Source of the DNA: Gloeobacter violaceus PCC 7421
Lineage (GTDB): Bacteria > Cyanobacteriota > Cyanobacteriia > Gloeobacterales > Gloeobacteraceae
Length of the DNA: 64,000 bases
NCBI RefSeq assembly: GCF_000011385.1
Contig: NC_005125.1
Span: 372,001-436,000 of the forward strand
Direction: 5' to 3'
Made by a program: the position numbers and the translations under genes. This document shows, one piece after another, positions 1 through 64,000 of the stretch. How positions within the stretch are numbered: position 1 is the first letter of the stretch; every line of letters starts with the position of its first letter. The notes under the pieces are model-generated. The model saw only the letters and a program-made list of their open reading frames with translations. It searched no databases and was not told the DNA's origin.

Positions 1-250
1 GAACATTTCTCTGCCTGAGCCTTTGAAGCAGTTCGTGGATGGCCAGATCGCCCAAGGTCGCTACAGCAGCGCCAGCGAATATGTGCGCGAGCTGATCCGC
101 GCCGATGAAAAACGCAAAGCCGAAGAACAGCTTGAAGCAAAGCTGTTGGAAGGACTGAACAGCCCCGCAAGTGAATTGACGGCGGCGGACTGGAGCAGCA
201 TTCGCAAGGAAGCCTTGGCCAGGCTGGAAGCACGAAAGAAACAGCGCTGA
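1..250 (+). CDS. ParD-family antitoxin (start codon cut by window edge)
   Basis: Small ribbon-helix-helix antitoxin, about 82 residues. It should bind and neutralise the ParE-like toxin encoded directly downstream and repress the shared promoter. Reading in frame from base 2 gives NISLPEPLKQFVD, the usual ParD N-terminus, and base 1 is G, so the ATG almost certainly begins two bases before the window. The segment YSSASEYVRELIR is the typical ParD helix region. The C-terminal half is charged and probably disordered, as expected for the toxin-binding part. The TGA stop shares its A with the ATG of the next gene, so the two are translationally coupled. Family assignment is by recognition of the motif. 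Confidence 0.85.
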   Translation, partial: NISLPEPLKQFVDGQIAQGRYSSASEYVRELIRADEKRKAEEQLEAKLLEGLNSPASELTAADWSSIRKEALARLEARKKQR

Positions 251-570
251 TGCCGCAAGTCACTCAGCATGCGGCTGCCAGGAACGACTTGATCGAGCAC
301 TTCGTTTACCTTGCTGAAAACGCGGGCCTAGATATTGCTGAGCGTTTTCTGTTGAATGCGGAAGCCAGCTTCAATGCCTTGGCTGAACAGCCCATGCTCG
401 GTGTCGCCCTGACTTTGCGGCATTTCGAACTGGCTGGCCTGCGAAAATGGCGCGTCAAGGACTTCGACAACGTACTCATCTTCTATCAACCGCACCCTGA
501 TGGCGTGTCAATCGTGCGTGTGCTGCATGCGGCACGGGACTGGCGGAACTTGCTGGAAATAGAGGCTTAG
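250..570 (+). CDS. ParE/RelE-superfamily toxin
   Basis: A 106-residue protein of the RelE/ParE fold, the toxin half of a type II toxin-antitoxin pair. ParE members generally poison DNA gyrase. The family marks are the N-terminal helix with ARNDLIEHFVYLAENAG, the central GLRKWRVKDFDNVLIFYQP strand and the terminal VRVLHAARDW. The start ATG overlaps the stop of the upstream ParD-like gene by one base (TGATG), so both are made from one transcript. Length is normal for the family and no key region is missing, so it is probably functional. The exact target cannot be read from the sequence. Confidence 0.85.
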   Translation: MPQVTQHAAARNDLIEHFVYLAENAGLDIAERFLLNAEASFNALAEQPMLGVALTLRHFELAGLRKWRVKDFDNVLIFYQPHPDGVSIVRVLHAARDWRNLLEIEA

Positions 571-654
571 AAACCCTGCTCTGTCACAGTGGGACTTTTC
601 AACGAAAGTAGGGGTGTTTGACAGCTCAGGGTTAGCGTCAATACGCTGTTGGCT

Positions 655-821
655 TGCTGAGCAGAGCGTTGGCCCTTCGTCCTCGGGCTGCTCCTCTTGG
701 GGTGGTCGAGCGTATTGGTGGGCTTGCGGATGGGCAGATCGATGCTTTGGCCGAGGTCTTACTCGATTTCGGCTCTGCTGCTGATCTGCAACACTGGCTC
801 GACAGCCGGGTGCCGAGCTGA
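655..821 (+). pseudogene. C-terminal remnant of an Rpn/DUF2887 gene
   Basis: The frame ending at the TGA 819-821 encodes GVVERIGGLADGQIDALAE followed by LQHWLDSRVPS. This is the C-terminus of the intact Rpn-family gene downstream (1032-1874) with some substitutions. Upstream of about base 655 no related frame can be seen, so only some 40-55 codons survive. It is the left copy of a duplicated unit. No start codon belongs to it and it is not expected to be expressed. Confidence 0.75.
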
Positions 822-962
822 ACGGTGGGCATCTGAGGGTGCCCTGCACCGTGAAAGGTGCGCCGGGGTAGACACCGGTCCTGAAGTTGGCCGACTCGAT
901 GTACTGAGCATTGAACAGATTCTTGAAGTTGATCGCCGCATTCAACCAGCCGCGCCGGTAGA
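702..962. repeat. Direct repeat copy A (Rpn 3' end plus TonB-receptor 3' end)
   Basis: Begins GTGGTCGAGCGTATTGG and ends near CCGCGCCGGTAG. The same arrangement recurs about 1053 bases downstream (copy B), with scattered substitutions and small indels. Each copy contains the 3' end of a plus-strand Rpn gene facing the 3' end of a minus-strand TonB-dependent receptor. Confidence 0.75.
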
Positions 963-990
963 GGAGAACCTGCTGCCGATAGCGCGCCGC
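838..990 (-). pseudogene. C-terminal scrap of a TonB-dependent receptor
   Basis: Read on the minus strand, the segment encodes YRRGWLNAAINFKNL, then AQYIESA and YPGAPFTVQGTL. These are the last beta-strands of a siderophore receptor, nearly the same as in the longer fragment at 1890-2313. Its own stop codon is lost, the frame running on into the Rpn remnant, and everything upstream of about 50 residues is missing. It is the partner of the Rpn remnant in a decayed copy of the duplicated unit. Confidence 0.75.
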
Positions 991-1031
991 TGGTAAACTG
1001 CCGGGGAGTGTCCGGCGAGGGGGCGAAATCG

Positions 1032-1874
1032 GTGCGCACCGACCACATCTTCTACAAACTCTTCCAGGCTTTCCCAGAAACGTTGTTCGAGCTAATCGGT
1101 ATAGAGCAAACACCGCTACCCGGCAGCTACGCTTTCGATGCGGTCGAGGTCAAAGAAACCGCCCTGCGCATCGATGGGGTCTTTGTCCCGGCCGTGTCGG
1201 GGCAACCGCACTACTTCGCGGAGGTGCAGTTTCAAAAGGACACAGACATCTACTGGCGGCTATTCACCGAACTGCTGCTGTACCTGCGCGGGTCCGCTCC
1301 GCAGGGTGACTGGCGGGCGGTGCTGATCTTTGCTGGCCGCAACCTGGATGTGGACGTGCCGACGGCTCTGCTGGATTTGGCGGGTGGACCGCGCTTCGAG
1401 CGGGTGTATCTTGATGAGCTGGCCGTCGCCGAAGATGGTCCCCTGGGGCTGTCGCTCGTCGGGCTGGTGGTTGAGGACGTACGGACCTTCCCGGGGCGGG
1501 CGCGGCAGTTGCTGGAGCGCACGCGGGAGCAGTTGCCCCCAGGGGAGGCGAGGCGGCGGGCGCTGGAGTTTATTGAAACTATCATTGTGTACAAGCTGCG
1601 GTACGGTCCGGAGGAGATCCGAGCGATGTTCACCCTTGATGAGTTGGAGCAGACCCCTTACGTGCAGGGAATTAAGGCCGAGGCCGGACATGAGGCCCGG
1701 TTGTCCCTGGTGCTTCGTCAACTCCACAGGCGCGTCGGTGCCTTGGAGCCTGGGGTGGTCGAGCGTATCGGCGGGCTTGCGGACGGGCAGATCGATGCTT
1801 TGGCCGAGGCGCTGCTGGAGTTTCGTTGCGCCGCCGATCTACAAAGCTGGCTCGACAGCCGGGTGCCGGACTGA
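1032..1874 (+). CDS. Rpn family protein (DUF2887, PD-(D/E)XK nuclease-like)
   Basis: About 280 residues of the Rpn/DUF2887 family, common in cyanobacteria and often several per genome. Related Rpn proteins are DNA endonucleases linked to recombination and are related to transposase-like PD-(D/E)XK enzymes; the exact role here is unknown. The N-terminus reads VRTDHIFYKLFQAFPETLFEL, typical of the family, followed by the nuclease-like core with ALRIDGVFVP and PHYFAEVQFQKD. The GTG at 1032 gives the family-like N-terminus and is preferred over the GTG at 1008, which adds eight unconserved residues. The gene is complete and lies between two copies of a direct repeat that carry its own 3' end. Confidence 0.8.
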   Translation: MRTDHIFYKLFQAFPETLFELIGIEQTPLPGSYAFDAVEVKETALRIDGVFVPAVSGQPHYFAEVQFQKDTDIYWRLFTELLLYLRGSAPQGDWRAVLIFAGRNLDVDVPTALLDLAGGPRFERVYLDELAVAEDGPLGLSLVGLVVEDVRTFPGRARQLLERTREQLPPGEARRRALEFIETIIVYKLRYGPEEIRAMFTLDELEQTPYVQGIKAEAGHEARLSLVLRQLHRRVGALEPGVVERIGGLADGQIDALAEALLEFRCAADLQSWLDSRVPD

Positions 1875-2031
1875 GCGCGTCGAGTAGCGTCAAAAGCGTA
1901 CTTCGAGGGTGCCCTGTACCGTGAAAGGTGCGCCGGGGTAGATGGCGGTTCGGCCTATAGCAGACTCGATGTACTGGGCGCCCAGTAAATTTTTGAAGTT
2001 GATCGCCGCATTCAACCAGCCGCGACGGTAG
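1755..2031. repeat. Direct repeat copy B
   Basis: Right copy of the repeat at 702-962. It begins GTGGTCGAGCGTATCGG inside the intact Rpn gene and runs into the 3' end of the truncated TonB receptor at 1890-2313, stopping near GCGACGGTAG. This copy keeps the receptor stop codon and a longer receptor fragment, so it is the less decayed one. Confidence 0.75.
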
Positions 2032-2313
2032 TAGAGCGCCGCATCGACGCGGGTGTAACCGGGGAGGATAAAACTGTTGTCCAGATCCTCAAAGCGCTCG
2101 CCGACCGCGAACAGTCCCGCTCCCACTCCCCAGCCTTCGAGCGGCCCTTCCCCGATGCGATAAGCGCTCCAGAAGCTTGCCCCGTGCAAAGGGGCAATGG
2201 GCAGGCGGTTGCCCACAGCAAAAGAGTTGTCGCGGGTGATCTTCGCGTCGGTGTAGGCGTAGGAGGCAATCACGTTCCAACCGGGTAGGATCTCGCCCAG
2301 GGCTATTTCATTC
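1890..2313 (-). pseudogene. TonB-dependent siderophore receptor, C-terminal fragment
   Basis: About 140 residues corresponding to the C-terminal quarter of an outer-membrane receptor beta-barrel, from ILPGWNVIASYAYTDAK to a normal barrel ending with a terminal aromatic residue, VQGTLEVRF. It aligns by eye with the C-terminus of the intact receptor at 2437-4647 but is clearly diverged, so it comes from a paralogue and not from a recent copy. Just upstream of the fragment is an in-frame stop, and no plug domain or signal peptide is present. It is converging with the Rpn gene, 15 bases apart. Confidence 0.8.
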
Positions 2314-2436
2314 TAAGGAGAATCTTGAGAACCGATAAGCCAAACATACAGCGCCTCTGCGCCTGAGCCCGGTTCTCCATCAGCAGCGAACGGTATAGAT
2401 TCGACCGGGGGCTCACCGAGCGGGTCAAAGGGCTGT

Positions 2437-4647
2437 TCAAAACCGGGCCGAGACCGAGCCAATCACTGTAAACGGCTCGCCGGGGACGCCCGCGCTTACC
2501 CGGCCTATTGGGGTGCCGTCGATATAGTCCACGTCGAACAAGTTTTTAAAGTTGACGGCGAGCCGCCAGTCGCCGCGCCCGTAGAAGACGGCGGCGTTGG
2601 TCAGGAAGTGGCTGTTGAGATAAAAAGTGTTGTCCAGATCGCCGGCGCGCTCGCCGACGTAGTTGAACCCGAGGCCGAAGCCGAGTCCCTGGGCCGCGCC
2701 GCTCTGTAGCTGATAGGTACTCCAGAGGCTCGCGCTGTGCTCGGGGACCCCCGGCAGGCGATTGCCCACCGGCACGATGCTGTCGCGGCTGACCTGCGCG
2801 TCGATGTAGGAGTAGAAGCCGATCACATTCCAGCCGGGCAGGATCTGGCCTGCCAGGTCCAATTCGACGCCCCGGCTGCGTTGCTCGCCCGTGGCGAGCA
2901 CAAAGCCGAGACCGGGAAAGGCGGGATCGGGGGTGGGGACGTTGCGCCGGGTCAGATCGTAAAACGCCAGGGTTGCCGACAGGTTGGCGCCCAGATCGGC
3001 CTTCAGCCCGGCTTCGTACCCTTCGCCGCGTTCGGGCGGCAAAGGAAGACCGTCGAAGGCAAAAGCGTTGACGCTCGGGTTGAACGAGCGCGCGTAACTC
3101 ACAAAGATCCCCAATTGCGGCAGCGGCCGATAGAGCGTCCCCAACCGGGGCGTGAAGGCATCGTTGTACTGAAAGGAACCGAGGCCAGTGGGCGTGAAAA
3201 GGGCCGGCACGTCCTCGACTTTTTGACGGACGGAGTCGTACCGCAGCGAGGCGAGCAGCTTCCAATCCGGGGAAAACGAAAGCTGATCCTGCACCACCAC
3301 GCCGAGCCGGTCGGTCTGGGCCTGCTGGTCAAAAAGCAGCCCCATCTGCGCCTTGTCCGGTCTGGGCACGGCACGGTAGACAGGATTGAAGACGTTGATG
3401 AGCGTCGGGTTGAATAGATCCCCCGTGGCCACCTGGGTAAAATCGTTGCGGTTGAGGTCCACCGCCAGCAGCAGCGTGTGATCGATAGTACCGGTGGAGA
3501 ACTTGCCCGTCAGCGCGTTTTGCAGACTGTAGTCGCGCGAACGGAAATCGTCGAAGGCAAAGACCCGACCGAGGGTGCCGCTCGCTTCGTCAAAGAAAAT
3601 CGGGATAGTCAGTTTGTCGGAGTAGATCCGGTTTTCGGTGAAACGAAAGGCGCTTTTGAGCGACCAGTTGTCGCTGAAGCGGTGGCTGAGGGTCAAGCCG
3701 GTATTCAGGAAATTGCGCCGGATGAAATCGTCCGGCTCGTTGAAGGTCCGTTCGCGCGGCACCCGCACCACCCCCGTACCCAAGGCGACCGTGCCGCCGT
3801 CCCAGGGTCGTTCGCTGTACTGGTATTGCAGTTCTAGATTGAGGCGGGTGCGCTCGTCCAGTTGCCAGGCGAACACCGGTGCTACGAAGAACTTGCGATA
3901 TTGCTGGGTGTAGTTGCGAAAGCTCGCCTTCGACTCGAACACGGTGTTGAGCCGGTAGCGCAGAGTACCGTCGGCACTCACCGGTCCGCCCAAATCGAGG
4001 CGCGGCCGTACCAGGCCAAAACTGCCGGCCTGCAGCTCGGCGCTGTAAAGGGGGGTGGCGGTCGGTTGCTTGGTGACGGCGTTGATTACACCACCGGGTT
4101 GCGCCTCGCCGTAGAGCACCGAGGCCGGGCCTTTGAGCACTTCCACACGTTCGAGGTTGGCGGTCTCGGGCAGGCCGACGAGGTTGTACTGGCGAAAGCC
4201 GTCCTGCAACAGCGGCACGTTCTCGAAGCCGCGGATGCTGAAGCGGCCGTCGGTGCCGGTGTCGAGGCCGTTGAAGGTGACGCCGCTGACATTGCGCAGC
4301 GCCTCGTCGAGGCGGGTCACCTGCTGATCTTCGATCACCTGCTGCGGTACCACCTGGACGGAGGCCGGGGTGTCGCGCAGGGCCGTGTCGGTGCGGGTGG
4401 CGCTGCCGGCGTTGCGGCGCCGGTAGATGCGCTCACCGCTCACCGTCACCTCTTCGAGTTCCTCCCCGTCGGGCAGGACCGGGGGGGCGTCCGCCAGCAG
4501 CCCCGCCGCCTTGCTCCCATCCCCCTGCAAGTCGGACTTGCGGGCCGCGCCGTCCGGGGCGGCGTGCGCCGTGGACACCCCAAGCAAACAGCAGGTAGTA
4601 AGCAGGCTCAAGCGGGCCTGCAGGGGCAGGCGGTCTGGGCGGCTCAT
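2437..4647 (-). CDS. TonB-dependent siderophore receptor
   Basis: A 736-residue outer-membrane receptor of the FhuA/FpvA type, importing ferric siderophores with energy from TonB-ExbBD. An N-terminal signal peptide ends near STAHAAP. The TonB-box-like stretch EELEEVTVSGER follows, then the plug domain with TPASVQVVPQQVIEDQ, RFSIRGFEN and EVLKGPASVLYG at roughly residues 90-190. The 22-strand barrel ends in the usual terminal Phe (IGSVSARF). Length is normal. It lies 22 bases downstream of the PepSY gene at 4670-5746 on the same strand, so the two form an iron-uptake operon. The ferric substrate cannot be told from the sequence. Confidence 0.9.
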   Translation of the reverse strand: MSRPDRLPLQARLSLLTTCCLLGVSTAHAAPDGAARKSDLQGDGSKAAGLLADAPPVLPDGEELEEVTVSGERIYRRRNAGSATRTDTALRDTPASVQVVPQQVIEDQQVTRLDEALRNVSGVTFNGLDTGTDGRFSIRGFENVPLLQDGFRQYNLVGLPETANLERVEVLKGPASVLYGEAQPGGVINAVTKQPTATPLYSAELQAGSFGLVRPRLDLGGPVSADGTLRYRLNTVFESKASFRNYTQQYRKFFVAPVFAWQLDERTRLNLELQYQYSERPWDGGTVALGTGVVRVPRERTFNEPDDFIRRNFLNTGLTLSHRFSDNWSLKSAFRFTENRIYSDKLTIPIFFDEASGTLGRVFAFDDFRSRDYSLQNALTGKFSTGTIDHTLLLAVDLNRNDFTQVATGDLFNPTLINVFNPVYRAVPRPDKAQMGLLFDQQAQTDRLGVVVQDQLSFSPDWKLLASLRYDSVRQKVEDVPALFTPTGLGSFQYNDAFTPRLGTLYRPLPQLGIFVSYARSFNPSVNAFAFDGLPLPPERGEGYEAGLKADLGANLSATLAFYDLTRRNVPTPDPAFPGLGFVLATGEQRSRGVELDLAGQILPGWNVIGFYSYIDAQVSRDSIVPVGNRLPGVPEHSASLWSTYQLQSGAAQGLGFGLGFNYVGERAGDLDNTFYLNSHFLTNAAVFYGRGDWRLAVNFKNLFDVDYIDGTPIGRVSAGVPGEPFTVIGSVSARF

Positions 4648-4669
4648 AGGGCGTGTCCTCGATGAAAGT

Positions 4670-5746
4670 TCAGGTTTTGGCGACGGCCCGCGTGCGGCGC
4701 AACTTGCCCAGCCACCACCAGAAGCCGCTCAGAAACAGTGCCCCAGGGGCAACCCCCACAAGCACGTACAGCACCTGGGTGGCGGGGCCGCCGAAGGTGC
4801 CGTAGTGCAGCGGTGCCAGCCAGTGCAGCAAAGCGTCGGCCCCCCCGGCCCGGCGGTCGTCCTCGACCCGCAGCACACGGCCGCTGTATTGATCGACGTA
4901 AGCGTGGATCAGCTCGCGGGCCGGCGCTTCTCCTTCGAAGCGGCCCATCACCTCGTAAGTCCCCTGCGGTCCCGCCGGGAAGAATACCCCGTAAAGCCCG
5001 GCACCGGCCAGGGCAGGAAGCGCCTTTTCGACCGCCGCGTCCGCCCCGATTGCCGGTCTGCCGTTGGGTGCCGACTGCGGAGGTTTCGGCGCGGGGGTGC
5101 CCTCGACGGTGTGCGCCACCGACTCGACCGCCGGCCGAAAAGCGAGGGCGGCCCCGGTGGCGGCGCTCAAACCGAGCAGCGCCGCGGTGGTGATCCCCAA
5201 AATCTTGTGCAGATCGTAGGCGGCCAGCCGACCGTCAGACCCCAGCCTCAGGCTGAACCCAGCCCGCCACTTGTTCCAACCCGGCCAGAGCACCAGCCCG
5301 GTGAGCACCATAGCCACCATCAAAAGACCGATGGCGCCGACGATCGCCTTGCCGACTTCTCCGGCCAGCAGCTGGGTGTGCAGTTGGTATAAAAAACCCA
5401 GCGGGCTCTGCTCCCAAATGCGCACCCCCCGCACCCGGTAGGTGGCTGGGTCGACAAAGGCGTGAACCGACTTTCCGCCGGAAGGCACAAAGAAAACCAA
5501 GGGCGGGCTGTGGTCGAAAAAACCGACCGCAAGCGGCGGTGTCTGCGCGTATTCGGCTCGGGCAGCAGCCACCACCCGCTCGACCGAGACGGACTTCGCG
5601 GTAGTCGAGCCGTACAGATGCGGGTGCAGGGCGCGGTCGAGCGGCTGGATAAAGACGATGGCACTACCTGTCAACCCGATAACCAGCAGCACCAGCCCTA
5701 CCGCCAGACCGCTAAAACGGTGCACAGCCAGCAGCACCGACCGCAT
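4670..5746 (-). CDS. PepSY-domain membrane protein (PiuB-like, iron-regulated)
   Basis: A 358-residue inner-membrane protein of the PepSY/PiuB family, usually found beside siderophore receptors and thought to help reduce or release siderophore iron. The N-terminus LAVHRFSGLAVGLVLLVIGL is the first membrane helix. A periplasmic PepSY region follows, then helices around residues 135-160 and 180-205 with DLHKILGITTAALL, and a last helix near 325-350 (VLYVLVGVAPGALFLSGFW). Histidines in the helices (HRFSG, DLHK, LHYG) are suited to heme binding. It is the first gene of the operon with the receptor downstream. Confidence 0.85.
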   Translation of the reverse strand: MRSVLLAVHRFSGLAVGLVLLVIGLTGSAIVFIQPLDRALHPHLYGSTTAKSVSVERVVAAARAEYAQTPPLAVGFFDHSPPLVFFVPSGGKSVHAFVDPATYRVRGVRIWEQSPLGFLYQLHTQLLAGEVGKAIVGAIGLLMVAMVLTGLVLWPGWNKWRAGFSLRLGSDGRLAAYDLHKILGITTAALLGLSAATGAALAFRPAVESVAHTVEGTPAPKPPQSAPNGRPAIGADAAVEKALPALAGAGLYGVFFPAGPQGTYEVMGRFEGEAPARELIHAYVDQYSGRVLRVEDDRRAGGADALLHWLAPLHYGTFGGPATQVLYVLVGVAPGALFLSGFWWWLGKLRRTRAVAKT

Positions 5747-5897
5747 ACGCTACCTCCACTTTCTCCAAACCCAGGCTTACTTGAGAAATGATGCAACAAA
5801 AAATGACTCCAACCGCAACGCTCCCAGTGCCATAGGTGCTTGAGACACCCGCCTCGCTGGGCTCTTCTGGTTGACGAGTCAAGACCGAACAAATGAC

Positions 5898-5926
5898 AGA
5901 GTAGAGCTATTGCAAACTGATGTCAA
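5898..5926 (-). promoter_or_regulatory. Possible sigma-70 promoter of the PepSY-receptor operon
   Basis: On the minus strand TTGACA (5926-5921) is followed after 17 bases by TACTCT (5903-5898). This is about 150 bases upstream of the PepSY start, in a 255-base gap that is otherwise featureless. I could not recognise a convincing Fur box here, although iron control would be expected. Confidence 0.4.
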
Positions 5927-6001
5927 TTGATTTGGATGTCATCGGCCTCTTTAGGCCGGACTACCTGGCGACTTCGCTCATACCTGGTCAGGTCCGACGG
6001 T

Positions 6002-7291
6002 TCATTGCAAATTGGCAGCTAGGATCTTCTGCTCCCAGAGCTGCTTGCCCTGGATATTCCAGCAGCGGAGGAGCAATCGGGCATCCGTTGCGCCGCCGCC
6101 AAACTCCAGGCTGGCGAAGTTGTTCTCGGTGACGAAAGTGCCGGGGACGGTGGCGCTCGCTTTTTGGGCTTCTTTGTAGGCTTTGGAAGTAAGCGGTGAG
6201 CAGGTCAGTTCGTACAGCGGGTAGGTGCCCGGCCGCTCATAGCGTAAGAGTTCCGTAAAGTGGCGGTCGCCACTCAAAAACAGCACCCCCCGGATGCGGT
6301 TGGCCGAAAGCCAGCGCACGAAGTCCTCGCGCTCGCGGACGAACCGGTTCCAGCCTTCGAAGCGGTTGTCGTCGTTGAACATCTGGTTGCCGCCCGCCAC
6401 CACCTTGAAGACTCCCCGCGAACGCAACAGCCCGTCTTTGAGCCAGGCCGTCTGCTTCTCACCCAGCATCTGATCGCCCGTGCGGTGGTAGCGATCGTCC
6501 AATAAGAAAAAATCGACGCCGTTGTGTTCGAAGCGGGTGAAGACGCCGGGGGTGTCGGGCAGGCCGTAGCCGGGGTTGTCCCAGAAGCGCTTGAACAAGT
6601 CCAGGCTCTCGCGCTTGAGGGTGTAGCCGCCGTCGGCGTCGTTGGGGCCGTAGTCGTGGTCGTCCCAGACGGCGTAGTGATGCGTGCAGCGCAACAGCGG
6701 CTGCAGGGCGGCAGCCTGCCTGTCGAGCCGGTAGCGGTTGTGCATCGCCTCGGCGGAAGCCCATTCGCCGGTAATCAACAGCGCCGAGCGCTGGAAGTAG
6801 ACGTTGTCCCCCAGCCAGAGCATCCCGTCCGGGCGTTGGCGGGCCATGCTCTCGAAGATGGGCGCGTCCTTGGTGTAGGCGCACGAACCGGCGAGCATCT
6901 TGAACGGGGCATAGATGCCGCCCGCTCCTGAAGTGCGAAACAGCAGCGGTTCGGGAATTACCTGGACAACGCCGTCGAGCAGCACGCGGTAGGCATAGCG
7001 GCGACTGGGTCCCAGCCCACCGATGCGTAGGTAGGCGATGTAATCTTCGACGGCCGTCAGCGCGTACTCGCCGCTCAGCATCCGCTTCTGCGGGGCGAGC
7101 ACATCCCAGTACTCGACGCGCAGCTTCGCCGGGGCATTGCCCTGCAACCAGAGTGTGGCACCGTCGGGGCGCAGGCAACCGGGCATCGGACCGGCCGCAA
7201 GACTCACCGCAGCCCGTGTCGGCCTGGCCGCACCGCCCGCGACCAGGAAACCGTAAGCCAATCCCTGCAACACCGAACGCCGCCCGTACAC
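6002..7291 (-). CDS. PhoD-like alkaline phosphatase / metallophosphatase, Tat-exported
   Basis: About 429 residues of the PhoD family, which hydrolyses phosphate mono- and diesters outside the cytoplasm with iron and calcium at the active site. A twin-arginine signal YGRRSVLQGLAYGFLVAGG is at the very N-terminus. The metal-site motifs are seen in order: LWLGDNVYFQ, WDDHDYGPNDADGG, FFLLDDRYHRT and LFLSGDRHFTEL. The GTG at 7291 has GGGGA seven bases upstream and gives a short n-region before the twin arginines. An ATG at 7348 in the same frame would add 19 residues and is the alternative. The longer frame to 7483 lacks family-like sequence. The gene stands alone, upstream of the PepSY operon region. 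Confidence 0.85.
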   Translation of the reverse strand: MYGRRSVLQGLAYGFLVAGGAARPTRAAVSLAAGPMPGCLRPDGATLWLQGNAPAKLRVEYWDVLAPQKRMLSGEYALTAVEDYIAYLRIGGLGPSRRYAYRVLLDGVVQVIPEPLLFRTSGAGGIYAPFKMLAGSCAYTKDAPIFESMARQRPDGMLWLGDNVYFQRSALLITGEWASAEAMHNRYRLDRQAAALQPLLRCTHHYAVWDDHDYGPNDADGGYTLKRESLDLFKRFWDNPGYGLPDTPGVFTRFEHNGVDFFLLDDRYHRTGDQMLGEKQTAWLKDGLLRSRGVFKVVAGGNQMFNDDNRFEGWNRFVREREDFVRWLSANRIRGVLFLSGDRHFTELLRYERPGTYPLYELTCSPLTSKAYKEAQKASATVPGTFVTENNFASLEFGGGATDARLLLRCWNIQGKQLWEQKILAANLQ

Positions 7292-7526
7292 GCGAATTTC
7301 CCCATGAGCCAGACAAGTCAGGGCAATTTTACTGCGCAAGGCCACCATTTGTCCGATAGTCCTCAGAACCTGAAAGGCACAGAGGTCTCCCCTGCGGCTG
7401 CCACTGCTCAAACGCACAATAGAGTGCACACCTTTCTTGCGGAGGAGGGGATCTACCCCTGTGGACGGTGGAAGGCCCCACATGCACCGGGGACGATCGT
7501 TATACGCACGACATCAAGGTGCTTTC

Positions 7527-7907
7527 ATGACTTTTTCGCTTTATTCTCGGCTGCTCCCGGTTGTGGGCGGCCTAGTTCTGGCCCTTGTCCCGCCGGCTCT
7601 CGCCCAACTGGAGCGCACCAGCCCGGTGGCGTCTCCCAATTCACCTGCGACGCCGAACGGCACTCTGCCTGAGATCGTGCCTTGCGATAAAGACGGCAAA
7701 CCGATCGGCAGCAAAGACGACAAGATTGTGGCCGTACCGACGCCGCCTGGCACCCCCCGCGACGAAGGAGCAGTCATCGCTCCTCCCCCCGGCACGCCCG
7801 AGGACAAAGGGGCTGTGATTGCCCCCGAAAAAGCGGCCGGCACGCCGTCAAACCTGCCCCGCTGCACGCCGCAGCCAGCGGGGAGCACCCCGGATCAGCC
7901 GCGTTAG
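7527..7907 (+). CDS. Small secreted proline/glycine-rich repeat protein
   Basis: A 126-residue protein with a signal peptide ending PPALAQ, so it is probably periplasmic or surface exposed. The mature part has two near-identical units, PPGTPRDEGAVIAP and PPGTPEDKGAVIAP, followed by a third related segment. Two cysteines (VPCDKDG and LPRCTPQ) may form a disulfide. AAGGTG lies eight bases before the ATG at 7527. The longer frame from 7437 puts a hydrophilic run before the signal peptide and is rejected. I do not recognise the family. The stop overlaps the stop of the DUF2808 gene tail to tail by four bases. Confidence 0.6.
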   Translation: MTFSLYSRLLPVVGGLVLALVPPALAQLERTSPVASPNSPATPNGTLPEIVPCDKDGKPIGSKDDKIVAVPTPPGTPRDEGAVIAPPPGTPEDKGAVIAPEKAAGTPSNLPRCTPQPAGSTPDQPR

Positions 7908-8419
7908 TGGCCCCGGCCGCCCGGGGTATAAAAAGTAATCCGTCCGTAGCTGAGAAATTGGGCGCGGGGTGATGGACCCGCCGGGGCAGCGTTCACATCG
8001 AACAAAAACGTACCGCCCCGGCGGGGATTGCGCATCGGATAGAACTGCACCGACACGCGGTTACCCGGTCCCACCGGTTGGGCGAAGGTTACCTGCACAG
8101 CGTTGCCTTGAACATTGGACTGCACTGCCACCGGATCGCCGTTGCCGTTGAACGCCTGCACCATGTCCGGCGTGGGTGGACGGATGCCGTTGGGGATGCC
8201 GATCAACAGGCTTCCCAATCCCTCGCCGCTGTCGGTGGGCACCACCACATCGAAGCTGTAGCGCGCGAAGTTGTAGGTCGAACTGTTGTTGTCGGTGGCC
8301 GCCCGCGCCAGGGCCGGGAAGCGCTCAAAAAACGTTTCGCCGTTGGCCACTCCCGCCACGACCGCACCCGGAAGTACCAGCATCACACCCACCAGCCCGA
8401 CCGCAAACGCTTTCAACAT
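7904..8419 (-). CDS. DUF2808-domain secreted protein
   Basis: A 171-residue exported protein of the cyanobacterial DUF2808 family, function unknown. It has a signal peptide (VLPGAVVAG) and then the family-like pattern ARYSFDVVVPTDSGEGLGSL, VQVTFAQPVGPGNRVSV and FLFDVNAAPAGPSP. DUF2808 proteins are typically around 170-200 residues, so it is complete. The ATG overlaps the 3' end of the upstream Rieske gene by seven bases, so the two are co-translated. Whether the two products work together is not known. Confidence 0.8.
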   Translation of the reverse strand: MLKAFAVGLVGVMLVLPGAVVAGVANGETFFERFPALARAATDNNSSTYNFARYSFDVVVPTDSGEGLGSLLIGIPNGIRPPTPDMVQAFNGNGDPVAVQSNVQGNAVQVTFAQPVGPGNRVSVQFYPMRNPRRGGTFLFDVNAAPAGPSPRAQFLSYGRITFYTPGGRGH

Positions 8420-8745
8420 ACCCAGACGTACAACTCACCTGCTTCGATAGTAACCGGGTAGGCCCGCGTGTCGAACCCGCTGCGATCGCAGCGGCCGGTG
8501 GCCGGGTCGAACAAAAAGCGATGCCAGGGACAACTCACCCACATCTGGCCGGCTTCGAAGACCGGTTTGCCGTCCACCAGCGGCGCTTCCTTGTGGGGGC
8601 AGAGATTGTCGAGGGCGCAGAAGCGCCCTTCGATGTTGAACACGGCAATCTGCCGGTCCTGCCACTCGAAGACCATCGGGGTTTCGGGGGTCACCCGCGC
8701 CGCCGACCCCGCCCGGACTTTGTTCTGCATGCCAGTCGCATTCAC
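8413..8745 (-). CDS. Rieske [2Fe-2S] ferredoxin-like protein
   Basis: A 110-residue soluble Rieske protein with the cluster-binding motifs CPHKEAP and CPWHRF about 20 residues apart, supplying the two Cys and two His ligands. The domain spans essentially the whole protein, as in the small NirD- or dioxygenase-ferredoxin type. There is no membrane anchor, so it is not the cytochrome b6f subunit. It probably carries electrons for an oxygenase or reductase. A second ATG five codons in is a possible start. It is translationally coupled to the DUF2808 gene; the electron partner is not in the window. Confidence 0.85.
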   Translation of the reverse strand: MNATGMQNKVRAGSAARVTPETPMVFEWQDRQIAVFNIEGRFCALDNLCPHKEAPLVDGKPVFEAGQMWVSCPWHRFLFDPATGRCDRSGFDTRAYPVTIEAGELYVWVC

Positions 8746-8776
8746 GCTCCTGCCCTATTATTTCAGCCCGAATGCC

Positions 8777-8811
8777 GAACCGCCCGCAGGGCGGATACCT
8801 GCGGGCGGTTC
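8777..8811. terminator. Strong hairpin between aqpZ and the Rieske gene
   Basis: GAACCGCCCGCAGG (8777-8790) and CCTGCGGGCGGTTC (8798-8811) form a perfect 14-base-pair stem with a seven-base loop. It lies downstream of aqpZ and upstream of the Rieske start. No clear T-run follows on either strand, so it may be a factor-independent terminator of weak type or a 3' stability hairpin for aqpZ. Confidence 0.6.
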
Positions 8812-8845
8812 ACTCAAGGCGCGATCGCCAGGATGCGGAGACAAA

Positions 8846-9592
8846 TTAGGCTTCGGTGCGCAGTTGGGCAGAGGCGGGAGTGCCCTCTGTTTCCTCGCCG
8901 GGTTCGTCGAGAAAAGCGTGGTAGAAAAGACCCGCCAGGGCCGCTCCGACAATCGGAGCGAGCCAAAATAGCCACAACTCGGCAATCGCCCAATCGCCCA
9001 CGAACAACGCCGGGCCGGTACTGCGGGCCGGGTTGACGGAGGTGTTGGTGACTGGGATGCTGATCAGGTGAATCAGCGTCAGGCTCAAACCGATGGCGAT
9101 AGGAGCAAATCCCTTGGGGGCGCGACGGTCGGTGGAACCGAGGATGATCATCAAGAACATGAAGGTCATCACCACCTCGCAGACCAGGCAGGCAAGCAAC
9201 GTGTAGCCGCCCGGCGAATGGAGGCCGTAGCCGTTGGAGGCGAAGCCGCCGCTCAGGCTGAACCCGGCTTTGCCGCCGGCGATCAAATAGAGCACCCCGG
9301 CTCCGGCAATCCCGCCCAATACCTGGGCGGCGATGTAGGGCAACAGCTCGGTGGCCGGGAAGCGCTTGGCCGCCCAAAGTCCGATCGATACCGCCGGATT
9401 GATGTGACAACCCGAGATGTGGCCAATGGCAAAGGCCATCGTCAAAAGCGTCAGACCAAACGCCAGCGACACCCCGGCAAACCCGATACCCAGATTCGGA
9501 AAGGCCGCCGCGAGCACGGCGGCACCGCAACCTCCCAGGACCAGCCAAAAAGTTCCGATGAACTCGGCTACGGAACGCTTGACAAGTGACAT
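8846..9592 (-). CDS. aqpZ: Aquaporin Z (MIP family water channel)
   Basis: A 248-residue six-helix channel of the MIP family. Both NPA boxes are present, [12 protein letters not shown] and [13 protein letters not shown], the second followed by the Arg of the selectivity filter. The N-terminus [20 protein letters not shown] is typical of bacterial AqpZ, with the mercury-sensitive Cys region of AqpZ. The pore residues look like a water channel, not a glycerol facilitator (NPARS instead of NPARD). It is a single gene, with a strong hairpin 35 bases after its stop. Confidence 0.93.
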
Positions 9593-9735
9593 GTCTATAA
9601 CCCGCTTTGAAAAATCGGTAGTGGTATCCTATCAAAAAAGTCAAAAGCCGGATGAATAGTTGAAGCTATGTTTACGTCAGGATAAACACATTGGAGGATG
9701 TCCCGACAGCTCTCGTTATCGCTCTTGAACAGCGC

Positions 9736-10809
9736 TTACTTTACTTCGGCCGGAAGAAACTTGAAGGGCTCGGCGGGTTGAAATTGCCCAGCGGTATTGC
9801 CGGCAAAAGTGGTGCCGTTGGTTAGGGTGAGCTTCTTGGTCGGTTTGCCTGCCGCAAAATCCAGGTCGGTCAGGTTTACCCAGAACACATTCGGACTGCG
9901 AGCCGATTCAAAAAAATAGCGCTTATTCTTTTGATCTGCCACAGTACGCCAGATTGTCGAAGAGATGTTTGGCTGCCCGGGAGTCGAAAAACCTAGGGGT
10001 ACAGACACATTGCGAATCACTGAAAAGGCAGAGGCGACTGCTTCGGTGTTGTTGGCGGTTTGTGGGATGGCCTTGATATAAAATGAAGCCCGCACAAAGC
10101 GATCTGCGGCCCGGTTGGTACCGGGCAACATTGTGGTTCCGCCGATTTCTTTCCAATATTCGTTGAGGGCGAGCTGTTGATCGTAGATCGGCGAGTTGGT
10201 CATTACCTGAAACTGGCGACCGTGGTGAATATTGAGCTTGCCCCCAATATATTGAAAGATGGCCGAATCGCCCGTCGAATCGGAAATCGATAGGTGCAAC
10301 TGCCCCGGCTTGCCGTCCGGTGTCATGGTCGGAACTACATAAAAAGGTTCCTTGCGCAAATCCTCAACCGCCTCGGCGACCGTTGCATAATTATCCAGAA
10401 CGTACTGCGCCCAGGCTGAAATGGATAGGGGTAATCGCTTGTCGGCGTTGGTCGCTTTGACGTATTCCGATTCGGTCAGATAGAGCAGGTTTGCGACTAA
10501 TCCTTTTTCGTTCATGCCGTCGGCCGTGCCGGCATCGAAGCCCGCAGCAACCACACTGCCGTATTTTGAAGTCCAGCGAATAGTTTTTGCTCCGGCGGCG
10601 CCATCGCGCTGCAGGCCGCGCGGAAAAGCCCAAAGGTTTGTACCAATATCGGCGAACCAGTCCATGCTGCGCACGGTAATGATCGTATCTTGCGGACCGA
10701 TGTAAACAGCCCGGGTGCAGGCGTGGGCCGCTTGCACCGCTATCGGCCCAATCACCAGAGCGGCCAGCGTACCCAACAGTCCTCTGTTGAATTTTATATT
10801 CTTCATCAC
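9736..10809 (-). CDS. Secreted Ntn-hydrolase, choloylglycine hydrolase / penicillin V acylase family
   Basis: A 357-residue linear-amide C-N hydrolase. The signal peptide ends VQAAHA and the next residue, Cys31, would become the N-terminal nucleophile of an Ntn hydrolase (CTRAVYIG). Further active-site residues are seen in TVRSMDWF (Arg, Asp), NEKGLVANLLYL (Asn) and VMTNSPIYDQQ (Asn). Family members cleave bile-salt amides, penicillin V or acyl-homoserine lactones. In a free-living cyanobacterium quorum-signal or N-acyl amide cleavage is more likely than bile-salt hydrolysis, but the substrate cannot be read. It stands alone and is less GC-rich than its neighbours. Confidence 0.85.
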   Translation of the reverse strand: MMKNIKFNRGLLGTLAALVIGPIAVQAAHACTRAVYIGPQDTIITVRSMDWFADIGTNLWAFPRGLQRDGAAGAKTIRWTSKYGSVVAAGFDAGTADGMNEKGLVANLLYLTESEYVKATNADKRLPLSISAWAQYVLDNYATVAEAVEDLRKEPFYVVPTMTPDGKPGQLHLSISDSTGDSAIFQYIGGKLNIHHGRQFQVMTNSPIYDQQLALNEYWKEIGGTTMLPGTNRAADRFVRASFYIKAIPQTANNTEAVASAFSVIRNVSVPLGFSTPGQPNISSTIWRTVADQKNKRYFFESARSPNVFWVNLTDLDFAAGKPTKKLTLTNGTTFAGNTAGQFQPAEPFKFLPAEVK

Positions 10810-11158
10810 TGATGCTTCTCCAGGTAGTTACGGCTACTCCTGATTGAGCAGCAGTTTATCTTATACCCGGTAGATACCCACTCAGCTTTTTTTCAGCATT
10901 CTTTGACTGACTTTGGGAAAAACTGATTAATGTTGCCCCATGATTGATGAATATTTTCAATGCGTTCATCCTGGTGTTTGCCTTCGTATTGATACTTACT
11001 GCGCTCACCCCCGACCGCCAAGAAAATTCAATGCAAGCAAGTCAAAAACTTGCCGGAAAAACGGGGACAAATGAGCGTTTGCAGAGAATATGCACTGCTG
11101 TCGAATGGGTTGGCCGGTGTTCCGGCGAAAATGGGAATGTCACTGCGGGAGAACAAAG
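10810..11158. other. Gene-free stretch
   Basis: Divergent intergenic region between the amidase and the alcohol dehydrogenase. The 5' part of a plus-strand frame at 10944 looks like a hydrophobic helix, but it runs on as the wrong frame of the dehydrogenase and has no good ribosome site. I see no hairpin or RNA element. The promoters of both genes presumably lie here. Confidence 0.5.
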
Positions 11159-12193
11159 ATGCACTCGGCGATGCTGTACGGGGTGGAAGATGTGCGGCTG
11201 GAGGAAGTGCCTTGTCCCGAGCCGGGGCCTGGGGAGGTGCTGGTGCGGGTGGCGGTGGCACCCACCTGCGGCACCGACCTCAAAGTCTGGCTGCGCGGCG
11301 GCCACGCGCGGATGCTGGTCCCCCCGACGCCTTTCGGCCACGAGTTCGCAGGCGAAATTGCCGCCCTTGGCGAAGGAGTGAGCGGCTGGCGGAGTGGGGA
11401 GCGGGTGGTGGCCAACAATTCCGCTCCCTGCTTCGATTGCTTTTATTGCCGGCGCGAGCGCTTCAGCCTCTGCGAAAACTTGCTCTTCAACAACGGAACG
11501 TTCGCTGAATACCTGCGCATTCCGGCTGCCATCGTCCGGCACAACTTGCTTGCTGTCCCGCCTGGGTTGCCCCTCGAACTCGCGGCGATGAGCGAACCGC
11601 TCGCCTGTGTGCTGCACGGCGTCGAAGAAGCGGGGGTCAGGGCGGGCGATACGGTGGTGGTGATGGGGGACGGTGCGATCGGCCTGATGCTGGTGGCCGT
11701 CTGTGCTGTGCGCGGGGCTGCGGTGATCCTCGCAGGCGGCCAATCGGCCCGGCTTGCCGTGGCGGAACAATTGGGAGCACAGGTGACCCTCAACTACCGC
11801 CAGGCAGGCGATCCGGTGGGGCGGTTACGAGCATTGACCGAGGGTGGCCGGGGTGCGGATATCGTTATCGAAGCCACCGGCAAACCGGCCGCCTGGGAGG
11901 CGGCCATCGCCACGGCCCGGCCGGGGGCGACGGTGCTGCTGTTTGGGGGCTGTCCGCGCGGAACGGCGGTGAGCGTCGATACGGAAAACCTCCATTACAA
12001 CGAACTGACCCTCAAGGGGGTCTTTCACAACACCCCGCGCCATGTGCGCGAGGCGCTGGCATTGATTGCTTGCCGGCGCATTGCTTTTGAATTGCTCGTG
12101 AGCGACAGTTTGCCCCTCGGCAAACTGGATGAGGCCCTGGCGCGCATGCGCGATCGGACAGCCATCAAAGTGGCGATGCTGCCGGGAAGCTGA
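11159..12193 (+). CDS. Zinc-dependent medium-chain alcohol/polyol dehydrogenase
   Basis: A 344-residue MDR-family dehydrogenase. It has the catalytic zinc ligands in PTCGTDLKVW and FGHEFAGEI, the structural-zinc Cys cluster in APCFDCFYCRRERFSLCEN, and the NAD-binding Rossmann motif VVMGDGAIGLMLV. It resembles sorbitol and threonine dehydrogenase-like members, but the substrate is not readable. The ATG at 11159 follows GGGAGA and begins the domain directly. The longer frame from 11090 adds 23 unrelated residues. It is monocistronic as far as can be seen. Confidence 0.88.
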   Translation: MHSAMLYGVEDVRLEEVPCPEPGPGEVLVRVAVAPTCGTDLKVWLRGGHARMLVPPTPFGHEFAGEIAALGEGVSGWRSGERVVANNSAPCFDCFYCRRERFSLCENLLFNNGTFAEYLRIPAAIVRHNLLAVPPGLPLELAAMSEPLACVLHGVEEAGVRAGDTVVVMGDGAIGLMLVAVCAVRGAAVILAGGQSARLAVAEQLGAQVTLNYRQAGDPVGRLRALTEGGRGADIVIEATGKPAAWEAAIATARPGATVLLFGGCPRGTAVSVDTENLHYNELTLKGVFHNTPRHVREALALIACRRIAFELLVSDSLPLGKLDEALARMRDRTAIKVAMLPGS

Positions 12194-12451
12194 ACGGTTG
12201 AGGAGCGTTCGGGGCTGTTTTGGTGATGGCATAGGCAAACCGTAAGGACTATTGACGCCGCGTGCGCTGCCGGAGAATCTTCGCCTGGTCCCTTTCGAGC
12301 CACGCACACGATCCATAGAAACCCGCCGTCGCAGGTTGGATACGCGCTACGCGATGTCCGCCCTGCGGTTGGATGTACTGAACGATTTCGGAATCCAGAA
12401 ATTCGGTTTGTTGCCAATCAAGTCAACACACTTTTGGAGGCATCACTTCCT

Positions 12452-13057
12452 ATGGAAGAAGAAATGGAGCAGGGGCAGCCCGGTTTTTTTGAAGGGTTAG
12501 GCGAACAAGCGGACGACTTCGCTGGTGGTGTGAGCGAGGGGATCGCTGGGTTGTGGGGCGGCATCACCCAGGGAGCCGAGGATGCGTGGAATGCCACCAC
12601 GGACATTGTCGGCGAAGGAATGGCCAATGTCGCCGGGTTCGCGGACGGTGTCACCGATTACCTCCAAGAAGGGACTGTCGAGGCTGGTGAATTCTTGGCG
12701 GAGGCCGGCGCCGACGTCGTCGGGACGACCGTCGGGGTGGCTTCAGAAGGGTCCGAATTTGTCAACGAAGGCCTGGCCGAGGTTGGAGAACTGGCCCAGG
12801 ACGGCGGCGCAGAACTCTCGGCATGGGGCGAGGAGCGCTCCGCAGCGGATCCGGAGGGCAGCCCCCTCGGAGAGGCGGCGGAGTTGACCGGCGGAGTCTT
12901 GCAAGCCGGCGGCGAATGGACCGAAGAGACCGGCGAATTTGGCGACAACTTGTATGAACAGATCGGGGAGACGGGTGACGATATCGTGGCTTACGATCCG
13001 GAGTTCGATGCCCCGCAAGATGACTATGTCGACCAGCTCGATGAGACCCTCAACTAG
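12452..13057 (+). CDS. Highly acidic glycine-rich protein of unknown function
   Basis: A 201-residue protein, extremely rich in Glu, Asp, Gly and Ala, with no signal peptide and no cysteine. The sequence is built from loose repeats of the form G-(x)n-GVxEG / AExGELA, for example VGEGMANVAGFADGV and NEGLAEVGELAQDGGAEL, which would make amphipathic helices. This resembles LEA-like or gas-vesicle-like accessory proteins only in composition. GGAGG lies 11 bases before the ATG at 12452. I do not recognise a family. A strong hairpin follows at 13168 and then an IS element. Confidence 0.6.
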   Translation: MEEEMEQGQPGFFEGLGEQADDFAGGVSEGIAGLWGGITQGAEDAWNATTDIVGEGMANVAGFADGVTDYLQEGTVEAGEFLAEAGADVVGTTVGVASEGSEFVNEGLAEVGELAQDGGAELSAWGEERSAADPEGSPLGEAAELTGGVLQAGGEWTEETGEFGDNLYEQIGETGDDIVAYDPEFDAPQDDYVDQLDETLN

Positions 13058-13167
13058 AGCGTTTCAGAAGCTGTTTTGATATCGGTAAGCCAGCCTTGTG
13101 AAACCCTGGTGTCTAACGGTTTTGACCCTGACACCTGGTAGTGGGTTTGGCACGACAGTCTGTGGGT

Positions 13168-13203
13168 GCGAGAGGCGGAACCCCCTTCGGGTTCCCCTCT
13201 CGC
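13168..13203 (+). terminator. Hairpin downstream of the acidic-protein gene
   Basis: GCGAGAGGCGGAACCC pairs with GGGTTCCCCTCTCGC around the loop CCTTC, with one bulged C. It lies 110 bases after the stop of the acidic-protein gene and just before the IS element. No T-run follows, so it may be a terminator or a remnant of a palindromic element that served as the target site. Confidence 0.4.
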
Positions 13204-13216
13204 GCTCTCCCCCTCC

Positions 13217-13224
13217 CCGCGTCG
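13217..13224. repeat. Left target-site duplication of the IS4-family element
   Basis: CCGCGTCG lies directly outside the left inverted repeat and recurs exactly at 14712-14719 directly outside the right one. An 8-bp duplication fits the lower end of the IS4-family range. Confidence 0.8.
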
Positions 13225-14628
13225 CTATCCGTTACCCACATCTTCGTTCCCATCGCCCGCCATCGCTGAGCGGGCGATGAGCCACCCTGCTGCCAAATCC
13301 TCCAGCCGCTGCCAGCCTCGCCACAGCGTCTTCACCCCAGGCTCACCGTCCCCTTTACGACCGACAAAGCCTCCCAACTGCGCTATCCACCGCACCGCCT
13401 GACGTAAACTCGGCGCCTCCTCGGGCAACTGCCGACTCTGGGTCATCCGACAATACAACGCCTGCCACTCGTGCTGCGCCAACGCCACCGTGCACGGCAA
13501 CTCCGGCTCGCTGCGAGACTGGTAAGTCAATTGCAACAACCGCCACGCCACGATGCAATAGACTGCCAACGCACGCTCCAAACGCTGTGCCGTCTCCAAC
13601 TGCAACTGCTCCACCGCGCAACCACTTTTGAGAATGTAGTGATAGCGCTCGATTAACCAGCGCAGCGTGTACCGGTGCACACAGGCCAGCGCCTGCTCCA
13701 GCGTGGTCACCGGCTGGCTACTCAACAACCACCAATCGATACCCTCTTCGCCCGCAGGCGGGTCCACTTCCCAGGCGCGCACCACCCACACCGACACCGG
13801 CGGTTGACCCTTGTGCGTCTGGTCATTGCGACCCGGCTGCAACTGCACTGCTTGCCAGTACACCTGCAACCTCGCCTGGCGCGCCGCCCGCCCGGGACGG
13901 CGCGCCAGGTCGCACCGATAGTGGCCCTGGGCTGAGGCACCCGCGAAAACCTCGAACAGCAACGTTTTGGGGGTGGCCAGCCGACGTTGGCGCGCGGCGC
14001 GCACCAAGAGATGCAACTGCGGCGGGCGCGGTGCCGCAAACAAGCCGAACATGTCCGACTCGCGGTCGCCGATGAGCACCGCTTCGCCCCCCGGCGGCAC
14101 ATAGCCTTTGGCAGCCGCCAGACCGTCCAGCCAGCGTTGGGATTCTTTGTGCTGTTGGGGACGCTTTTGGCGTCGAGCGGCCAGATGCTCCACCTGGGCC
14201 GCACGGGTCCAGACTTTCTGCCAGCACAAGCCGAGGGCGACGGCGTCGGGCCGCACAGCCAGAAGCGAGTGGACCAGCAGTCCCTGGCTTTCGGGCTTGG
14301 ACAGATGGCCCAGCCCGGTGGTGTGGGGGTGGGCAGTGAAGTTCAACTCGGTGGTGTCTTGAATCAGCAGCACCAGCGGTAGGGCAGCCAGGCGGCCGGC
14401 GGTGGCACTGGCATGGGCCTGGCGGATATCTGCAGGGTGGCACTGCGGGTTGTCCAAAAAGCGGTAGGCGGCTTTGAGGGCGGCGGCATCCTCGCAGGCT
14501 TGGGGCAGAGAGGCATGGGGTTGACGGGCGAGGCTGGAGAGCAGCTGCTTGAGTCGGGTGTGGCGACGGGCATCGCCCAAATCGAGGTGTTGCAGTTCGT
14601 GTTCGGTCCAGGGGTCGATGGTCGGCAT
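13225..14628 (-). CDS. IS4-family DDE transposase
   Basis: A 467-residue transposase of the IS4 group related to the Tn5/IS50 type. The N-terminal part DLGDARRHTRLKQLLSSLA is the Tnp DNA-binding domain. The catalytic residues are visible: D in LLIQDTTELNF, D in VLIGDRESDMF, and E in the YREK signature YTLRWLIERYHYILK, which matches Y-x2-R-x3-E-x6-K exactly. There is no frameshift or stop, so the enzyme should be active. The stop codon TAG is part of the terminal inverted repeat. Confidence 0.92.
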   Translation of the reverse strand: MPTIDPWTEHELQHLDLGDARRHTRLKQLLSSLARQPHASLPQACEDAAALKAAYRFLDNPQCHPADIRQAHASATAGRLAALPLVLLIQDTTELNFTAHPHTTGLGHLSKPESQGLLVHSLLAVRPDAVALGLCWQKVWTRAAQVEHLAARRQKRPQQHKESQRWLDGLAAAKGYVPPGGEAVLIGDRESDMFGLFAAPRPPQLHLLVRAARQRRLATPKTLLFEVFAGASAQGHYRCDLARRPGRAARQARLQVYWQAVQLQPGRNDQTHKGQPPVSVWVVRAWEVDPPAGEEGIDWWLLSSQPVTTLEQALACVHRYTLRWLIERYHYILKSGCAVEQLQLETAQRLERALAVYCIVAWRLLQLTYQSRSEPELPCTVALAQHEWQALYCRMTQSRQLPEEAPSLRQAVRWIAQLGGFVGRKGDGEPGVKTLWRGWQRLEDLAAGWLIARSAMAGDGNEDVGNG

Positions 14629-14711
14629 GGGCCACGGCTGAGCCAGTACGCTCCCAGTGTGACTGGCGCACAGCAGACAGAGGCGCTCTCAAAAATGTGG
14701 GTAATGGATAG
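13225..14711 (-). mobile_element. Complete IS4-family insertion sequence, 1487 bp
   Basis: The ends are CTATCCGTTACCCACATCTT (left) and, read inward on the minus strand from the right, CTATCCATTACCCACATTTT: 20-bp terminal inverted repeats with two mismatches. They are flanked by a perfect 8-bp target duplication (CCGCGTCG). One transposase gene fills the element, and its stop codon is the first trinucleotide of the left repeat. Intact ends, intact gene and intact duplication suggest a recent insertion that may still be active. Confidence 0.85.
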
Positions 14712-14719
14712 CCGCGTCG
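14712..14719. repeat. Right target-site duplication of the IS4-family element
   Basis: CCGCGTCG, identical to 13217-13224. The rejoined target reads as a GC-rich palindromic intergenic tract, CCCCCTCC then CCGCGTCG then AGGGGG. Confidence 0.8.
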
Positions 14720-14919
14720 AGGGGGTGCCACCCCCCCGACACCCCCCGGACTTAGCGGCACGGTGGCTGGGAGAGTCGGCGGGTGGGCTGGGCTTATTCT
14801 TCCAGGGCCTGCACGACGCGTGTCGACTGCGGCGGCGGGGCTGGCTGGTCGTTGGGCTGCGGAGGTAGTGGGGAGTGAAGCTGTTCAAATACTGTGCAAA
14901 ATCTCTTGGACGACAGTTT

Positions 14920-15543
14920 TTACCCTACAGCATTGACCCGGGCGCGGGCGAGCAGTTGACCCCGGTAGCGGTAGCCGACGGTTTTGATTTTGGCCGGCTC
15001 GCCCGGCGATAGCCCTGCTCCCTGGTGCAGGGTCGGATCGAAGGGCACCTGTTCCCCCGGTGTGCCGAGGGTTTCAAACCCGACATCGTGTACGAATTCT
15101 TCGAAAGGCAGCATCAGGTCGAGCACCGTCTGGGCGCTGAGATCCGGATTCTGGTCGGCCGCTTTGCGCAGGGTCGGCAACTGCAACAACAACAGCTCCA
15201 CCCGCCGGAAAAACGCCAGATCCCACGCTTCGCGCAGGTGGGTCTCAAGCTCGTTGAACTGGGCGCGCAGGCGCTCGTACTCCAGCTGCCAATCGGTGGT
15301 GGCCGGGGCAGCGAGGGGAACGGCCGGCTCGAAGCGCTCGATCAGATCGGCCACGTCCACGCCGAAGGCCACGGCGATCCGCCTGAGGGTCTCCAGGCGG
15401 ATGGCGGCGAGGTTGCCTTCCTGCAAATGCCGGGCGGTGCGCCGACCGATCTTGGCGGTTCGGCAAAAAGCGCTCAGGCTTGCAAAGCCCGCCTCGGCCA
15501 GCAATTCCGTCAGCACCGGTTGCGTCCTCGCAGAGCCGTCCAT
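14920..15543 (-). CDS. XRE-type helix-turn-helix protein with GrpE-like C-terminal domain
   Basis: About 207 residues. Residues 10-65 form a Cro/C1-type HTH, with FCRTAKIGRRTARHLQEGN and LETLRRIAVAFGVDVADLI. A helical region with coiled-coil character follows (ERLRAQFNELETHLREAW). The C-terminus HQGAGLSPGEPAKIKTVGYRYRG resembles the beta-domain end of GrpE nucleotide exchange factors. Such HTH-GrpE-like proteins occur in cyanobacteria. The role could be a regulator tied to DnaK, but this is inference. The ATG at 15543 is chosen; a GTG at 15561 in the same frame is possible. It is divergent from the amylase gene. Confidence 0.65.
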   Translation of the reverse strand: MDGSARTQPVLTELLAEAGFASLSAFCRTAKIGRRTARHLQEGNLAAIRLETLRRIAVAFGVDVADLIERFEPAVPLAAPATTDWQLEYERLRAQFNELETHLREAWDLAFFRRVELLLLQLPTLRKAADQNPDLSAQTVLDLMLPFEEFVHDVGFETLGTPGEQVPFDPTLHQGAGLSPGEPAKIKTVGYRYRGQLLARARVNAVG

Positions 15544-15645
15544 GGCAAACCCAAAGACCACGACGATATCTTACCCAACCGGCACGTTCTCATGTTTCGC
15601 GGGTATGCCCTTTCTCTATACTCAAGGGGGATTAAGGGGGATCCG

Positions 15646-17520
15646 ATGGACACGCAAAAAATCGGCGAAGTCGAGCCGCACTCGCAAATCGAAGTCCAGG
15701 AGAAAGAAGACGAGTTTGTCAATCTGCTGCAGCTGAGCGATATCGAATTTCGGGGTGAGACGATTTACTTTATCGTGGTCGATCGCTTCTTCAACGGCGA
15801 CCCCGACAACGACGACGGACCGGACCCGAGCCTCTATGACCCCGAGCGCCAGGACTGGGGCAAGTACTGGGGGGGCGACCTGCAGGGCATTATCGAGAAG
15901 CTCGACTATCTGCAACAGCTCGGAGTGACGGCCGTCTGGGTGACGCCGCTCTTCGAGCAGGTCGAGGCGATGGCCTGGGAGGCGGCCCCCATCCATGGCT
16001 ACTGGACACGCGATTTTAAGCGCATCAACCCGCGCTGGGTGGCGGGGGAGCACGAGGTGCGCCTGTTCGAGCGCAACGACACGACCTTCGACCGGCTCAT
16101 CGAAGCACTCCACAAGCGCGGCATGAAGCTCGTCCTCGACATCGTCTGCAACCACAGCTCCCCCGACGCCGGGGGCATCAAAGGTCAACTTTTTGACGAC
16201 GGCAAGCTCATCGCCGACTACAACGACGACAAAGACCACTGGTACCACCACTACGGCGAGGTGAACAATTGGGACGACGAGTGGCAGGTGCAAAACTGCG
16301 ACCTGGCGGGGCTGGCCACCTTCAACGAAAACAACGTCCGCTACCGCAACTACATCAAAGGTGCCATCAAGCTCTGGCTGGATAAGGGCGTCGACGCCCT
16401 GCGGGTCGATACGGTCAAGCACATGCCCATCTGGTTCTGGCAGGAATTCAACTCCGACATCCAGGCTCACAAACCGGACGTATTTGTCTTCGGCGAATGG
16501 ATCTATTCGCACCCGTTGGGCGAGCGCCCGGTCGAGTTTGCCAACTATTCGGGGATGACGATTCTTGATTTTGGGCTGTGCGTGGCCATCCGCAAGGCCC
16601 TCGGCCAGGGCGGCGTGGGCGGCTTTCACCTCATCGAGGACGTCTTCAAAGAAGACTGGCGCTACCGGGGGGCTACCGAACTGGTCACTTTTGTCGACAA
16701 CCACGACATGCCGCGCTTCCAGTCGCTCGGGGCGGACGGTGAGGCGTTGCGTCTGGCGGTGGACTTGATCATGACCTGCCGGGGAATTCCTTGTCTATAC
16801 TACGGCACCGAGCAGTACCTGCACGACGACACCGACGGCGGCAATGACCCCTACAATCGGCCGATGATGGATCGCTGGGACACCGACACGCCGCTGTTTC
16901 AAGATATTCGGGTGCTCTCGGAGGTGCGACGGCGCAACCCGGCGGTCAAGTGGGGCGGTCAGTGGACGCGCTATATCACCCCGGATGTCTTTGCTTATGT
17001 GCGCAAGTACCGCGACTCGCGCTGCTTTGTGGCGATGAACCGCAGCCACGAAGCGGTGCGGCTCGAAGCGGTGCTCACCGAACTGCCCGACGGCGCGCAT
17101 CGCTGCGTGCTGAGCGAGGCCGCATTCACGATCCAAGACGGTCGCCTCGAAAAACTGGAACTCGCTCCCCGGCAGGTGGTGGTGATCAGCTTTGTGGGCA
17201 GGCCTGTGCGCGGACGCGAGATCGTCCGCATCCAGGTCAACGGTTTTCGCACCCAGCCGGGGGAAGTGGTCGCGGTGATCGGCGACTGCCCGGAACTGGG
17301 CGACTGGGACTTGAGCCGCGCCTTTCGCCTGGAGTACATCAACGACAACACCTGGTTTGGAGAGATTCCTTTTAATAAGAGCGCCAACCAGATCGTCGCC
17401 TACAAGTACGTGATCTTCCGCGAGAACGGCCCGCCCATCAACGAAAACCGCACCAGCCGCCGCCGCTTCGTGCCGGACAAGAGCATCGCCAAGTGGCGCG
17501 ACGTGTGGGAAGAAGGCTGA
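15646..17520 (+). CDS. GH13 alpha-amylase / cyclodextrin glucanotransferase-like enzyme with CBM20
   Basis: A 624-residue alpha-glucan-active enzyme. The GH13 regions are visible in order: VLDIVCNHSSPD, GVDALRVDTVKHMP with the nucleophile Asp, DVFVFGEWIY with the acid Glu, and VTFVDNHDMPRF with the transition-state Asp. The C-terminal 100 residues form a starch-binding CBM20 domain (VNGFRTQPGEVVAVIGDCPE then LGDWDL). There is no signal peptide, so it may act on cytoplasmic glycogen or be exported in another way. AAGGGGG sits five bases before the ATG at 15646. The open frame further upstream overlaps the HTH gene and is not family-like. CGTase versus amylase cannot be decided here. Confidence 0.9.
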   Translation: MDTQKIGEVEPHSQIEVQEKEDEFVNLLQLSDIEFRGETIYFIVVDRFFNGDPDNDDGPDPSLYDPERQDWGKYWGGDLQGIIEKLDYLQQLGVTAVWVTPLFEQVEAMAWEAAPIHGYWTRDFKRINPRWVAGEHEVRLFERNDTTFDRLIEALHKRGMKLVLDIVCNHSSPDAGGIKGQLFDDGKLIADYNDDKDHWYHHYGEVNNWDDEWQVQNCDLAGLATFNENNVRYRNYIKGAIKLWLDKGVDALRVDTVKHMPIWFWQEFNSDIQAHKPDVFVFGEWIYSHPLGERPVEFANYSGMTILDFGLCVAIRKALGQGGVGGFHLIEDVFKEDWRYRGATELVTFVDNHDMPRFQSLGADGEALRLAVDLIMTCRGIPCLYYGTEQYLHDDTDGGNDPYNRPMMDRWDTDTPLFQDIRVLSEVRRRNPAVKWGGQWTRYITPDVFAYVRKYRDSRCFVAMNRSHEAVRLEAVLTELPDGAHRCVLSEAAFTIQDGRLEKLELAPRQVVVISFVGRPVRGREIVRIQVNGFRTQPGEVVAVIGDCPELGDWDLSRAFRLEYINDNTWFGEIPFNKSANQIVAYKYVIFRENGPPINENRTSRRRFVPDKSIAKWRDVWEEG

Positions 17521-17579
17521 AGCACCGATCGGGGCGCACTTGAGCCACAATGCTTCTCAGAAGGCCAAGGAGAACTGTC

Positions 17580-18773
17580 ATGTCCGATACCCCGAGGCCG
17601 CGGCCCTCGATTGGCGCCCTGCAGCCGCAGCTGGTGCAGTGGCGCCGCCACCTGCATCGATTTCCCGAACTGGGCTTCCAGGAGCAGGCCACCAGCCGCT
17701 TCATCGCCCAGAAGCTCGCCAGTTGGGGTATTGATGTCCAGACCGGGGTGGCGAAGACCGGGGTGGTGGCTACTATCGCAGGCCGGGGCGACGGGCCGGT
17801 GGTGGCGGTGCGCGCCGACATGGACGCGCTGCCGATTCTGGAGGGCAACCGGGTCGAGTACGCCTCCGAGAACACCGGCATCATGCACGCCTGTGGCCAC
17901 GACGGCCATGTGGCCATCGCCCTGGGGACCGCCCGCTGGCTTGCCGAGCACCGCGACGCCCTTCCGGCGACTGTCAAAATTCTGTTCCAACCGGCCGAAG
18001 AAGGCCCCGGCGGCGCCAAGCCGATGATCGAAGCGGGGGCGCTCGCCTCACCCGATGTCGCGGCGATCGTCGGGCTGCACCTGTGGAACAACATGCCCCT
18101 CGGCCAGGTAGGGGTCAAGGGCGGGCCTTCCTTTGCCAACGCCGCCAAATTCAAGGCAACCATCCTCGGCAGGGGCGGCCACGGGGCCATCCCCCAGCAG
18201 ACCGTAGACGCGGTGGTGGTGGGCGCCCAGGTGGTCAATGCTTTGCAGACGATCGTGGCGCGCAATGTCGATCCGTTCGAGCCGGCGGTGGTGACGGTGG
18301 GCAAATTCCAGAGCGGCACCAACTTCAACGTCATCGCCCAGAGCGCCTACCTCGAAGGCACCGTCCGCTGCTTCAGCCCCGAACTGGAAACCAGGCTTCC
18401 CGAGCGCATCGAGCAGGTGATCGCAGGCATCTGCCAGGCCCACGGCGCCAGTTATGAATTCGAGTACGACCGCCACTACCCGGTGCTGATGAACGATCCG
18501 GCCGTCGCCGAACTGGTGCGCTCGGTGGCGGAAGAATTTTTGGGCCGCGGGCGGGTGCGCCCGGAGACAACGCTGGGAGGTGAGGACATGGCCTTTTTCC
18601 TGCAGAAAGTGCCCGGCTGTTATTTCTTTTTGGGTTCGGCCAACCCGGAGCGCGGCCTCGATAAACCCCACCATCACCCCTGCTTCGACTTCGACGAGAC
18701 GGCCTTGGGGTTGGGGGTGGAACTGTTCGTGCGCTGCCTGGAGCGCTTCTGGGAGCGGTCCATGGCAGAGTGA
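17580..18773 (+). CDS. M20-family metallo-amidohydrolase (hippurate/IAA-amino-acid hydrolase type)
   Basis: A 397-residue cytoplasmic dizinc amidase that removes amino acids from N-acyl conjugates. Motifs are present in order: RRHLHRFPELGFQE, VAVRADMDALPI, GIMHACGHDGHVA with metal ligands, and LFQPAEEGPGGAKPM with the catalytic Glu pair. The C-terminal HHHPCFDFDE holds the last metal ligand. AAGGAGAA precedes the ATG at 17580. The substrate is not readable. It lies 60 bases after the amylase gene on the same strand and may be co-transcribed. Confidence 0.9.
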   Translation: MSDTPRPRPSIGALQPQLVQWRRHLHRFPELGFQEQATSRFIAQKLASWGIDVQTGVAKTGVVATIAGRGDGPVVAVRADMDALPILEGNRVEYASENTGIMHACGHDGHVAIALGTARWLAEHRDALPATVKILFQPAEEGPGGAKPMIEAGALASPDVAAIVGLHLWNNMPLGQVGVKGGPSFANAAKFKATILGRGGHGAIPQQTVDAVVVGAQVVNALQTIVARNVDPFEPAVVTVGKFQSGTNFNVIAQSAYLEGTVRCFSPELETRLPERIEQVIAGICQAHGASYEFEYDRHYPVLMNDPAVAELVRSVAEEFLGRGRVRPETTLGGEDMAFFLQKVPGCYFFLGSANPERGLDKPHHHPCFDFDETALGLGVELFVRCLERFWERSMAE

Positions 18774-18789
18774 AAGCTATCCGGCTCGG

Positions 18790-18861
18790 GTGTTGGATAC
18801 CAATATCCTTTCAGAACCGCTCGCTGCCGTCCCAAATTCTCAAGTTCTAGCTAAAGTTCTT
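18790..18861 (+). pseudogene. N-terminal scrap of a VapC-type PIN toxin
   Basis: The frame from GTG 18790 reads VLDTNILSEPLAAVPNSQVL, the hallmark beginning of VapC PIN-domain ribonucleases (LDTNILSE with the first catalytic Asp). After about 24 codons homology ends and the next gene's start follows. No VapB-like gene and no other PIN residues are present, so this is a deletion remnant in the gap between two amidohydrolases. Confidence 0.65.
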
Positions 18862-18874
18862 CCCAGCATCTTCC

Positions 18875-20623
18875 ATGCCCATCTGGTATGCCATGGCCGT
18901 TCTGCTCCTCTGCCTGGGGGCGCTCCCCGCCCGCGCCGCCGAGGTGGCGGATTTGGTGCTCACCAACGGCCGCGTCTGGACGGGGGTGCCACAGCAACCC
19001 TGGGTGGAGGCGATGGCCGTCGCCAAAGGCCGTATTCTCAAAACCGGCAGCCGCGAAGCGATAGGCAAACTCACCGGCCGCAAAACCCAGATCATCGATC
19101 TTGGAGGGCGCATGGCCGCCCCCGGCTTCAACGACGCCCATATCCACTTTCTGGGGGGCGCGCTGGATCTGGCGATTGTCGACTTGAACGGCACCACTTC
19201 CCTCGCCCAGATCCAGCGGCGGGTAGCCGAGTACGCCCGTGCCCACCCCGAGCGGGCCTGGATCGAAGGGGTGGGCTGGCAGTACAGTGCATTGCCGGGC
19301 GGGCGACTGCCGACGCGCGCCGACCTCGATGCGATCGAAGCGAAGCGGCCGGTGTTTTTGCGCTCCTACGACGGACACACCGTCTGGGTTAACAGCCGCG
19401 CCCTGGAGATAGCCAAAATCACCCCCCAGACCCGTGCGGAAGGCTTCGGTGAAATCGTCCGCGATCCGGTGAGCGGTGAAGCGACGGGTGTGCTCAAAGA
19501 ATCGGCCGTCGGCCTGGTGCGCCGCCACATTCCCGAGCCCACCCGCGAAGAACAACTGGTGGCGTTGCGCGCCGGGATGAAACTGGCCGCTTCGCTGGGG
19601 ATCACCAGCATCCAGAACGCCGGCGGCAGCGCCGAATCGTTTGCGCTCTACGAAGAACTGCTAAGGCGCGGGGAGTTGACCGTGCGCACCTCCGTCGCCC
19701 TCTCGGTGGGACCGCAGACGACCGATGCGGAACTCACTGAATTCGCCCGGATCCACGAGCGCTACAAAAACCACCCGATGCTCAGGGCCGGAGCAGCCAA
19801 ACTGCTCATCGACGGGGTGATCGAGACCCACACCGCCGCCATGCTCACCCCCTACAGCGACAAACCCGACACCCGCGGGGAACCCGCCTACAGCGCCGAG
19901 GTCTTCAACCAACTCGCCCTGCGCGCCCACAAAGCCGGATTGCAGCTCTACACCCATGCGATCGGCGATCGGGCCGTGCGCATAGCCCTTGACGGCTACG
20001 AGTATGTCAAGAATATTGCCCAACCCGCCGATCCCCGCTTTCGCATCGAGCATATCGAAGTGGTCGCCCCCCAGGACATCCCTCGCTTTGCCCGCCTGGG
20101 GGTAATCGCTTCGATGGAGCCCATCCACGCCGATCCCGGTACGGTCGAAGTCTGGTCGCGGGCCGTGGGGCCTGAGCGCACCGAGCGCGCCTTCGCCTGG
20201 GCGGATCTGGCGGCCGGCGGCGCCCGGCTGGTCTTTAGCAGCGACTGGCCTGCCGCCATCAGCCTCGATCCGCTGCGCGGGCTGCACAGCGCCGTCAACC
20301 GCCGCACGCTTGAAGGCACCCCGCCCGGCGGCTGGGTGGCTCGCCAGAGGGTGGATCTGCAGCGGGCCTTGCGCGCCTATACCGCCGAGGGCGCTTACGC
20401 TTCGTTTGAAGAGAACTTCAAAGGCCGTATCGCCCCCGGCATGGCGGCGGACCTCGTAGTGTTCTCCCAAGATCTGTTCACCATCGATCCGCTGCAGATT
20501 GGCAGCACGAAGGTGGTGCTCACGGTCTTTGACGGCAAAGTGATCTACCGCGACGCCGAGCGCTTCGCAAACGGGGGAGAAGCCTCCCGCAATCCGAAGG
20601 AGCGCTTGCTACAATCCATGTGA
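18875..20623 (+). CDS. YtcJ-type metal-dependent amidohydrolase, exported
   Basis: A 582-residue amidohydrolase of the YtcJ subgroup. An N-terminal signal peptide ends LPARAAEVA. Metal-binding and catalytic features are PGFNDAHIHFLGG, LYTHAIGDRAV, FRIEHIEVV and FSSDWPAAISLDPLRGL, the last carrying the Asp of the metal centre. The C-terminus GRIAPGMAADLVVFSQDLF is the small beta-domain typical of the superfamily. Substrates in this family vary (formamides, N-substituted compounds) and cannot be named. It follows the M20 gene on the same strand after a 100-base gap that holds the vapC scrap. Confidence 0.88.
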   Translation: MPIWYAMAVLLLCLGALPARAAEVADLVLTNGRVWTGVPQQPWVEAMAVAKGRILKTGSREAIGKLTGRKTQIIDLGGRMAAPGFNDAHIHFLGGALDLAIVDLNGTTSLAQIQRRVAEYARAHPERAWIEGVGWQYSALPGGRLPTRADLDAIEAKRPVFLRSYDGHTVWVNSRALEIAKITPQTRAEGFGEIVRDPVSGEATGVLKESAVGLVRRHIPEPTREEQLVALRAGMKLAASLGITSIQNAGGSAESFALYEELLRRGELTVRTSVALSVGPQTTDAELTEFARIHERYKNHPMLRAGAAKLLIDGVIETHTAAMLTPYSDKPDTRGEPAYSAEVFNQLALRAHKAGLQLYTHAIGDRAVRIALDGYEYVKNIAQPADPRFRIEHIEVVAPQDIPRFARLGVIASMEPIHADPGTVEVWSRAVGPERTERAFAWADLAAGGARLVFSSDWPAAISLDPLRGLHSAVNRRTLEGTPPGGWVARQRVDLQRALRAYTAEGAYASFEENFKGRIAPGMAADLVVFSQDLFTIDPLQIGSTKVVLTVFDGKVIYRDAERFANGGEASRNPKERLLQSM

Positions 20624-20639
20624 TACATGGAGGGTTGCC

Positions 20640-22373
20640 ATGAGGCGACGCGGCCCCGACGGCCATTTCGTCCGCAACTATGCCCAGCCCAAGCAGAGCC
20701 GCACACTGCGCCTGACCGAGACCGCCTGGGCCGCGCTGGTCGAGTTGGCCCGGCAGCGGGGGATTAGCACTTCTGATCTGATTGAGCAGTGGGCGCGTGG
20801 GCAATTTGCCTTTCCGAGCGGGCCGATCGGGGACGATGGCGAGGCGAGGCCGGTGGGTGTCGGCGCTGCCCTCGCCGTGCGACCCTGCGACGAGCAGGCC
20901 GAAGGGGAGCAGGTCTCGAAGATTTTGGAGAGCATCACCGATGCCTTTTTTGCCCTCGACGAGCACTGGTGCTTCACCTATCTCAACCGGCAGGCGGAGC
21001 GGCTGCTTTCGCGCTCGCGCGAGGAGTTGATCGGCAAGAACATTTGGGTGGAGTTTCCGGAGGCGCTCGGCACGACTTTTGACAGAGAGTACCACCGGGC
21101 GGTCGAGCGACAGGTGCGCGTCGGGTTTGAAGAGTTTTATGCTCCCCTCGATATCTGGCTGGCGGTGCGCGCCTATCCGACCGCCAAGGGACTGGCGGTC
21201 TATTTTCTGGACATTGCCGAGCGCAAGCGCGCCGAACAGGCCCTGCTGGCCAGCGAGCAAAATTTTCGTTTCCTCGCCGATACGATTCCCCAGATGGTCT
21301 GGACCACCCGGCCGGATGGCTATCACGATTTTTTCAACCGACGCTGGTTCGAGTACACCGGCATGAACCTCGAGCAGACCCAGGGATGGGGCTGGAGCCA
21401 TCTGCTGCATCCGCACGATCTGGACAAATGCCTGCACCTTTGGAAGTATTCCCTCGCCACCGGGGAGCCCTACGACATCGAGTACCGTTTTCGGCGCGCC
21501 TCAGACGGCGTCTACCGCTGGCAGCTTGGGCGGGCGTTGCCGCTGCGCGACCCCCAGGGAAACATCCTCAGGTGGTTCGGCACCTGCACCGACATCGACG
21601 ATCAAAAGCGCGCCGAGCAGGAGCGCACCCACTTGCTTGAGCGCGAACGGCAGGCCCGGGCTGAAGCGGAGGCGGCCAACCGGGCCAAGGACGAATTTCT
21701 GGCGATGCTCAGCCACGAACTGCGCACCCCCCTCAACCCGATCATCGGCTGGACCCAGATGCTCAGGCGCGGCAATCTCACCCCTGAGATGCAGGCGAAA
21801 GCCCTGGAGACCATCGAGCGCAACGGCAAGCTCCAGAACCAGCTCATCGAAGATCTGCTCGATATTTCCCGCATTATCCGGGGCAAGTTCAGCATCGCCC
21901 CAATACCGATCGAATTGCCGCCGGTGCTGCATTCGGCAATAGAAGCGGTGCGCAACCTGGCCGAGCAGAAGGAAGTACTGCTGGACTGCCGGTGCGAGCC
22001 GTCGGCCTTGAACCGCCAAGTTTCCGCCGATCCGACCCGCCTGCAGCAGGTGATCTGGAATTTGCTCACCAACGCCATCAAGTTCACCCCCAAAGGCGGC
22101 CGGGTGGAAGTGGATCTAGCTGGCGACAGCGCCAATCTCTACGTTGCCGTGCGCGACAACGGCATGGGAATTGCGCCCGAGTTTTTGCCCTACATGTTCG
22201 AGCGCTTCCGGCAGGCGGACAGCCGCAGCACCCGCAAGGAGGGAGGATTGGGGCTGGGATTGTTCATCGTGCGCCACATCGTCGAATTGCACGGGGGAAT
22301 GGTCCAAGCCGAGAGCGAGGGCGAGGGCAAAGGGGCCGTTTTTACCGTCGAGCTGCCGGCTCTGGGCGGATAA
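20640..22373 (+). CDS. PAS-PAS sensor histidine kinase with N-terminal ribbon-helix-helix-like domain
   Basis: A 577-residue soluble histidine kinase. Residues 15-60 (KQSRTLRLTETAWAALVELA then RQRGISTSDLIEQWARG) look like a CopG/ribbon-helix-helix DNA-binding segment. A first PAS domain is at about 85-190 and a second at about 205-325 (FNRRWFEYTGMN, then YRWQLGRALPL), ending in a PAC motif. HisKA has the phospho-acceptor His359 in MLSHELRTPLNPI. The ATPase domain shows N, G1 and G2 boxes (NLLTNAIKFTPKGG, DNGMGIAP, GLGLGLFIV). GGAGG precedes the ATG at 20640, 16 bases after the amidohydrolase stop. No receiver partner is adjacent. The 3' end overlaps cobI tail to tail by 32 bases. Confidence 0.88.
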   Translation: MRRRGPDGHFVRNYAQPKQSRTLRLTETAWAALVELARQRGISTSDLIEQWARGQFAFPSGPIGDDGEARPVGVGAALAVRPCDEQAEGEQVSKILESITDAFFALDEHWCFTYLNRQAERLLSRSREELIGKNIWVEFPEALGTTFDREYHRAVERQVRVGFEEFYAPLDIWLAVRAYPTAKGLAVYFLDIAERKRAEQALLASEQNFRFLADTIPQMVWTTRPDGYHDFFNRRWFEYTGMNLEQTQGWGWSHLLHPHDLDKCLHLWKYSLATGEPYDIEYRFRRASDGVYRWQLGRALPLRDPQGNILRWFGTCTDIDDQKRAEQERTHLLERERQARAEAEAANRAKDEFLAMLSHELRTPLNPIIGWTQMLRRGNLTPEMQAKALETIERNGKLQNQLIEDLLDISRIIRGKFSIAPIPIELPPVLHSAIEAVRNLAEQKEVLLDCRCEPSALNRQVSADPTRLQQVIWNLLTNAIKFTPKGGRVEVDLAGDSANLYVAVRDNGMGIAPEFLPYMFERFRQADSRSTRKEGGLGLGLFIVRHIVELHGGMVQAESEGEGKGAVFTVELPALGG

Positions 22374-23061
22374 TCAGCAACGAAAAATAGGGCAGCCGTT
22401 CGGCCGCAGCGGGCAGCCGCCGGTAGATCCGCTCTTCCTTTGCGCTTACCCAGCAGAGCAGGTGGGCCTGCTCCAGGCGGTCCGATGCCTTGAGCCATGT
22501 ATAAACTTGCTCGTACACCGGAGCGACTTTGAGCAGCACGACGATGCGACCGGGGGCGCAGGCGGCTTCCAACTCCTCAATGCGGTGCATGGCAGGCAGG
22601 ATAGTCAGGGTTTCATCGCCGATTGCGAGGGGCAATTGCAAAGCGGCGGCGGCGGCCAGCGGTGAGGCGATGCCGGGGATGATCCGGACGGCAACCTGGG
22701 CGTAGCGCTCCTGGAACTCCCGAAGGATATAGGTGAAGGTGCTGAACAAACTGACATCACCCTCGCTGATAAAGGCGACATCCAAGCCCAGCGCCAGATC
22801 CGCGTAGAGCGTATCGGCGGCTGCGCTCCAGGCTGCCGCGAGCACCGCCTCATCCGAAACGAAGGGTAAATAGAGCGGTGTAAGGCGCTGCTCGCGACGC
22901 AGATGGGGGGCTGCGATCCGGGCTGCCAGGCCGGGCCGGCCCGTGCGGTCCGCGGGGCAGGCCACCACCGCCGCCGAGCGCAGCACCCGCAGACCCTTGA
23001 GGGTGAGGAGTTCCGGATCGCCCGGGCCGACGCCGATGCCGTAGAGTGTGCCGAGGTTCAC
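22342..23061 (-). CDS. cobI: Precorrin-2 C20-methyltransferase
   Basis: A 239-residue SAM-dependent methyltransferase of the corrin pathway (CobI/CbiL), adding the C20 methyl to precorrin-2 or its cobalt form. Typical motifs are LYGIGVGPGDPELLTLKGLR at the N-terminus, ISEGDVSLFSTFTYI, and IIPGIASPLAAAAAL. Length is normal. Its ATG overlaps the cobL stop by four bases (ATGA), so both are translated from one message. Whether the route is aerobic or anaerobic cannot be decided from this enzyme. Confidence 0.92.
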   Translation of the reverse strand: MNLGTLYGIGVGPGDPELLTLKGLRVLRSAAVVACPADRTGRPGLAARIAAPHLRREQRLTPLYLPFVSDEAVLAAAWSAAADTLYADLALGLDVAFISEGDVSLFSTFTYILREFQERYAQVAVRIIPGIASPLAAAAALQLPLAIGDETLTILPAMHRIEELEAACAPGRIVVLLKVAPVYEQVYTWLKASDRLEQAHLLCWVSAKEERIYRRLPAAAERLPYFSLLIIRPEPAARR

Positions 23062-24287
23062 AGGGGCCGGGTGGAGCGCAACAAAAAGACCGGATTGAGG
23101 GGCACCAGCCGCGAACCGCTCGCAAGGCTCGCCGAGCGGGCAATCTGCAGATGGGTGTACTGCACGGACCAGCCCTGCTTGAGCAAGTAAGCCTGGGCGC
23201 TCACCAGTTGCTCGAGCCCGGCGAAACTGGCCACCAGGATCCCGCCCGGGCGCAGCCCGGCGGTGCAGGCTTCGAGGATGGCCACCAATTGGCGTCCGCC
23301 GCCGCCCAAAAAGATCCGATCCGGGGCGGGCAGTTCAGCGAGCACCTCCGGGGCGCGGGCGCGGCGCACCCGCACGTTGCACACCCCGAGGCGGGCACAG
23401 TTGGCCTCGATGAGCAGACAGCCCGCCTCGGTCTTTTCAATCGCGTAGACGCTGCCGCCGCCGATCAGGCGGGCCATTTCGATCGCCACCGAGCCGGTGC
23501 CGCTGCCGATATCCCAGCAGACCTGCCCACGCTCCAGTTGCAGATAAGCAATCGCCAGAACCCGCACTTCGTACTTGGTCATCAGGCCGGGTTTGTCCGA
23601 AAAAGTGACGAAGTGATCGTCGAAGATGCCCACGGCGGGCAGACTGGCCGGGGTGCGGGCGGGGGCGCGCTCCAGCAGCACCACGTTCGGCTCGCCAAAA
23701 TCCCGCTCGCAGGCTTGCTCGCAGCCCAGGCATTCGACCTGCTCGTCCTCGGCGCCGAGCCGGGCGCACACCCACAGCCGGTACGGGGTCACCGGGGCGA
23801 GATCCAGCACGAAGCGGGCGATGCGCGCCGGGGTGTTGACCGGGTCGGTGAGTACCGCGACCAGTTCGGGAAGCGGGCGCAGGGCCTCGCCGAGCTTTTC
23901 GAGGGAGCGGCCGTGGGCGCTCACCACCGCTGCCTCCTGCCAGGGGAGCTTCGCCCGGCTGCAGGCCAGTTGCACCGAGCTGAGGTGCGGCATAAAGCGC
24001 ACCTGCTCCCGGCCGAACCGTTCGAGCACCAGCCGTCCAATCCCGAAGTAGAGCGGGTCGCCGGTCGCCACCAACACCACCGGTGCCTCGGTGAGCGCCT
24101 GCTCCAGTTGCGCAAAAAAAGCGGCCAGATCGGCGCCCATTTCGATCCGCCCACTGCGCCCCGGCCACCAGCGCAACTGCTCGGCACTTCCGGCGATCAC
24201 CGGGCTCTGGGCGATGAGGGCCTGGGTGTCCGCCGACAGTCCGCGGGGACCGTCCGCTCCGATGCCCACGATGGAAAGCAGGTGCAT
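23058..24287 (-). CDS. cobL: Precorrin-6Y C5,15-methyltransferase (decarboxylating), CbiE-CbiT fusion
   Basis: A 409-residue bifunctional enzyme. The N-terminal 200 residues are CbiE-like (LLSIVGIGADGPRGLS, VLVATGDPLYFGIG, FMPHLSSVQLACSR). The C-terminal half is CbiT-like, with the SAM-binding DIGSGTGSVAIEMARL. It methylates C5 and C15 and removes the acetate carboxyl. It heads a two-gene cluster with cobI downstream (4-base overlap). cobH and cobO are encoded 10 kb away in this window. Confidence 0.92.
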   Translation of the reverse strand: MHLLSIVGIGADGPRGLSADTQALIAQSPVIAGSAEQLRWWPGRSGRIEMGADLAAFFAQLEQALTEAPVVLVATGDPLYFGIGRLVLERFGREQVRFMPHLSSVQLACSRAKLPWQEAAVVSAHGRSLEKLGEALRPLPELVAVLTDPVNTPARIARFVLDLAPVTPYRLWVCARLGAEDEQVECLGCEQACERDFGEPNVVLLERAPARTPASLPAVGIFDDHFVTFSDKPGLMTKYEVRVLAIAYLQLERGQVCWDIGSGTGSVAIEMARLIGGGSVYAIEKTEAGCLLIEANCARLGVCNVRVRRARAPEVLAELPAPDRIFLGGGGRQLVAILEACTAGLRPGGILVASFAGLEQLVSAQAYLLKQGWSVQYTHLQIARSASLASGSRLVPLNPVFLLRSTRPL

Positions 24288-24341
24288 AAGCCGTACCGAG
24301 CCTCCCGGAACGCGGCGAGTATAACACCGCCATCCACCGAT

Positions 24342-24980
24342 CTACCGGTCCATCAACCCCTCCTGAAGGGCCAGGATGGCTGCCTGGGTGCGGTCGCGCG
24401 CTCCCAGCTTGCGCAAGATCGTGTGCACATGTACCTGGACCGTACCCACCGAAATAAACAACTGCCGGCCGATTTGCTGGTTGCTCAGGCCGTTGGCAAG
24501 TAACCCCAGCACCTGCCGCTCGCGGGGAGTGAGCTGGTAGTCGCGCCGCTCAGGCTCAGGCCCTGAGCGCAGATAAGCGGCCACCCGGCCGTCCCACCAG
24601 ACGTGGCCTGAACGCACCTGGAGGATCGCCTGCAGCAGTTGCTCCGGTTCGATGCCCTTGACGCAGTACCCGTCGATGCCCGCCTGCAACAATTGCTGCA
24701 CCGACGGTCCGTCGGCGTGGGAGGTGAGCGCCAGAATCTTGATCCCCGGGTGGCGCTCCTTGAGGCTCGTCACGATCTCCCGCGCCCCCATCGCCCCCGG
24801 TAGACCGAGATCGAGCAGCACCACATCCGGCTGCATTTGCAAACAGAGCGCCAGGGCGATTTCGCCTTCACCAGCCTCCCCAACCAGTTCGGCTACCCCG
24901 CTTTGCTCAAAAATGACCCGCAGGCCCACCCGGAACACCGGGTCGTCCTCGATGAGCAGTACCCGGGTTTTTCTAGTCAT
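24342..24980 (-). CDS. NarL/FixJ-type response regulator
   Basis: A 212-residue transcription factor. The receiver domain has the acidic pair in LLIEDDPVFRVG and the phospho-acceptor Asp57 in VVLLDLGLPGAMG. The C-terminal LuxR HTH is LTPRERQVLGLLANGLSNQQ then IGRQLFISVGTVQVHVHTI. It is co-transcribed with the sensor kinase upstream, whose 3' end it overlaps by eight bases, so the kinase is its cognate partner. Target genes are unknown; a perfect palindrome upstream of the kinase gene is a candidate binding site. Confidence 0.9.
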   Translation of the reverse strand: MTRKTRVLLIEDDPVFRVGLRVIFEQSGVAELVGEAGEGEIALALCLQMQPDVVLLDLGLPGAMGAREIVTSLKERHPGIKILALTSHADGPSVQQLLQAGIDGYCVKGIEPEQLLQAILQVRSGHVWWDGRVAAYLRSGPEPERRDYQLTPRERQVLGLLANGLSNQQIGRQLFISVGTVQVHVHTILRKLGARDRTQAAILALQEGLMDR

Positions 24981-26040
24981 GGCCTTGGTCGGTCTTAGGT
25001 AACGCCATCACAAAAGTGCAGCCTTCGTCGCGGTTGTTGACCGCCCAGATGCGCCCGCTGTGGGCTTCGACGATCTGCCGGCTCAGATAGAGCCCCAGTC
25101 CCGTCCCCAGGCTCTGGCGCGTCAGGGGCGATTGGTAGAATTGCTCGAAGATCCGATCGAGATCACCCTCGGGAATGCCGGGGCCGCAGTCGCTCACCTG
25201 AATTTGATATTCGGCAGTACGGCTTTCCACACGCACCTGCACGGTGGAACCCAGGCGGGTGTAACGCACGGCGTTGGCCACCAGATTGGTGATCGCCCGG
25301 CCGAGCTGCAGCGGGTCCGCCTCCACCTGCGCCCCTTCGAGCCCTTCGTAAACCAATGTCACCTGGCGTGCCCCCGCCGGGTCGATCCACTGGGTGACCA
25401 CCTCCGCCGCGAGGGCATCGAGGTCGGCGCTGCGGCACCTCAGCCCCAGGGGCTCCCGCTCGTTGCGGTAGATAGTCAGCAGCGTATCGGTCAATTCCAA
25501 AAGCGTCCCGAGCGAGCGCTCGAATAGCTGCACCACCTGGCGCTGGGCGTCGGTGAGCCGGCCGAATTGCCCCTGGGCAAAAAAGCGCAGCGTCTGGGCC
25601 ATACCCTGTAGCGGTGTCTTGAGATCGTGGGTGAGGGCGGCGGTGAAATTTTCGTAGGCGCGCAGCAGTTGTTGCTGGCTTTGCACCCGAAAGCGCTGCT
25701 CCTGCGCCTCGCGCTGGGCCTGGCGGTAGCGAAGACTCAAAGTGCCCACCGTCCAGAGGGCCGAGCAGATAATCAATCGGTTCACCAGGGTGAGGCTGTT
25801 GAGTTCAAAGGTGGGAACAAACAGCCCCAAAATCGTCGAAACCAGGCTCAAAAATGTAATCCATTGCGTCTGCCGCTCCGAAAAATGGTTGGCGGCAATC
25901 AATATTGGCACGGCGTACAGATAGCTGAATATGTAACCGGTTGGAGCGAAATACTCCACCGTTTCGACAAACAAGATCAAGGCGACAATGCCGTACAGCG
26001 CCCGTCGGCGCGGCTCCTGAAGCTTGAATGCGGTGTACAT
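24973..26040 (-). CDS. Membrane-bound sensor histidine kinase
   Basis: A 355-residue kinase. The first 105 residues hold about four membrane helices (YGIVALILFVETVEYF, FSYLYAVPILIAANHF, WITFLSLVSTILGLFV, RLIICSALWTVGTLSL) with almost no periplasmic loop, so it may sense the membrane itself. A coiled linker precedes HisKA with His138 in ALTHDLKTPLQG. The ATPase domain shows NLVANAVRYTRLG, DCGPGIPEG and GTGLGLYLSR. It overlaps the NarL-type regulator by eight bases and forms a two-component pair with it. Confidence 0.88.
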   Translation of the reverse strand: MYTAFKLQEPRRRALYGIVALILFVETVEYFAPTGYIFSYLYAVPILIAANHFSERQTQWITFLSLVSTILGLFVPTFELNSLTLVNRLIICSALWTVGTLSLRYRQAQREAQEQRFRVQSQQQLLRAYENFTAALTHDLKTPLQGMAQTLRFFAQGQFGRLTDAQRQVVQLFERSLGTLLELTDTLLTIYRNEREPLGLRCRSADLDALAAEVVTQWIDPAGARQVTLVYEGLEGAQVEADPLQLGRAITNLVANAVRYTRLGSTVQVRVESRTAEYQIQVSDCGPGIPEGDLDRIFEQFYQSPLTRQSLGTGLGLYLSRQIVEAHSGRIWAVNNRDEGCTFVMALPKTDQGHD

Positions 26041-26340
26041 GGCCGAATGCTCGCCCTCACTACCGTTGGCCGTGGCATCTATATGAATTCATATATATGG
26101 AGCCTCTAGAATTTCCCCATAAAGGATGACATGGTTCGTCACATCCAGCACAATCGGGACGACGACTTTCAAGAGCTGACCTTGTTTTATTTTCTGCATT
26201 AGGGCAGTGGCTTCGTTCTGAGACTGGCGACGGCTATTTGAAACTGGTCGATGGGAGTATGCCTGTGACGAAGATAGCAGCGTATCGTATATTTTGCTCC
26301 GGAAGCCATTTCGGGGCATGCTCTATTCAAAATTACAACT
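26041..26340. other. Divergent control region between the kinase operon and the CNNM gene
   Basis: About 300 bases less GC-rich than the flanks. It holds the palindrome at 26080-26095 and presumably both promoters. A minus-strand frame at 26089-26319 ends in a plausible-looking peptide (VVVPIVLDVTNHVILYGEI), but it has no ribosome site and I know no homologue, so I do not call it. Confidence 0.45.
26080..26095. promoter_or_regulatory. Perfect 16-bp palindrome upstream of the kinase gene
   Basis: TATATGAATTCATATA is self-complementary and lies 40-55 bases before the kinase start, in an AT-rich spot within GC-rich DNA. Its position suits an operator for autoregulation by the NarL-type regulator or another dimeric factor. 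This is inference from position and symmetry only. Confidence 0.35.
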
Positions 26341-27660
26341 ATGCCCTCGGTAATCTTTGAGATTTTGATTGTCCTGGTGCTGGTCGTCGCCAACGGTGTG
26401 TTTGCGATGTCCGAGATGGCGGTGGTCTCCTCGCGCAAGGCGCGTCTGCAGCAGATGGCCGGCGAGGGCAACACCGGTGCGCGGGTGGCTGTGGAGTTGG
26501 CCGACGCGCCCAACCGTTTTCTCTCGACGGTGCAGATCGGGATCACGTTGATTGGTATTTTTGCCGGCGCCTACGGCGGGGCGACGATTGCAGGCACCCT
26601 GGCGCCACAGCTTGCGCGGGTAAGCTGGCTCGCTGCCTACAGCGAGGCGCTGGCCTTCGTCCTGGTGGTCGGCACCATCACCTATCTGTCGCTGGTTCTG
26701 GGGGAATTGTTGCCCAAGCGCCTGGCCCTGAGTAACCCCGAGCGCATTGCCGCGCGCATCGCCGTTCCGATGAGTGTGCTCTCGCGCGTCGCCGCTCCAC
26801 TGGTCAAACTGTTGAGCCTCTCGACCGATCTGGCCCTCAAGGCGCTCGGAGTCAAACCCTCTGCGGCGCTTGCCGTCACCGAGGAGGAAATCCGCCTGCT
26901 CATCGAGCAAGGCACCGAGACCGGCGCCATCGCCCACAGCGAACAGGATCTGCTCGAGCGCGTCTTCAGCTTCGGCGACCGGCAGGTGGCGGCGCTGATG
27001 ACGCCGCGCCCGGACATCGTCTGGCTCGATCTCAAAGATTCCGAAGCGGAAAACCGGCGCAAACTCGCGGCGTTTCACCACTCGCAGTTCCCGGTGTGCC
27101 TGGGAGAACTCGACAAATTCCTGGGGGTGGTCCGGGTAAAGGATCTGTTCGAGCGCTTGCTCGCCGCTCGGCCGCTCACTCTGGAGGAAGCTTTGCTCCA
27201 GCCGCTGGTGGTACCGGAGACGGCACCCGCCCTGGTGGTGCTGGAGCAGTTCAAAAAGTCGGGGATCCACATGGCGCTGGTGGTCGATGAATTCGGGGGT
27301 GTCCAGGGTCTGGTCACCCTCACGGACATCCTCGAAGCTCTGGTGGGAGATTTGCCTGTGGACGGCACGACCGATGAGGCGCAGGCGGTGCGGCGCGAGG
27401 ACGGCTCGTGGCTGGTGGACGGGTCGTTGAGCCTCGACGAACTGGAGCACCTGGTCGAACCGTTGCCCGAGCTGCCGCGCGTCGGCTATCGGACCGTCGG
27501 GGGCCTGGTCATGGCCCAACTGGGCCGTATCCCGAAAGCAACCGACCACTTCAATCTGGGGCCGTGCCGCTTCGAAGTCGTCGACATGGACGGCAACCGC
27601 GTCGACCGGGTGCTCATCACCACCTTGGGGGCCGGGGCCGAACGAGATTCGCCGCCTTGA
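26341..27660 (+). CDS. CNNM/CorC-type membrane protein (hemolysin C family, DUF21-CBS-CorC_HlyC)
   Basis: A 439-residue inner-membrane protein. The DUF21 transmembrane part (residues 1-190) contains FAMSEMAVVSSRKARLQ and YLSLVLGELLPKRLALSNPE. A CBS pair is at about 210-340 (VAALMTPRPDIVWLD, MALVVDEFGGVQGLVTLTDI), and the C-terminal CorC_HlyC domain ends VDMDGNRVDRVLI. Family members are linked to magnesium or cobalt efflux and are often annotated as hemolysins without evidence. The RND pump gene follows after 46 bases on the same strand, so a metal-efflux operon is possible. Confidence 0.88.
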   Translation: MPSVIFEILIVLVLVVANGVFAMSEMAVVSSRKARLQQMAGEGNTGARVAVELADAPNRFLSTVQIGITLIGIFAGAYGGATIAGTLAPQLARVSWLAAYSEALAFVLVVGTITYLSLVLGELLPKRLALSNPERIAARIAVPMSVLSRVAAPLVKLLSLSTDLALKALGVKPSAALAVTEEEIRLLIEQGTETGAIAHSEQDLLERVFSFGDRQVAALMTPRPDIVWLDLKDSEAENRRKLAAFHHSQFPVCLGELDKFLGVVRVKDLFERLLAARPLTLEEALLQPLVVPETAPALVVLEQFKKSGIHMALVVDEFGGVQGLVTLTDILEALVGDLPVDGTTDEAQAVRREDGSWLVDGSLSLDELEHLVEPLPELPRVGYRTVGGLVMAQLGRIPKATDHFNLGPCRFEVVDMDGNRVDRVLITTLGAGAERDSPP

Positions 27661-27706
27661 GGGAACGCGCTTCAAGGCAGCTGAAGCAGGACCAATAGGG
27701 GGAAGC

Positions 27707-30700
27707 ATGACGTCGGTATTGAAGCCTGAAGAGGAACAAGCTCAGAAGAAGCCTGGGCTGCTCAAAAAGTGGATTTACGGAGCGCTCAAGGCCCGGTTGC
27801 TCGCAGCACTTTTGCTCGTGACGGTCGTGGGTCTCGGGATCAATTCGCTGACGCGCTTTCCCATCGACGGTCTGCCGGACATCTCCAACGTCCAGGTGCA
27901 GGTGATCACCGAAGCACCGGCCCTGGGGCCGCAGGAAGTCGAGCAGCTGATTACCTTTCCGGTCGAAATTGCCCTGACCGGCATGCCCCGTCTTACCCAG
28001 ATGCGCTCGATCTCCAAGTACGGTCTGTCGCAGATCACGGTCGTCTTCGAGGACGGCACCGACGTCTATTTTGCCCGCCAACTGGTCAACGAACGGCTCA
28101 AGGGTATCGAAGCGTTGCTACCCGGCGGTTCTGAGTCCCCGGTACTGGGACCGGTGAGCACTGGCCTCGGGGAAATCTTCATCTTCGAATTGCAGGGGGA
28201 AAGCCGCTCCCCGATGGAATTGCGCACGCTCATGGATTGGACGGTGATCCCCCGCCTCAAGTCGGTCCCGGGCGTGGCGGAAATCAACCCGATGGGCGGC
28301 TTCGTCAAGCAATATCAGGTCCGCCTCGATCCGCTCAGGCTGTTGGGCTATGGGATCACACCACAGCAGGTCTTTGACGCCCTTGCCACCAACAACGCCA
28401 ACTCCGGGGGCGGCTATCTGAGCAGCCAGCGCGGCGAGCAGACGATTATCCGCGGCGAAGGTCTGGTGATCACCACCGACGACATCTCCCGGGTGATCGT
28501 CGATCGCTCCGGCGGCACGCCCATCTACGTACGCGACATCGCCACGGTCGAAATCGGCAACCAGCTTCGGCAGGGTGTGGTCACCCGCGACAGCACCGAC
28601 GGGGCAGTGATCGCCACGGTGCTGATGCGCGCCGGTCAGAACGCCAACGGTGTCGTCAAAGACGTCAAAACGCGCGTCGCCGAGATCCAAAAGGAGTTGC
28701 CCGAAGGGGTCCAAATCGTCCCCCACTACGACCGCACCCAGCTCATCACTGCCGCCATCAAGACCGTCGCCCTCAACCTCACCGAGGGCGCCCTACTGGT
28801 GACGGCGATCTTGCTCATCATGCTGGGCAATGTGCGCGCCTCGATCATCACGGCCCTGATCATTCCCCTCTCGATGCTGCTGGCGATCACCGGCATGGTG
28901 ATCGGCGGCGTGAGCGGCAACCTGATGAGCCTGGGGGCCATTGACTTTGGTCTGCTCGTCGACGGTGCCGTCTTCATGGTCGAGAACATCATCCTCAGGC
29001 TTTCCGAGCAGCGCCCCGAGACTCCCAAAGAGCGCATGGCGGTGATCGGAGCGGCCTCGGCGGAGGTGGCCAAGCCGGTGGCTTTTGCGATCACGATCGT
29101 CACGGTGGTCTACATCCCGATCTTTGGTCTGTCGGGTGTGGAGGGTAAGCTCTTCCAGCCGATGGCCTTCACAGTCATCCTGGCCTTGGTGGCCTCGCTG
29201 GTGCTGACGCTGACCTTGGTGCCGCTTGCCTGTTACTTCGCCTTTGCCAAAAAGCCCCCCGAGGAGCGCGAGACGCTGGTGCTCGGGTGGGTGCGTCCTC
29301 CTTACGAGTGGGTGCTCGGGCGGTTGATGGGCCGGTGGTTGCCGGTGTCGCTTGCTTCGTTTGCGATCTTCGCCGCCTCGCTGACCTTGGTGCCGCTATT
29401 GGGTTCGGAGTTTGTTCCCAACCTGGCGGAAGGATCGCTGGTCATCAACGTGCGCCGTCCGCCCGCCGCCTCTCTCGACGAAGGCGCCCGCCAAACGAAG
29501 ATCATCGAGCGGGTCGTGGGCGAATTTCCGGAGGTGAGGACCATCTTCTCGACCACCGGCCACCCGGAACTGGCCACCGACACCAACAAATCCGAAAACT
29601 CCGACGTCTTCGTGATGCTTAAGCCCCAGAAGGACTGGAAGACGGCCAAGACCCAGGAAGAGCTGGTAGCAAAGATAGAAAAGCGCCTGGAGGGAGTGAT
29701 CCCGGGGATCACGATCGCCTACACCCAACCCATCCAGCAGCGCGTCAATGAACTGCTCTCCGGCGACCGCCTAGACGTCGCCCTGCGCATCTACGGCCCC
29801 GAACTCGACGTGCTCAACAACGCAGCCACCCAGGCGGCAAAGGCGATCAAAGCAGTGCCCGGGGCGGCGGACGTGCGCGCCGAGACGATCACCGGCCTGC
29901 CGGTGCTCAACATCAAAGTCGACCGCGAACGCCTCGCCCAGTACGGCATCAACGTGCGCGAGGTGCTCGACACCATCGAGGCAACCCGCGCCGGCAAGGT
30001 GGTGGGCACCGTCTACGAGGGGCGGCAGCGCTACGCCCTGGCGGTCAAATTCGACGAGGGGGCCATCGCCGATGTGGACGCGGTGCGCCGATTGCCGGTC
30101 TCCACCAAAGACGGCGGCATCGTACCCCTGGAGACAGTCGTCGATGTGACGGTGGGCGACGGTCTTGCCCAGGTCTCCCACCGCGAGGGCGAGCGGGTGA
30201 TCACCGTCGGCATGAACGTGCGCGGGCGCGACTTGGGCTCGTTTGTCGCCGCCGCCCAGGCGGCAGTCGAGCAGACCGCACAGTTGCCCAAGGGCTACCG
30301 GTTGGTCTGGGGCGGCCAGTTCGAGAACTACCAATCGGCCCTCTCGCGGCTGCAGATCCTGGTACCGCTGGCCTTGGCGCTGATTTTCGTGCTTCTGTAC
30401 AGTTCCTTCGGCAACCTGCGGCCGGGCATCTTGATCTTCCTCAACGTGCCCTTCTCGCTGGTAGGGGGCCTGGTGGCCCTGTACCTGCGGGGCTTTCCCC
30501 TCTCGGTCTCGGCCGGGGTGGGCTTTATCACCCTGTTTGGCGTCGCGGTGCTCAACGGCATCGTGCTGGTCTCCACCATCCGCGACATCGAGGAGGCAGA
30601 AGGGATCGGGCCGCGCGAGGCGGCTCTCAAAGGGGCCAAAGAGCGCCTGCGTCCGATTCTTTCTGCCGCCCTACTCGCGTCGATCGGCTTTATCCCGATG

Positions 30701-30934
30701 GCGATTGCCTCCAGCGCCGGGGCAGAGGTGCAGCGCCCCCTGGCTACGGTGGTCATCGGCGGGCTGGTCACCTGCACGCTCTTTACACTCTTTGCCCTGC
30801 CGGTGCTCTACCCGCTTATCTGTGGTCCGTCGGGTTCCAGCGGCGGCAATTCCCTCTGGGCGCGTTTGCGCAAGCTGCTGCCTGGAGGCTCGTCGAAGCG
30901 AACCAATCAGCCGGAAGCACCCCAGTCCGGGTGA
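27707..30934 (+). CDS. Heavy-metal efflux RND permease (CusA/CzcA family)
   Basis: A 1075-residue inner-membrane pump with the standard 12 helices and two large periplasmic loops. HME-type marks are FPIDGLPDISNVQVQV near the N-terminus, and in the fourth helix GAIDFGLLVDGAVFMVEN, with the acidic residues used for proton transfer. The C-terminal half repeats the fold (VGGLVALYLRGFPLSVSAG, then GVAVLNGIVLVS). AGGGGGAA precedes the ATG. Neither a membrane-fusion protein nor an outer-membrane channel gene is adjacent, which these pumps need. The metal cannot be decided. Confidence 0.92.
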   Translation: MTSVLKPEEEQAQKKPGLLKKWIYGALKARLLAALLLVTVVGLGINSLTRFPIDGLPDISNVQVQVITEAPALGPQEVEQLITFPVEIALTGMPRLTQMRSISKYGLSQITVVFEDGTDVYFARQLVNERLKGIEALLPGGSESPVLGPVSTGLGEIFIFELQGESRSPMELRTLMDWTVIPRLKSVPGVAEINPMGGFVKQYQVRLDPLRLLGYGITPQQVFDALATNNANSGGGYLSSQRGEQTIIRGEGLVITTDDISRVIVDRSGGTPIYVRDIATVEIGNQLRQGVVTRDSTDGAVIATVLMRAGQNANGVVKDVKTRVAEIQKELPEGVQIVPHYDRTQLITAAIKTVALNLTEGALLVTAILLIMLGNVRASIITALIIPLSMLLAITGMVIGGVSGNLMSLGAIDFGLLVDGAVFMVENIILRLSEQRPETPKERMAVIGAASAEVAKPVAFAITIVTVVYIPIFGLSGVEGKLFQPMAFTVILALVASLVLTLTLVPLACYFAFAKKPPEERETLVLGWVRPPYEWVLGRLMGRWLPVSLASFAIFAASLTLVPLLGSEFVPNLAEGSLVINVRRPPAASLDEGARQTKIIERVVGEFPEVRTIFSTTGHPELATDTNKSENSDVFVMLKPQKDWKTAKTQEELVAKIEKRLEGVIPGITIAYTQPIQQRVNELLSGDRLDVALRIYGPELDVLNNAATQAAKAIKAVPGAADVRAETITGLPVLNIKVDRERLAQYGINVREVLDTIEATRAGKVVGTVYEGRQRYALAVKFDEGAIADVDAVRRLPVSTKDGGIVPLETVVDVTVGDGLAQVSHREGERVITVGMNVRGRDLGSFVAAAQAAVEQTAQLPKGYRLVWGGQFENYQSALSRLQILVPLALALIFVLLYSSFGNLRPGILIFLNVPFSLVGGLVALYLRGFPLSVSAGVGFITLFGVAVLNGIVLVSTIRDIEEAEGIGPREAALKGAKERLRPILSAALLASIGFIPMAIASSAGAEVQRPLATVVIGGLVTCTLFTLFALPVLYPLICGPSGSSGGNSLWARLRKLLPGGSSKRTNQPEAPQSG

Positions 30935-30977
30935 TATCGCATAGGTATCGGTAGTCTGAACTGGCAGGGTGTGCATT

Positions 30978-31046
30978 AGGAAATGGTGGTTCTCTATGTA
31001 TGTTGTTGGCGACATATATAGAAAATGGCGGTTCTCTATGTATATT
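30978..31046. repeat. Two direct repeats of 27 bases
   Basis: AGGAAATGGTGGTTCTCTAT continuing to 31004 recurs as AGAAAATGGCGGTTCTCTAT continuing to 31046, start-to-start distance 42 bases, with four differences over 27 bases. They sit between the RND pump stop and the MITE-like hairpin. Function unknown. Confidence 0.65.
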
Positions 31047-31127
31047 AGACCTCTTGCATGAACCGGATTGCGGAACGAGTTTCCAATGGTTTGAGCTGTT
31101 TATCTTGGCATTCGCGCAAGAGGTCTA
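31046..31127. mobile_element. MITE-like element, 82 bp with 12-bp perfect terminal inverted repeats
   Basis: TAGACCTCTTGC (31046-31057) and GCAAGAGGTCTA (31116-31127) are exact inverted repeats; allowing one mismatch they extend to 16 bases (ATATTAGACCTCTTGC). Between them are 58 bases without a gene. The outermost TA on each side could be a target duplication, as in Tc1/IS630-type elements, leaving ends GACCTCTTGC. It looks like a non-autonomous element or the ends of a deleted IS. Confidence 0.5.
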
Positions 31128-31201
31128 TTATCTGGAACGCGTCAGCTATATGGTGGAGGCTGAACGTTCGTCCAGTTCTGCACTCGGGCTGTTTGACGAG
31201 G

Positions 31202-33469
31202 CTACTCCTCCTGGGAAGTCACCGTCGGCACTTGCTGTAGCAACCCCCGCAATTGCTCAATCGATTCGGCGCTGCCGCAGACCATCAGGCGATCCCCGGC
31301 CTGCACGACCGTGTCGGCGTTGGGGAAGCGGACCATTTTGCCGGTGCGCTGCACCGCCTGCACCAGCACGCCGTGGCGGCGGCGCAGATCTACATCCGCC
31401 AGCGTCTGACCATCCAGGAACGAATTTTTGGGCACCTCCACCCAGCGCTCGGGGCGGCCGATGCTCGCTTCCGCCCGGCCTTCGAGCAGTTCCTCGAAAG
31501 CTTTGTCCTCTTCGACATTGCCCACGGCGAGTACCCGGTCGCCCGCCTGCAGGACCGTCTGCGGACCCGGGTAGCGGTTGGTCTCGCTGCCGTTGCGAAT
31601 GGCCATCACCGAGACACCGGTAAGGCGGCGGATATCGGCCTGGGCGAGGGTGAGGCCCACCAGCGGCGAGTTGGCTTTGACGGTAAACCAGTTGCCCTCC
31701 AGACCTTCCACGGCTGCTTCCAGTTCGTTGGCAACCATGAAGTCGGGTCTATCGGGCAGAATCGAGCGGTAGCGTGTCTCGCGGCAGGCCACCACTTCCT
31801 GCTGTACATCGCGCACGCCGAGGCCGAGGCCGATGAGCATGTGCGATCCCATCGCCAGGGCCGACTCGAACTCGGGCTGTACGACTTCGCGCGCTCCCAA
31901 CTGGTAGAGCGCGTCGATTTCGGAATTGGCGTGGGCACGCACAGTGATATCGATTTCCGGCGCGACGCTCAGCACGCGCTTGAGGGTAAGACGAGTCGCC
32001 ATCGGGTCCGGCAGGGCGATAGCCATCGCCCGCGCCTGCTCCAGGTGCGCCTTTTCGAGCACCAGTTCGCTGGAGGAGTCCCCGTAAAGGTAAGGAATTT
32101 GTTGTTTGCGCAGGCTTTCGGTGGTGGCCTCGTTGTTGTCGATGACCAGCACGGTGTGCCCCTGGGAGCGCAGCATGCGCACCAGCGTCTCGCCCACACG
32201 TCCGTAGCCTGCCACCACGATGTGATCGCGGATGCCCTCTTCGACGGCGATCGCCTTTGGCGCTTCGCTCGCGCGCAACGCTTTGCCGACCACAGGCAGC
32301 GACTCCAGGGCGTTGAAGATCATCGGCGAGGACTTGAGCACAAACGGGGTGACCACCAGCGTCACCGCCGTCGTACCGACCGTCAGACCGTACAGTTCCT
32401 GCGAAAACAGCCCCAGCCCCTGGGCCACCCCGGCGAGCACAAACGAAAATTCGCCAATCTGGTTGAGCCCTAATCCGACGGTGAGCGCCGTCTTGAACGG
32501 GTAGCCGAAGATCATCACAACGGGCGTCACGATAAGCGCCTTGCCCACCATGACGGCCGCCACCAACCCAAGTAACGTCGGGGCGTTGTTCCACAAAAAG
32601 ATTGGGTCGATCAGGCTGCCGATCGAGGCGAAAAAGACCGTCGCAAATATGTCGCGCATCGGCAGCACCCGGTCGAGGGCCTGATCGGCGTACTCGACTT
32701 CGGAGATCATCAATCCCGCCACGAAGGCGCCCATCTCGATACCCAGGCCGATGGTCGAGGTGACCAGCGCCACCCCCAGGCAGAGGGCAAAGACCGTGAG
32801 CACGAACAGCTCCTGGGAGCCCGTGCGCGCCACCTGGCGCATCAGAGGCGGAATGAGCCAGATACCGGATACCACCGCCCCGGCAATAAACAACACCGAT
32901 TTGAGCAGCGCCCACAGCAAGGCCCCACCTAGGGCCTCGGGCGGTTGGGTGAGGGCGGGCAGCACCGCGAGCATCAGGCCCAACCCCAGGTCTTGCACGA
33001 TGAGAATCGCGAGCATCGCCTGGCCGTGGGCGGTCTGCACCTCGTTGCGCTCGATGAGGATCTTGAGCACCACGGCGGTCGAAGACAGCGACAGCACCGC
33101 CCCCAGGAAGATTGCCTTCGGAATGGTGTCCACCCAGCCGGTGAGATAGGCGAGGCCGCCTCCCAAAAAGATCGTGAGCAACACCTGCAGGCTGCCCCCG
33201 CCCAAAGCGATGTTGCGGACCTTGTTGAGTTCTTTGATCGAAAATTCGACCCCCAGGGCAAACAGCAGCAACGCCACCCCCACCTCAGCCAGGGCCTTGA
33301 TGGCGCCTTCATCCCCCACCAGCGACAGCCCCGCCGGTCCCACCACCATGCCCCCGAGCAAGTACCCCAGAAGCACCGGTTGACGCAGGCGGCTCGCCAG
33401 AAAACCCCCGGCCGCTGCCGCCCCGAGCACGGTCACGATATCGACGATAAGTTGTAACTCCGATGCCAT
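31202..33469 (-). CDS. Kef/CPA2-type cation:proton antiporter with RCK domain
   Basis: A 755-residue monovalent cation antiporter. Residues 1-395 are the CPA2 membrane domain with about 12 helices (QPVLLGYLLGGMVVGPAGLS, FLGAVLSLSSTAVVLKI). A cytoplasmic TrkA_N/RCK nucleotide-binding domain follows (IVVAGYGRVGETLVRMLRSQ). Two TrkA_C domains are at about 570-650 and 670-745 (TVLQAGDRVLAVG and TVVQAGDRLMVCG). The domain set suggests K+/H+ or Na+/H+ exchange gated by nucleotide. The ATG at 33469 with GAGGTAG upstream is chosen over the GTG at 33484. Confidence 0.9.
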   Translation of the reverse strand: MASELQLIVDIVTVLGAAAAGGFLASRLRQPVLLGYLLGGMVVGPAGLSLVGDEGAIKALAEVGVALLLFALGVEFSIKELNKVRNIALGGGSLQVLLTIFLGGGLAYLTGWVDTIPKAIFLGAVLSLSSTAVVLKILIERNEVQTAHGQAMLAILIVQDLGLGLMLAVLPALTQPPEALGGALLWALLKSVLFIAGAVVSGIWLIPPLMRQVARTGSQELFVLTVFALCLGVALVTSTIGLGIEMGAFVAGLMISEVEYADQALDRVLPMRDIFATVFFASIGSLIDPIFLWNNAPTLLGLVAAVMVGKALIVTPVVMIFGYPFKTALTVGLGLNQIGEFSFVLAGVAQGLGLFSQELYGLTVGTTAVTLVVTPFVLKSSPMIFNALESLPVVGKALRASEAPKAIAVEEGIRDHIVVAGYGRVGETLVRMLRSQGHTVLVIDNNEATTESLRKQQIPYLYGDSSSELVLEKAHLEQARAMAIALPDPMATRLTLKRVLSVAPEIDITVRAHANSEIDALYQLGAREVVQPEFESALAMGSHMLIGLGLGVRDVQQEVVACRETRYRSILPDRPDFMVANELEAAVEGLEGNWFTVKANSPLVGLTLAQADIRRLTGVSVMAIRNGSETNRYPGPQTVLQAGDRVLAVGNVEEDKAFEELLEGRAEASIGRPERWVEVPKNSFLDGQTLADVDLRRRHGVLVQAVQRTGKMVRFPNADTVVQAGDRLMVCGSAESIEQLRGLLQQVPTVTSQEE

Positions 33470-33586
33470 CTCTACCTCACCCACGCCTGGTCACTGACTA
33501 GAAGCACAAATAGGAAAACCGCTATTCATGCCACCAGCTTAATCAATGCCTCGTCGGTGCAACGGTAGCCAAAGCGCGGCTCTTCC

Positions 33587-34183
33587 TCAGGAAGCGGCGG
33601 TGCTCAGAGCCATCAAGGCGTTGACGATGGCCGCCGCCACCGGCGAGCCGCCTTTGCGCCCCTCCACCCGGATCTGGGGAATAGCCAGACTGGCGAGGGC
33701 TTTTTTGGCGGGGATCACCTGCACAAAACCCACCGGCACGCCCACCACCAGCGCCGGATGTGCTCGGCCTGCACGGATCGCCTCCACCAGCGCCAGCAGG
33801 GCCGTAGGAGCGTTACCGATGACGTAAATGGCTTCGGGATAGCGGGCGCTAAGACCGAGCAAGCCTGCCTCCGTGCGCGTCTGACCCGCCTGCGGGATAA
33901 TCCCCGCTTCCAGCGCGCAAATAAGAGGATGATCTCCAAGGCTGCCGGCCACGCCGACTTTGACCATCTGCACATCGACGATCACCGGGGTTTGTGCCCG
34001 AATGGCGGCAAGGGCGGCGGGGATCGCTCCGTGCTCAAAGCGCAACAGGTGTTGGTACTCGAAGTCGGCCGTCGCGTGGATCACCCGCCGCACGATCTGA
34101 TATTCGGCGGGTGGGAAGGCGTGCTCGCCGATTTCAGCATCGATGATGGCGAAACTTTCGGCGGTGATTGGGTGAAGGTCCAT
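33587..34183 (-). CDS. cobH: Precorrin-8X methylmutase
   Basis: About 198 residues of the CobH/CbiC family, moving the methyl from C11 to C12 to form hydrogenobyrinate or cobyrinate. Family motifs are HPITAESFAIIDAEIG, RRVIHATADFEY with the catalytic His, and VVGVPVGFVQVIPAKKAL. ATG 34183 begins at the conserved region; a GTG at 34201 would add six residues. It is divergent from cobO, the two starts only 65 bases apart, so a shared control region is likely. Confidence 0.92.
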   Translation of the reverse strand: MDLHPITAESFAIIDAEIGEHAFPPAEYQIVRRVIHATADFEYQHLLRFEHGAIPAALAAIRAQTPVIVDVQMVKVGVAGSLGDHPLICALEAGIIPQAGQTRTEAGLLGLSARYPEAIYVIGNAPTALLALVEAIRAGRAHPALVVGVPVGFVQVIPAKKALASLAIPQIRVEGRKGGSPVAAAIVNALMALSTAAS

Positions 34184-34248
34184 GCCTTCTAATGATCCCA
34201 CGACCGCCCGATTGGTGGCACGATGGCCTGGTAGCGCGAGGCCCGACC

Positions 34249-34854
34249 ATGACCGATGCCGACACCGCCCACAAACTCAAAATGGAGCGCCGCAAGCAGG
34301 TGCAGGAGCAGCGCCTGGCCGAGCGCGACCGCAAAAAGGGACTGCTCATCGTCTACACCGGTGACGGCAAGGGCAAAAGTTCGGCGGCCTTCGGCATGAT
34401 CTTCCGTTCACTGGGCCACGGCCTGCCGGTGGCGGTGATCCAGTTCATCAAGGGTGCCTGGGAACCGGGAGAAGCCAAACTGCTCGGCCGCTTCCCGGAG
34501 CTGGTAGTCTTTCGGGCGATGGGCGAAGGGTTTACCTGGGAGACCCAGGATCGCGGGCGCGATATCGCCAAAGCGGGTGAAGCCTGGGAGGCGGGACTGG
34601 AACTTATCCTGGCGGGCCGACACCACATCGTGCTGCTCGATGAAATCAACGTGGCGATGAAACTGGGATATCTCGATCCCAATCAAGTCCTGGCGGGCCT
34701 GGCGCGCAAGCCCGAGATGGTCCATGTCGTGCTCACCGGCCGCGGCGCCCCGGAGAGCATCATCGAAGCCGCCGATTTGGTGACGGAGATGAAACTGGTC
34801 AAACACCCCTTCCGCAGCCAGGGGATCAAAGCGCAGCTGGGAATAGAGTATTGA
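34249..34854 (+). CDS. cobO: Cob(I)alamin (corrinoid) adenosyltransferase, BtuR/CobO type
   Basis: A 201-residue enzyme that transfers the adenosyl group of ATP to reduced corrinoids. The P-loop is VYTGDGKGKSSAAFGM, and the family motifs AVIQFIKGAWEPGE, VLLDEINVAMKLGY and VLTGRGAPESIIEAADLVTE are all present. The ATG at 34249 is chosen because the region before it (34168-34248) is not conserved and overlaps cobH's 5' side. It is divergent from cobH, and works in the same pathway as cobI and cobL. Confidence 0.92.
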   Translation: MTDADTAHKLKMERRKQVQEQRLAERDRKKGLLIVYTGDGKGKSSAAFGMIFRSLGHGLPVAVIQFIKGAWEPGEAKLLGRFPELVVFRAMGEGFTWETQDRGRDIAKAGEAWEAGLELILAGRHHIVLLDEINVAMKLGYLDPNQVLAGLARKPEMVHVVLTGRGAPESIIEAADLVTEMKLVKHPFRSQGIKAQLGIEY

Positions 34855-34873
34855 GCCAGTACACGACCTTGCG

Positions 34874-35200
34874 ATGGTCAGACCCGCCGTGCCTGTCAGT
34901 GTCATCTCCAAAAACGGTGTCCCTATTCGGCTGACGGAGGAGCGATGGGAGCATATCATTGAGCAACACGCGGAACTCAAGGATAGCAAGTCTCAAATCT
35001 TGCAAGCGATTGGCGATCCTCAGCGGGTCGTAGCAGGCACGGGTGGGGAGCTGTTAGCGGTCAAACCGATTCAGTCCGAAAAACAACTCGTTGTCGTGTA
35101 CCGGGAGTTGAAAGACGATGGATTTATCATCACCGCTTACACAACCAGCAGAACCCAGCCACTAGATCGAAGAAAGCAGTTATGGCCACCACTAATATAG
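34874..35200 (+). CDS. PBECR-like (Barnase/EndoU/RelE-fold) nuclease, putative toxin
   Basis: A 108-residue protein. The pattern IRLTEERWEHIIEQHAEL at the N-terminus with a conserved Trp-x-x-Ile-x-x-x-His, and GFIITAYTTSRTQP near the end, match the small RNase-fold family labelled PBECR2 or DUF4258-like, which occurs as toxin in toxin-antitoxin loci and at the ends of polymorphic toxins. His in EQHAEL and the Thr/Ser/Arg near the C-terminus are candidate catalytic residues. Its 3' end overlaps the next gene by 19 bases. That gene begins with a DUF2283 domain, a usual antitoxin-like partner of such proteins. Activity is inferred. Confidence 0.6.
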   Translation: MVRPAVPVSVISKNGVPIRLTEERWEHIIEQHAELKDSKSQILQAIGDPQRVVAGTGGELLAVKPIQSEKQLVVVYRELKDDGFIITAYTTSRTQPLDRRKQLWPPLI

Positions 35201-36318
35201 ACGATTACTTGAACGTGCTTCCGCTGGAAAAGTTGGCGGGAAAGCAGGATTTCTGGTCATTCTACGACTCTGAAGCCGACACGTTGTATTTCAATTTCAA
35301 AAAGCCAAGTGTCGCTACCGATAGCGAGCTCACTGACGATGACGTGATCATTCGATACGAAGGCGATCAAGTCGTTGGCTTTACGGTTCTCCATGCAAGC
35401 AAACGTGGCGGAAGTCTCCCGGTTCAAATTGTTTTTGCACAGCAGCTCAAACTCCTGGAAACATATTTACTGATTCTCCGCAAAATGAAATTTTTGCCCA
35501 CGCTAATCTGGTGGCGTGTGAATGGTATAAACTGGATGTTTTGGCTGGGGTATCCTGTCTTCCGGCCCTTGTTGTTTTTGCTAATTACTAGCCACATTAG
35601 ACGTATTCTTGTTCCCCTCGAAAGAGTTTACAAATTAAATGCCTCTGCAAGCCCTTCAGAAGCCGTGAAAATTCAGTGGGTGGCGCTTCATGAAAGAGTA
35701 AAACTGATGCGCGAGGAAATTGGCGTCGTTATTGTCTCACCGTTGATGTTGACAATCCTTGGCCCGTTTGGCAGCGCTGGCCTGGCTGTAATAATTTCTT
35801 GGGAAACAATTAAATCATTAATGCAGGAGGGCATTCGCGAAAACGTACAAGACATTACAATTAATCTATTGTCGACCTATATATTTTATGTTGTTAATTT
35901 GATTTCAATCGCTCTGGGACTGCTCAGCATTGTCTTGGTAATTACTTTCTATGTCAAACGGAGATTGTTTAACGAACCTTACGTACAACTAGATGAACTC
36001 TTTCTAACACCAGTCTTAAAAAAGATTGTAGACCCAGCCACCGGTAAAAGTTTGTATCTTGAGGAGCAGAAGCTGTTTAAGGCGGTAGAAGAACCCTACC
36101 CCAACGAAAATCCTGTAGACCAGTTACTCTTAGGCTTTACCTACTTGTACCTGTGCTTGATAACCGCAAGTGGTTTCGGAATTTTAGCGTGGTTTATATA
36201 TTCCAGAAACCATATCGTAGCGTACATTTATGGGTTCCTTTGTCTTATACCTATCTTGGCTGGCTTCCTACTGATTAGAGGGATCTGGCGAGAGATCAGA
36301 GAAAGACGGGCTACATAA
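35182..36318 (+). CDS. DUF2283 domain fused to a multi-pass membrane protein
   Basis: A 378-residue protein. Residues 20-80 form a DUF2283 domain (SFYDSEADTLYFNFKKPS, then DDVIIRYEGDQVVGFTVLHA), normally a free-standing protein of about 70 residues beside small nuclease genes. The rest is unlike any family I know: one or two helices at about 110-145 (INWMFWLGYPVFRPLLFLLI), more at about 185-210 and 230-260 (ILLSTYIFYVVN-like, ALGLLSIVLVITFYV), and a terminal pair at about 315-365 (LLLGFTYLYLCLITASGFG, YIYGFLCLIPILAGFLLI). The gene is clearly AT-richer than its neighbours. It overlaps the nuclease-like gene by 19 bases, so both are made together. Confidence 0.7.
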   Translation: MATTNIDDYLNVLPLEKLAGKQDFWSFYDSEADTLYFNFKKPSVATDSELTDDDVIIRYEGDQVVGFTVLHASKRGGSLPVQIVFAQQLKLLETYLLILRKMKFLPTLIWWRVNGINWMFWLGYPVFRPLLFLLITSHIRRILVPLERVYKLNASASPSEAVKIQWVALHERVKLMREEIGVVIVSPLMLTILGPFGSAGLAVIISWETIKSLMQEGIRENVQDITINLLSTYIFYVVNLISIALGLLSIVLVITFYVKRRLFNEPYVQLDELFLTPVLKKIVDPATGKSLYLEEQKLFKAVEEPYPNENPVDQLLLGFTYLYLCLITASGFGILAWFIYSRNHIVAYIYGFLCLIPILAGFLLIRGIWREIRERRAT

Positions 36319-36370
36319 ACAGGTTTGGCTAGTGGAATCCATAGGAGCCCAGAGCGAGGGCTATCGAGTT

Positions 36371-37903
36371 TTAAGCGCTATCAGGAAAGCAGTACCCAGG
36401 AGCGCACAGATTGCGGATTTTGAGCGTCGAGACCCGACGCGAGACAAGGTCGATAACGCGGATGGCGTGGTTGTTGGTGTCGGCAATATAGATCCGATCG
36501 CCGTTGCGCCACAATCCGGCAGGCTCCCAGAAGCGCGCCTCGGCAAGGTCGCCGTCGAGATAGCCGCTGTCGATGTGGCCTGTGAGAGTCTCGCACCGCC
36601 CACTTTCGGGGTCGATGCGCTTGATTTTGTGGTTGTAGGTGTCGGTCAACCACAAAGTTCCACCGTCCCAGTGCACCCCAAGCGGGTGCTGCAACAGCAC
36701 GGCTTCCCCTAAGCCGTCTTGATCCCCAAAGCCGAACAGGTCGCCTGAGCCGCACAGGAGTGCGGTGATATCTTCAGCAATGCCCACGGTACGCACGGAA
36801 CTGCTTTCGGAGTCGGCGACGAACAACCTGTGATCATTGGTAGTGATCCCACTCGGTTGGGCGAAAGCGGAACCGTCGCGCGTACCGTTCAGGGTCGATT
36901 CGTGGCCGTTGCCGGCAAAGGTGCTGATTCTGCCGCTATGCGGGTCGCACTTCCAGATCTGGTGGGAACCGGCCATCGCCACGTAGAGCGCTCCATCCGC
37001 CACCACTGCGTCCCAGGGCGAATTGAGGGGAATCTCCAGACCTGGCCCTTCGACCTGGCCATAGCCCAGACTCTGCTCGCCGGTGCCTGCGAAGGTGCTT
37101 ACCTGGCGGCGGACCAGGTCGATTTTGCGCAGCAGATGATTCTCGGTGTCGCAGACGAACAGCGTGCGGCCGTCCGCAGAAAGAGCCAGCCCCTGGGGAG
37201 CCCAAAATTCGGCCTCCTCGAAGTTGCCGTCGCGCCAGCCGGGGATGCCGGAGCCGATGCTCTCGTGGCTGGAGCCGTCCAGGCTGCTGGTCACGATGCG
37301 GTGGTGACCGCTGTCGCTGACAAACAGGCGATCGCCGTAAACGGTGAGTTTGCCGGGAAAGGCGAGGGGCGTGGGCGGGGCGGAAGCTTTTTCAAGGCGT
37401 GTGCGCAACCCACCGGGCAGCGGGCGGCCCTGGTTTGTCTGGCGCAAAACCAGTTCGCCGATCAGTTGATCGAGCAGGTCGCGGTTGCCCTCGCCGGAGG
37501 CGTGGCCCACGTAGTAACCGTCCGGGTCGATGAGCACCAGCGTCGGCCAGGCCCTGACCGTGTAGCTCTGCCAGATGGTGTGGCTCTCATCGACGATCAC
37601 CGGATGCTCGATGTCGTGGCGCAAGATCGCCCGGCGGATATTGTCCAGGTCCTGCTCGTTGGCAAATTTGGCGGTGTGCACGCCGATCACCGTGAGGCTG
37701 TCGCGATACTTGTCCTCGAGGTATTTGAGATCCGGCAAGATGTGCAGACAGTTGATACAGCAGTAGGTCCAAAAATCGAGCAGCACGACCCGGCCGCGCA
37801 GTTCCTTCAGGCGTAGGGGCCTGTCGGTGTTGAGCCAGTGAAATTTTGGGGGCAGCTCGGGGGCGCGGACACGGGGGGTCTTGCTGGACACGGCGGTTCC
37901 CAT
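36371..37903 (-). CDS. Thioredoxin-like domain plus NHL-repeat beta-propeller protein (NHLRC2-like)
   Basis: About 510 residues. Residues 15-155 are a thioredoxin/TlpA fold with LLDFWTYCCINCLHILPDL, an unusual active site with adjacent cysteines (CCINC), and RAWPTLVLIDPDG with the cis-Pro. The remainder is a six-bladed NHL propeller with repeats such as GRTLFVCDTENHLLRKIDL, DHRLFVADSESSSVRTV and GTLWLTDTYNHKIKRID. This matches the NHLRC2 architecture found in many bacteria and animals, role uncertain, probably redox related. The ATG at 37903 is preferred; the frame reaches 38017 but that part overlaps the promoter of the divergent mutase. The gene converges with the DUF2283 gene. Confidence 0.85.
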   Translation of the reverse strand: MGTAVSSKTPRVRAPELPPKFHWLNTDRPLRLKELRGRVVLLDFWTYCCINCLHILPDLKYLEDKYRDSLTVIGVHTAKFANEQDLDNIRRAILRHDIEHPVIVDESHTIWQSYTVRAWPTLVLIDPDGYYVGHASGEGNRDLLDQLIGELVLRQTNQGRPLPGGLRTRLEKASAPPTPLAFPGKLTVYGDRLFVSDSGHHRIVTSSLDGSSHESIGSGIPGWRDGNFEEAEFWAPQGLALSADGRTLFVCDTENHLLRKIDLVRRQVSTFAGTGEQSLGYGQVEGPGLEIPLNSPWDAVVADGALYVAMAGSHQIWKCDPHSGRISTFAGNGHESTLNGTRDGSAFAQPSGITTNDHRLFVADSESSSVRTVGIAEDITALLCGSGDLFGFGDQDGLGEAVLLQHPLGVHWDGGTLWLTDTYNHKIKRIDPESGRCETLTGHIDSGYLDGDLAEARFWEPAGLWRNGDRIYIADTNNHAIRVIDLVSRRVSTLKIRNLCAPGYCFPDSA

Positions 37904-38020
37904 GGGCACACTTTCAGCATGGCTTACCGGTGGGGCGATTGTCCCGGGCTGCACGGGCGGACTGCGAATGGCGGGTGGCCTATACTCGACAGTGCAAACG
38001 GGCATACAGGAGAGCAACCG

Positions 38021-39436
38021 ATGGCAGGCACGGCCATTCGCTTCGGTACCGACGGCTGGCGGTCGATTATCGCGCGGGAATTCACCTTCGAGAATGTCAC
38101 CCGCGTGGCGCGGGCTTCCGCTGAAATCCTTGCCGAAACTTTTGAAGGCGAGGGAATCGTCATCGGCTACGACCGCCGCTTTCTAGCCGACGAATTTGCC
38201 CGCACCGCCGCCGAAGCCGTGCGCAGCCTGGGTCTATCGGTGCTCTTGGCCGACCGCCCCGCCCCCACCCCCGCCTTCAGCTGGGCGGTCAAAAAACGCG
38301 GCGCCAAGGGTGCTCTGGTGCTCACCGCGAGCCACAACCCCGCTTCCTACTGCGGCATCAAGATCAAAGGCGCCTTCGCAGGGTCGGTCTCGCCGGAATT
38401 CACCCGGGCGGTCGAAGAGCGGCTCGAAGGTCCAGTACCTGCGGATCGGCCCCGGGGCAGCCTGGCGCTGTTCGATCCATGGATGGACTATCTGGCCCAG
38501 TTGCGCACGCGGGTGGACGTGGCTGCCCTGCAGGAAGCGAACCTGGCTATCTTTATCGATGTCATGCACGGCGTCGGCGCGGGGGGATTGCCCCACCTGC
38601 TCGGACCGAACGTGGTAGAAGTGCGCGAGCGCCACGATCCGCTTTTTGGCGGCACCCCGCCCGAACCGATCGGCCGCTACCTGATGCCTTTATTTCAGGC
38701 GGTGCGCGACTACCGGGGGAATCGGCCGGTGGTCGGTCTGGCCTTGGATGGCGACGCCGATCGGATCGCCGCCGCCGATCGCCACGGCCATTTTTTGAGC
38801 TGCCAGGTGCTCATTCCCCTGCTGGTGGACCACCTGGCCCGCCGCCGGGGACTCGCCGGCAAAGTCGTCAAGACGATCAGCGGCTCGGATCTGATTGCAA
38901 AGGTGGCCCGCGCCCGGGGATTGCCGGTCGAGGAGACGGCCATCGGCTTTAAGTACATCGCCGACGTCATGCTGCGCGAGCCGGTGCTCGTGGGTGGCGA
39001 AGAATCGGGAGGCATCGGCTATCTGGGCCACATGCCCGAGCGCGACGGGCTTCTGTGTGCGCTGTATCTAGTCGAGATCGTGGCGCAAACCGGCAAAGAT
39101 CTGGGCGCTCTGTTTGCCCAATTGCAGGAGGAACTCGGTTTTCGCTCCCACTACGACCGGCAGGATCTGCGCCTGGCGGACGAAGCGTTCAAGCAGCGAT
39201 TGCTGGGAGAGCTGGAAAACTCCCCCCCCAAAACGGTGGCCGGGCAGGCAGTGATCGAACACAGCGCTATCGACGGCCACAAATTTCGCCTCGCCGACGG
39301 GCACTGGTTGCTCGTCCGCTTCAGCGGCACCGAACCGCTGCTCCGGCTCTACTGCGAAGGCCCCGACCCCGCCCGGGTCACCGAGACATTGCAGTGGGCG
39401 GAGCGTTGGGCCACCGGCCCTGGGGTGCTATGCTGA
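38021..39436 (+). CDS. Phosphoglucomutase/phosphomannomutase family protein
   Basis: A 471-residue alpha-D-phosphohexomutase. All four active-site loops are visible: phosphoserine loop in LVLTASHNPASYCGIKIKG, metal loop ALDGDADRIAA, sugar-binding loop VGGEESGGIGYLG, and phosphate-binding loop VRFSGTEPLLRLYCEG. The N-terminus IRFGTDGWRSIIAREFT is typical of the cyanobacterial/archaeal-like subgroup. The length is that of PGM/PMM-type enzymes. AGGAGAG precedes the ATG at 38021, and TATACT at 37981-37986 may be the -10 element. Glucose versus mannose preference is not readable. Confidence 0.9.
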   Translation: MAGTAIRFGTDGWRSIIAREFTFENVTRVARASAEILAETFEGEGIVIGYDRRFLADEFARTAAEAVRSLGLSVLLADRPAPTPAFSWAVKKRGAKGALVLTASHNPASYCGIKIKGAFAGSVSPEFTRAVEERLEGPVPADRPRGSLALFDPWMDYLAQLRTRVDVAALQEANLAIFIDVMHGVGAGGLPHLLGPNVVEVRERHDPLFGGTPPEPIGRYLMPLFQAVRDYRGNRPVVGLALDGDADRIAAADRHGHFLSCQVLIPLLVDHLARRRGLAGKVVKTISGSDLIAKVARARGLPVEETAIGFKYIADVMLREPVLVGGEESGGIGYLGHMPERDGLLCALYLVEIVAQTGKDLGALFAQLQEELGFRSHYDRQDLRLADEAFKQRLLGELENSPPKTVAGQAVIEHSAIDGHKFRLADGHWLLVRFSGTEPLLRLYCEGPDPARVTETLQWAERWATGPGVLC

Positions 39437-39463
39437 GTAGCTGTGCCTGAAAGCGAAGTACCC

Positions 39464-39670
39464 ATGTCCTTCAAAAAAATCGAGCGGACCAAAGAAATCG
39501 ATCGCCGCCGCCACCGCAAAGCCAAACTCGCCAAACTGCGCGCCCGCTACCATGCCGCCAAGACCGAGGCGGAGCGCAAAGACATCTACAGTCGCGCCGC
39601 CCGCCTCTCGCCCTGGCTGAGCGTCGAAGAATTCGCCAACCCCTCTACCGCCGCCGTCACCTCGCAGTAG
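39464..39670 (+). CDS. Small basic conserved protein (DUF6800-like)
   Basis: A 68-residue, strongly basic, helical protein: FKKIERTKEIDRRRHRKAKL then KLRARYHAAKTEAERKDIYS, ending with a short conserved-looking LSPWLSVEEFANP. Similar short Arg/Lys-rich proteins of unknown function occur in cyanobacteria and planctomycetes. The ATG at 39464 is taken as start; a GTG at 39443 in frame would add seven residues. It follows the mutase by 27 bases on the same strand and may be co-transcribed. RNA or ribosome binding is a guess from composition only. Confidence 0.6.
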   Translation: MSFKKIERTKEIDRRRHRKAKLAKLRARYHAAKTEAERKDIYSRAARLSPWLSVEEFANPSTAAVTSQ

Positions 39671-39793
39671 AGCCACCTACCCTGGGGTACATCCCGCCGA
39701 TGGCGGCGGGGGGCGATGATGGCAGTGGTCGCAGGTGGGACACCCCGGGTTTGTCCGTCGATCGCGAATGTCTATTCAAGGAGTATTACAGCG

Positions 39794-39979
39794 ATGTACC
39801 AGGCTATCGAGAGCTATCGCAATTTCTGGCTGCTCACCAGCGGCATCATCGACGGCGCCACCCGTGCCGTCGGCCTGCACCGCACGGTACCGCCTCTGTA
39901 CAAAGGCGTCAAAATCGCCGGGATCCTTAACATCGCTGCCGCCACCGTGGTGATGGCGGTGATCGAAGAATCCAAGTGA
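39794..39979 (+). CDS. Small hypothetical protein with a hydrophobic C-terminal helix
   Basis: A 61-residue protein beginning MYQAIESYRNFWLLTSGIID and ending with a likely membrane helix, IAGILNIAAATVVMAVIEES. AAGGAG lies ten bases before the ATG at 39794, a much better start than the upstream in-frame ATGs. The family is unknown to me. It converges with the PSII S4 gene four bases away. Confidence 0.55.
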   Translation: MYQAIESYRNFWLLTSGIIDGATRAVGLHRTVPPLYKGVKIAGILNIAAATVVMAVIEESK

Positions 39980-39983
39980 GACT

Positions 39984-40772
39984 TTACTGATAGCGGATCA
40001 TCTGGACGCGGTAGCGTCCTTTTTTGGTCGTATCCACCGGTCCCACCTCCAGGCGGCCCCGCCCGCGCAGGGTGATGCGGTCGCCGGTCTGGACGTTCTT
40101 GCTGGGCTGGGTGACGGTCTTCCAGTTGAGGGTCACCTCCCCCGCTTCGATCGATTCGACCATCTTGTTGCGGGATAAACCAAACCCGGCCGAACCGATG
40201 GCGTCGATGCGCAGCGACGCTTCGACCGAGGTGATTTCCTTGGTCTGGGGCGGCCGGATGCGTAGTTCCTCAAAGCCAATCGGCACCACCTGCACCGGCA
40301 CCGTGCGCACGCTGGTGAGGCTAGTCTGCAAAAACGGCACCAGTTCAGGGGCCACCAGCGTCTGGGCGCCGCGATCCCCCAGCACCAGAATGTCCCCCAC
40401 CTTGCCACGCACGATGCCGGTGCCCAGGATGGCCCCCAGAAAATCACGATGGCTTGCGGCGTCGAACAAAAAGTTACCGCGAATATCGACGGCAGCCAAC
40501 GGAATGGCGGCGGTTTCGATGGCAATGTTATCGCGGGAAACCGCGATACGTTGGCGCTCGGCCTGGGAATAGCCGCCCCAGGCGGCGGCGTGCACCTCCA
40601 CCAGACGCGAAAAGACATCGAGACATTCGCCCACTTCGGGAGGCGAGTAAAAGTCGGAGGTGACCACCGACCAGTCGCGCAGGGCCGTCTCGGCCAGATC
40701 GAGCACGCGCGCGAGCGCGTCGCGATGCTCGGCGCGCTTGAGCAATTCTTCGCGGGGCAAAGTGCTGGGCAT
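39984..40772 (-). CDS. Photosystem II S4-domain protein (YlmH-like)
   Basis: A 262-residue RNA-binding protein conserved in cyanobacteria and plastids under the name photosystem II S4 domain protein. The N-terminal two thirds match the YlmH-like region (FYSPPEVGECLDVFSRL, VDIRGNFLFDAASHRDFLGA, LGTGIVRGKVGDILVLGD). The C-terminal S4 domain is LRIDAIGSAGFGLSRNKMVE then IEAGEVTLNWKTVT. The family is associated with PSII, but its molecular role is uncertain; homologues act on ribosomes. The ATG at 40772 starts at the conserved region. The frame continues to 40898, but that part is not conserved. Confidence 0.85.
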   Translation of the reverse strand: MPSTLPREELLKRAEHRDALARVLDLAETALRDWSVVTSDFYSPPEVGECLDVFSRLVEVHAAAWGGYSQAERQRIAVSRDNIAIETAAIPLAAVDIRGNFLFDAASHRDFLGAILGTGIVRGKVGDILVLGDRGAQTLVAPELVPFLQTSLTSVRTVPVQVVPIGFEELRIRPPQTKEITSVEASLRIDAIGSAGFGLSRNKMVESIEAGEVTLNWKTVTQPSKNVQTGDRITLRGRGRLEVGPVDTTKKGRYRVQMIRYQ

Positions 40773-40989
40773 GCCCTTGATTTTAGAGTAGGTGCTGGGG
40801 GAAGACGGTTGATTGCAAGCACTCAACACACTCTCAACACTTTCAAGCAAGTCGCCATGGCCTAACATCGAGAAAGTGGCCCTGGAGTTTCGCCCCAAGA
40901 TCGCCGGCGAGGCAGGAACTCTCTACATCACCAAGGGGTCCACCGGCAGCACTCGAAATCACCGTCTAGTGCTCCTGCCAGCCGCAAAG

Positions 40990-41864
40990 CTCAAAGTGAA
41001 GCCACAACACTGGAAGCGTACTGCATCCCCCGATTCGTTTTTGATCAGCTCCTGCACGAGAAAGCAATCGGTGCGGGATGCGTTCCAATCATCCAAACCG
41101 TTCGCAAAAACACTGGGCAGTTTCAGCGCTTATCTGAGACGTTCGATTACCTGATCGATGCGCGCGGTGTTTCTGCGGGAGACGTGACTGCAATCGCGAT
41201 TCGCGCTTATTGGACGTTCAACCGCCAGGACCTATCGGAAGTGGATTTGGCCGAAGCCCAAATCCACTTCGACCGTCGTTTGGGCGCGAGTGGATACGGT
41301 TGGATCTTTCCCGTTGCGACCCAGGGAGAATGTGTCAAATTGAATGTTGGGGTGGGAGCCTGGTTGGACGAATTGCAAAAGATCAACACGAATGTGATTC
41401 AGTTGTTCAAGCAATTCATCCAAAGCAACCAACAGACCCGACACTTGCTGAGTAAAGCCGTTCGCCAGGACGCGCCAAAAGTTTATCCGCTTGCGACTGC
41501 TCAAAAAGGGAATCGAGTCGCGGACGGTAATATTCTGAAGATCGGAGACGCTGCAAATCTGACCGATCTTTTGACGGGAGAAGGCATTGCGAATGCTGTA
41601 CTGAGTGGGCTTTATGTTGCACAGGCGATTAACATGAGTCGCTCCTCAGAAGTGGCAGCAGCAAACTGGCAGTATCTCTACGAGTCTCACTTCGAGGCAG
41701 ATCTACGGGCGGGTCTGCAAATCAAAGCGTTTAGAAAGTTCTCATGGATGAATACGCTGCTCATCTGGTCGATGAAACAGAATCCGCGCGTGGCGACTCA
41801 GGTGAGTCATGCCGTTGCGGGCCTGGTGCCGTATCACCAGGTGCTGCCTTCACTGAAGTACTGA
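40990..41864 (+). pseudogene. Decayed geranylgeranyl-reductase-like FAD oxidoreductase
   Basis: From about 41010 one frame encodes YCIPRFVFDQLLHEKAIGAG, then SGYGWIFPVATQGECVKLNV with NVGVG, and GDAANLTDLLTGEGIANAVL. These are the middle and C-terminal motifs of the geranylgeranyl reductase/ChlP-like flavoprotein family. The N-terminal FAD-binding motif GxGxxG is absent; upstream of 41000 only short frames broken by shifts remain, such as one reading LEITV followed by a stop. The first start-like codon (GTG 41184) is in mid-protein. It is less GC-rich than its neighbours. It is probably inactive, although the remaining frame is long and uninterrupted. Confidence 0.7.
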
Positions 41865-41973
41865 AGCGCAACTCCTGCCGCCGAGGATCGGGGTGGGTTC
41901 CGCCGCAAAAAGGGTGGGCCTGGGTAGGTAGGAAGGCCGCGTACTTTCTCATCTGATCAACAGCTTGGAATCC

Positions 41974-41997
41974 CCCGGCATCCCATGGGATGCCGGG
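41974..41997. terminator. Perfect 24-bp palindrome between convergent genes
   Basis: CCCGGCATCCCATGGGATGC followed by CGGG is exactly self-complementary with no spacer. As RNA it would fold into a stem with a minimal loop, a plausible bidirectional terminator between the flavoprotein remnant and crtO, which face each other. No T-run is present. Confidence 0.5.
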
Positions 41998-42058
41998 ATC
42001 TGCCGTCCTTCCAGGCACGGGCGAAGCTTTCAGCACTTTTGTCGGTGAGCAAGGGCGA

Positions 42059-43780
42059 TCAGCTGCCGGTCAGGCTGCGGTACACCGACTTTGCCGTCTC
42101 GCTGAGCGATTTGACCGCGTCTTTGGCCGTTTCGGCAATTGGGCGCTGCTCGTGCAGGAAGACGCGCGCCGCGTTGCGGCCGGGCATCCCCGAGACCGAA
42201 CCGCCCGGGTGGGTGCCCGCGCCGCTCAGGTAGAGCCCGTCGATGGGCGTTTTGTAGTTGGCGATCTCGGGTAGCGGCCGGAAAAACATTAGGTAGTCGA
42301 TGGTCATATCCAGGTGGTAGTAGTTGCCCTTGAGCGCCCCAAGCCGGTCGGCCAATTCCGCCGGACTCTCGACGTTGCGGGCGATGGTAGCTTTGTGGAC
42401 GTTGGGGGCGTACTGGGCAAGTTTGTCGATCACCTGGTCGGCGACTTTGTTTTTCAGTTCATCCGTCCAGCCGGTGCCCATCTGGCCGGTGCCCTCCGCC
42501 CCGGCAATCTGGTAAGGAGCAAAAAATTCGATCCAGGCGGTGTGCTTGCCCTCGGGGGCAAGGCTCGGATCGAGCACGGAAGGCACCACGACATACATCG
42601 AAGGATCTTCGAGGGGAATTTTGCCCACGGCCGGATCGCTGTGGGCGATTTCGACTTGATCGACCGAATCGGCAATGAGGATCGAACCAATTAGGTACTC
42701 GTCGCGGTGCTGGTGGTGCTCGAAGCGCAGGGGCTCCGAAAGGGCGAGGTCGATTTTGAGAATCGTCTCGTTGCTGTTGCCGATTTTGCGCTCGACCCGC
42801 TCGCGCAGTTTGTCGTCGGCCCGATCGACATCGGCCGGATCGATCAGGTGCAAAAAGACGCGCTTGGCGTCGATGTTGGAGACGACGCCGTGGCGGGCGC
42901 GGTAGGCGCGGCCGTCGGCGGTCTCCACCCCCACCGCCCGGTTCTCCTCGACCAGGATGCGCCGCACCGACTGGTTGCAGAGGATTTCACCCCCCAGGCT
43001 TTCCACCAACCGCACCAGGGCCGCCACCAGCGCCCCGGTGCCGCCTCTGGGGCGGGCCATGCCCGGATTGTGGCGCATCGCCATCATCACCGCCCCGAAG
43101 GCGAGGGCTTTTTGGGAGGGCGGGGCGCCCAGTTCGGCGGCCAGACGGGCGAGGGGGGCTCGAACCAGTTCCAGGTCGAACCATTCCTCGAGCATGTCCC
43201 GGGGACTGGTCAGCAGGCTCTGGGCAAAATCGAGGGTCTTGTTCGGGCCGCCGATCACCGAGAAGAGATCCGCGAGTTTGGCGCCGTCGAAGTTGCCCGC
43301 GATGTCCAAAAGCGACTTGGGCGGGGCATTGAAGATCGGAATGAATACGCCCATCGCCCGCTGCCAAAAATCGATAAATTCGCGGTACTTGCGCGCGTCG
43401 CGCTCGCTGTAGCGGGCAATCTCCCCGCAGGTTTTATCCACGGAGCGGTGGGCCAGAAAGTAACGCCCGTCCGGGTGCGGGCAGAAGACGACCGGGTCGC
43501 AGTACAGGTATTCGAGGCCGAATTTTTCCAGTTCGAGTTCCTCGACCACCGGACCCAGGTGGATAAATTCGTGATCGATGGCGCAGAGGTTGAAGCGAAA
43601 GCCCGGCGCTTCGTCGGGCATCACCTCCTCGGTGGTCGCCGCCCCACCCGGGATCTCGCGTTTTTCGAGCAACAGGACGCTGTAGCCCGCCTTGAGTAGA
43701 TATGCTGCACACACCAGCCCGTTGTGGCCGGCTCCAATGATGACGACATCGTAAGTATCCACGTCCGAACTCCCTGGCAT
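42059..43780 (-). CDS. crtO: CrtO-type beta-carotene ketolase (carotene oxygenase)
   Basis: A 573-residue FAD enzyme of the CrtI/CrtO superfamily. The N-terminal dinucleotide motif is YDVVIIGAGHNGLVCAAYLL then LLLEKREIPGGAATTEE. The C-terminus has the superfamily FAD signature DGLYLSGAGTHPGGSVSGMP. It is longer than bacterial CrtI desaturases and has the CrtO-type central region. CrtO introduces 4-keto groups, yielding echinenone or related ketocarotenoids in membranes. G. violaceus is known to have a CrtO as well as a CrtW ketolase. The ATG at 43780 places the FAD motif ten residues in; the frame runs open to 44755, but only as antisense of the next gene. Confidence 0.85.
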   Translation of the reverse strand: MPGSSDVDTYDVVIIGAGHNGLVCAAYLLKAGYSVLLLEKREIPGGAATTEEVMPDEAPGFRFNLCAIDHEFIHLGPVVEELELEKFGLEYLYCDPVVFCPHPDGRYFLAHRSVDKTCGEIARYSERDARKYREFIDFWQRAMGVFIPIFNAPPKSLLDIAGNFDGAKLADLFSVIGGPNKTLDFAQSLLTSPRDMLEEWFDLELVRAPLARLAAELGAPPSQKALAFGAVMMAMRHNPGMARPRGGTGALVAALVRLVESLGGEILCNQSVRRILVEENRAVGVETADGRAYRARHGVVSNIDAKRVFLHLIDPADVDRADDKLRERVERKIGNSNETILKIDLALSEPLRFEHHQHRDEYLIGSILIADSVDQVEIAHSDPAVGKIPLEDPSMYVVVPSVLDPSLAPEGKHTAWIEFFAPYQIAGAEGTGQMGTGWTDELKNKVADQVIDKLAQYAPNVHKATIARNVESPAELADRLGALKGNYYHLDMTIDYLMFFRPLPEIANYKTPIDGLYLSGAGTHPGGSVSGMPGRNAARVFLHEQRPIAETAKDAVKSLSETAKSVYRSLTGS

Positions 43781-43936
43781 CGCTCTGCGTTTCTTCACCA
43801 GATTGCGAAACGTTATCGAGCCTGTCGCCCACCGCCGGAGAGATTTCGGTCCGCACAGGTGAGGCTTGAACCTGAACAATCGGCCAGTAGCTCGCGCTGT
43901 GTTGCCGTGGTAGCTTTTTTCCAAGCGTTGGGGGCG

Positions 43937-44869
43937 ATGGCGATGGCAGGAGCGATCCGGATTTTGCTGCAGACGACCATTCCCGAGACCGACGACGACT
44001 GGGACATTCGGCGCTTTTCGCTTTTGACGGAATGTTTGCGTTCTCTCAAAGACGAAAACGGCGCGCCGCTGTGCGAGGTGACAGCGCGCAACCGGGCTGC
44101 CGCAGGCGGCGACGACCCGGTGCTGAGCGGCCTGGGCGAATCGGACTTTGACGAGTTGTGGCTGTTTGCCGTCGATGTGGGCGACGGGTTGAGCGCCGCC
44201 GACTGCGCGGGGATCAACGGCTTCCACCGGCGCGGTGGCGGGCTGATGGTCACCCGCGATCACATGGATCTCGGTTGTTCGGTCTGCAGCCTGGGGGCGG
44301 TAGGGGCGGCCCACAATTTCCACACCCACAACCCCGAGCACGACCCTGAGCGACAGTGCATCGACGACATCTACACCACCGACATCAGCTGGCCCAACTA
44401 CCACTCCGGCCGCAACGGCGACTATCAAAAAATTGTCCCGGTCGAACCGATGCACGAACTGCTCTGCCGTCCCGACGCTCCGGGCGACCCGATCGAATAT
44501 CTGCCGGCTCATCCCCACGAGGGAGCGGTGGGCATACCGGAAGTGGACGGTATCGATGCGCGGGTGGTGGCCCGCGGCGCGAGCCTGGTCTCGGGTCGCC
44601 TGTTCAACCTGGCGGTGGCCATCGAGCGCACGGCGCACTCCGGCCGGGCGGTGGCCGAATCGACTTTTCACCACTTCAGCGATGTCAACTGGGACGGCCG
44701 CTATCCCTGTCCAAGCTTCGTGTGCGAACTGCCCGGCGACACGATGCAGACCCATCCGCGCGCGCTAGAAGACACCAAAGCCTACGTGCGCAATCTGGCG
44801 CTGTGGCTGGCTCCGGAAGGTGTTAGCTGCCAGAGTTTTCAATCTCTTGAGGAGCGAAGTGCAGTCTGA
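43937..44869 (+). CDS. Conserved hypothetical protein, possibly ThuA/glutamine-amidotransferase-like fold
   Basis: About 310 residues, cytoplasmic, no membrane segment. The pattern ESDFDELWLFAVDVGDGL then INGFHRRGGGLMVTRDHMDL resembles the strand-turn-strand of ThuA or class I amidotransferase-like proteins, in which a request such as Gly-Gly-Gly followed by His is common. Further regions rich in His and Asp (AHNFHTHNPEHDPE, FHHFSDVNWDG) could bind metal. I do not recognise a characterised family. The ATG at 43937 follows TTGGGGG; an ATG two codons later is also possible. It is divergent from crtO, with starts about 155 bases apart. Confidence 0.6.
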   Translation: MAMAGAIRILLQTTIPETDDDWDIRRFSLLTECLRSLKDENGAPLCEVTARNRAAAGGDDPVLSGLGESDFDELWLFAVDVGDGLSAADCAGINGFHRRGGGLMVTRDHMDLGCSVCSLGAVGAAHNFHTHNPEHDPERQCIDDIYTTDISWPNYHSGRNGDYQKIVPVEPMHELLCRPDAPGDPIEYLPAHPHEGAVGIPEVDGIDARVVARGASLVSGRLFNLAVAIERTAHSGRAVAESTFHHFSDVNWDGRYPCPSFVCELPGDTMQTHPRALEDTKAYVRNLALWLAPEGVSCQSFQSLEERSAV

Positions 44870-44899
44870 GCGTTCCAAAATTTTATGAAGCATGGAACA

Positions 44900-45700
44900 C
44901 TACCGTTGAAACACGAAATAGACATTGAGAACAACCATCAGTAAATTCGCGACAAAGTAAACGGCTGCACCGTAGCCTTCGGGCAAAAGTAGCAGAGAGT
45001 TAGACTCCAAATATTCACGAAGGATAGACTGCACATCTGCCAGGGAGTACTTTTGTTTGCTGGACTCTGATTCCAACAACAAACTGTTGCTATCTTTCGT
45101 ATGCAGCCGGGAAGCATAGTATTCAAGACCGTCGCTAATGCTTTGGTATTGCTTTTTTCCTTGTCTTGATCCTCCTCGATGCAAAAATATTGCCAGAATG
45201 ACAAGAGTCAAAACATACACCTCGTAAAATAGCATTGTAGAGGCAGGCCAACCTATCTTCAGCGATGAACTCGCAGCAAGCAAGGTGTATGTAGGGAAAA
45301 AAGCATGAATAATTGTTAGCAACAGAACCATTAAAGATAGTATTCTAAGGCTTCTTGAACGACCTTTTAATTCACTTATGTTTGTAACTAGCTTGTACCT
45401 AGATATAATATCTACTTCATCGCTATGAAAGTTTTCCGAAAGTTGCCGTTTCTTGAAATTTTCAATCTGGTAGCTGTTTTCTTTATAGTGCGCCAATGCT
45501 TTCTCGTAATACTCATGTGCTTCTTTCAGGTTATGATTTTGCTTCTCCAAATCACCCAAAGCTTTCCATGTAATAGCTTCTTCAAGCCTATTTTGCAGCT
45601 CAAGATGCAAAAGCAAAGGTAAATCTTTACCGGGAAATAGCCTGTCGTGATTGTCGGGCAATCTTTTGGCAGTGTCTTCATTGTCCATATGTGTGCTCAT
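44900..45700 (-). CDS. TPR-like/helical membrane protein partnered with a GTPase
   Basis: A 266-residue protein. Residues 30-75 look like a tetratricopeptide-like helical hairpin (EEAITWKALGDLEKQNHNLK then EAHEYYEKALAHYKEN). Two membrane helices lie at about 120-142 (RILSLMVLLLTIIHAFF) and 155-173 (YEVYVLTLVILAIFLH). A cytoplasmic helical stretch follows and a last helix is at the C-terminus (FVANLLMVVLNVYFVF). The layout recalls two-helix effector proteins of bacterial conflict systems, but no family is recognised. The ATG overlaps the GTPase stop by four bases (ATGA). Both genes are strongly AT-rich against the genome, indicating transfer. Confidence 0.65.
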   Translation of the reverse strand: MSTHMDNEDTAKRLPDNHDRLFPGKDLPLLLHLELQNRLEEAITWKALGDLEKQNHNLKEAHEYYEKALAHYKENSYQIENFKKRQLSENFHSDEVDIISRYKLVTNISELKGRSRSLRILSLMVLLLTIIHAFFPTYTLLAASSSLKIGWPASTMLFYEVYVLTLVILAIFLHRGGSRQGKKQYQSISDGLEYYASRLHTKDSNSLLLESESSKQKYSLADVQSILREYLESNSLLLLPEGYGAAVYFVANLLMVVLNVYFVFQR

Positions 45701-46500
45701 TTATTAGCGCAGTAAGCCAAAATTGTGGCAACCAATGCATTATGATCTGCGAAGCGTTGCTCATCCGTGTAAAAGCCACTCATGGCTGTTCTTTGAAAGA
45801 AAAGCCTATTAGTAGACGAGTACGAGCACACAATGCGCCGCAATGCTTTTGCCTCGCCTAACGCTTGTTCATAAGGACCTTGCGTGTAGTGATTGAGTAT
45901 TGCTTGCTTTGCACTAGGTGTCAGCCAGAGATCGGCTTTCGTAACAACTGTCACCAACCACTTTGCACCTTCATAACCACCAAGCAAGATTGTCCACTCT
46001 TCAAGAGCATCGATTTCTCTTTGGCGACAACTGCGAAGGTATTCAGGTGACGGCTCTCCGTTAGCGAGGGCTTCAGCGACATTTCGACTCTTTAAATCTG
46101 GAGCTTCCGATTCATGGTAACCATTGCAGACAATATTAATGATTCCAACGTAGTTTTTTCTCGTTGCTTCCCTAATTGCTCTGGCGCGAATCTCTTTATC
46201 AAACACTTGTCCAGGAGTGTCAATAATGTTGAACACAACTCCTCGAAGAATCCCTTCTATATTTTGATTTTCTCTAGTACTTGCTATGGCAAATGAACTT
46301 TGACCACGCAAAGCATTAATAAATGCTGATTTACCTACTCCTGTTGCCCCAAGAACAAGGATATCGATAGATTCTTTCCTCAAGAAAAAATCGATAACCT
46401 TATCGAGTACTCCACGCTCTTTAAGGATCTGAAGTACAGCTCCAGAAAATTCAATTGCTGTCTTGGTAACCTTGACGATATCACCGGTCTCGTCAGGCAT
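45697..46500 (-). CDS. P-loop GTPase (IRG/dynamin-like or TRAFAC class) of a two-gene operon
   Basis: A 267-residue GTPase. G1 is VLGATGVGKSAFINALRG at about residues 50-67, G3 is FNIIDTPGQ, and G4 is VVTKADLW, giving guanine specificity. A helix (AVLQILKERGVLDKVIDFFL) precedes the P-loop. The C-terminal part is helical. No membrane segment is present. It resembles the small septin/IRG-like GTPases in bacterial defence-type loci, but the match is only at motif level. The ATG at 46500 is chosen over a TTG at 46506. It heads an AT-rich operon with the membrane protein gene, overlapping it by four bases. Confidence 0.75.
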   Translation of the reverse strand: MPDETGDIVKVTKTAIEFSGAVLQILKERGVLDKVIDFFLRKESIDILVLGATGVGKSAFINALRGQSSFAIASTRENQNIEGILRGVVFNIIDTPGQVFDKEIRARAIREATRKNYVGIINIVCNGYHESEAPDLKSRNVAEALANGEPSPEYLRSCRQREIDALEEWTILLGGYEGAKWLVTVVTKADLWLTPSAKQAILNHYTQGPYEQALGEAKALRRIVCSYSSTNRLFFQRTAMSGFYTDEQRFADHNALVATILAYCANK

Positions 46501-46594
46501 AGTCAATTTCAGTCGCTACCGTGCTCAACATTATAGGCGTCATGTTCCTGGCTTTCCAACCGTGGTAGTTACCACTGAGCTACCTTGTCCAAGT

Positions 46595-46830
46595 CTAACC
46601 GCGGGTGTAAAGCAGGGGTGCTCCCGGCCCGAGCGGCAGGTTGAGTAGGTACCACTGCACAAACAAGCCCGACCAACCGAGGTCAAAGGCGACCGAGTAG
46701 GGTAGCATCGCGACAAGCAGCGATCCGAAGCGCAAGTTGGGTTCGTACTTGCGCGCGAAGACGATGATGAGCGGAAAGTAAAGTAAGGTAGCAGCGGGGC
46801 AATCACGTTGGTGGACGGATCGGCCACCCG
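46595..46830 (-). pseudogene. C-terminal remnant of an AbgT-family transporter, frameshifted
   Basis: On the minus strand AAYRVADPSTNVIAPLLPYF is followed, in another frame, by YFPLIIVFARKYEPNLRFGS, LLVAMLPYSVAFDLGW and NLPLGPGAPLLY. This is the end of p-aminobenzoyl-glutamate transporters. The frame break sits at a tandem TACTT duplication (five added bases near 46776-46790), which explains the shift. Everything before the last 80 or so residues is missing. Not functional. Confidence 0.7.
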
Positions 46831-46931
46831 GTAGGCCGCTGGGTGAGTTCGAAGTTGTAGCCTAAGATACCGTGTCGCCTGTCAAGGGGCTGCACCTGCC
46901 TGATTTCTCCTCAGCGAGGGGGGCATGCCAT

Positions 46932-48098
46932 TCAGGAGAAGCGCGACGAGACCTGTGTAAGGGCCGCGATCAGCGAGTCGATCATCGCCTCGGTGTGGGT
47001 AGCCATCAAAGACAGGCGGATGCGGCTGGTCGGTACGGTGGGAGGCCGGACGGCCGGGGCAAAAATGCCCTCTTCGAACAGCTCGCCGGCAAAGCAGTGG
47101 GTGGCTTCGATATCGCCCACCCACAGGCAAAGGATGGCCGCATCGCTCGGCAGCTGTGCAATGCCGATTTCATCGATACCCGCGCGCAGGCGAGCGATGT
47201 TTTGCCGGAGCAGGGCGCGGCGCGGGGTCTCGGTGCGGGCAATATGCACCGCCTCCAGGGCCGCGGCTGCCGCAGCCGGAGCCAGGCCGGTCGTGTAGAC
47301 GAAGCTGCGCGCCCGGTTGCGCAGATAGTCGACAAGTTCAGCACTGCCGCAGACGTAGCCGCCCTGGCTGCCCAATGCCTTCGAGAGCGTTCCCATCTGC
47401 ACCAGGGAGCGGGTGAGACCCAGTTGCTCGACCGCCCCAGCACCGGTAGGGCCGAGCACGCCGGTAGCGTGGGCTTCGTCCACCAAGAGCATGCACCCGT
47501 AGCGGCGGGCCAGATCCGCGATGCGGGCCAGATCGATCAGATCGCCATCCATGCTGAAGACCGAGTCGGTGCAGATCAAGCAGCGGCGGTGGCGCTCGCG
47601 CTGCTCGATCAGTAAGCTTTCCAGGGCGCTGCAATCGCCGTGGGGATAAAGCCGGTGGACGGCACCGCTCAATTCGGCCCCCCCGCGCAGGCAGGCGTGG
47701 TTGTACTCGTCGCCTACCACCAGATCGCGCTTGCCCACCAGCGCCGGGATCGTCCCGAGATTGGCCAGATAACCCGACGAAAAGACCAGGCAATCATCGC
47801 AGCCTTTCCACCCGGCCAGGGCTTGCTCCAACTCGCGGTGCACATCGCGCTCACCACTGAGAAGCCGCGAGCCGGTCGCCCCGGCGCCGTAGAGCCGAAC
47901 GGCCCGGCAAGCCGCCTCGATGAGCCGTTCATCGCCGCTGAGGCCCAGATAGTCGTTGCTTGCAAACTGAAGCACCGGCTTGCCGTCCACATCCATTTGC
48001 GGTCCGGCCAGACCATTGTGGGTTCGCGTCGTCCGGTACCAGCCCACCCGATGCAAGCTCTCAAGATCCGCCCGGATCCATCCGTAAGGATCAGCCAC
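46932..48098 (-). CDS. bioF: 8-amino-7-oxononanoate synthase
   Basis: A 388-residue PLP enzyme of the alpha-oxoamine synthase family that joins pimeloyl thioester and alanine in biotin synthesis. Key features are FASNDYLGLSGDERL, GSRLLSGERDVHRELE, DEYNHACLRGG, LLVDEAHATGVLGPTG and the PLP-binding Lys in MGTLSKALGSQGGYVCG. Length is normal for BioF, and the N-terminus lacks the extension of ALAS or Kbl. No other bio gene is adjacent. It is divergent from the M23 gene. Confidence 0.88.
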   Translation of the reverse strand: MADPYGWIRADLESLHRVGWYRTTRTHNGLAGPQMDVDGKPVLQFASNDYLGLSGDERLIEAACRAVRLYGAGATGSRLLSGERDVHRELEQALAGWKGCDDCLVFSSGYLANLGTIPALVGKRDLVVGDEYNHACLRGGAELSGAVHRLYPHGDCSALESLLIEQRERHRRCLICTDSVFSMDGDLIDLARIADLARRYGCMLLVDEAHATGVLGPTGAGAVEQLGLTRSLVQMGTLSKALGSQGGYVCGSAELVDYLRNRARSFVYTTGLAPAAAAAALEAVHIARTETPRRALLRQNIARLRAGIDEIGIAQLPSDAAILCLWVGDIEATHCFAGELFEEGIFAPAVRPPTVPTSRIRLSLMATHTEAMIDSLIAALTQVSSRFS

Positions 48099-48220
48099 GC
48101 CCCATTACCCCGACTTGCAGATGTCCGGCGGCGGACGGCGACTGGCCTGCGCTTTCGGTCAGGGGGACTGGCGACTTAGAGTGCGAGAGCTTATTCACCC
48201 CAAAGCACCCAGCAACCACC

Positions 48221-48976
48221 ATGGCACCCTCCCAACAACCCGATTTGCACTCACCGCTCAAACATCTGCGGATTACCAGCCGCTTCGGCATGCGCATACA
48301 CCCCATCCGGCGGACCCGGCGGCTGCACAAGGGAGTCGACCTGCGCGCCCCAACCGGAACCCCAGTGTACGCCGCCGCCGATGGTGCGGTAGAGGCCGCC
48401 GGGCGGCAGGGCGGCTACGGCAATGCCGTCCTCATCGATCACGGCGGCGGTTGGAAGACCCGCTACGCCCACCTCGACAGCGTCCGGGTGCAGGCAGGCG
48501 CACCCGTCGAAGCGGGCAAGCCGATTGGCCGCGCAGGAAACACCGGTCTATCGAAAGGCCCCCATCTCCACTTCGAACTGTTGCACAACGGCCGCCCGGT
48601 CGACCCGATGCCTTACTTGCAAGCCGCCGCAAAGCCCAGCCGCGCCGCTTCGGTTGCCGCCGCCGCCAAGACGATTCTCGAACGCCGCGGGTACACCGAC
48701 GCTCAAGGCACACGTTCCTACCGTGGTCACACCTACAACTTCGACAAAGAGGGTTCCCGATTAACGGTGAGTGAGCCTGACGGCCGGGGGGCGATTCTCG
48801 AAGTCGACGGCGGACGAGTGCTCACCGATAGGGTGACAGCCCGGGACGCGACTATCCTCGGCGAGGTCCGGCGTCGGCTGTTGGCACCACCCGCGCCGGA
48901 GCGACAGCCCAGCCGGGTACCGCTCGCGGTTCCAGACCGCCCCCGACCACAAGCTCTGGAGCACCAGCCGGAGTGA
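48221..48976 (+). CDS. M23-family peptidase (LytM-like)
   Basis: A 251-residue peptidase. The LytM domain at about residues 15-140 has all zinc and catalytic motifs: RRLHKGVDLRAPTGTPVYAA (His, Asp) and GPHLHFELLHNG (HxH), with the second catalytic His in TRYAHLDSV. These enzymes cut peptidoglycan cross-bridges. No signal peptide is visible from the ATG at 48221, unusual for a cell-wall enzyme; the longer open frame upstream has none either. The C-terminal 100 residues are not recognised and end in a Pro/Arg-rich tail. Its stop abuts the rplY stop with no base between. Confidence 0.82.
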   Translation: MAPSQQPDLHSPLKHLRITSRFGMRIHPIRRTRRLHKGVDLRAPTGTPVYAAADGAVEAAGRQGGYGNAVLIDHGGGWKTRYAHLDSVRVQAGAPVEAGKPIGRAGNTGLSKGPHLHFELLHNGRPVDPMPYLQAAAKPSRAASVAAAAKTILERRGYTDAQGTRSYRGHTYNFDKEGSRLTVSEPDGRGAILEVDGGRVLTDRVTARDATILGEVRRRLLAPPAPERQPSRVPLAVPDRPRPQALEHQPE

Positions 48977-49612
48977 TTACCCGGCAGCCGTTGCCGGTTG
49001 CTCGCCGGGTTGTTCGACCGCCGACTCCGCCGCGTCCATCGATTGGAGGGCGCGGCCGGTCGGTGAGGGGGTCAGGTGCGCCACTACCAGATCCGGGGTG
49101 TTGACAACCTCGATGCCGGGGGGCAAAACCAGGTCTTTGACATAGAGCATGTCGCCTACTTGCATGGTCGAAATATCGACTTCGATCGCCTCAGGCACGT
49201 CCGTGGGGGGGGTGTTGACCGTCAGTTGGGTGAGTACCTTTTCGAGCAGACCGCCGTCCATCTTGACGCCTACCGCTTCGCCGGTAAACACCAAAGGCAA
49301 ATCGAGGGTAATGCTGCCGTGGCCCGCGACCGCAAAAAAGCTCAAGTGCAACAGCTTGCCGCCCACCGCGTCGTGCTGCACTTCGCGCAGAAGCACATCG
49401 CCCGACCAGCCCCGCTCCACCTTCAAAGGCAAAATGGTGTTGTTGATGGTGACACGCTTGAGTAAATCTTCAGCGGTGCGTTGTTCAAGTTCCAACGCCA
49501 GCGACTGGGTTCCCCGATGACCATAGAGTACTGCCGGAATGCGGCCTTCGCGGCGCATCGCCCGCGGCTGGGCGCCCGTGGCCCGTTGTTTGAGCGTCAG
49601 TGGTATCGTCAT
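48977..49612 (-). CDS. rplY: 50S ribosomal protein L25, long CTC form
   Basis: A 211-residue L25/TL5/CTC protein that binds 5S rRNA. The N-terminal domain has REGRIPAVLYGHRGTQSLAL, and the C-terminal TL5 domain has VGDMLYVKDLVLPPGIEVV. The tail after residue 190 is low-complexity (Glu/Ala/Pro). The ATG at 49612 has AAGGAA eight bases upstream; the in-frame start at 49627 would include this ribosome site and is rejected. It is monocistronic, tail to tail with the M23 gene. Confidence 0.92.
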   Translation of the reverse strand: MTIPLTLKQRATGAQPRAMRREGRIPAVLYGHRGTQSLALELEQRTAEDLLKRVTINNTILPLKVERGWSGDVLLREVQHDAVGGKLLHLSFFAVAGHGSITLDLPLVFTGEAVGVKMDGGLLEKVLTQLTVNTPPTDVPEAIEVDISTMQVGDMLYVKDLVLPPGIEVVNTPDLVVAHLTPSPTGRALQSMDAAESAVEQPGEQPATAAG

Positions 49613-49799
49613 GGGAAATTCCTTCAAGGACAGAGTTCTCTATGGTAATGGTTGCCTACTGCACACGCTCTTCGCTTCCTCCCTGGGTTGCAAATAACCG
49701 GCGATCTATTGGTGCTATGGGGCGGGTGGTGCGATGGGCCGCACTTGATGGCCCTGCAACCTTTCCGCTACATTGGCTCTACCGAACAAGCGGGCCACC

Positions 49800-50150
49800 A
49801 TGGAAACAGAAACAGCCGCCACCGACGTTGAGAAACATTTGGAAATCATCGACAAAATGATTGATCTCAGATTGCGGCTGGCTGCCATCGAATCGGAAAT
49901 TCAAGCGGTGCAACCGGAGTTTCACCTGGCCTGTGCCGCCATCAGCGACGGCAAAATCGAGACTCCCCGGGCCACGATCAGCCGCCGCTTGACCGCCGGC
50001 CGCTGGGAATACAGCCCTCCCATCGTCCAGATGGAAGAAGATCTCAAGCGGCTCAAAAAAGACTTTCAAAAAAAGCACGAACCCACGGAGGGCCGCGAGG
50101 TGATCTGGGCAGTGCGGCTCACTGGCGGGGACGATCTGCGGAACTTTTGA
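49800..50150 (+). CDS. Small hypothetical protein with coiled-coil N- and C-terminal helices
   Basis: A 116-residue cytoplasmic protein. Residues 10-45 (HLEIIDKMIDLRLRLAAIES) and 80-100 (QMEEDLKRLKKDFQKKHE) are charged helices. Between them is a segment with ETPRATISRRLTAGRWEYSP. The family is not recognised. The start is taken as ATG 49800, where the upstream GC-rich sequence offers only a weak ribosome site. It ends 12 bases from the tilS stop, facing it. Confidence 0.55.
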   Translation: METETAATDVEKHLEIIDKMIDLRLRLAAIESEIQAVQPEFHLACAAISDGKIETPRATISRRLTAGRWEYSPPIVQMEEDLKRLKKDFQKKHEPTEGREVIWAVRLTGGDDLRNF

Positions 50151-50162
50151 GGGAAAAGGCGC

Positions 50163-51110
50163 CTACCCGCCGACCAGCCCCAGCCACTCACCTTGCACCT
50201 CCACCAGCAGACTATGGGCCAAAGGCGATGTACGGGTGCGGTTGGGAGCGCTCAAGCAACCAAGGACAGCGGCGATGTGCTCGAAATTGGGTTGCCTCCC
50301 CAGCCCCACGCTCAGCCAACGGCGCACAGCCCGCCGTTGCAAGGCAAGCGGCAAAGCAGCCAGCGTATTTCGGTGCAGCCGTCCCTCCTGCACCAGACTG
50401 TGCCAGTGTTCGTCGAGCAAGCTTTCGAGCAACTCCGATTCTGCGTGCAAAATGTCGCCGGTTCGGGCCAGGGTTTGCTCCACCAGTGGATTGAAGTGCT
50501 CGCGCAGATATGGCATCAATTCCAGACGGATGCGGTTGCGGCGGAAAGTCAAATTGGCGTTGCTCTCATCGATGCAGATCGGCAGATGGTGCGCCAGACA
50601 ATACGCCCCGGTCTCGGCGCGGGTAATTCCCAATAAAGGTCTGACCAGCCGTACCCCCCCACCCAGGGGCCGCTCCCAATCGAGGCTTCCCAGACCGGCG
50701 CCGCCGCTGCCGCGCAGCAAGTTGAACAAGACCGTCTCGGCCCGGTCACTCAGCGTATGGCCGGTTACCACCCGCTCCAGCGCCAGACCGCGGGCGATCT
50801 GCTCAAGCCAGCAGTAGCGCCAGGCGCGGGCCGCCGCTTCGCTCGCGGGTGGGGTACGGGCAATCTCCAGGTGAAAAGGTACGCCCCAGACGTTGCACAG
50901 TACCGCCACCCTCTGGGCATCGCGCTCGGAGCCGGGCCTCCAGCGGTGATCGAGGTGACCGACGTGCAGGTGCAAGCCGCGCTCGGGAGCCAGATCCACC
51001 AGCAGCTTCAATAGACACAGCGAATCCTGGCCGCCGGAGACCGCGACCAGCAGGCCGCTTCCCGGCGGCAGCAGGCCGAGGGCAGGGCGCAGGCGGCGCC
51101 GCAGTGACAG
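50163..51110 (-). CDS. tilS: tRNA(Ile)-lysidine synthase, with unconventional start
   Basis: TilS attaches lysine to C34 of tRNA-Ile(CAU). The N-type ATP-pyrophosphatase motif VAVSGGQDSLCLLKLL, the HLDHRWRPGS segment, TGHTLSDRAETVLFNLLRGS and FRRNRIRLELMPYL are all present. The motif SGGQDS is encoded upstream of the first ATG/GTG/TTG in this frame (TTG 51011), and an in-frame stop lies just upstream of about 51140. No conventional start exists between them. CTG at 51110 (or 51104) would give a normal N-terminus, LSLRRRLRPALGLLPPG, about 315 residues in all. It lies four bases after the thiS stop, so translational coupling may help initiation. Confidence 0.85.
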   Translation of the reverse strand: MSLRRRLRPALGLLPPGSGLLVAVSGGQDSLCLLKLLVDLAPERGLHLHVGHLDHRWRPGSERDAQRVAVLCNVWGVPFHLEIARTPPASEAAARAWRYCWLEQIARGLALERVVTGHTLSDRAETVLFNLLRGSGGAGLGSLDWERPLGGGVRLVRPLLGITRAETGAYCLAHHLPICIDESNANLTFRRNRIRLELMPYLREHFNPLVEQTLARTGDILHAESELLESLLDEHWHSLVQEGRLHRNTLAALPLALQRRAVRRWLSVGLGRQPNFEHIAAVLGCLSAPNRTRTSPLAHSLLVEVQGEWLGLVGG

Positions 51111-51114
51111 GTCG

Positions 51115-51321
51115 CTAACCGCCGCCCACCACCGTCACAATCTCAAAGCGATCGCCAGGGGCGACGGTCGTCTGCTCCCAGTCCTGGCGGTGCAGGATGT
51201 CGCCGTTGCGCTCGATGACCAGCAGCCGCGGTTCGAGGGCCAGTTGGGCGAGCATCGCACTCACCGTCGTGCCAGGGGCGAACGTCCGCTCCTCGCCGTT
51301 GACGCGCACCGTTTCAACCAC
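51115..51321 (-). CDS. thiS: Sulfur carrier protein ThiS
   Basis: A 68-residue ubiquitin-like sulfur carrier for thiazole synthesis. It begins VETVRVNGEERTFAPGTTVS and ends FEIVTVVGGG, giving the C-terminal Gly-Gly that becomes a thiocarboxylate. Its start overlaps the thiE 3' end by eight bases, and its stop is followed four bases later by the likely tilS start. So thiE-thiS-tilS is one operon. Confidence 0.9.
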   Translation of the reverse strand: MVETVRVNGEERTFAPGTTVSAMLAQLALEPRLLVIERNGDILHRQDWEQTTVAPGDRFEIVTVVGGG

Positions 51322-52339
51322 GGTTCAACCTCTCCAGAAACCAGGCGGTCGTGCGGCCCGGATCTTCCGCTGCCATGATCGCACGCACCACCGCGATGCG
51401 CTCGGCTCCGGCGGCGATCACCGCCTCCAGATTGCTCCGGTCGATGCCGCCGATGGCGAAGCCCGGTCGTTCGATCGATTCGCGGCAGTGGCGCACGTAC
51501 TCCAGGCCCACGGGCGTGCGCCCCTGTTTGGTGGGAGTGGCGTAGACGGGGCCGACGCCCAGGTAATCGGCCCCGTCTGCGACGGCTTGTTGCGCCTCGG
51601 CCGGGGCGTGGGTCGATTGGCCAATGAGCAAACGCGGTCCCATCAAAGCCCGCGCCCGAGCGAGCGGCAGATCCTCCTGGCCGAGGTGCACCCCGTCCGC
51701 CCCACAGGCGAGGGCCAGATCCACCCGGTCGTTGACTATAAACAGCGCTCCGTGGCGAAGGGTGACATCCCGCAACCTTAGAGCGATATCGAGTACGGCG
51801 CGGGCGGGCGCTTCTTTTTCGCGCAATTGCACCAGCGGCAACCCCACAGCCAGGGCGTGCTCCACGATCTCGATCAGTTCGGGGTGCGGCGAGGTGACCA
51901 GGTAGAGCCGGGCCGCCGCAAGCCGGGTGCGCAGATCGCCGCCGGTGGCGGTACTTTCGAGGGTATAGACTCGGTAGCGCCATTCCTTGGCCGCGGCGGC
52001 CAGATCCGGCTGGACGAGCTTGGCGTACTCTTCTAGGACGCGCAGGGCTTCTTGAATGCGGGCAAAATTGACCCTTACCACATCCAGAGGGCTGCTACGC
52101 ACCCCTTCGTCGGGGTGCTCCAGCCCGGTGCCCGGGTCGTGGGGCGTGTCGCGGGCGGCGCGCAGCCGCTCGGTGTGAAAGCGGCCCAGTTGCTGGCGCA
52201 ACGCTTTGCACTCGGCGAGGGACTCGCCCGGACCGCCGCCGAAGCGCAACCATTCTTCGACGACCCGCACGCCTTCGCGGGCGCGATCGAGGTTGGCATC
52301 GAGAATTCTCAGAACCACTTGCTCTTCCACAACCGCCAT
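51314..52339 (-). CDS. thiE: Thiamine-phosphate synthase with cyanobacterial N-terminal extension
   Basis: A 341-residue enzyme joining the thiazole and pyrimidine moieties. The C-terminal 200 residues are the ThiE TIM barrel, with LPLVQLREKEAPARAVLDIA, GADGVHLGQEDLPL, YLGVGPVYATPTKQG and GFAIGGIDRSNL. The N-terminal 140 residues (LRILDANLDRAREGVRVVEE, LRQQLGRFHTERLRAARDTP) form the extra helical domain known from cyanobacterial and some other ThiE proteins. The ATG at 52339 is preferred over the ATG at 52414. No TPP riboswitch could be found in its leader. Confidence 0.9.
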   Translation of the reverse strand: MAVVEEQVVLRILDANLDRAREGVRVVEEWLRFGGGPGESLAECKALRQQLGRFHTERLRAARDTPHDPGTGLEHPDEGVRSSPLDVVRVNFARIQEALRVLEEYAKLVQPDLAAAAKEWRYRVYTLESTATGGDLRTRLAAARLYLVTSPHPELIEIVEHALAVGLPLVQLREKEAPARAVLDIALRLRDVTLRHGALFIVNDRVDLALACGADGVHLGQEDLPLARARALMGPRLLIGQSTHAPAEAQQAVADGADYLGVGPVYATPTKQGRTPVGLEYVRHCRESIERPGFAIGGIDRSNLEAVIAAGAERIAVVRAIMAAEDPGRTTAWFLERLNRG

Positions 52340-52540
52340 TGAAGCACCGCCGATGCTCCCCTGCCCAGGCCCACCAAAAACGACTCTCTGCCACCGCATT
52401 GCGGGGGGCGCCATTCTGTTGCTTTGCGCGGGGGAGAAAGCGCTAAATGTTGTGGATCATCCCCGCAATTCAGGGTTTTGCCATGTTAATGTGGTGTCGC
52501 CGATAAGCTTTTATCCAGGCCGAATTTTCGAGGAGTGACG

Positions 52541-54457
52541 ATGAAGTTCTCCGATACCGTGGTGCGTCGCCTAGTAGGTTGGACGCTCGCCCTGTCGCTT
52601 TTGGGAACGGCTTCAGCAAGTGTCGTTCAAGCCCAGGCAGATCTGGAGCGCGATCTGAGCATGACCTATGTCGACGCGGTCAATGGCGACGACAGCACCG
52701 CCGACGGCAGCAAACAAAAACCGTTCAAAACGATCACCCGGGCAATCCTCGGCTCGCCTCCCGGGGTGACTTTGCAGTTGGCCGAGGGCGAATACTCGGA
52801 GGCCACCGGCGAACAGTTTCCCATCCAACTGGCCATGCGCAACCTGGTGGGCAATGAAGCGACCAAAGGCCAGGGCATCAAAATCGTCGGCGGCGGCAAG
52901 CACGTCAGCCCCACCTTCGCAAGCCAGGATGCGACGATCGTCGTCGGCAAAGAAGTAACCATCCGCGGCGTGACGATCACCAACCCGCGCAACCGGGGCA
53001 AGGGCCTCTGGATCGAATCGGTCAGCCCGGTGATCGCCCACAATTCTTTTATCGGCAGCTTGCACGACGGCATCTTCATCACCGGTGCCAGCAGCGCCAA
53101 GGTGGCCGACAACTACTTTTCGGGCAACATCGCCGACGGATTGACGGCCGCGGACCAGTCCACGCCGCTTATCGAAAACAACATCTTCGAGAAGACGGGA
53201 TTCGCCATCAACGTCACCGGCCGCTCCCGACCGCAGATCGTGGGCAATACCGTGCGCGACAATGTCGACGGCATCGTCATCGAAGGCCGGTCCTTCCCGA
53301 AGCTGCGAAACAATACGATCACCGGCAACCGCCGCAGCGGCGTGGTCGTCGTGCTGCTCGCCTCCGCCGATATGGGCACCGAGAGCGAAGCGGGCAACAA
53401 TACCTTTGGCGGCAACGGCCGGGCCGACATCAACAATGTCACCCGGCCCGCCCTGCCGCTGGTGGCCCTGGGCAACAAGTGGGACAAACCGCGCCTCGAG
53501 GGACAGGTGACCGCCGAAGCGGAGATCGTCGCGCTCGCCACCCGCAACGTCGCCCCCAATGTCGGCTTCTGGGTGCTGGTCAGCAACGGCAAACCGGCGC
53601 AACTGCGCGCCATCAAAGGGCTTGCGCTCAAGCCCAAATCCCAGACCCATGAAGGCAAGCCATACCAACAGGTAGGCACCTTCGGCTCCCAGGCGAGCGC
53701 CGATAAGCTGGTCGAGCAATTGAGCAAAAAAGGCTTCAACGCCATTGCTGTCCCGGCCGGCCAACCCACCGGCAGCAACCTGGCCACCAGCAAACCCACC
53801 AAACCCACCATCAGCCAGGCTCCCGCCAAACCACCAGCGGCTGCCGCCACTGCCGCCAAACCGGCAAGTGCACCGCAAGTCACCGCGAAGCCTGTCGCCC
53901 CGGCGGTCGTCGCTGTCAAGGCGAGCCCAACAACCCCTCCCGAGACTCCCATCACGAAGCCAGGCCCGCTCTCCCCTGGGGCACCCGCCGTCAAAGCAAG
54001 CCCGGCTACTCCCGAAGCCCCCGTCGCCGCTCAGGTGAGCCCGCTTCCCCCTATCGCGCCCAAAGCGAGCCCTGTCTCTGCTACTCCTGTGCCCGCCGCT
54101 ACAACCCCCGCCGCATCTGCCACCGCTCTGGCGAGCCCGGTCTTACGGGCACCCGCCGCTAAACCCGCTGCCGATACCGCCGCCGCCGCGGGACCGACTA
54201 CCGCAACGCCGGGTGAAACCGTAGCTGCCAAACCTGCCACCGGTCTGGCCTACCGGGTGTTGGTCACAGACAGCGGCAGTGCCGATCTCGATTTGCTCAA
54301 AGAGCTGGTGGCCAGGGTGATCCAGCAAATGTACGAGGGCAAACCGGTCCTCCAGGTGGGCGTCTTCTCCTCCGAAGACAACGCCAACCGACTGGTGCAG
54401 ACGCTCTCAGACAAAGGGTTTCGAGCCATTCTGGTCCCGGTGAACCAGCCCGGTTGA
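52541..54457 (+). CDS. Exported DUF1565/parallel beta-helix protein with two split SPOR-like segments
   Basis: A 638-residue protein with a signal peptide ending VVQAQA. Residues 35-310 form a DUF1565 right-handed beta-helix (YVDAVNGDDSTADGSKQKPF, then GVTITNPRNRGKG and IENNIFEKTGFAINVTG). A SPOR-like segment follows (YQQVGTFGSQASADKLVEQL), then about 150 residues rich in Pro, Ala and Thr, and a second SPOR-like segment (VLQVGVFSSEDNANRLVQTL) at the C-terminus. SPOR domains bind denuded peptidoglycan, so it is probably a periplasmic or surface protein tethered to the wall. CGAGGAG precedes the ATG at 52541. A strong terminator follows. Confidence 0.82.
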   Translation: MKFSDTVVRRLVGWTLALSLLGTASASVVQAQADLERDLSMTYVDAVNGDDSTADGSKQKPFKTITRAILGSPPGVTLQLAEGEYSEATGEQFPIQLAMRNLVGNEATKGQGIKIVGGGKHVSPTFASQDATIVVGKEVTIRGVTITNPRNRGKGLWIESVSPVIAHNSFIGSLHDGIFITGASSAKVADNYFSGNIADGLTAADQSTPLIENNIFEKTGFAINVTGRSRPQIVGNTVRDNVDGIVIEGRSFPKLRNNTITGNRRSGVVVVLLASADMGTESEAGNNTFGGNGRADINNVTRPALPLVALGNKWDKPRLEGQVTAEAEIVALATRNVAPNVGFWVLVSNGKPAQLRAIKGLALKPKSQTHEGKPYQQVGTFGSQASADKLVEQLSKKGFNAIAVPAGQPTGSNLATSKPTKPTISQAPAKPPAAAATAAKPASAPQVTAKPVAPAVVAVKASPTTPPETPITKPGPLSPGAPAVKASPATPEAPVAAQVSPLPPIAPKASPVSATPVPAATTPAASATALASPVLRAPAAKPAADTAAAAGPTTATPGETVAAKPATGLAYRVLVTDSGSADLDLLKELVARVIQQMYEGKPVLQVGVFSSEDNANRLVQTLSDKGFRAILVPVNQPG

Positions 54458-54470
54458 GCTGGTGCGGACC

Positions 54471-54508
54471 AAGAGGGCGGGAAGAATGGCTTCTTCCCGC
54501 CCTCTTTT
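54471..54508 (+). terminator. Intrinsic terminator after the beta-helix/SPOR gene
   Basis: AAGAGGGCGGGAAGAA and TTCTTCCCGCCCTCTT form a perfect 16-base-pair stem around TGGC, followed by a short T-run. It lies 13 bases after the stop. The A-rich left side makes it usable for the convergent small gene too. Confidence 0.9.
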
Positions 54509-54530
54509 GGAGATATCGCGAGTGGCGTCG

Positions 54531-54827
54531 CTAGAGGCTGCGGCGCGCCATCAGTTGGTCTTCGAGGGCCGCGATGCGGTTGTAGGCGGCGGTGAGTTGG
54601 GCCGTCAACCGCTGGATCTGGGCCTCGGGCGAAAGCGTCTTGCCATTTGCCGACGGTGGTCGTGAAGTCATCTCCTCTTCGGGGAGCACATCTTTGATCG
54701 CGACCGGACCGGGAGTGTTGTTAGATTTCAAAGCAATGATCATTTGCTCTGGAAGCGTTTCTAGGGCGGCTTGCAGCTGCTCCAACCTGCCGTACAACCC
54801 ATCTACCTTTTCTTGTAAACTTTCCAT
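54531..54827 (-). CDS. Small coiled-coil protein of unknown function
   Basis: A 98-residue protein. Residues 1-30 (ESLQEKVDGLYGRLEQLQAA) and 65-98 (LSPEAQIQRLTAQLTAAYNR) are strong coiled coils, joined by a Pro/Ser-rich linker. It may dimerise through them. No family is recognised. It begins 220 bases from the divergent tyrA gene and ends against the terminator at 54471-54508, which supports it as a real gene. Confidence 0.6.
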   Translation of the reverse strand: MESLQEKVDGLYGRLEQLQAALETLPEQMIIALKSNNTPGPVAIKDVLPEEEMTSRPPSANGKTLSPEAQIQRLTAQLTAAYNRIAALEDQLMARRSL

Positions 54828-55047
54828 GCTGGCCGAACCCGCAAAAGATACCTCATATTAGAAAGCTTCGGCTCTATGGCCCCGCAATTTTTGGTTTGTT
54901 TTAAGCTTGTGGGCGGCGGGTATCGAAGGCAAAAAAGCCTACTGGAGAGCGATTCGGCCTTATTTTCTAAAGAAAACCCACGGCTTAGTCCGAGGATTTT
55001 CCAGAGAGAATCGCCCCGGGATTCTATCAATTGTTACTGGAGGGACC

Positions 55048-55881
55048 ATGAAAATCGGGATCGTCGGCCTGGGTCTGATCGGGGGGTCGCTCGCCCACGA
55101 TTTGGGCCGACACCACGAGATCACAGGCGTCTCGCGCTCGAGCGCCACCGTCGCTGAGGCGCTGTCCCAGGGCCTCATCCGCCAGGGCGGCGAGTCCCTC
55201 GGGTTGCTCGGAAGCTGTGAGCTGGTCTTTGTGTGTACACCCATTGGCCTCACGCTAGAGACGATCCGCGCGCTCGCGGCGGTTCTGCCGCCCGAGACCA
55301 TTCTTACCGACGTGGCCTCGGTCAAAGCCGCCATCGTCCCGGCGGCGGAGGCGCTGTGGCCGAATTTTGTGGGCGGCCACCCGATGGCGGGCGGTGAAGC
55401 GCAGGGACTCTCGGCCGCCCGGGCGGGGCTGTTTCGCGGACGGCCCTATGTGCTTACCCCGACGCCGCGCACCCCGGCCGCCGCCTGCACCGCCCTCGAA
55501 GACCTGGTGGGGGAGTTGGGCGCCCGGTTGGTGCGCACCGACCCGGAGACCCACGACCGGGCGGTGGCGCGCATCAGTCATCTGCCGGTGTTCGTCGGTG
55601 CCGCTTTGCTGCTGAACCTGGCTGCGAGCGGCGATCCGACCGCATCGACTCTGGCGAGCAGCGGTTTTTTTGACACCACCCGGGTCGGCGGCGGCAACCC
55701 GCAGTTGGGGGCGGCGATGGCCGAATGGAACCGCGCGGCATTGCTTGCGGAGTTGTGCTCCTACCGCGACCATCTGGGCCGGTTGGAGCAGGCGATCGCT
55801 GCGGGTGACTGGCAGGCGGTGGAGCAACGGCTCGGCGAGTGCCGCAAGACCCGCCGCGAGGTCTGCGAGGGCGGGATTTAA
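55048..55881 (+). CDS. tyrA: Prephenate/arogenate dehydrogenase
   Basis: A 277-residue NAD(P)-dependent enzyme of tyrosine synthesis. The Rossmann motif IGIVGLGLIGGSLAHDL is at the N-terminus, followed by VFVCTPIGLTLETI, LTDVASVKAAIV and FVGGHPMAGGEAQGLSAA with the catalytic His. The C-terminal helical dimerisation domain has FFDTTRVGGGNPQLGAAM. Cyanobacterial members usually prefer arogenate and NADP. GGAGGG precedes the ATG at 55048; the longer frame from 54907 is not conserved. hisH follows after 28 bases. Confidence 0.9.
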   Translation: MKIGIVGLGLIGGSLAHDLGRHHEITGVSRSSATVAEALSQGLIRQGGESLGLLGSCELVFVCTPIGLTLETIRALAAVLPPETILTDVASVKAAIVPAAEALWPNFVGGHPMAGGEAQGLSAARAGLFRGRPYVLTPTPRTPAAACTALEDLVGELGARLVRTDPETHDRAVARISHLPVFVGAALLLNLAASGDPTASTLASSGFFDTTRVGGGNPQLGAAMAEWNRAALLAELCSYRDHLGRLEQAIAAGDWQAVEQRLGECRKTRREVCEGGI

Positions 55882-55909
55882 GATGGGAACAATTCTGGAG
55901 GACCCGGCG

Positions 55910-56590
55910 ATGGCGCGCACCCCAAACATTGCCCTGGTGGATTACGGCGTCGGCAACCTGCACTCGGCCCGCAAGGGCCTGGAGGCGATGGGAGCGCGGG
56001 TGACACTCAGCGGCCAGCCCCTGACGCTGAGCGCCGCCGACGGCGTCGTGCTGCCGGGGGTGGGCTCCTTCGACACGGCGATTACCCGGCTCAACGACCG
56101 GGGGCTGGGAGATGCGATTATCCAACTGGTGCGCGCAGGACAGCCGATGCTGGGCATCTGTCTGGGGCTGCAGGTGCTCTTTGACTCCTCTGAAGAAGGA
56201 CGACTGCCGGGCCTGGGGCTGCTGCCCGGTCGGGTGCGCCGCTTCCGGAGCGAACCCGGCCTCACCATTCCCCATGTGGGCTGGAACCAACTGCACTTTG
56301 ACAATGTCGATTGCCCGCTGTGGCGGGATCTGGCGGCGGGCGGTTGGGTTTACTTTGTGCATTCTTATTACGTCGATCCTGCCCGCGCCGAGGACCGCGC
56401 CGCTTCCGCCGTGCATGGCAGCCAGCACTTCACCGCCGCCGTGTGCCGGGACAACCTGATGGCGGTGCAATTTCACCCGGAAAAGTCAGCGGACACGGGA
56501 CTGCGCATCCTCAAAAACTTTGTTGAGCGGGCCGCTTCGCGCAGCGCCGCCGAAGTAGCGGCCCGCTGCGCTACTCGCCCTCCAGCTTGA
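55910..56590 (+). CDS. hisH: Imidazole glycerol phosphate synthase, glutamine amidotransferase subunit
   Basis: A 226-residue class I amidotransferase that supplies ammonia to HisF in histidine synthesis. The N-terminus IALVDYGVGNLHSARKGLEA, the catalytic Cys in LGICLGLQVLFDSSEEG, IPHVGWNQLHF, and the His-Glu pair in AVQFHPEKSADTGL are all present. CTGGAGGA precedes the ATG at 55910; an ATG at 55883 is possible but poorer. The C-terminal 15 residues exceed the usual end and overlap the convergent lipoprotein gene by 20 bases. Confidence 0.92.
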   Translation: MARTPNIALVDYGVGNLHSARKGLEAMGARVTLSGQPLTLSAADGVVLPGVGSFDTAITRLNDRGLGDAIIQLVRAGQPMLGICLGLQVLFDSSEEGRLPGLGLLPGRVRRFRSEPGLTIPHVGWNQLHFDNVDCPLWRDLAAGGWVYFVHSYYVDPARAEDRAASAVHGSQHFTAAVCRDNLMAVQFHPEKSADTGLRILKNFVERAASRSAAEVAARCATRPPA

Positions 56591-57029
56591 GGGTGGGCTC
56601 CGCCACCGTCCCGCCGATGTTTTTCAATTCGACAACGACGGCATCGGTGCTCTTCCAGCCCGCGGGCAGGACCACCTCGGCGCTCAGGGGCAGGGGGGCC
56701 GTGCGCTGAAAGGGTTTGAGCGCAAAATCCTTGGGGGCGTTGGCGAAGCGGCCGGCTTCACCGGTGGCGACCACCGGGAAGATCGACAGCGATAGCGGTG
56801 CGGCCCCCGGTCCTTCGACTACGACCTGCACCTTCTGACCCGGCCGGCCCAGAAAGTGCACCCGCTCGTACTGGGTGGGCGGCAGTGTCAGGCGGCGCTC
56901 GCCGCCCGGCGCCATGGGTGTGCCGATGTTCTGGTTGCCGAGGGTGGCAGTCGGACCGTCGGCACTGGACTGGCAGCCGGCCAGGGCGGTGGCCGCCAGG
57001 ACGGCCGTTGCAAACCATTTACGAGGCAT
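56571..57029 (-). CDS. Small putative lipoprotein
   Basis: A 152-residue protein with a lipoprotein signal peptide, ATAVLAATALAGCQSS, so the mature chain would start at the lipidated Cys19. The rest is a beta-rich domain (LGRPGQKVQVVVEG, APLPLSAEVVLPAGWKS) resembling secreted cyanobacterial domains, not recognised further. Its ATG overlaps the 3' end of the ferric-reductase-like gene by 11 bases, so the two are co-expressed. The ATG at 57029 is chosen because the residues upstream (to 57089) would bury the signal peptide. Confidence 0.6.
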   Translation of the reverse strand: MPRKWFATAVLAATALAGCQSSADGPTATLGNQNIGTPMAPGGERRLTLPPTQYERVHFLGRPGQKVQVVVEGPGAAPLSLSIFPVVATGEAGRFANAPKDFALKPFQRTAPLPLSAEVVLPAGWKSTDAVVVELKNIGGTVAEPTLKLEGE

Positions 57030-57627
57030 CGATGTGCTCCTTGCGCGCAAGGCGTTTGGGCCGGGGTCGGATCCGCAGCAAAAGCACAACCGCTGCGGCC
57101 AGGAGCGTCAGCACTTTGAGCGGCCAGCCCGACGCCCCCAACCACACAGCGTGCACCAGCGCCAGCCCGGCCACCGGAAAGACCAGCAGATGCAGCGTCC
57201 GCCAGTGCCGACCCAACCGCCGGATCCAGCCGTTGGTGCTGGTGAGCGCCAGCGGCAGCATCAGGCCGAGGGCGGCAACGCCAAGCCAGGCGACCAACCG
57301 CTCCTCGCCACCTAGAAAATCGAGAGCTTCCCAGTGCCCGCCCAGCACATGCTCAAAGGTCAAGTAGGTATGGGCGGCGGCGAAGCCGAGGGCCGAAAGC
57401 CCCAGCCCGCGCCGCCAAGAAAGCAACAGCTGCCGACCGAGGGCCGGGGCGCTAAGCACCAGCCCCAGGCAGGCGAGGGAAGCATAACCGTAGTACTCGC
57501 CCAGGCGCTGGCCCTGCAGATGGCCTCTGAACAGGATGAGCGTGACCGTCTCCAGCAGAGCGGCGACGATGTAGGCGGCCACCAGCACGGCGAGGGTGGT
57601 GAGCCAGGGGGTGTTGGCGCGGACCAT
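57019..57627 (-). CDS. Ferric-reductase-like transmembrane protein (MsrQ/YedZ-type heme protein)
   Basis: A 202-residue inner-membrane protein with about six helices (TTLAVLVAAYIVAALLETVT, YYGYASLACLGLVLSAPALG). Histidines spaced in helices, HTYLTFEHVLGGHW and GRHWRTLHLLVFPVAGLALVH, suit binding of two b-type hemes, as in the FRD/MsrQ family. It could pass electrons to a periplasmic acceptor. It lies 27 bases downstream of heme oxygenase and overlaps the lipoprotein gene by 11 bases, so the three form an operon. No MsrP gene is adjacent. Confidence 0.78.
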   Translation of the reverse strand: MVRANTPWLTTLAVLVAAYIVAALLETVTLILFRGHLQGQRLGEYYGYASLACLGLVLSAPALGRQLLLSWRRGLGLSALGFAAAHTYLTFEHVLGGHWEALDFLGGEERLVAWLGVAALGLMLPLALTSTNGWIRRLGRHWRTLHLLVFPVAGLALVHAVWLGASGWPLKVLTLLAAAVVLLLRIRPRPKRLARKEHIDAS

Positions 57628-57654
57628 GCTTCCAGTGTATTGGGCGAGAGCGCC

Positions 57655-58371
57655 CTACTCGGAGGCGGTGACCACCTCGCGGTTCTGGCGGGAACGCCGC
57701 CGGGTCAGCGAGTTGAAGACCATCTGGCCGATGGCGCGAATCAAGCTGCCTTCGAGCTCTTCGAACAGGCGCATGTTGTAGCGGAACGCCTCGATCGCTT
57801 CCTCGGTAATCCGGCCGGCCAGCGGCCCGTCGACCGGCAAGGTGTCGAGGGCCGCCCGGTACCCGGCTTTGAAGGTGCGGGCATCGGCAATTGTCTCAAA
57901 ATCATAGAACGCGGTGCCGGTGCCGTCTCCCAGCCCCATCGACCGCTGGGCGATTTCCTTGAGCACCTGGCCACCGGACAGATCGCCCAGGTAGCGGGTG
58001 TAGGAATGGGAGACCAGCAGAGCGGGCTCGGTGCGCGCCACGGTGCGGATACGCTCGACGTAGCGCTCGGCCGCCGCCGAGGGACGCACCTGATCGGCCC
58101 AGCCGGGACCGTAGTAATAGCGCAAATCCGTCTCGATCGACGCGCGCCGATACAGTTCGGGGTAATAAAGCCCCCGAAGTACCGGATGATCGCGGTGCGC
58201 CTCCAGGGCGTCCTCCAGGGCGCCATAGATAAAGTAGAAGTTGGCCATCAACTGGCGGTAGGAGCTACGCTCGACCGTACCTTTCAAAAAACATTTCACA
58301 AAACCGACGTTCTCTGCCATCGTGTGGGCCTGGCGCGTGCCCTCACGCAGCATGATGGACAATGGCTCCAT
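57655..58371 (-). CDS. ho1: Heme oxygenase (biliverdin-producing)
   Basis: A 238-residue heme oxygenase that opens heme to biliverdin, CO and iron, supplying the precursor of phycobilin pigments. The proximal heme ligand is His16 in LREGTRQAHTMAENVGFV. The distal helix has the Gly-rich kink SYTRYLGDLSGGQVLKEIAQ. The end of about 40 residues is charged. It uses ferredoxin as electron donor in cyanobacteria. It heads the operon with the ferric-reductase-like and lipoprotein genes. Confidence 0.93.
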   Translation of the reverse strand: MEPLSIMLREGTRQAHTMAENVGFVKCFLKGTVERSSYRQLMANFYFIYGALEDALEAHRDHPVLRGLYYPELYRRASIETDLRYYYGPGWADQVRPSAAAERYVERIRTVARTEPALLVSHSYTRYLGDLSGGQVLKEIAQRSMGLGDGTGTAFYDFETIADARTFKAGYRAALDTLPVDGPLAGRITEEAIEAFRYNMRLFEELEGSLIRAIGQMVFNSLTRRRSRQNREVVTASE

Positions 58372-58595
58372 TCTGTTCTCCCTACACTCCCTATGAATTG
58401 TGCCTTACCCTCCCGGCGGGAGCACAAGGGCAGCCCGGTGAAGGCCATTAAGAATTCTGAAGCGATTGCCCGCATCCCGGCGACTCCCAGCGCGCGCAGT
58501 GCTATGGGTGCCGGGAAACGTCGCAGAACAGGGCTGTACAGGAGCGCATATCGTCCGGGTTGCCGACAGCAAAAGTCGAATCCGACCTTGATCTT

Positions 58596-58626
58596 GTTGT
58601 TATCAACAACCAAAATACTCTAGAAT
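58596..58626 (+). promoter_or_regulatory. Promoter with overlapping dyad upstream of cyAbrB
   Basis: TTGTTA (58597-58602), an 18-base spacer and TAGAAT (58621-58626) form a sigma-70-like promoter. The -35 element is overlapped by the dyad GTTGTTATCAACAAC (58596-58610), six-base arms around ATC. This is well placed for autorepression by the gene product. Confidence 0.45.
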
Positions 58627-58658
58627 CAGCAGATAGATTCATTTCCACAGGAGTTGTC

Positions 58659-59042
58659 ATGGGGGCAGTCGCAGGCAAGGAATTGCTGCAGCTTATCAAA
58701 CAGAATCCCGGACGGAGTGCCAAGCAGCTTGCTGAAATGGCCGGCTATACTACAACCACCAAGACCGGTCAGCAGCGCGTCAAGATGCTCGCCTTTCAAA
58801 ACGCGGTGCTCCAGGCCAACAACATCAACCTCAGACCCGTCGAAGAAGAACAGACCAACGGTGTGCGCGGCGGGCGCAAGGCGACTTATCGCATTCAGGT
58901 TCAACAGAACGGCAACCTGCTCATCGGTGCTGCCTATACCCGTCAAATGGGTCTGACACCCGGCACGACATTCGAGATTCAAATCGGCCGCAAGCACATC
59001 AAGCTGGTCCAGGTCGATACCGACGGGGCACCGCTCGAGTAG
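58659..59042 (+). CDS. cyAbrB-family transcriptional regulator
   Basis: A 127-residue regulator of the AbrB-like family specific to cyanobacteria, which controls nitrogen, carbon and hydrogenase genes in others. The N-terminus ELLQLIKQNPGRSAKQLAEM and the KTGQQRVKMLAFQNAVLQAN stretch are typical. The DNA-binding AbrB domain is at the C-terminus (GRKATYRIQVQQNGNLLIGA, MGLTPGTTFEIQIGRKHI). ACAGGAG precedes the ATG at 58659; the frame continues to 58560 through the promoter. It is monocistronic or leads into map. Confidence 0.9.
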   Translation: MGAVAGKELLQLIKQNPGRSAKQLAEMAGYTTTTKTGQQRVKMLAFQNAVLQANNINLRPVEEEQTNGVRGGRKATYRIQVQQNGNLLIGAAYTRQMGLTPGTTFEIQIGRKHIKLVQVDTDGAPLE

Positions 59043-59171
59043 CTGGGGATCGCCTGCCTCCGCCAAACGCTCCAGCGGAGCGGGCGGGTGCGGGCGGCGG
59101 CGGCTAGGTACGAAGTTCTGCAATAATATTAATGATAGCGATGCTGTGTTTACAGTCGATGAAGGAAAGCC

Positions 59172-59939
59172 ATGGCCCTGCTTGAGATCAAGTCCACCCG
59201 CGAGATCGCCAAGATGCGCGAAGCTGGCCGGATTGTGGCAACGGTTCTCAAAGAAATCATGGCCCTAGCCGAACCGGGCCTGACCACCGGCGATCTCGAC
59301 GCCCACGCCGAGCGCCGCTGCGCCGATTTTGGCGTCATCCCCGCCTTCAAGGGTTATCACGGTTTTCCCGCCTGCATCTGCACGTCGATCAACCACGAGG
59401 TCGTCCACGGCATTCCGAGCGCCAAGCGTCGGCTCAAACCCGGCGATGTCCTCAAAGTCGACTTTGGGGCCATCTACGACGGCTGGCACGGCGATTCGTG
59501 CGTGACCATCGGTCTTGAGCCGCTTGCCGAGGAGGCCCGCACACTGATCCGGGTGGCCGAGGAGGCCCTGCTCAAGGGCATCCGCGAGGTGCGCCAGGGC
59601 GTGCATCTGCAGCAAGTCTCCGGGGCCATCCAGGACTACGTCGAAGGCTACGGCTTCTCGGTGGTACGCCAGTACGTCGGCCACGGCGTCGGGCGCAACC
59701 TGCACGAGGAGCCCCAGGTGCCCAACTTTCGCACCCGGGAGATTCCCGATCCCAAGCTCAAGTCGGGTATGACCCTGGCCATCGAACCGATGGTCAACCT
59801 CGGCCACCACGCCACCCGCACGCTGGCCGATCGCTGGACGGTGGTCACCCTCGACAATTCGCTCTCAGCCCAGTTCGAACACACAGTTCTGGTCACCCGA
59901 GACGGCTACGAGATTCTTACCGACCGTTCGAAGGTCTGA
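59172..59939 (+). CDS. map: Methionine aminopeptidase, type I
   Basis: A 255-residue metalloprotease that removes the initiator methionine. Metal ligands are seen in [15 protein letters not shown] (two Asp), [14 protein letters not shown] (His), [10 protein letters not shown] (Glu) and [11 protein letters not shown] (Glu). The N-terminus [20 protein letters not shown] is typical. infA follows after 20 bases, the classical map-infA arrangement. Length is normal. Confidence 0.95.
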
Positions 59940-59959
59940 CCTTTATTCAGGAGTTGTCC

Positions 59960-60181
59960 TTGGCAAAGCAAGACGTCATTGAGATGGAAGGAACCGTTGT
60001 CGAGTCGCTCCCCAACGCCATGTTTCGGGTCGAACTCGACAACAGTTTCAACATCCTCGCCCACATCTCCGGCAAGATCCGCCGCAACTACATCAAGATC
60101 CTGCCCGGCGACCGCGTCAAAGTCGAATTGACCCCCTACGATCTCACCAAGGGGCGCATCACCTACCGCCTGCGCAAGTAG
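59960..60181 (+). CDS. infA: Translation initiation factor IF-1, TTG start
   Basis: A 73-residue OB-fold factor that binds the ribosomal A site during initiation. It reads [20 protein letters not shown], then [20 protein letters not shown] and [12 protein letters not shown], all diagnostic. The start is TTG at 59960 with CAGGAG six bases upstream; it gives the usual M-A-K-Q-D N-terminus. Another TTG two codons earlier is within the ribosome-site spacing and is less likely. There is no ATG. Confidence 0.95.
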
Positions 60182-60197
60182 GCGGCCCCCGGCCCGC

Positions 60198-63017
60198 TCA
60201 GCCGGTGTTGCGCATACCGGCGGCGATGCCGTTGATGGTCAATAGCGCCCCCCGCAACAGCTCGTTGCGCGAATAGGATCGAGGCTGGCGGTTTTCGTAG
60301 CGCAGGTATTTGAGCAAGGTAGCCTGCAAATAACCCAGCGGTGCAATCGTGGCGTTGCGAAGCGCAATGGAACGCTGCAGGGGGGGATTGTCTTCGAGCA
60401 ATTGCCGGTGCTCGGTGATGGCGAGCACGCACTCGCGGGTGCGCTCCAGTTCAGCAGCAATCAGCGCGAAGATGCACTCGCCGGTGTGCTCGTGTTCTTT
60501 TGGCAGCAGCTCCTGAACGTAATTGGCGGCAACTTGCAGGTCGACTTTGGCCAGGGTCATCTCGACTTTCGAAATCAGCGTGCGAAAAAACGGCCACTGC
60601 CGGTACATCGAGCGCAACTCGGCCAGGTTGCGCTCGCGGTTGCAGCGGATGAAGCCGTCCAGGGCGGTGCCCAGACCGTACCAGGCCTGCAGCAAAAAGC
60701 GGCTCTGGGTCCAGGAGAACACCCACGGAATCGCCCGCAGACTGGCAAGATCCCGGCGGCCTTCGCGCCGGGACGGCCGGGAGCTGATTTGCAGTTGGGA
60801 AATTTCGTCGATGGGGGTGACGTGGCAGAAAAAGTCGATGAAACCTTCTTGCTCGTAGACCAGTTGCCGGTAAGTGCGCCGGGCCACATCCGACAATTCC
60901 TGCAGCCGCAGTTCCCAGTTGCGGCTGCCGGGCGGGCTGGTGGGCAGCACGCTCGCCTGGATGACCGCCGCGGTCACCGTCTCGATATTGAAGGCGGCCA
61001 GTTCGAAGAGAGAATATTTTGAGGCGAGCACTTCGCCCTGCTCGGTGATCTTGATGCGGCCGCTCACGGTGCCGTCGGGCTGGGCGAGGATAGCCTGGTA
61101 GGAAGGGCCGCCCCCGCGGCCGACGGTACCGCCGCGGCCGTGGAAGATGCGCAGCTGCACACCGTGGCGGCGGGCCACCTGCTGGATGTGCTGCTGGGCC
61201 AGAAAAATTTCCCAGCTGCTCGAGAGGAAGCCCGAATCTTTGTTCGAGTCCGAGTAGCCCAGCATCACCTCCTGCAGATTCTGGTGGCAGGTAAGGTAAC
61301 AGCGGTAGAGCGGCAGCGAGAACAGCTGCTCGAGGACGTGCGGAGCGTTGCGCAGGTCTTCGACCGTCTCAAAAAGCGGCACCACCATCAGCGTGCCGGT
61401 GCCGGTGGCCGGATCGAACAATCCTGCCTCTTCGGCGAGGAGGAGCACCTCCAGGAGATCGCTTGCCTGCTTGCTCATCGAGATGATGTAGGTGTGGCAA
61501 ATTTCGGAGCCGAATTCTTTTTGCAGCCTGCGGATCATCCGAAAAGTCTGGATGGTCTCCTCGGTGCGGGCCGAGAAGGGCAATTCCGCCGGGATGAGCG
61601 GTCTGAGGGTCTGCAGTTCGCGCACCAGCCACTCCAGGCGCGCCTGCTCGTCGAGTTCGGCGTAGGGGGTGGCCGTCAGGCGCAGCTTGGCGCTCACCTC
61701 CGTGAGGGTGTCCTCGTGGCGGGTGCTGTCCTGGCGCACATCGAGACCGGCCAGATGAAAGCCGAACACCTCCACTTGATCGATGAGCGTCTCCAGGGGC
61801 CGGCAACCGATTCCGGTGGTGCGCAGGCACTGCCTGAGCAGGTGCAGTTCCGCCAGCAGTTCGTGGGCGTGGCGGTAATAGTGCAGCCACCCCGGCTCGT
61901 CGGGCTGGCTGAGGCGCTGGGGACCGTGCACCTCCAGCCAGGCGTTGCGCTCGCGGGTGTGCTCCAGCCGTTCGAGGATGTAGGACAGCTTCAGCCTGTA
62001 AGGTTCCTGCAGATAGACCACCGAATAGCGTTCGTAGACCTCGCCCAGGTCGCGCTGGTCCTGCTCCAGGGCCAGCAGCAGATCTTGAGGCGGGTTGCCC
62101 TCGGCGAGACTGAGCAAATCGCGCAGGCGCTCGACGCTCTTGATGTACTTGGCGAGCACCCGGCTGCGCTGGTGGCAGGCGGTCTTCCAGGTGACAAGAG
62201 CGTTCACCGAGGGATTGCCGTCGCGGTCGGAGCCCACCCAGGAGCCGAAGCGGCAGAAGGTACCCAGCGAACGGGTGAGCGAGGGATGGAACATGTCGAG
62301 GCAGCGGACCAGTTCGCTGCGCACCCGTGGCATCGCCTCGAAGAGCACTTCCTCGAAGTAATGGACCGTGTGGGCCACCTCGTCGAGCACGGTCGGGCGC
62401 ACCTGGTGCAACTCGTCGGTGCGCCACCAGATGCGGATTTCCTCCAGCATGGTCGTGTGCACTTGCTGCTGCTGCCATTCGCTGAGGGCGTTGTCGAGAT
62501 CATCCAGCAGGTGCACGATCCGGCGGTGCTTGGTGCGGATCGTGCGGCGGACGATCTCGGTGGGATGGGCGGTAAACACCAGGCGTACATCGAGTTGTTG
62601 CAGAACGCGCTCGATCTCGGGGGTGGAGACGCCGAGGCTTTTCATCTCGTCAAACAGCCAGCAAAAGGAGCCCGGCTGGGCGGTATCGGCGCTGAAACTG
62701 GCCTGCAACCGCAGCCGCTTGCGCTCGTGGTGCTGCTCGACGATATTGATGAGCTGGAAATAGATCGAAAAGGCCCGGATGGCGAGCACCGATTTCTCGA
62801 GCGAAAGTTCGCGGATGAGCGCCAGGCCCTCGCCGGTGCGATCTTGGTGGGAGGCCCACAGCCGATCGAGCAGTTCCACCAGATCGCCCCCGCCTTCTTG
62901 GGCAGCCACCTGCCGCAAAAGTTGCTCTACCAGTTCGATGTTGTCGCGCAGCGACTGGTGGGAGAGTGCCGAGGGAGAACCGGCGGCAGCAAGGTCGATC
63001 GGAGTGTCCCAGTTCAC
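60198..63017 (-). CDS. ppc: Phosphoenolpyruvate carboxylase
   Basis: A 939-residue PEPC that carboxylates PEP to oxaloacetate, feeding the TCA pathway and amino acid synthesis. Catalytic motifs are VFTAHPTEIVRRTIRTKHR with the essential His, FHGRGGTVGRGGGPSY, and AIPWVFSWTQSRFLLQAWYG. It ends in the invariant GIAAGMRNTG. Full length. It converges with infA 16 bases away. A strong hairpin lies upstream at 63097. Confidence 0.95.
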   Translation of the reverse strand: MNWDTPIDLAAAGSPSALSHQSLRDNIELVEQLLRQVAAQEGGGDLVELLDRLWASHQDRTGEGLALIRELSLEKSVLAIRAFSIYFQLINIVEQHHERKRLRLQASFSADTAQPGSFCWLFDEMKSLGVSTPEIERVLQQLDVRLVFTAHPTEIVRRTIRTKHRRIVHLLDDLDNALSEWQQQQVHTTMLEEIRIWWRTDELHQVRPTVLDEVAHTVHYFEEVLFEAMPRVRSELVRCLDMFHPSLTRSLGTFCRFGSWVGSDRDGNPSVNALVTWKTACHQRSRVLAKYIKSVERLRDLLSLAEGNPPQDLLLALEQDQRDLGEVYERYSVVYLQEPYRLKLSYILERLEHTRERNAWLEVHGPQRLSQPDEPGWLHYYRHAHELLAELHLLRQCLRTTGIGCRPLETLIDQVEVFGFHLAGLDVRQDSTRHEDTLTEVSAKLRLTATPYAELDEQARLEWLVRELQTLRPLIPAELPFSARTEETIQTFRMIRRLQKEFGSEICHTYIISMSKQASDLLEVLLLAEEAGLFDPATGTGTLMVVPLFETVEDLRNAPHVLEQLFSLPLYRCYLTCHQNLQEVMLGYSDSNKDSGFLSSSWEIFLAQQHIQQVARRHGVQLRIFHGRGGTVGRGGGPSYQAILAQPDGTVSGRIKITEQGEVLASKYSLFELAAFNIETVTAAVIQASVLPTSPPGSRNWELRLQELSDVARRTYRQLVYEQEGFIDFFCHVTPIDEISQLQISSRPSRREGRRDLASLRAIPWVFSWTQSRFLLQAWYGLGTALDGFIRCNRERNLAELRSMYRQWPFFRTLISKVEMTLAKVDLQVAANYVQELLPKEHEHTGECIFALIAAELERTRECVLAITEHRQLLEDNPPLQRSIALRNATIAPLGYLQATLLKYLRYENRQPRSYSRNELLRGALLTINGIAAGMRNTG

Positions 63018-63096
63018 GTCTTGGCCTCTTGCGAATGTACCGCCATTCTATGAACCAGCGCAGCCTGGGGCGATTGGCTATAGAAAGTCTTCTGAT

Positions 63097-63136
63097 GATA
63101 CAAAAAAACCGGGTCCAGGCCCGGTTTTTTTGTATC
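63097..63136. terminator. Bidirectional intrinsic terminator
   Basis: GATACAAAAAAACCGGG and CCCGGTTTTTTTGTATC form a perfect 17-base-pair stem around TCCAGG. A-run and T-run are symmetrical, so it can terminate in both directions. It lies directly after the porin stop and 80 bases upstream of ppc, so its main job is to end porin transcription before ppc. Confidence 0.9.
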
Positions 63137-63149
63137 GATGACAAACAGC

Positions 63150-64000
63150 TTAGAACTCGAAGGTGGCCCGGACGTTGCCCACCGTCAGACCATTCTGGTT
63201 GACGTTGTTGGGGTTGATCACAAAGAGCACCTCCGGGGTGAGCGACAGCCGGTCGGAGACCCGGAAGCGGTAGGCGACCGCGACGTTGCCCTCGGTGCCG
63301 GTGCGGTTGAAGGGCAGGCCGCTCACCACGCCGGTGATCGGGTTGACGCTGCCTTCGAACACGTTCTGCGCACCGCGCGGATCGTCGGACGGGTTGCTGC
63401 CCTCAGTCGGGAAGGCAATCACGCCGTTGTTGGAGATCTGGATGGGCTGCAGGTAGGCCACCTGCAGCGCGTTGCCGCGGCCGAACAGATCGGGGAAGGC
63501 GAGACCAGCCATCCAGGTGTTGGAATCGAGCGAACCGCCCACGTTCACGCCGTTCGCACCGCCGTTGGCGTAGCCGTAGAAGTTGGAGTTGGCGAAGGTG
63601 TAGCGGCCGAAGATGGCGACTTGGGGCAGAATGTCCCAATCGACGTGGGCGTTGAAGATGTTGTGGCCGACGTTGCTGACGTTGCCTGCGTCGTAGCGCA
63701 GACGACCGTCGCCGCCGCCCGAACCGGAGGCGTCACCGAAGATAAAGCCGGTGCTGCCGCCCGCGGAGGAGACGTTGACGTAGCTGTAGCCGATACCGAT
63801 GTCGATCGACGGGGTGGGCTGGAAACCAATCTCAGCCGCAATCTGGGTGCTGCCGCCGAACAGACCTGAACCGCCGAAGGGCACGTTGCCCGGCTCGTCG
63901 GCAATACCACCGGCCGAACCGCCGTCGCGCGCCGCGTAGAAGATGCGCAGGGCAAACTGCCGCGAGAAGCGCAGGTCGATATGGGCGCCGGGGTGGGAGC
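63150..64000 (-). CDS. Iron uptake porin / OprB-family beta-barrel porin (5' part beyond window)
   Basis: The C-terminal 283 or so residues of an outer-membrane barrel. Alternating strands and turns are clear (STQIAAEIGFQPTPSIDIGI, NAHVDWDILPQVAIFGRYTF, LQVAYLQPIQISNN), and the protein ends VGNVRATFEF with the terminal Phe required for outer-membrane insertion. The pattern matches the large cyanobacterial SLH-OprB porins, annotated as iron uptake porins, whose N-terminal SLH domain would be outside the window. The frame stays open to the right edge. Transported solute not readable. Confidence 0.85.
   Translation of the reverse strand, partial: SHPGAHIDLRFSRQFALRIFYAARDGGSAGGIADEPGNVPFGGSGLFGGSTQIAAEIGFQPTPSIDIGIGYSYVNVSSAGGSTGFIFGDASGSGGGDGRLRYDAGNVSNVGHNIFNAHVDWDILPQVAIFGRYTFANSNFYGYANGGANGVNVGGSLDSNTWMAGLAFPDLFGRGNALQVAYLQPIQISNNGVIAFPTEGSNPSDDPRGAQNVFEGSVNPITGVVSGLPFNRTGTEGNVAVAYRFRVSDRLSLTPEVLFVINPNNVNQNGLTVGNVRATFEF

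What the first reader, a model, noticed from the sequence alone, without database searches (positions are those of the whole stretch)
34874..36318. Nuclease-like gene overlapping a DUF2283-membrane fusion: possible membrane-anchored toxin-antitoxin system
The first gene has the pattern of small PBECR/DUF4258-like RNase-fold toxins. The second starts with DUF2283, usually a short free protein beside such genes, but here it continues into about 300 residues with several membrane helices. The 19-base overlap forces joint expression, and the second gene is AT-rich and foreign-looking. A membrane-bound antitoxin could release the nuclease on membrane damage, for example by phage.
Basis: partly seen in the sequence, partly recalled or inferred. 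Interest (0 to 1): 0.65.

Follow-up and report, generated by a model that had tools for sequence, protein, structure and literature searches.

The report
Membrane-tailed partner of RNase-like toxin
A common bacterial two-gene pair that looks like an RNA-cutting toxin and its protective partner has, in two Gloeobacter-group cyanobacteria only, a partner fused to a large membrane anchor that has changed far faster than the rest of the pair, which suggests a toxin held and controlled at the membrane.

Summary
Both genes are real and correctly placed. ORF1 (34874-35200; start probably GTG 34889) is predicted to fold like RelE/BrnT/CDI RNases and keeps the BECR histidine/threonine pair. ORF2 (35182-36318) is DUF2283 plus a ~300-residue tail with four conserved membrane helices. 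ORF1 plus a short DUF2283 gene is an ordinary module: all 80 closest ORF1 relatives, from many phyla, have DUF2283 directly downstream, nearly always overlapping ORF1. So the overlap and pairing are the family rule, not a peculiarity here. The membrane fusion is the rarity: about 300 other listed DUF2283 frames all lie in open frames of 192 codons or fewer. Only this genome (size matches Gloeobacter violaceus PCC 7421) and the MAG 'Aphanocapsa lilacina' carry it, at the same site; a third close relative lacks the module there. Between the two, ORF1 and DUF2283 differ as little as their neighbours (dS 0.14-0.24). The tail is saturated (dS ~1.8) but under purifying selection (dN/dS 0.18), with the break exactly at the domain junction. 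Best reading: a toxin-antitoxin-like BECR RNase whose antitoxin-like partner is membrane-anchored through an exchangeable tail. RNase activity, neutralisation and any phage role are untested; there is no defence island.

The parts
34889..35200 (+). ORF1: BECR (RelE/BrnT-like) RNase-fold predicted toxin; ORF from ATG 34874, but the start shared with the relative is GTG 34889 (103 aa)
   Evidence: open frame, PBECR2 family hits, confident model (pLDDT 90.8), fold matches to CDI toxin, TA toxins and BrnT; His27/His32 and Thr87/Thr91 conserved
35182..35200 (+). 19-base overlap of ORF1 and ORF2 (ATG of ORF2 inside the 3' end of ORF1)
   Evidence: overlaps of 10, 13, 16 or 19 bases in 70 of 80 relatives from many phyla
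35182..35409 (+). DUF2283 part of ORF2 (residues 1-76; Pfam match 27-73), predicted cytosolic antitoxin-like partner
   Evidence: PF10049, 45.3 bits; stand-alone homologues end at about residue 75; dS 0.24, dN/dS 0.20 between the two fused alleles
35410..36318 (+). Membrane tail of ORF2, about 302 residues, four conserved TM helices in two hairpins, no known family
   Evidence: no family above cut-off, dN/dS 0.18, dS ~1.8; N-in/C-in topology inferred from hydropathy and charge
34855..36370 (.). Whole island between the cobalamin adenosyltransferase gene (ends 34854) and the NHL/thioredoxin-like gene (ends 36371, - strand); absent at this site in a close Gloeobacter relative
   Evidence: DNA match to L142 (G388) stops at window 34850 and resumes at 36375; ORF1 and ORF2 not found between

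Best explanation
The pair is a toxin-antitoxin-like operon. ORF1 is a metal-independent RNase of the BECR (RelE/BrnT/colicin D-like) fold. DUF2283, translated through the overlapping start, binds and silences it; in most bacteria this is a small soluble protein. In Gloeobacter the DUF2283 protein has gained a four-helix membrane tail, so the predicted inhibitor, and the RNase bound to it, would sit on the cytosolic face of the membrane. The tail would then be the part that responds to something at the membrane or controls turnover, which fits its being replaced or diversified independently of the toxin-inhibitor interface. Shown: the genes, the conserved pairing, the predicted fold, the fusion in two genomes, purifying selection on the tail, and the sharp divergence boundary. 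Inferred: RNase activity, neutralisation by DUF2283, membrane location, topology and a sensing role.
For: 80 of 80 closest ORF1 relatives have DUF2283 immediately downstream; the overlap is 10, 13, 16 or 19 bases in 70 of them. The ORF1 model (pLDDT 90.8) matches a CDI toxin complex chain (Z 7.5), a Salmonella TA complex chain (Z 7.2) and BrnT (Z 6.9), then HigB, RelE, YoeB and ParE; BrnT is also Foldseek's first hit. The BECR active-site pattern described for PBECR (helix His, C-terminal Ser/Thr; PMC5512222) is conserved: His27 and Thr87 in 42 of 42, His32 and Thr91 in 41 of 42. Another DUF2283 gene in this genome also follows a DUF4258-like ORF (similarity judged by eye). The fusion is kept in a second genome at the same site, with the tail at dN/dS 0.18. 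No ATG shared by both alleles could start the tail as a separate protein.
Against: No experiment or paper found shows DUF2283 to be an antitoxin. ORF1's own Pfam score is below the curated cut-off. Fold Z-scores of about 7 are in the range that the tool warns may be non-specific, and Foldseek E-values are not significant. The fusion is known from only two related genomes. The tail model is poor (ORF2 mean pLDDT 63). GTG/TTG codons shared by both alleles leave a separately started membrane protein formally possible.
Confidence: 0.55

Rival explanations
1. Chance read-through fusion: an ordinary soluble DUF2283 antitoxin lost its stop codon next to an unrelated membrane-protein gene; the fused tail has no role in controlling the toxin and keeps its own, separate membrane function.
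For: Fusion found in two related genomes only. The tail's divergence is uncoupled from the rest of the module. The junction lies exactly where stand-alone DUF2283 proteins end.
Against: The frame is kept across both alleles despite saturated synonymous divergence, with in-frame gaps only. No ATG shared by both alleles could restart the tail. The tail was not found as a stand-alone gene in the 59 relatives, 386 cyanobacterial genomes, plasmids or viral contigs searched.
Confidence: 0.25
2. The membrane tail is itself an effector (for example a pore-former or a membrane toxin), so that the protein couples RNase inhibition to a second, membrane-killing function.
For: Multi-helix membrane effectors are common in conflict systems (general knowledge); the tail diverges much faster than its partner.
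Against: No similarity to any effector family above cut-off in Pfam, NCBIfam, PADLOC or PHROGs. Purifying rather than diversifying selection (dN/dS 0.18).
Confidence: 0.1
3. The pair is not a toxin-antitoxin module but a housekeeping RNA-processing enzyme with an accessory subunit, membrane-attached in Gloeobacter.
For: Housekeeping neighbours, no mobile or clear defence genes. Strong conservation across phyla.
Against: Patchy presence, including an empty site in a close relative; foreign base composition; toxin-like fold matches; DUF2283 copy numbers from 0 to 16 per genome.
Confidence: 0.1

Closest known systems
PBECR2 (PF18810) / DUF4258 (PF14076) BECR-fold RNases; BrnT, RelE, HigB toxins
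   Different: ORF1 scores below the PBECR2 cut-off. PBECR2 was described in phage polyvalent proteins (PMC5512222), whereas this family had no match in phages or viral contigs and is paired with DUF2283
Stand-alone ORF1-family + DUF2283 two-gene modules in other bacteria (L050-L128)
   Same: Same gene order, overlapping start, and 44-60% protein identity for ORF1
   Different: DUF2283 is a free protein of about 75-85 residues without a membrane tail
ToxM/ToxR: BECR-fold toxin fused to a transmembrane domain (Gerdes 2025, PMC11980606)
   Same: Membrane-associated BECR-fold toxin-antitoxin-like pair; membrane sensing was suggested there too
   Different: There the toxin carries the membrane domain and the upstream antitoxin is an RHH/HTH DNA-binding protein; here the downstream, antitoxin-like partner carries it and has no recognised DNA-binding domain

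Membership tests
[quoted passage not shown]
   Model pLDDT 90.8 with H22-31, H39-47 then strands 51-54, 60-66, 70-78, 83-91; best structural matches are CDI, BrnT, HigB and RelE toxins
[quoted passage not shown]
   His27 (42/42) and His32 (41/42, in or at the end of helix 22-31), Thr87 (42/42) and Thr91 (41/42) in strand 83-91
PBECR2 (PF18810) | Score above the curated Pfam cut-off | tested here: not met
   17.8 against 27.1 bits for ORF1; 26 of 42 family members hit PBECR2 at E <= 0.05, best 3.4e-6: related, but not filed as PBECR2
BECR-fold RNase (RelE/ParE superfamily, PBECR clade) | RNA cleavage activity | not testable with these tools
   Needs an assay
DUF2283 (PF10049) | Pfam match above cut-off | tested here: met
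   45.3 bits against 23, residues 27-73
Type II toxin-antitoxin module | Two adjacent co-directional small genes, conserved as a pair and patchily distributed | tested here: met
   80/80 pairing, empty site in a close relative; here the second gene is large because of the fusion
Type II toxin-antitoxin module | Toxin inhibits growth and the partner neutralises it by binding | not testable with these tools
   No experimental data and no paper on DUF2283 found
Known anti-phage defence system | Match to a known defence protein model, or defence-island context | tested here: not met
   No PADLOC match for ORF1, ORF2 or the ORF1 family. Two weak PADLOC hits among neighbours: one is a HATPase_c protein and the other an amine-oxidase-like flavoprotein by Pfam

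The most novel reading that the evidence does not exclude
A membrane-anchored antitoxin: the inhibitor of a cytosolic RNase toxin carries an exchangeable membrane sensor tail, so that an event at the membrane (phage entry, depolarisation, envelope stress) frees or activates the toxin. It would be the mirror image of ToxM, with tail alleles swapped between strains while the toxin-inhibitor core is kept.
Probability: 0.3. Interest if true: 0.7.

Novelty: new variant of a known kind. Interest (0 to 1): 0.48.

Why it matters
The ORF1-family + DUF2283 pair is widespread across phyla, yet the library searched holds no paper mentioning DUF2283, so a simple toxicity and rescue test could assign a function to a common family. 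The Gloeobacter version would show how a soluble toxin-antitoxin pair can be moved to the membrane by changing the antitoxin rather than the toxin.

Tried and rejected
Full-length ORF2 scan of genome contigs: no relative. Tail in plasmids, viral contigs and 386 cyanobacterial genomes: nothing apart from the genome itself and two weak hits of about 80 residues at E ~1e-3 inside unrelated larger frames. ORF1 family in viral contigs and ORF1 in phage records: none; in plasmids only four distant matches at 30-33% identity. PDB sequence searches for ORF1, tail and DUF2283: nothing meaningful. Structure of the tail: confidence too low for a fold search, so none was run. Sequencing error or pseudogene: rejected because the fused frame is kept with dN/dS 0.18 in a second genome. 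Separate downstream gene: unlikely, no ATG shared by both alleles.

Full report
Setting. The window is part of a 4,659,019-base single-contig genome. That size equals my memory of Gloeobacter violaceus PCC 7421, which I use as a label only. The two genes lie between a cobalamin adenosyltransferase gene (ends 34854) and an NHL-repeat/thioredoxin-like gene on the other strand (ends 36371). Other neighbours are housekeeping genes: precorrin-8X methylmutase, a KefB-like exchanger, phosphoglucomutase, an AcrB-type pump and others. PADLOC gives only two weak hits among the neighbours, which Pfam names a HATPase_c protein and an amine-oxidase-like flavoprotein.

The observation. Both ORFs exist as described. 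ORF1's ATG at 34874 is AAG in the relative while GTG at 34889 is shared, so the protein is probably 103 aa. ORF2 has DUF2283 at residues 27-73 and no other Pfam domain above cut-off. The island is AT-rich for this genome.

ORF1. Alone it hits PBECR2 at 17.8 bits, below the cut-off. Its relatives do better: 26 of 42 hit PBECR2 at E <= 0.05, best 3.4e-6, and 5 hit DUF4258. The AlphaFold model is confident (90.8). Its best structural matches are a CDI system chain, a Salmonella toxin-antitoxin chain and the RNase toxin BrnT (Z 7.5-6.9), followed by HigB, RelE, YoeB and ParE toxins. Foldseek ranks BrnT first, though with a weak E-value. The conserved residues (His27, His32, Thr87, Thr91, Arg24, Glu78, Trp25, Trp104) fit the BECR pattern of a helix histidine and a late-strand Ser/Thr (PMC5512222). 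Activity is inferred, not shown.

The pair is a common module. The ORF1 alignment recovered 474 or more relatives in named genomes, and the best 80 were fetched: Nitrospira, Chloroflexi, Planctomycetes, delta-proteobacterial MAGs, Acidobacteria, cyanobacteria and others. In 80 of 80 a DUF2283 gene lies immediately downstream on the same strand; the overlap is 10, 13, 16 or 19 bases in 70 of them. The 19-base overlap is therefore the family rule, with the ORF2 ATG next to the conserved C-terminal 'LWP' of ORF1. These 80 are the closest relatives and were picked by conserved motifs. More distant BECR relatives (L036, L037, L039-L042, L046-L048) showed no DUF2283 hit nearby, and many DUF2283 genes lack an ORF1-type neighbour. 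In this genome a second DUF2283 gene follows an ORF that looks DUF4258-like by eye.

The fusion is rare. Among about 150 listed DUF2283 matches in 386 cyanobacterial genomes, every open frame is 134 codons or shorter except this one (443, stop to stop). In 48 genomes of many phyla the longest listed is 192. Both lists show the best matches only. A second fusion exists in G386, the MAG 'Aphanocapsa lilacina' HA4352-LM1 (L049/L023), at the same site, with the nuclease. A third close relative (G388) matches the window at 93-95% on both sides but has about 460 unrelated bases in place of the module.

Two speeds of evolution. Between this genome and A. lilacina, ORF1 (dS 0.14), DUF2283 (dS 0.24), cobA (0.21), cbiC (0.15) and KefB (0.20) show ordinary divergence. 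The tail has dS ~1.8 (saturated) but dN/dS 0.18, 53% protein identity and in-frame gaps only. DNA identity drops from 95% (35250-35400) to 63% in the next 150 bases and stays at 56-68% to about 36450. It is about 78-94% to about 39000, then back to 92-99%. The break falls at codon 76, where stand-alone DUF2283 proteins end. For the NHL and phosphoglucomutase genes, A. lilacina is the odd one out of three genomes. The simplest reading is that A. lilacina imported a tract of about 3.5 kb from a more distant Gloeobacter-like donor, with its left edge at the DUF2283/tail junction. The tail is more diverged even than the rest of that tract. Hence the tail is a functional, independently replaced part, while the toxin-partner core is kept. 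The import direction is inferred from three genomes.

Tail anatomy. Hydropathy shows four helices shared by both alleles (about 188-206, 240-258, 321-339, 345-363 here) plus a stretch at 126-144 that passes the threshold in this genome only. Positive charges lie in the loops that would be inside, so both ends, including DUF2283, should be cytosolic. The structural model of the tail is poor and no family was found. No ATG upstream of the helices is shared by both alleles; only GTG/TTG codons are.

Mechanism. Most likely ORF1 is an RNase toxin held inactive by DUF2283, and in Gloeobacter the complex is anchored to the membrane by the tail. Whether the tail senses something is conjecture. Gerdes (PMC11980606) described ToxM, a BECR toxin with its own membrane domain, and suggested sensing of incoming DNA; the present case is the reverse arrangement. 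A search for phrases such as 'membrane-anchored antitoxin' and 'membrane-bound antitoxin' found no paper, and none mentions DUF2283. The library is open-access only, so this does not prove novelty.

Noticed in passing
window 35410-39000 against L143: About 3.5 kb of lowered identity (56-90%) between otherwise ~95% identical Gloeobacter genomes, spanning the tail, the NHL gene and part of the phosphoglucomutase gene; looks like an imported tract in A. lilacina.
   Followed up: partly
window 30825-31131: AT-richer stretch between the AcrB-like and KefB-like genes that does not align with A. lilacina, where it is replaced by different DNA; possibly another small variable site.
   Followed up: no
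L002 (own genome, contig position about 599300): Second DUF2283 gene of this genome, directly behind a small ORF that looks DUF4258-like.
   Followed up: partly
L015 (reverse strand, 470-1340 in reversed coordinates): A PBECR-like ORF followed by two different DUF2283-like ORFs in a row.
   Followed up: no
L036, L037, L039, L046, L047: A sister BECR family ('TPLGFxVRTxEEYWQ...') in cyanobacteria without a DUF2283 hit nearby; its partner gene was not identified.
   Followed up: no
L142 2298-2763: In the relative lacking the module, the site holds about 460 bases without either ORF, with several TGACACC/CCTGTCA-like motifs, perhaps a small non-coding repeat element.
   Followed up: no
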